Assembly (NCBI GenBank): GCA_029287755.1
Contig: JARFQM010000459.1
Location: 1 to 9,063, forward strand
Direction: 5' to 3'
Origin: Desulfofustis sp.
Lineage (GTDB): Bacteria; Desulfobacterota; Desulfobulbia; Desulfobulbales; Desulfocapsaceae
Length of the DNA stretch: 9,063 nt
Part shown: piece by piece, positions 1 to 9,063 of the stretch
Position numbering within the stretch: position 1 is the first letter of the stretch
Layout of the letters: every line of letters begins with the position of its first letter
Notes under the pieces: generated by a model
Seen by the model: only the letters and a program-made list of their open reading frames with translations
Databases searched by the model: none
Told to the model about the DNA's origin: nothing
Position numbers and translations under genes: made by a program

Positions 1-86
1 ATGTCACCCTACCGAAATGGAGGATTAGAACTATCTGGTAGATAATAGGGAAGAAGAAAGGGCCTTTTCACCTCATCGAGCTCAGG

Positions 87-2318
87 CTAGGAAATATCCA
101 GATTGGTCATTTCCTCGGTTACCGAGAACTCATACTCGGGATAATCAAAGATCGGCAGTCGAGGGTCGGTGACGCCAATCGAATAGCCGTACAACCCTTT
201 ATAATCAGCTGGGTCCTCACCGATCTCGGCGAGCTGGGCCAGATATTCGCTCACCGATTTTGATTCAATGATGATAATCTTGCCGAGTTTTTCGATGATC
301 GGGCTGTGACGCCTGGTCGCATCATGATCGAACTCCAGTATCCTCCTCCCATAGCGGGTTATGCCGATCACCCTGAAACTCAGACTCTTGCCGACCCCCG
401 GCAGATTAAGGACATTGCGGTCCGAGGCCAGAAAGGCGATGCCCTGCTTGGCCTTGACAGCGGCAAGATGCGCTGCCATCTCCCCGGGATGGTCCAGATG
501 GGCACCGAGCTCCTCGACTGCGTCATCACCCAGTTTTCCAAATACTTTTTCTTCAATCTGTTCCTGGACGGCGCGGCCATTGGTGGCAAAATTGTAGCTG
601 TTTTCCATATAGCCTTTAACCGTAAACGTGTAATAGGGAAGGACTCCCACTTCGCCAAGGGTCTGGCGCAGCTTACCATTATGCCCTCGCCTTGAAGCCG
701 CCGCCGTGAAGACATGCTGATTGATAACCAGCCAGCCGGCCTGGTGGAGTCGGCGCAGTGCTTCTTCGACCCGGGGAGTGATTTCCATGGGCGACTCGAA
801 GTGGGTCTGGATCATGAACTGCCGAATGCCGATCCGCCCGGCTTTTTCGCGGAAGTTCCGCAAAATGCGGGTCAGTTCCGGAGTTATTCGCTGGGGCAGG
901 TAAACCGGCAGACGGGTACCGAGCCGCACTCGCAGTATTTCGGCGTATTTTTCTTTCTCGGGTCGTTTTTTATTGGCCGCCCGTTTGCGTTTTGCCATCT
1001 GGTAGACGCCTTCGAGCAGCTGTCCGAGGGCCGCATCCGAACTCATGAGTGCGTCTCCGCCGGTGATAAGGATATCCCGAAGCTGGGAATCCTGCTCGAA
1101 GTAGTGCAACAGATCCTGGAGGCGTTCCGGCCATTTCTTGTCGGGCCGTAATTTCTTCAGATCAAAGTTCAGCCTCCCCTTCTGGAACGAATACATTCTC
1201 TGGCAGGATGAACAAAGTCCGCCACAGGCCCGTCCCGTGGTGCCGGGAATGAGGATGGCGACCTCCGGATACCTCCGGTGAATATGGCAGTCGGAGGGCA
1301 GCAGCCAGCCGGCGGCGTTGGGTTTGCCCGGCTCCACCTGGTCCTCCTTTTCCCAGGCGACGATATGGCCGAATTCGTCGATCAATTGTTTGCTGTAGAC
1401 CACGTAATGGCGAATGGCCAGATCGGCGCCGATGGCAAAGTAGGGAACCCGGACATGCAGGAGAGAGAGGTAGTAGGGATTGACGAAAATAGGGATACCA
1501 TTCTGCTCCGCCTGGTACAGCAGTGCCATTGTATCCGGATCAAGTGAGTTGCCGAGCATCTCGTTAAGCAGATCGGCAGATCGGACGGCGAATCTGAGAT
1601 GGAAGCGGTAGTCCTCCCACCACTCGAGTGCCTGCAGAAATTTTTGCTCAGCCGAGAGATCCGGCGGGAAGCAGTATTTTCGATCAACGATTTCTTTCGA
1701 CTCAATCTTGTCTATGATCAGATTCAGAATACGATCCCTGTTTTCTTCCCTGAGTTTGACTATGCGGGGGTCAAGTCCGGAGGGAAACCTGGCCATCCAT
1801 TTTTCAACCTGCTGTCGGTCCGGTAATTCATGTGTTTCCACCCCTTCGAACTGGCGGAACAGGTGAATCATATCCTCAAAGAAGGGGGGCCTGGCTCCGC
1901 CTGTGCCATGATTGACCGCCAGCCAAATCATTTTGATTGGATTATTGATCGCCGCCACCCCGCGCAGGTTCTGGTCCCGATAGGTCATCCCGGCATGGTC
2001 GATATAGTCGAGCAGACGGATCGCACCAAAATCTTTCCAGTTGAGTATTTCATAGGGATTTTCATGGGCCAGCTCACCACGGTAGTAAGCAACGGCCTGC
2101 TGGTTGCCGGCCAATGCCTCGAGCACCCAGCTCCTGACTCCGATAAGCGCCTCGATTTCGGTCTTGGCGTAGCGCATTATTTTTTCGAGTTTAGGGTTCT
2201 CGGACAACAGCTGGTGCAGCAGGCGGTGGGATTTAACCGAGATCGCCACCCGGTCCAGATCCGTCAGCTCCGGGTCATGGCTGTTATAGCGGCGGTTCGC
2301 CTGGTTGGGGCCGTGCAT
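87..2318 (-). CDS. KamA-family radical SAM, PLP-dependent aminomutase; candidate glutamate 2,3-aminomutase with a long N-terminal extension
   Basis: The protein is 743 aa from the chosen start. The radical SAM motif CxxxCxxC is at C365, C369 and C372. The GGD motif that contacts SAM is at 420-422, an RLGTRLPVYLPQRI-type segment lies at about 465-478, and the PLP-lysine motif PGVGK is at 640-644 (K644). Typical KamA sequence starts near W234 (WEDYRFHLR, then NPYYLSLL at 280-287). Family knowledge: these enzymes move an alpha-amino group to the beta carbon using SAM, a [4Fe-4S] cluster and PLP. The two Asp residues that hold the lysine side chain in lysine 2,3-aminomutase (D293 and D330, Clostridium subterminale numbering) align by eye with K568 and N638 here, the pair I recall for glutamate 2,3-aminomutase. 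Substrate is therefore inferred to be glutamate rather than lysine. Residues 1-230 are an extra, mostly helical region absent from the usual ~420-aa enzymes. A TTG 13 codons upstream (2357) also opens the frame, but ATG 2318 has an excellent Shine-Dalgarno. The gene has its own promoter. Family assignment is firm, substrate moderate. Confidence 0.93.
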   Translation of the reverse strand: MHGPNQANRRYNSHDPELTDLDRVAISVKSHRLLHQLLSENPKLEKIMRYAKTEIEALIGVRSWVLEALAGNQQAVAYYRGELAHENPYEILNWKDFGAIRLLDYIDHAGMTYRDQNLRGVAAINNPIKMIWLAVNHGTGGARPPFFEDMIHLFRQFEGVETHELPDRQQVEKWMARFPSGLDPRIVKLREENRDRILNLIIDKIESKEIVDRKYCFPPDLSAEQKFLQALEWWEDYRFHLRFAVRSADLLNEMLGNSLDPDTMALLYQAEQNGIPIFVNPYYLSLLHVRVPYFAIGADLAIRHYVVYSKQLIDEFGHIVAWEKEDQVEPGKPNAAGWLLPSDCHIHRRYPEVAILIPGTTGRACGGLCSSCQRMYSFQKGRLNFDLKKLRPDKKWPERLQDLLHYFEQDSQLRDILITGGDALMSSDAALGQLLEGVYQMAKRKRAANKKRPEKEKYAEILRVRLGTRLPVYLPQRITPELTRILRNFREKAGRIGIRQFMIQTHFESPMEITPRVEEALRRLHQAGWLVINQHVFTAAASRRGHNGKLRQTLGEVGVLPYYTFTVKGYMENSYNFATNGRAVQEQIEEKVFGKLGDDAVEELGAHLDHPGEMAAHLAAVKAKQGIAFLASDRNVLNLPGVGKSLSFRVIGITRYGRRILEFDHDATRRHSPIIEKLGKIIIIESKSVSEYLAQLAEIGEDPADYKGLYGYSIGVTDPRLPIFDYPEYEFSVTEEMTNLDIS

Positions 2319-2325
2319 TGATCGG

Positions 2326-2332
2326 TCCTCCC
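2326..2332 (-). promoter_or_regulatory. Shine-Dalgarno GGGAGGA fixing the start of the KamA-like gene
   Basis: On the minus strand GGGAGGA lies 7 nt before the ATG at 2318. The alternative upstream start at 2357 is a TTG with no comparable purine-rich site. This makes the 743-residue reading much more likely than 756. Confidence 0.8.
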
Positions 2333-2398
2333 TTCCCTGGAGTGACGGTTGCAGCAATAAGAAGAGCAGGCTCTGCCAAGCGGTCAGGTCCTCTCTAA

Positions 2399-2426
2399 AT
2401 TATAGGACTAAATTACTCAGAATCAA
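2399..2426 (-). promoter_or_regulatory. Sigma70-type promoter of the KamA-like gene
   Basis: On the minus strand a -35 TTGATT (2421-2426) and a perfect -10 TATAAT (2399-2404) are separated by 16 nt. The predicted transcript would begin near 2392 and carry a leader of about 74 nt before the ATG at 2318. The promoter lies between the end of the polyferredoxin gene (2455) and the KamA-like gene. The aminomutase can therefore be expressed independently of the upstream pair. No operator-like palindrome is obvious over it. Confidence 0.7.
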
Positions 2427-2454
2427 AGGCGGGTCGACGGTAGACCAGCGTGGC

Positions 2455-4056
2455 TCAGCCGCCGTACAAGAATGGTTCCTGGGCTGCGGGGAGGCGGCTC
2501 TCAGGGTGACGATGCTCACCGGCACTGGTAATAATTATGGCGCTGTGATCGGGCAGCGGGCATTTTGTTTCGCAGATGCCGCAGCCGATGCATAGTCCAT
2601 CGTCAACATAAGGCTGGCGCACCTGCCGCCTGGCACCCTGTTCATCGACTACCTCGACGTTTCTGAACTTGATCGCCTTTTCCGGAGTCGGACAGTGTTC
2701 CTCGCAGACAATGCACGGTATAGCTTTGGCATAGGGTAGACAGCGATTTTTGTCGAACCAGGCGTGGCCGATCTTGAAGGTGTGCTTGCGGGCCATATCC
2801 AAGACATCGATAGCCCCCGTCGGACATACCTGGCCGCAGAGGGTGCAGTTGAACTCACAATAGCCGGTCCGGGCAACCAGATAGGGCGTGAACATTCCCT
2901 CGATGCCGGCCCTGAGCATAACCGGCTGCAGGCCATTGGTGATGCAGACCTGCATGCATTGGCCGCAGCGCACGCAGCGGTTGAGAAACTCTCGCTCGGC
3001 CAGGGCCCCCGGCGGCCTGATCAACAGGGGATCGGCCTGGACATTGAGGGTACGGACACCGAGCACCGTGGGCAGAACCAGTGAGGCCGAGGCGGCAGCC
3101 AGAAAGCGTCTGCGCGACAGTGAAATACCCGCTCCGCGCGAGAGTGGAACCTGCGCTTGAAAAGAAATGACCTGCCGCGGACATTGTTCAAAACAGTCCA
3201 GGCAGAGCACACAGGCGTGCACATCTATCTTCCGCTGTTCGTCGATGGCGCCCATGCGGCAGATCTGGGCGCAGCGCCGGCAGGCCCGGCAATCTTCGTC
3301 GCCTCCTGCCAGTGACAGCAGCCCCAGCCGGCTGAACCAGCCCAGCAAGGCGCCGAGCGGGCAGACATTTCGACAGAAGAAACGATGCTGCACATGTTCG
3401 GCAGCAATTACCAGCAGCAGTAACAACAGACTGACCAGCCCGAACTGATAGAATTTTTGTTCAAAGGGCAGAACAGTAAGCTGCAGAAACGCATAGAACG
3501 GCTCGGTGATCCGGTTCACTGTCTCCGGCAGATGCTGGTAGGTGAAGGTGAAAAAGGAGACGGTCACCTCGTTGATACCAGGGTAGACGGCCTGCGACAG
3601 CCCCCGCACCAGGATCGAGAAGGGATCCAGATAGCCGGCCAGCGGCACTCCACATAACGCTGAGACGAGAACGAAGACGAGCAGTATCTTGGGCAGGGAA
3701 GGAAACCTCGAAGCACCCGGGGTTCCGGCAGTCCCGAACAGGCGGCGCCAGCCGTCGAGCAAGCCGCCCAGGGGACAGATCCAGCCGCAGAAGGAGCGGC
3801 CCGCCAGGAGACTGAGGAGAACCACCAGAAGAGCCGGCAGCATCAGGATGATCACGGTTTTCACTGCCAGCATGGTGGCCAGCGCCAGCAGCGGATCGAT
3901 CCGGAAGAGAATATTTACCGCATACTCAATGGTGTCGGAACCGGTATAGTCGGTTTTGACAAAAAGAAAGACAAACAGGAGAAAAGCGAGGAGCTGAGCA
4001 GCAACCCGCCCCTTTCTCCACCAGCGGTAGACGCTTTTCGCGGAAGCCTGGCCCAC
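2455..4056 (-). CDS. Membrane polyferredoxin: NapH-like integral membrane part fused to a Tat-exported NapG-like 4Fe-4S ferredoxin
   Basis: 533 aa. Residues 1-250 are a NapH/YccM-like membrane domain with hydrophobic segments at about 17-34, 54-86, 122-142 and 204-220 and the two CxxxCP pairs typical of NapH (C90/C94 and C228/C232). Two cytoplasm-type [4Fe-4S] motifs follow at C266-C276 and C282-C292. Next comes SRRRFL (314-319) with a hydrophobic stretch to about 343, which reads as an internal twin-arginine signal. The last 180 residues carry four more cysteine clusters (C361-C371, C400-C411, C439/C448/C451/C455, C489-C499), as in NapG. The whole protein looks like an electron wire from membrane quinol or cytoplasmic donors to periplasmic clusters; this is inferred from NapGH. 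The start is GTG, 3 nt after the DUF362 stop codon, with only a weak ribosome site, so translational coupling is likely. The electron partner is unknown. No napA, nosZ or other terminal reductase is in the window. Confidence 0.9.
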   Translation of the reverse strand: MGQASAKSVYRWWRKGRVAAQLLAFLLFVFLFVKTDYTGSDTIEYAVNILFRIDPLLALATMLAVKTVIILMLPALLVVLLSLLAGRSFCGWICPLGGLLDGWRRLFGTAGTPGASRFPSLPKILLVFVLVSALCGVPLAGYLDPFSILVRGLSQAVYPGINEVTVSFFTFTYQHLPETVNRITEPFYAFLQLTVLPFEQKFYQFGLVSLLLLLLVIAAEHVQHRFFCRNVCPLGALLGWFSRLGLLSLAGGDEDCRACRRCAQICRMGAIDEQRKIDVHACVLCLDCFEQCPRQVISFQAQVPLSRGAGISLSRRRFLAAASASLVLPTVLGVRTLNVQADPLLIRPPGALAEREFLNRCVRCGQCMQVCITNGLQPVMLRAGIEGMFTPYLVARTGYCEFNCTLCGQVCPTGAIDVLDMARKHTFKIGHAWFDKNRCLPYAKAIPCIVCEEHCPTPEKAIKFRNVEVVDEQGARRQVRQPYVDDGLCIGCGICETKCPLPDHSAIIITSAGEHRHPESRLPAAQEPFLYGG

Positions 4057-4059
4057 GCC

Positions 4060-4977
4060 TTACCCGCTGCCCGCAAGAAGATTCATCCGGGCCGGATCTA
4101 TCTGTCCGAGTCCCATGCGGTGGGCGGCTACGGTGGCAGCTATATCCTCCGGTTTAAGGCCGAACAGCGTCGTGGCCACGGCATCGGCGGCCACCGGATC
4201 AACCGATCCTATCAAGGTGTCAAGTACTTTCACATCCTTCAGGGAGCCACCCTGCGGCCCGTTGTCGGTTAGAATTCGAGTGGCATCGATAATGGTCAGC
4301 CGGGGACTGATGACGGTGGCCAGATCGGCCAGATTCTGGCCCAAATCGTGGTGCAGCGCCCCACGCCTGCCGCCGATGACTCCCATTGAATTCTTAAGCC
4401 CCAGGCTGAGGCGGCTGAGACCATGGTGTTTGGCCACGGGCACGTTTATGTAGGTATCCGCCGTCAAGGCGTCTTTATAGATGTCCCACTGTTTCAGGGA
4501 GCGGCCCTTGGCTATTTCAACCGGAACGAATTTTCGCTGATCGATATGCACAAGTTTCGCCTGTGTGCTGCCGATGGATTTAATCGCTTCGGTCATCCCG
4601 CTGTTATTGTAGCAGCGCCGTTTCTCGTTGCAGGTGTAGTCGAAGATCATCACCTCCTTGGCTCCCTCCTCTAGTGCCATCTCAACCAGGGTTCTGACCA
4701 CCTGCGGGTGGGTGTTGGCCCCCTGCTCGGGCTTGCGGTCCCAGCCGATATTGGGTTTCACCACCACCTTATCTCCCGGCTTGACGAACCGGCTCATGGA
4801 GCCGAGCAGGTCGACGGTTTCTCGCACCAGCGCCCCATAGTCACTCCCTGTAACCTTTGCCACGTCGGGTACGGATTCGTTCAGGGCAAGACACTCGGGG
4901 ACACGAAGGAGGGGAAGGGAGAGACTGAGACCACCGCTGTAAAGCGCCACCTGTTTGAGAAATCGACGTCTGTTCAT
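4060..4977 (-). CDS. DUF362 domain-containing protein with Tat signal
   Basis: 305 aa from the chosen start. The N terminus MNRRRFLK followed by a hydrophobic stretch (about 8-26) is a twin-arginine signal, so the protein should be exported folded, probably with a cofactor. Conserved DUF362 segments are visible: VVVKPNIGWDR (about 73-83), NTHPQVVRTLVE, a KHHGLSRLSLGLKNSMG segment, and IIDATRILTDNGPQGG near the C-terminal third. Cysteines occur in DYTCNEKRRC. The biochemical role of the family is not established as far as I know; it often sits beside 4Fe-4S proteins, as here, and some members are fused to ferredoxin domains. The frame stays open to a GTG at 5079, but ATG 4977 has a GGAG site 6 nt upstream and places the Tat motif at the very N terminus, so I prefer it. 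It is first in an operon with the polyferredoxin gene 3 nt downstream. A shared role in periplasmic electron transfer is inference. Confidence 0.88.
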   Translation of the reverse strand: MNRRRFLKQVALYSGGLSLSLPLLRVPECLALNESVPDVAKVTGSDYGALVRETVDLLGSMSRFVKPGDKVVVKPNIGWDRKPEQGANTHPQVVRTLVEMALEEGAKEVMIFDYTCNEKRRCYNNSGMTEAIKSIGSTQAKLVHIDQRKFVPVEIAKGRSLKQWDIYKDALTADTYINVPVAKHHGLSRLSLGLKNSMGVIGGRRGALHHDLGQNLADLATVISPRLTIIDATRILTDNGPQGGSLKDVKVLDTLIGSVDPVAADAVATTLFGLKPEDIAATVAAHRMGLGQIDPARMNLLAGSG

Positions 4978-4983
4978 GGACTG

Positions 4984-4987
4984 CTCC
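4984..4987 (-). promoter_or_regulatory. Shine-Dalgarno GGAG deciding the DUF362 start
   Basis: GGAG on the minus strand lies 6 nt before the ATG at 4977. The choice trims 34 residues of low-complexity, non-conserved N-terminal extension that would otherwise precede the Tat signal. Confidence 0.65.
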
Positions 4988-5166
4988 GCTGCGTTGTTGA
5001 TTGTTCTGCTACCCCGCAAGTCTACCACATCGGTCCTGGTGCTACCAGCACGTGATGGATGTTTGGTGTCCGAAAACACCTATTCACTCTTAATTATCGG
5101 GTGCTTGGTAGAGGTTCCCAGAATCCGACCTAGCAAAATAACATCGTAGAATAATTGATTTTACGA

Positions 5167-5238
5167 GTACCACATGTGTGAATATCCTTGACAAAATCGA
5201 CCCAACACAGCACAAAGTAGTACTGACATTTGTGGTAC
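5167..5238. repeat. Spaced inverted repeat GTACCACA ... TGTGGTAC, possible paired operator
   Basis: GTACCACA at 5167-5174 is matched by its exact reverse complement at 5231-5238. With the adjoining bases the arms (5167-5181 and 5224-5238) agree at 12 of 15 positions, with consensus GTACCACANNTGTNA. The arms flank the TTGACA at 5188-5193. If that is a -35 box, the left arm lies just upstream of it and the right arm falls near the start of transcription. This suggests a two-site operator, but it is not tied to any known regulator. Confidence 0.4.
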
Positions 5239-5329
5239 ATGATAATTAGCCCGGCCCGGGCACGTCAACCTTATGCTGCTGCCTGGGTGAAGGAGAACAA
5301 GATCATAAATTTTCAGGCAGGTACACACG

Positions 5330-6286
5330 ATGAATGAAGCATTGATTCTGGAGAAACTGGACCAGCTATCCGCCGAAGTAAGCTCGCTCAAATCCGATGT
5401 CATGCAGGACATCAGGAAAGACCTCGAACCGGTATTGAAAGATGCGATGCCAAGTATTTCCAGCATTCTGGAAGATATAGATGACCGCTACACCAAAGAG
5501 AAGGCCATCCACCTCGCCCAGAATGTCCTCACCAGTCTCGATGAGCTGAACGACATCGTCGATACCGTCAAAGCCGGCATGGAACTGAAGGGGGACATGA
5601 TGCCGGTGGTCAAGCAGGTATACCCGTCAACGATCAATTTTTTCAACGATCTCAGCGGGGAATTTCATGTCGACGAGCTCACTATTCTGCTCAGGAAACT
5701 GATAACCAACCTGGACAGCCTCGGAGAAGCGATGGATATGCTCAAGGCGGGGGTCGAGCTCCGGGACGAAATGGTTCCCATCGTCCAGCTCATGTACCCG
5801 CGCATCATCCGCTTTATGAAATCGCTGCATGAAGGCGAGTTCCAAGCCGAGAAACTCGGCGACCTGCTGCACACCATATTGATCAACATCCACACCCTGA
5901 GCGACCTGCTCAATATGGCCCAGCCCATGACCGAATTCGTCAAGGAATTCACCGCCGTCATGAAAGGCTCCGACATCATGAATTCGGTAAATCTCTGGCT
6001 CGACAGCCTGCAGCAGAGCAGCGGCCTGGTGAAAGTCGCGGGCGTCTCGTGGACCCAGTTGAAAAGACTCGATTACAACGAAAAGCAGGTCGAAGAGATC
6101 TGCAACGCGATCTCAGGTCTCGATTTTACCAAAGCCGAACCCGTGGGCCCGTTCACCCTGATGAAAAAGATGAGGGACCCCAAAGTCCAGTCTGCCCTGG
6201 GTTTCATGTTCATGATGCTGGAGACCATGGGCACCGTGGTACTGGCCTACCAGGATGATAAGAGAGAACAAGAGAACAACACATAA
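5330..6286 (+). CDS. DUF1641 domain protein made of about four helical repeats
   Basis: 318 aa, predicted almost entirely alpha-helical, with no signal peptide and no clear membrane span. The C-terminal segment at about 273-300 (GPF, then MRDPKVQSALGFMFMMLE) matches the DUF1641 motif by eye. The rest consists of imperfect repeats of about 59 residues that begin LDQL (10), LDEL (70), LDSL (128) and IHTL (187). The second and third copies are clearly alike (KAGMELKGDMMPVVKQVYP versus KAGVELRDEMVPIVQLMYP). Family knowledge: DUF1641 genes often sit beside SQR-like flavoproteins, and Bacillus subtilis yrhD sits beside a formate dehydrogenase gene. The flavoprotein gene begins 80 nt downstream on the same strand with no terminator between, so an operon is likely. 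A role as scaffold or membrane-docking partner of the flavoprotein is inference. Start ATG 5330 has an AGGCAGG site 8 nt upstream. Confidence 0.85.
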   Translation: MNEALILEKLDQLSAEVSSLKSDVMQDIRKDLEPVLKDAMPSISSILEDIDDRYTKEKAIHLAQNVLTSLDELNDIVDTVKAGMELKGDMMPVVKQVYPSTINFFNDLSGEFHVDELTILLRKLITNLDSLGEAMDMLKAGVELRDEMVPIVQLMYPRIIRFMKSLHEGEFQAEKLGDLLHTILINIHTLSDLLNMAQPMTEFVKEFTAVMKGSDIMNSVNLWLDSLQQSSGLVKVAGVSWTQLKRLDYNEKQVEEICNAISGLDFTKAEPVGPFTLMKKMRDPKVQSALGFMFMMLETMGTVVLAYQDDKREQENNT

Positions 6287-6300
6287 ATGATGAGTTCACA

Positions 6301-6348
6301 TACGGTTACACCGACTGTATCAATCTCGCACCTGTAAACCTGACCGTA
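6301..6348 (+). other. Possible stem-loop in the leader of the SQR-like gene
   Basis: TACGGTTACA (6301-6310) can pair with TGTA (6333-6336) and ACCGTA (6343-6348), leaving a 6-nt bulge. The hairpin ends just before the strong Shine-Dalgarno GGAGG (6351-6355), which is 11 nt from the ATG at 6367. There is no U-tract, so it is not a terminator. It could be an RNA-processing or stability element between the two cistrons. Confidence 0.3.
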
Positions 6349-6366
6349 AAGGAGGCAACAGAAAAC

Positions 6367-7587
6367 ATGAAAAAGCTAGTCATACTCGGTGGCGGCACCG
6401 GGGGTACCATGATGGCGAACAAGCTGAGGAAGGATTTGGACGATGACTGGTCGATCACCATTATCGACAAGGACAATATCCATTATTACCAGCCCGGCTA
6501 TCTTTTCGTTCCGTTCGACATCAACAAACCGCGTGAGATCAGAAGGAGCAAGCGGGAGTTCATCAACCCGGGAATCGAATTTGTCATCAGCGATATCACC
6601 AATGTCGACTGGGACAAGCAGGAGGTCTCCACCGCGACCGAAGGTAAATTCAACTACGATATCCTGGTAATGGCCACCGGCTGTGATATCAGACCAGACG
6701 AAGTGGAAGGGCTCGAGGAGGGCTGGGGGCACGACATCTATGGGTATTACCGCTTTAACGACTGCCAGGAACTGGGCAAGGCGCTGAAGAGGTTCAAAGG
6801 CGGCAGGATGGTGGTCAATATCGCCGAAATGCCGATCAAGTGCCCGGTTGCGCCGCTCGAGTTCGCCTTTCTCGCAGACTGGTATTTCCATGAGCGGGGC
6901 ATTCGCGACGATGTCGAGATCGAATTCGTCACTCCGCTTTCGGGTGCGTTCACCAAACCGGTTGCCACCAAAGTTCTGACCGATGCCTGCGAAGACAAGA
7001 ATATCAAGATCATTCCAAATTTTGCGCTCGGCTCGGTCGACCATAAGGCGAAAGTCATTCAGGCCTTTGACGGCAGCGAAGTGGAATATGACATGCTGGT
7101 CTCCATTCCGCCCAACTTCGGGGCCCAGGTCATGATCGACTCCGGTATTGCCGACCCCATGGGCTACATCCCCGTCGACAAGCACACCCTGCAGCCTGAA
7201 GGCCGCGACAATGTCTGGGTTCTGGGCGACGGAACGGACGTACCGACCTCGAAGGCAGGCGCGGTGGCCCACTTCCAGGGAGACGTGCTGCATGAGAACA
7301 TCCTGGCCTATGTTTCGGGAGGTGAACAGCACGCCCGGTCGGACGGGCACGCGGTCTGATTCATCGAATCAGGCTTCGGGAAAGCCTACATAATCGACTT
7401 CAACTACGACCAGGAGCCACTGACCGGGAAGTACCCCTTTCCAGCCATCGGCCCGATGAGTCTGCTGAAAGACACGGAACTCAACCACATGGCCAAACTT
7501 ATGTTCAAGTGGGCCTACTTCAACCTGCTCCTCAAGGGGGCCTGGCTTGGACCGCCCGACTTGATGATGGAAGGCAAAGTGAGATAA
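6367..7587 (+). CDS. Sulfide:quinone oxidoreductase-like flavoprotein, probable selenoprotein (Sec331 encoded by TGA 7357-7359)
   Basis: Read through one in-frame TGA the protein is 406 aa, normal for SQR-like enzymes; stopping at the TGA gives 330 aa without the C terminus. Visible motifs are GGGTGG (8-13) for FAD, HYYQPGYLFVPF (39-50), ATG (103-105), PIKCPVAP (156-163) and LGDGTD (286-291). Family knowledge: SQR oxidises sulfide using FAD and two redox cysteines and passes electrons to quinone. C159 fits the first (human SQOR Cys201, in a KCAGAP context). The TGA follows DGHAV and precedes FIESGFGK, the position of the second (human Cys379, in YDGYTSCP), so selenocysteine replaces it. The 75 codons after the TGA retain family sequence (IIDFNYDQEPLTGKYPFP), plus a hydrophobic/amphipathic tail near 375-395 suited to membrane docking, and end at TAA 7585-7587. 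The TGA is followed by a SECIS-like hairpin. The natural substrate could be sulfide, polysulfide or another sulfur or selenium compound. Partner: the DUF1641 gene upstream. Main alternative: a recent nonsense mutation, which the hairpin and intact tail argue against. Confidence 0.9.
7357..7395 (+). promoter_or_regulatory. Bacterial SECIS element directing selenocysteine insertion
   Basis: The TGA is at 7357-7359. Exactly 11 nt later a 17-nt stem-loop begins: AGGCTT (7371-7376), loop CGGGA (7377-7381), AAGCCT (7382-7387), six perfect pairs with G at the second loop position. A lower helix can form between GATT (7358-7361, including two bases of the TGA) and AATC (7392-7395). Family knowledge: the E. 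coli fdhF SECIS that binds SelB has a 17-nt upper stem-loop 11 nt after the UGA with G at the start of the loop. The geometry here matches. SelB and tRNA-Sec genes must lie elsewhere in the genome. Confidence 0.82.
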
Positions 7588-7620
7588 CCTGCGAGATCGA
7601 TCTCCACCTTTTTCGCAGCC

Positions 7621-7653
7621 GGCCGGGGTCGCAAGATCCCGGCCATTTTTATT
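7621..7653 (+). terminator. Rho-independent terminator of the DUF1641/SQR-like operon
   Basis: GGCCGGGGTC (7621-7630) pairs with GATCCCGGCC (7635-7644) through 10 pairs, one of them G-U. The loop is a GCAA tetraloop and the stem is followed by ATTTTTATTT. It lies 33 nt after the TAA at 7587. This position also supports the operon's last gene ending at 7587 rather than at the TGA 7359. Confidence 0.9.
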
Positions 7654-7701
7654 TATCCGCACCCCCCTCTCTGCCACCCCTCTGGTTGAAAAACCTTTTG
7701 A

Positions 7702-7732
7702 AACCTCCGATCTTCTCTTATAAAAGGAGGTT
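7702..7732 (+). promoter_or_regulatory. Inverted repeat that would sequester the ribosome site of the DUF2868-like gene
   Basis: AACCTCC (7702-7708) is the exact complement of GGAGGTT (7726-7732), with a 17-nt loop. The right arm contains the Shine-Dalgarno AAGGAGG, only 2 nt from the ATG at 7733. A competing pairing exists between CCTTTT (7694-7699) and AAAAGG (7722-7727). A promoter-like TTGAAA (7698-7703) and TATAAA (7719-7724) overlap the same bases with a 15-nt spacer. If that promoter were used, the mRNA would be nearly leaderless and the hairpin would not be in it. Confidence 0.4.
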
Positions 7733-9063
7733 ATGAAAGGAAGTTGGACATATCCTGACCTCATTGACCTTGAATATTTCCTGGCAGGGGACCGGGAACG
7801 GCCCCAGGCCGATCTGCACCGCAGGGATCGGCAGCTCTACCTCGATTTCCCAGCCGAAATTCAACAGGCCGATAAGGAGTCACTGATCCAGCAGTGGCTG
7901 CTCGGCCTCAGGCATCAGGAGTTCCCCACGGGGAAAAGCCCCGGCCAGACCATCGTCGATCTATTCAGGGCCTTCACCATTATCCTGTTGCTCTGCGGCG
8001 CTTTTCTCGGTCTGGCGAGCGGATTGACCTTTTTCACCTACTCCGGGACAACCCCGGTAAACGTCATTAATTTTTTATTTCTCTTCCTTTTCAGCCAGCT
8101 CCTGATGCTGCTCTTTCTTTTTTTGGGCGCGGGATTCAGGTTGGCTGGGTTGGCGCTGCTCCCGGCACCGATCACGGGTTTCTATGGGAGAACTGTCGCC
8201 TGGTTGTTGCAGCACTCCAAAAAACTCAACCGTATCCTGGCGGGCAGCCACAGGGGCAATGCAACCCAGCTTGTAGGATTGCTGAAGACGCAGCGGGCGG
8301 TTTACGGACCAACATTCTACTGGCCGCTCTTCAGCCTCTCCCAAGGGGTAATGGTGTGTTTCAACCTTGGTCTGCTGACGGCAACGTTGTTCAGGATACT
8401 GACCAGTGATATTGCCTTTGGCTGGCAATCGACCATTCAATTCAGCACCGCATTCATTTCCAAGACGGTACAGACGCTTGCCCTGCCCTGGTCATGGATC
8501 GTTCCTACCAATCATAGCTTCCCTTCGGCAGCCCAGATAGAGGGCAGCAGAATCATTTTGAAGGACGGCATCTATCATTTGCAGACCCAGGACCTGGTCT
8601 CCTGGTGGCCGTTTCTCGTACTCTGCATCCTTTTCTATGGGGTGTTCGTCAGGCTGCTCCTGGTCGCGGCCGGCAGGATTGGTCAGTGGAGGGCTCTGCA
8701 CAGCCTGAAAACCGACAGGCCGGTGCTGGCCCAGGTGGTCGGCCGCATGACCACACCGCTGATGAGGAGTCAGGCTGCCGCAGCCGACGCTGGAAGTACC
8801 TACATTGCCGATCCCGAGGAGCGAGGCAGAAGCGCTGATTCGGTGCGGCCCGTGCCACCGACGACCAGTCTGCTGGTGCTGCTTTCCGAGGAACTATCAG
8901 AAAACTACACCGGCACAGGGTGGAAACAATTTCTCAGTGACATCGGTTTCTCTGTTTCGGGCATCGAAATCTATCGCCAGGACGCTGCCGCCCCCCATTC
9001 TCTTTTCGAGGGGGTGGCGGGCAATGTAAACCTCGGTGAAGGCGGGGTGATGCTGGTCATGGA
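7733..9063 (+). CDS. DUF2868-type multi-pass membrane protein, partial at the right edge
   Basis: 443 codons are visible and the frame is still open at the window end. The N terminus SWTYPDLIDLEYFL and the segments GPTFYWPLFSLSQG (192-205), TSDIAFGWQSTIQF (224-237) and KDGIYHLQTQDLVSWWP (277-293) resemble DUF2868 proteins as I recall them; I could not run a domain search. Hydrophobic segments lie at about 74-100, 107-138, 192-220 and 291-313, giving about four membrane spans with a soluble C-terminal part. The function is unknown. Family knowledge: DUF2868 genes are commonly followed by a DUF3482 GTPase gene, which would lie beyond the right edge. The start is ATG 7733; AAGGAGG is unusually close (2 nt), but no better in-frame start is seen nearby. 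A terminator upstream separates it from the SQR-like operon. Confidence 0.8.
   Translation, partial: MKGSWTYPDLIDLEYFLAGDRERPQADLHRRDRQLYLDFPAEIQQADKESLIQQWLLGLRHQEFPTGKSPGQTIVDLFRAFTIILLLCGAFLGLASGLTFFTYSGTTPVNVINFLFLFLFSQLLMLLFLFLGAGFRLAGLALLPAPITGFYGRTVAWLLQHSKKLNRILAGSHRGNATQLVGLLKTQRAVYGPTFYWPLFSLSQGVMVCFNLGLLTATLFRILTSDIAFGWQSTIQFSTAFISKTVQTLALPWSWIVPTNHSFPSAAQIEGSRIILKDGIYHLQTQDLVSWWPFLVLCILFYGVFVRLLLVAAGRIGQWRALHSLKTDRPVLAQVVGRMTTPLMRSQAAAADAGSTYIADPEERGRSADSVRPVPPTTSLLVLLSEELSENYTGTGWKQFLSDIGFSVSGIEIYRQDAAAPHSLFEGVAGNVNLGEGGVMLVM

Follow-up and report, generated by a model that had tools for sequence, protein, structure and literature searches.

A Desulfofustis gene that probably encodes a sulfide-oxidising enzyme with selenocysteine replacing a cysteine of the active site

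The stretch of Desulfofustis sp. DNA analysed here (contig JARFQM010000459.1, 9,063 nucleotides, hereafter the window) carries on its forward strand a gene for a flavoprotein resembling sulfide quinone reductase (SQR; positions 6367–7587), preceded by a likely ribosome-binding site read from the sequence (AAAGGAGG, 6348–6355, forward strand). The reading frame from 6367 to 7584 contains a single internal stop, TGA at 7357–7359, and ends at a TAA (7585–7587). Read through the TGA as selenocysteine (Sec), the product has 406 residues, with U331 at the recoded position. It has an FAD-binding GxGxxG motif and an SQR fold, and likeness to SQR extends across the whole product from end to end. In alignment with human SQOR, the Cys201/Cys379 pair is matched by C159, in the motif KCPVAP (codon at 6841–6843, forward strand), and U331, C159 lying opposite chain position 161. 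A preliminary description, made from the sequence alone, had proposed that the frame runs on past the TGA, that this codon stands where relatives have the C-terminal redox cysteine and that the partner cysteine is intact; all three claims hold, the last in each of 47 aligned genes.

The upstream neighbour on the same strand, a gene for a DUF1641 protein (5330–6286; PF07849), is conserved, lying upstream in 33 of 34 related genes with TGA, the window's included; at locus L023 it precedes a tandem pair of SQR-like genes. It was not seen at L061 in a tblastn search at E 1e-8 with the window's protein as query, a search in which divergent DUF1641 copies may be missed. The reverse strand encodes a 743-residue KamA-family radical SAM protein (87–2318) with about 230 residues ahead of the region that matched; it had no Pfam match and fell below every NCBIfam cut-off among its matches. 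Also on the reverse strand, a single 533-residue protein joins NapH-like and NapG-like ferredoxin parts (2455–4056), and the adjoining DUF362 gene (4060–4977) has by eye an RR motif at its start. A DUF2868 protein gene (7733–9061) is cut by the window's end. No Rfam family scored above its gathering threshold in the window, and PADLOC gave no match on three proteins. A mobile or viral origin was considered and set aside on the basis of a search of plasmids, which gave two records, with 8% matches.

Relatives of the gene were collected by scanning genome contigs. A further search covered 58 genomes kin to G001, the genome nearest to the window (its protein is 99% identical), and 43 of the 58 gave any match, many of them weak. 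The preliminary description had suggested a search for relatives that share the TGA codon, and many exist: among 39 related loci, 31 have TGA there (L001–L028 and L036–L038, with L036 frameshifted elsewhere), 7 have Cys (L029–L035) and one is a decayed copy without the codon 331 site (L039). Most TGA carriers are metagenome assemblies; a named strain among them is Desulforhopalus singaporensis DSM 12130 (L007). With extra loci added, 47 distinct near-full-length genes could be aligned, and column 331 is Cys or TGA in all of them, as that description had hoped to see: Cys in each of the 13 non-TGA genes and TGA in the other 34, never TAA or TAG. Frameshifted or decayed SQR-like copies also occur (L036, L039 and G055:C53:21359-22524), where assembly errors are possible. 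The G057 assembly contains three copies (L061, L062 and L063), of which two have the TGA and the third has Cys. One genome carries tandem Cys and Sec SQR-like copies with 302 bases between the aligned parts (L060:4242-6973, equivalent to L023:4484-7215).

The simplest rival account is that the TGA is a true stop, leaving either a 330-residue protein or a pseudogene with the tail as a remnant. Two observations speak for it: 67 of the best 120 of 8000 database proteins end at this point, and some sel genes were not found in the metagenome-assembled genomes of the closest relatives. Against it, the tail is open and constrained in 34 genes. None of the 34 full-length TGA genes has a further stop, whereas random stops and frameshifts in the tails of close relatives were the sign of a pseudogene that the preliminary description had named. 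When the window gene was compared pairwise with nine chosen relatives, the tail showed more synonymous than non-synonymous codon changes in eight; only L061, the most distant of them, departed from this, with 14 synonymous against 25 non-synonymous changes in the tail and an excess in the same direction in the body (93 against 102). By these codon counts, protein constraint acts on the post-TGA tail. It is in the tail, too, that the SQR fold is completed and the second redox residue lies. All 34 genes have TGA and never another stop codon at this place, and six fixed codons make up a selenocysteine insertion sequence (SECIS). We therefore consider termination at this codon highly improbable.

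The codons immediately after the TGA carry this signal. Among 160 degenerate columns in which the amino acid is invariant across the 34 TGA genes, only six are also codon-invariant, and these encode residues 334, 336, 337, 338, 339 and 340, three to nine codons past the TGA: GAA at 334 and, past residue 335, GGC TTC GGG AAA GCC. When six columns were drawn at random 200,000 times, with columns treated as independent, no draw was equally clustered, and the clustering is not due to chance. The corresponding 17-nucleotide piece of RNA reads AGGCUU-CGGGA-AAGCCU in 30 genes and starts with GGGCUU in 4. It folds into six pairs closed by a five-base loop with G second in the loop, 17 nucleotides after the UGA; in the window this upper hairpin lies at 7371–7387 on the forward strand, its loop CGGGA at 7377–7381, as judged from codon invariance, predicted folding and published rules. 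Those rules for bacterial SECIS elements, in the legend to Fig. 2 of a 2026 review (PMC13188914), specify a loop of 3–9 nucleotides, a stem of 4–16 base pairs, a G in the first two loop positions, a distance of 16–37 nucleotides from the UGA and a minimum free energy of at most −7.5 kcal/mol. All 34 TGA genes fall within the rules of that legend, with 42-nucleotide energies of −7.9 to −9.5 kcal/mol. A point against the Sec reading is that window positions 7354–7406 have as their lowest-energy fold a competing hairpin spanning the UGA (z −2.47). This second hairpin, at 7357–7374 (UGAUUC-AUC-GAAUCA), includes the UGA codon in its pairing, but stands side by side with the SECIS hairpin in 30 of the 34 predicted 42-nucleotide folds.

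The Cys genes offer a comparison. Their codons 334–340 are not fixed, and the 17-nucleotide piece has energies of 0 to −5.3 kcal/mol, versus −5.8 kcal/mol in the TGA genes. To say that the SECIS is absent from Cys genes would be too strong, because the piece folds weakly in 5 of the 13 (L030, L033, L062, L066 and L067; −4.7 to −5.3 kcal/mol). In L067 the loop even starts with G, but the 42-nucleotide energy of −6.6 kcal/mol falls short of the −7.5 rule. In the tandem Cys copy of L023/L060 the piece no longer folds. Judged on these alignments, what sets TGA genes apart from Cys genes here is codon fixation. A second rival, in which a changed code or near-cognate read-through inserts Cys or Trp at the TGA, draws on the Cys homologues, which conservation indicates are functional. 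Neither would need fixed SECIS codons, and selA, a Sec-type selD, selB and tRNA-Sec occur in related genomes, so we give this alternative scarcely any weight. The comparisons support the reading that a SECIS hairpin just downstream directs the insertion of Sec at UGA 7357, that Sec331 stands where the second redox cysteine would be (Cys379 in the human enzyme) and that this residue is both encoded and selected.

At profile cut-offs, selA, selB, selD and tRNA-Sec are all present among the relatives' genomes. Of 19 TGA-bearing genomes tested (12 and 7 from two sets, with G019, which holds only the gene's first 35 residues, left out), 15 have selB and 16 have tRNA-Sec above cut-off; selA is above cut-off in 6 of 9 genomes tested and selD in 8 of 9. 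The tRNA-Sec score is at least 69 bits in 15 of the 16 and 49.2 in G007, where the piece lies at a contig end. Scores near the 47-bit cut-off are weak, because 5 of 14 control genomes, including Caulobacter, Thermus and Thermotoga, also pass; selB exceeds its cut-off in 2 of 14 controls, E. coli and Methanocaldococcus. The machinery alone does not single out the SQR-like gene, since selB and tRNA-Sec are also above cut-off in 4 of 5 genomes with Cys at the locus. The preliminary description had held that a genome without selB and selC would count against a selenoprotein, and for G001 the outcome is divided: selB and tRNA-Sec are not above cut-off, but selA and a TGA-containing selD were found, and one of its contigs breaks off within the gene that lies just ahead of selB in relatives. 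Loss of the Sec machinery in the nearest kin was considered on account of selB scores below cut-off in G001, G002, G019, G020 and G022, and was rejected as partly a matter of contig breaks. With the G028 SelB protein as query, partial selB appears at contig edges in G018, G019 and G022, and such breaks partly explain the absences; G020 remains without selB, as does G002, in which selA, selB, tRNA-Sec and selD are all below cut-off.

The preliminary description could not say whether Sec-containing SQRs had been described before. They have: the window product matches NCBIfam NF049943 (SQR_III_seleno) over residues 2–404 with 663.8 bits, above the curated cut-off of 525, and has its in-frame TGA at the model's Sec position. 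The 2026 review gives NF049943 as 'type III sulfide quinone reductase, selenoprotein subtype', with a deep-Sep reference and the motif HxxU, which the window product shares (PMC13188914), and the family is already listed there and in the 2025 deep-Sep paper (PMC12013277). The observation of a Sec-containing SQR is thus right but not new, and the window gene is another NF049943 member; we found nothing that sets it apart. The model's name cannot serve as proof of Sec, as the cut-off is exceeded by all but one of 9 Cys proteins tested (L065_3947 is the one below it, at 335.7) and by the truncated 330-residue window product (531.3). Protein P0091 of Desulfobaculum bizertense bears the NCBI name 'selenoprotein subtype' and has Cys at the Sec position. 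The expectation that gene callers would truncate the protein at 330 residues is borne out in the protein database, where 67 of the best 120 of 8000 scored candidates end one residue before the Sec position; the entry for the deep-Sep organism Desulfosediminicola flagellatus (P0034, 78% identical) is truncated too. A reading of sequence alone picked out what appears to be a true selenoprotein gene that databases still keep mostly truncated. To the known family we add the codon-locked SECIS, a tree suggesting one gain and three returns, and the finding that NF049943 accepts 8 of 9 Cys enzymes tested.

A midpoint-rooted tree of 86 proteins (37 with Cys and 49 with TGA or truncated there, 15 of the latter counted as Sec from truncation alone; L065_3947 left out) needs four changes between Sec and Cys, and four are forced by well-supported branches; in a smaller tree, of 47 rows, the number forced is two. 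Given that the Cys outgroups span several phyla and that the deep TGA branches with DNA (L061 and L063) share the SECIS letters, the simplest reading suggests one gain of Sec and three returns to Cys. The returns are placed at P0021, at L023_4484 with P0010, and at a group of nine (P0002–P0006, P0008, P0009, P0011 and P0012); the nested Cys rows, except L023_4484, are known as proteins only. The 2026 review describes replacement of Sec by Cys in bacteria as rare, the documented cases being mainly FdhA and SelD (PMC13188914); the SQR family looks like a further case. We propose tentatively, at slightly less than even odds, that Sec was gained once in or near Desulfobulbia and that at least three lineages went back to Cys, one of them a tandem duplicate still beside its Sec sister, and that the Sec enzymes run a seleno-polysulfide (C–S(n)–Se) bridge, found in no solved SQR.

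By analogy with the human SQOR mechanism, hydrosulfide would attack a C159–S(n)–Se331 bridge, FAD would form a charge-transfer complex and an adduct with the sulfur on C159, an acceptor would take up the sulfane sulfur carried by Sec331, and FADH2 would reduce quinone. In such a cycle C159 would sit next to FAD and Sec331 would be the sulfur-carrying side. More speculatively, in anoxic habitats rich in sulfide selenium might make bridge opening and sulfur release faster or less easily inactivated, and the protein encoded by the DUF1641 gene next door might assist the enzyme. The bridge and any change in rate are our inference; we found no paper on the enzymology of Sec-form SQR in the open-licence literature. 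The selenoprotein could instead have other main work in a sulfate-reducing or disproportionating cell, such as polysulfide or persulfide reduction or oxidation of another sulfur compound. The best match in both sequence and fold is SQOR, and both redox positions are kept, so we judge this unlikely, if worth keeping in mind. Oxidation of sulfide, by an enzyme in which Sec replaces an active-site cysteine, is the most likely function of the gene product, and we hold with considerable confidence that 6367–7587 encodes a Sec-containing SQR-like flavoprotein of a Desulfobulbales-type bacterium.

Human SQOR (PDB 6OI5 and 8DHK), the nearest solved relative, resembles the window product in fold over 395 residues and at both redox positions, but has Cys379 where the window product has Sec, at 27% identity; it is called type II in PMC9666304. 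The type III SQR of Caldivirga maquilingensis (SqrC) has, as described in that paper, a Phe beside the redox Cys in the quinone site, likened here by description rather than sequence to U331–F332 of the window product. The Cys relatives (L029–L035 and P0091) have Cys at the Sec column and are 50–56% identical for those found by DNA. The tandem Cys copy L023_4484 is 74% identical, and with its Sec sister in one genome (L023/L060) it forms a natural matched pair for measuring the benefit of selenium in sulfide oxidation.
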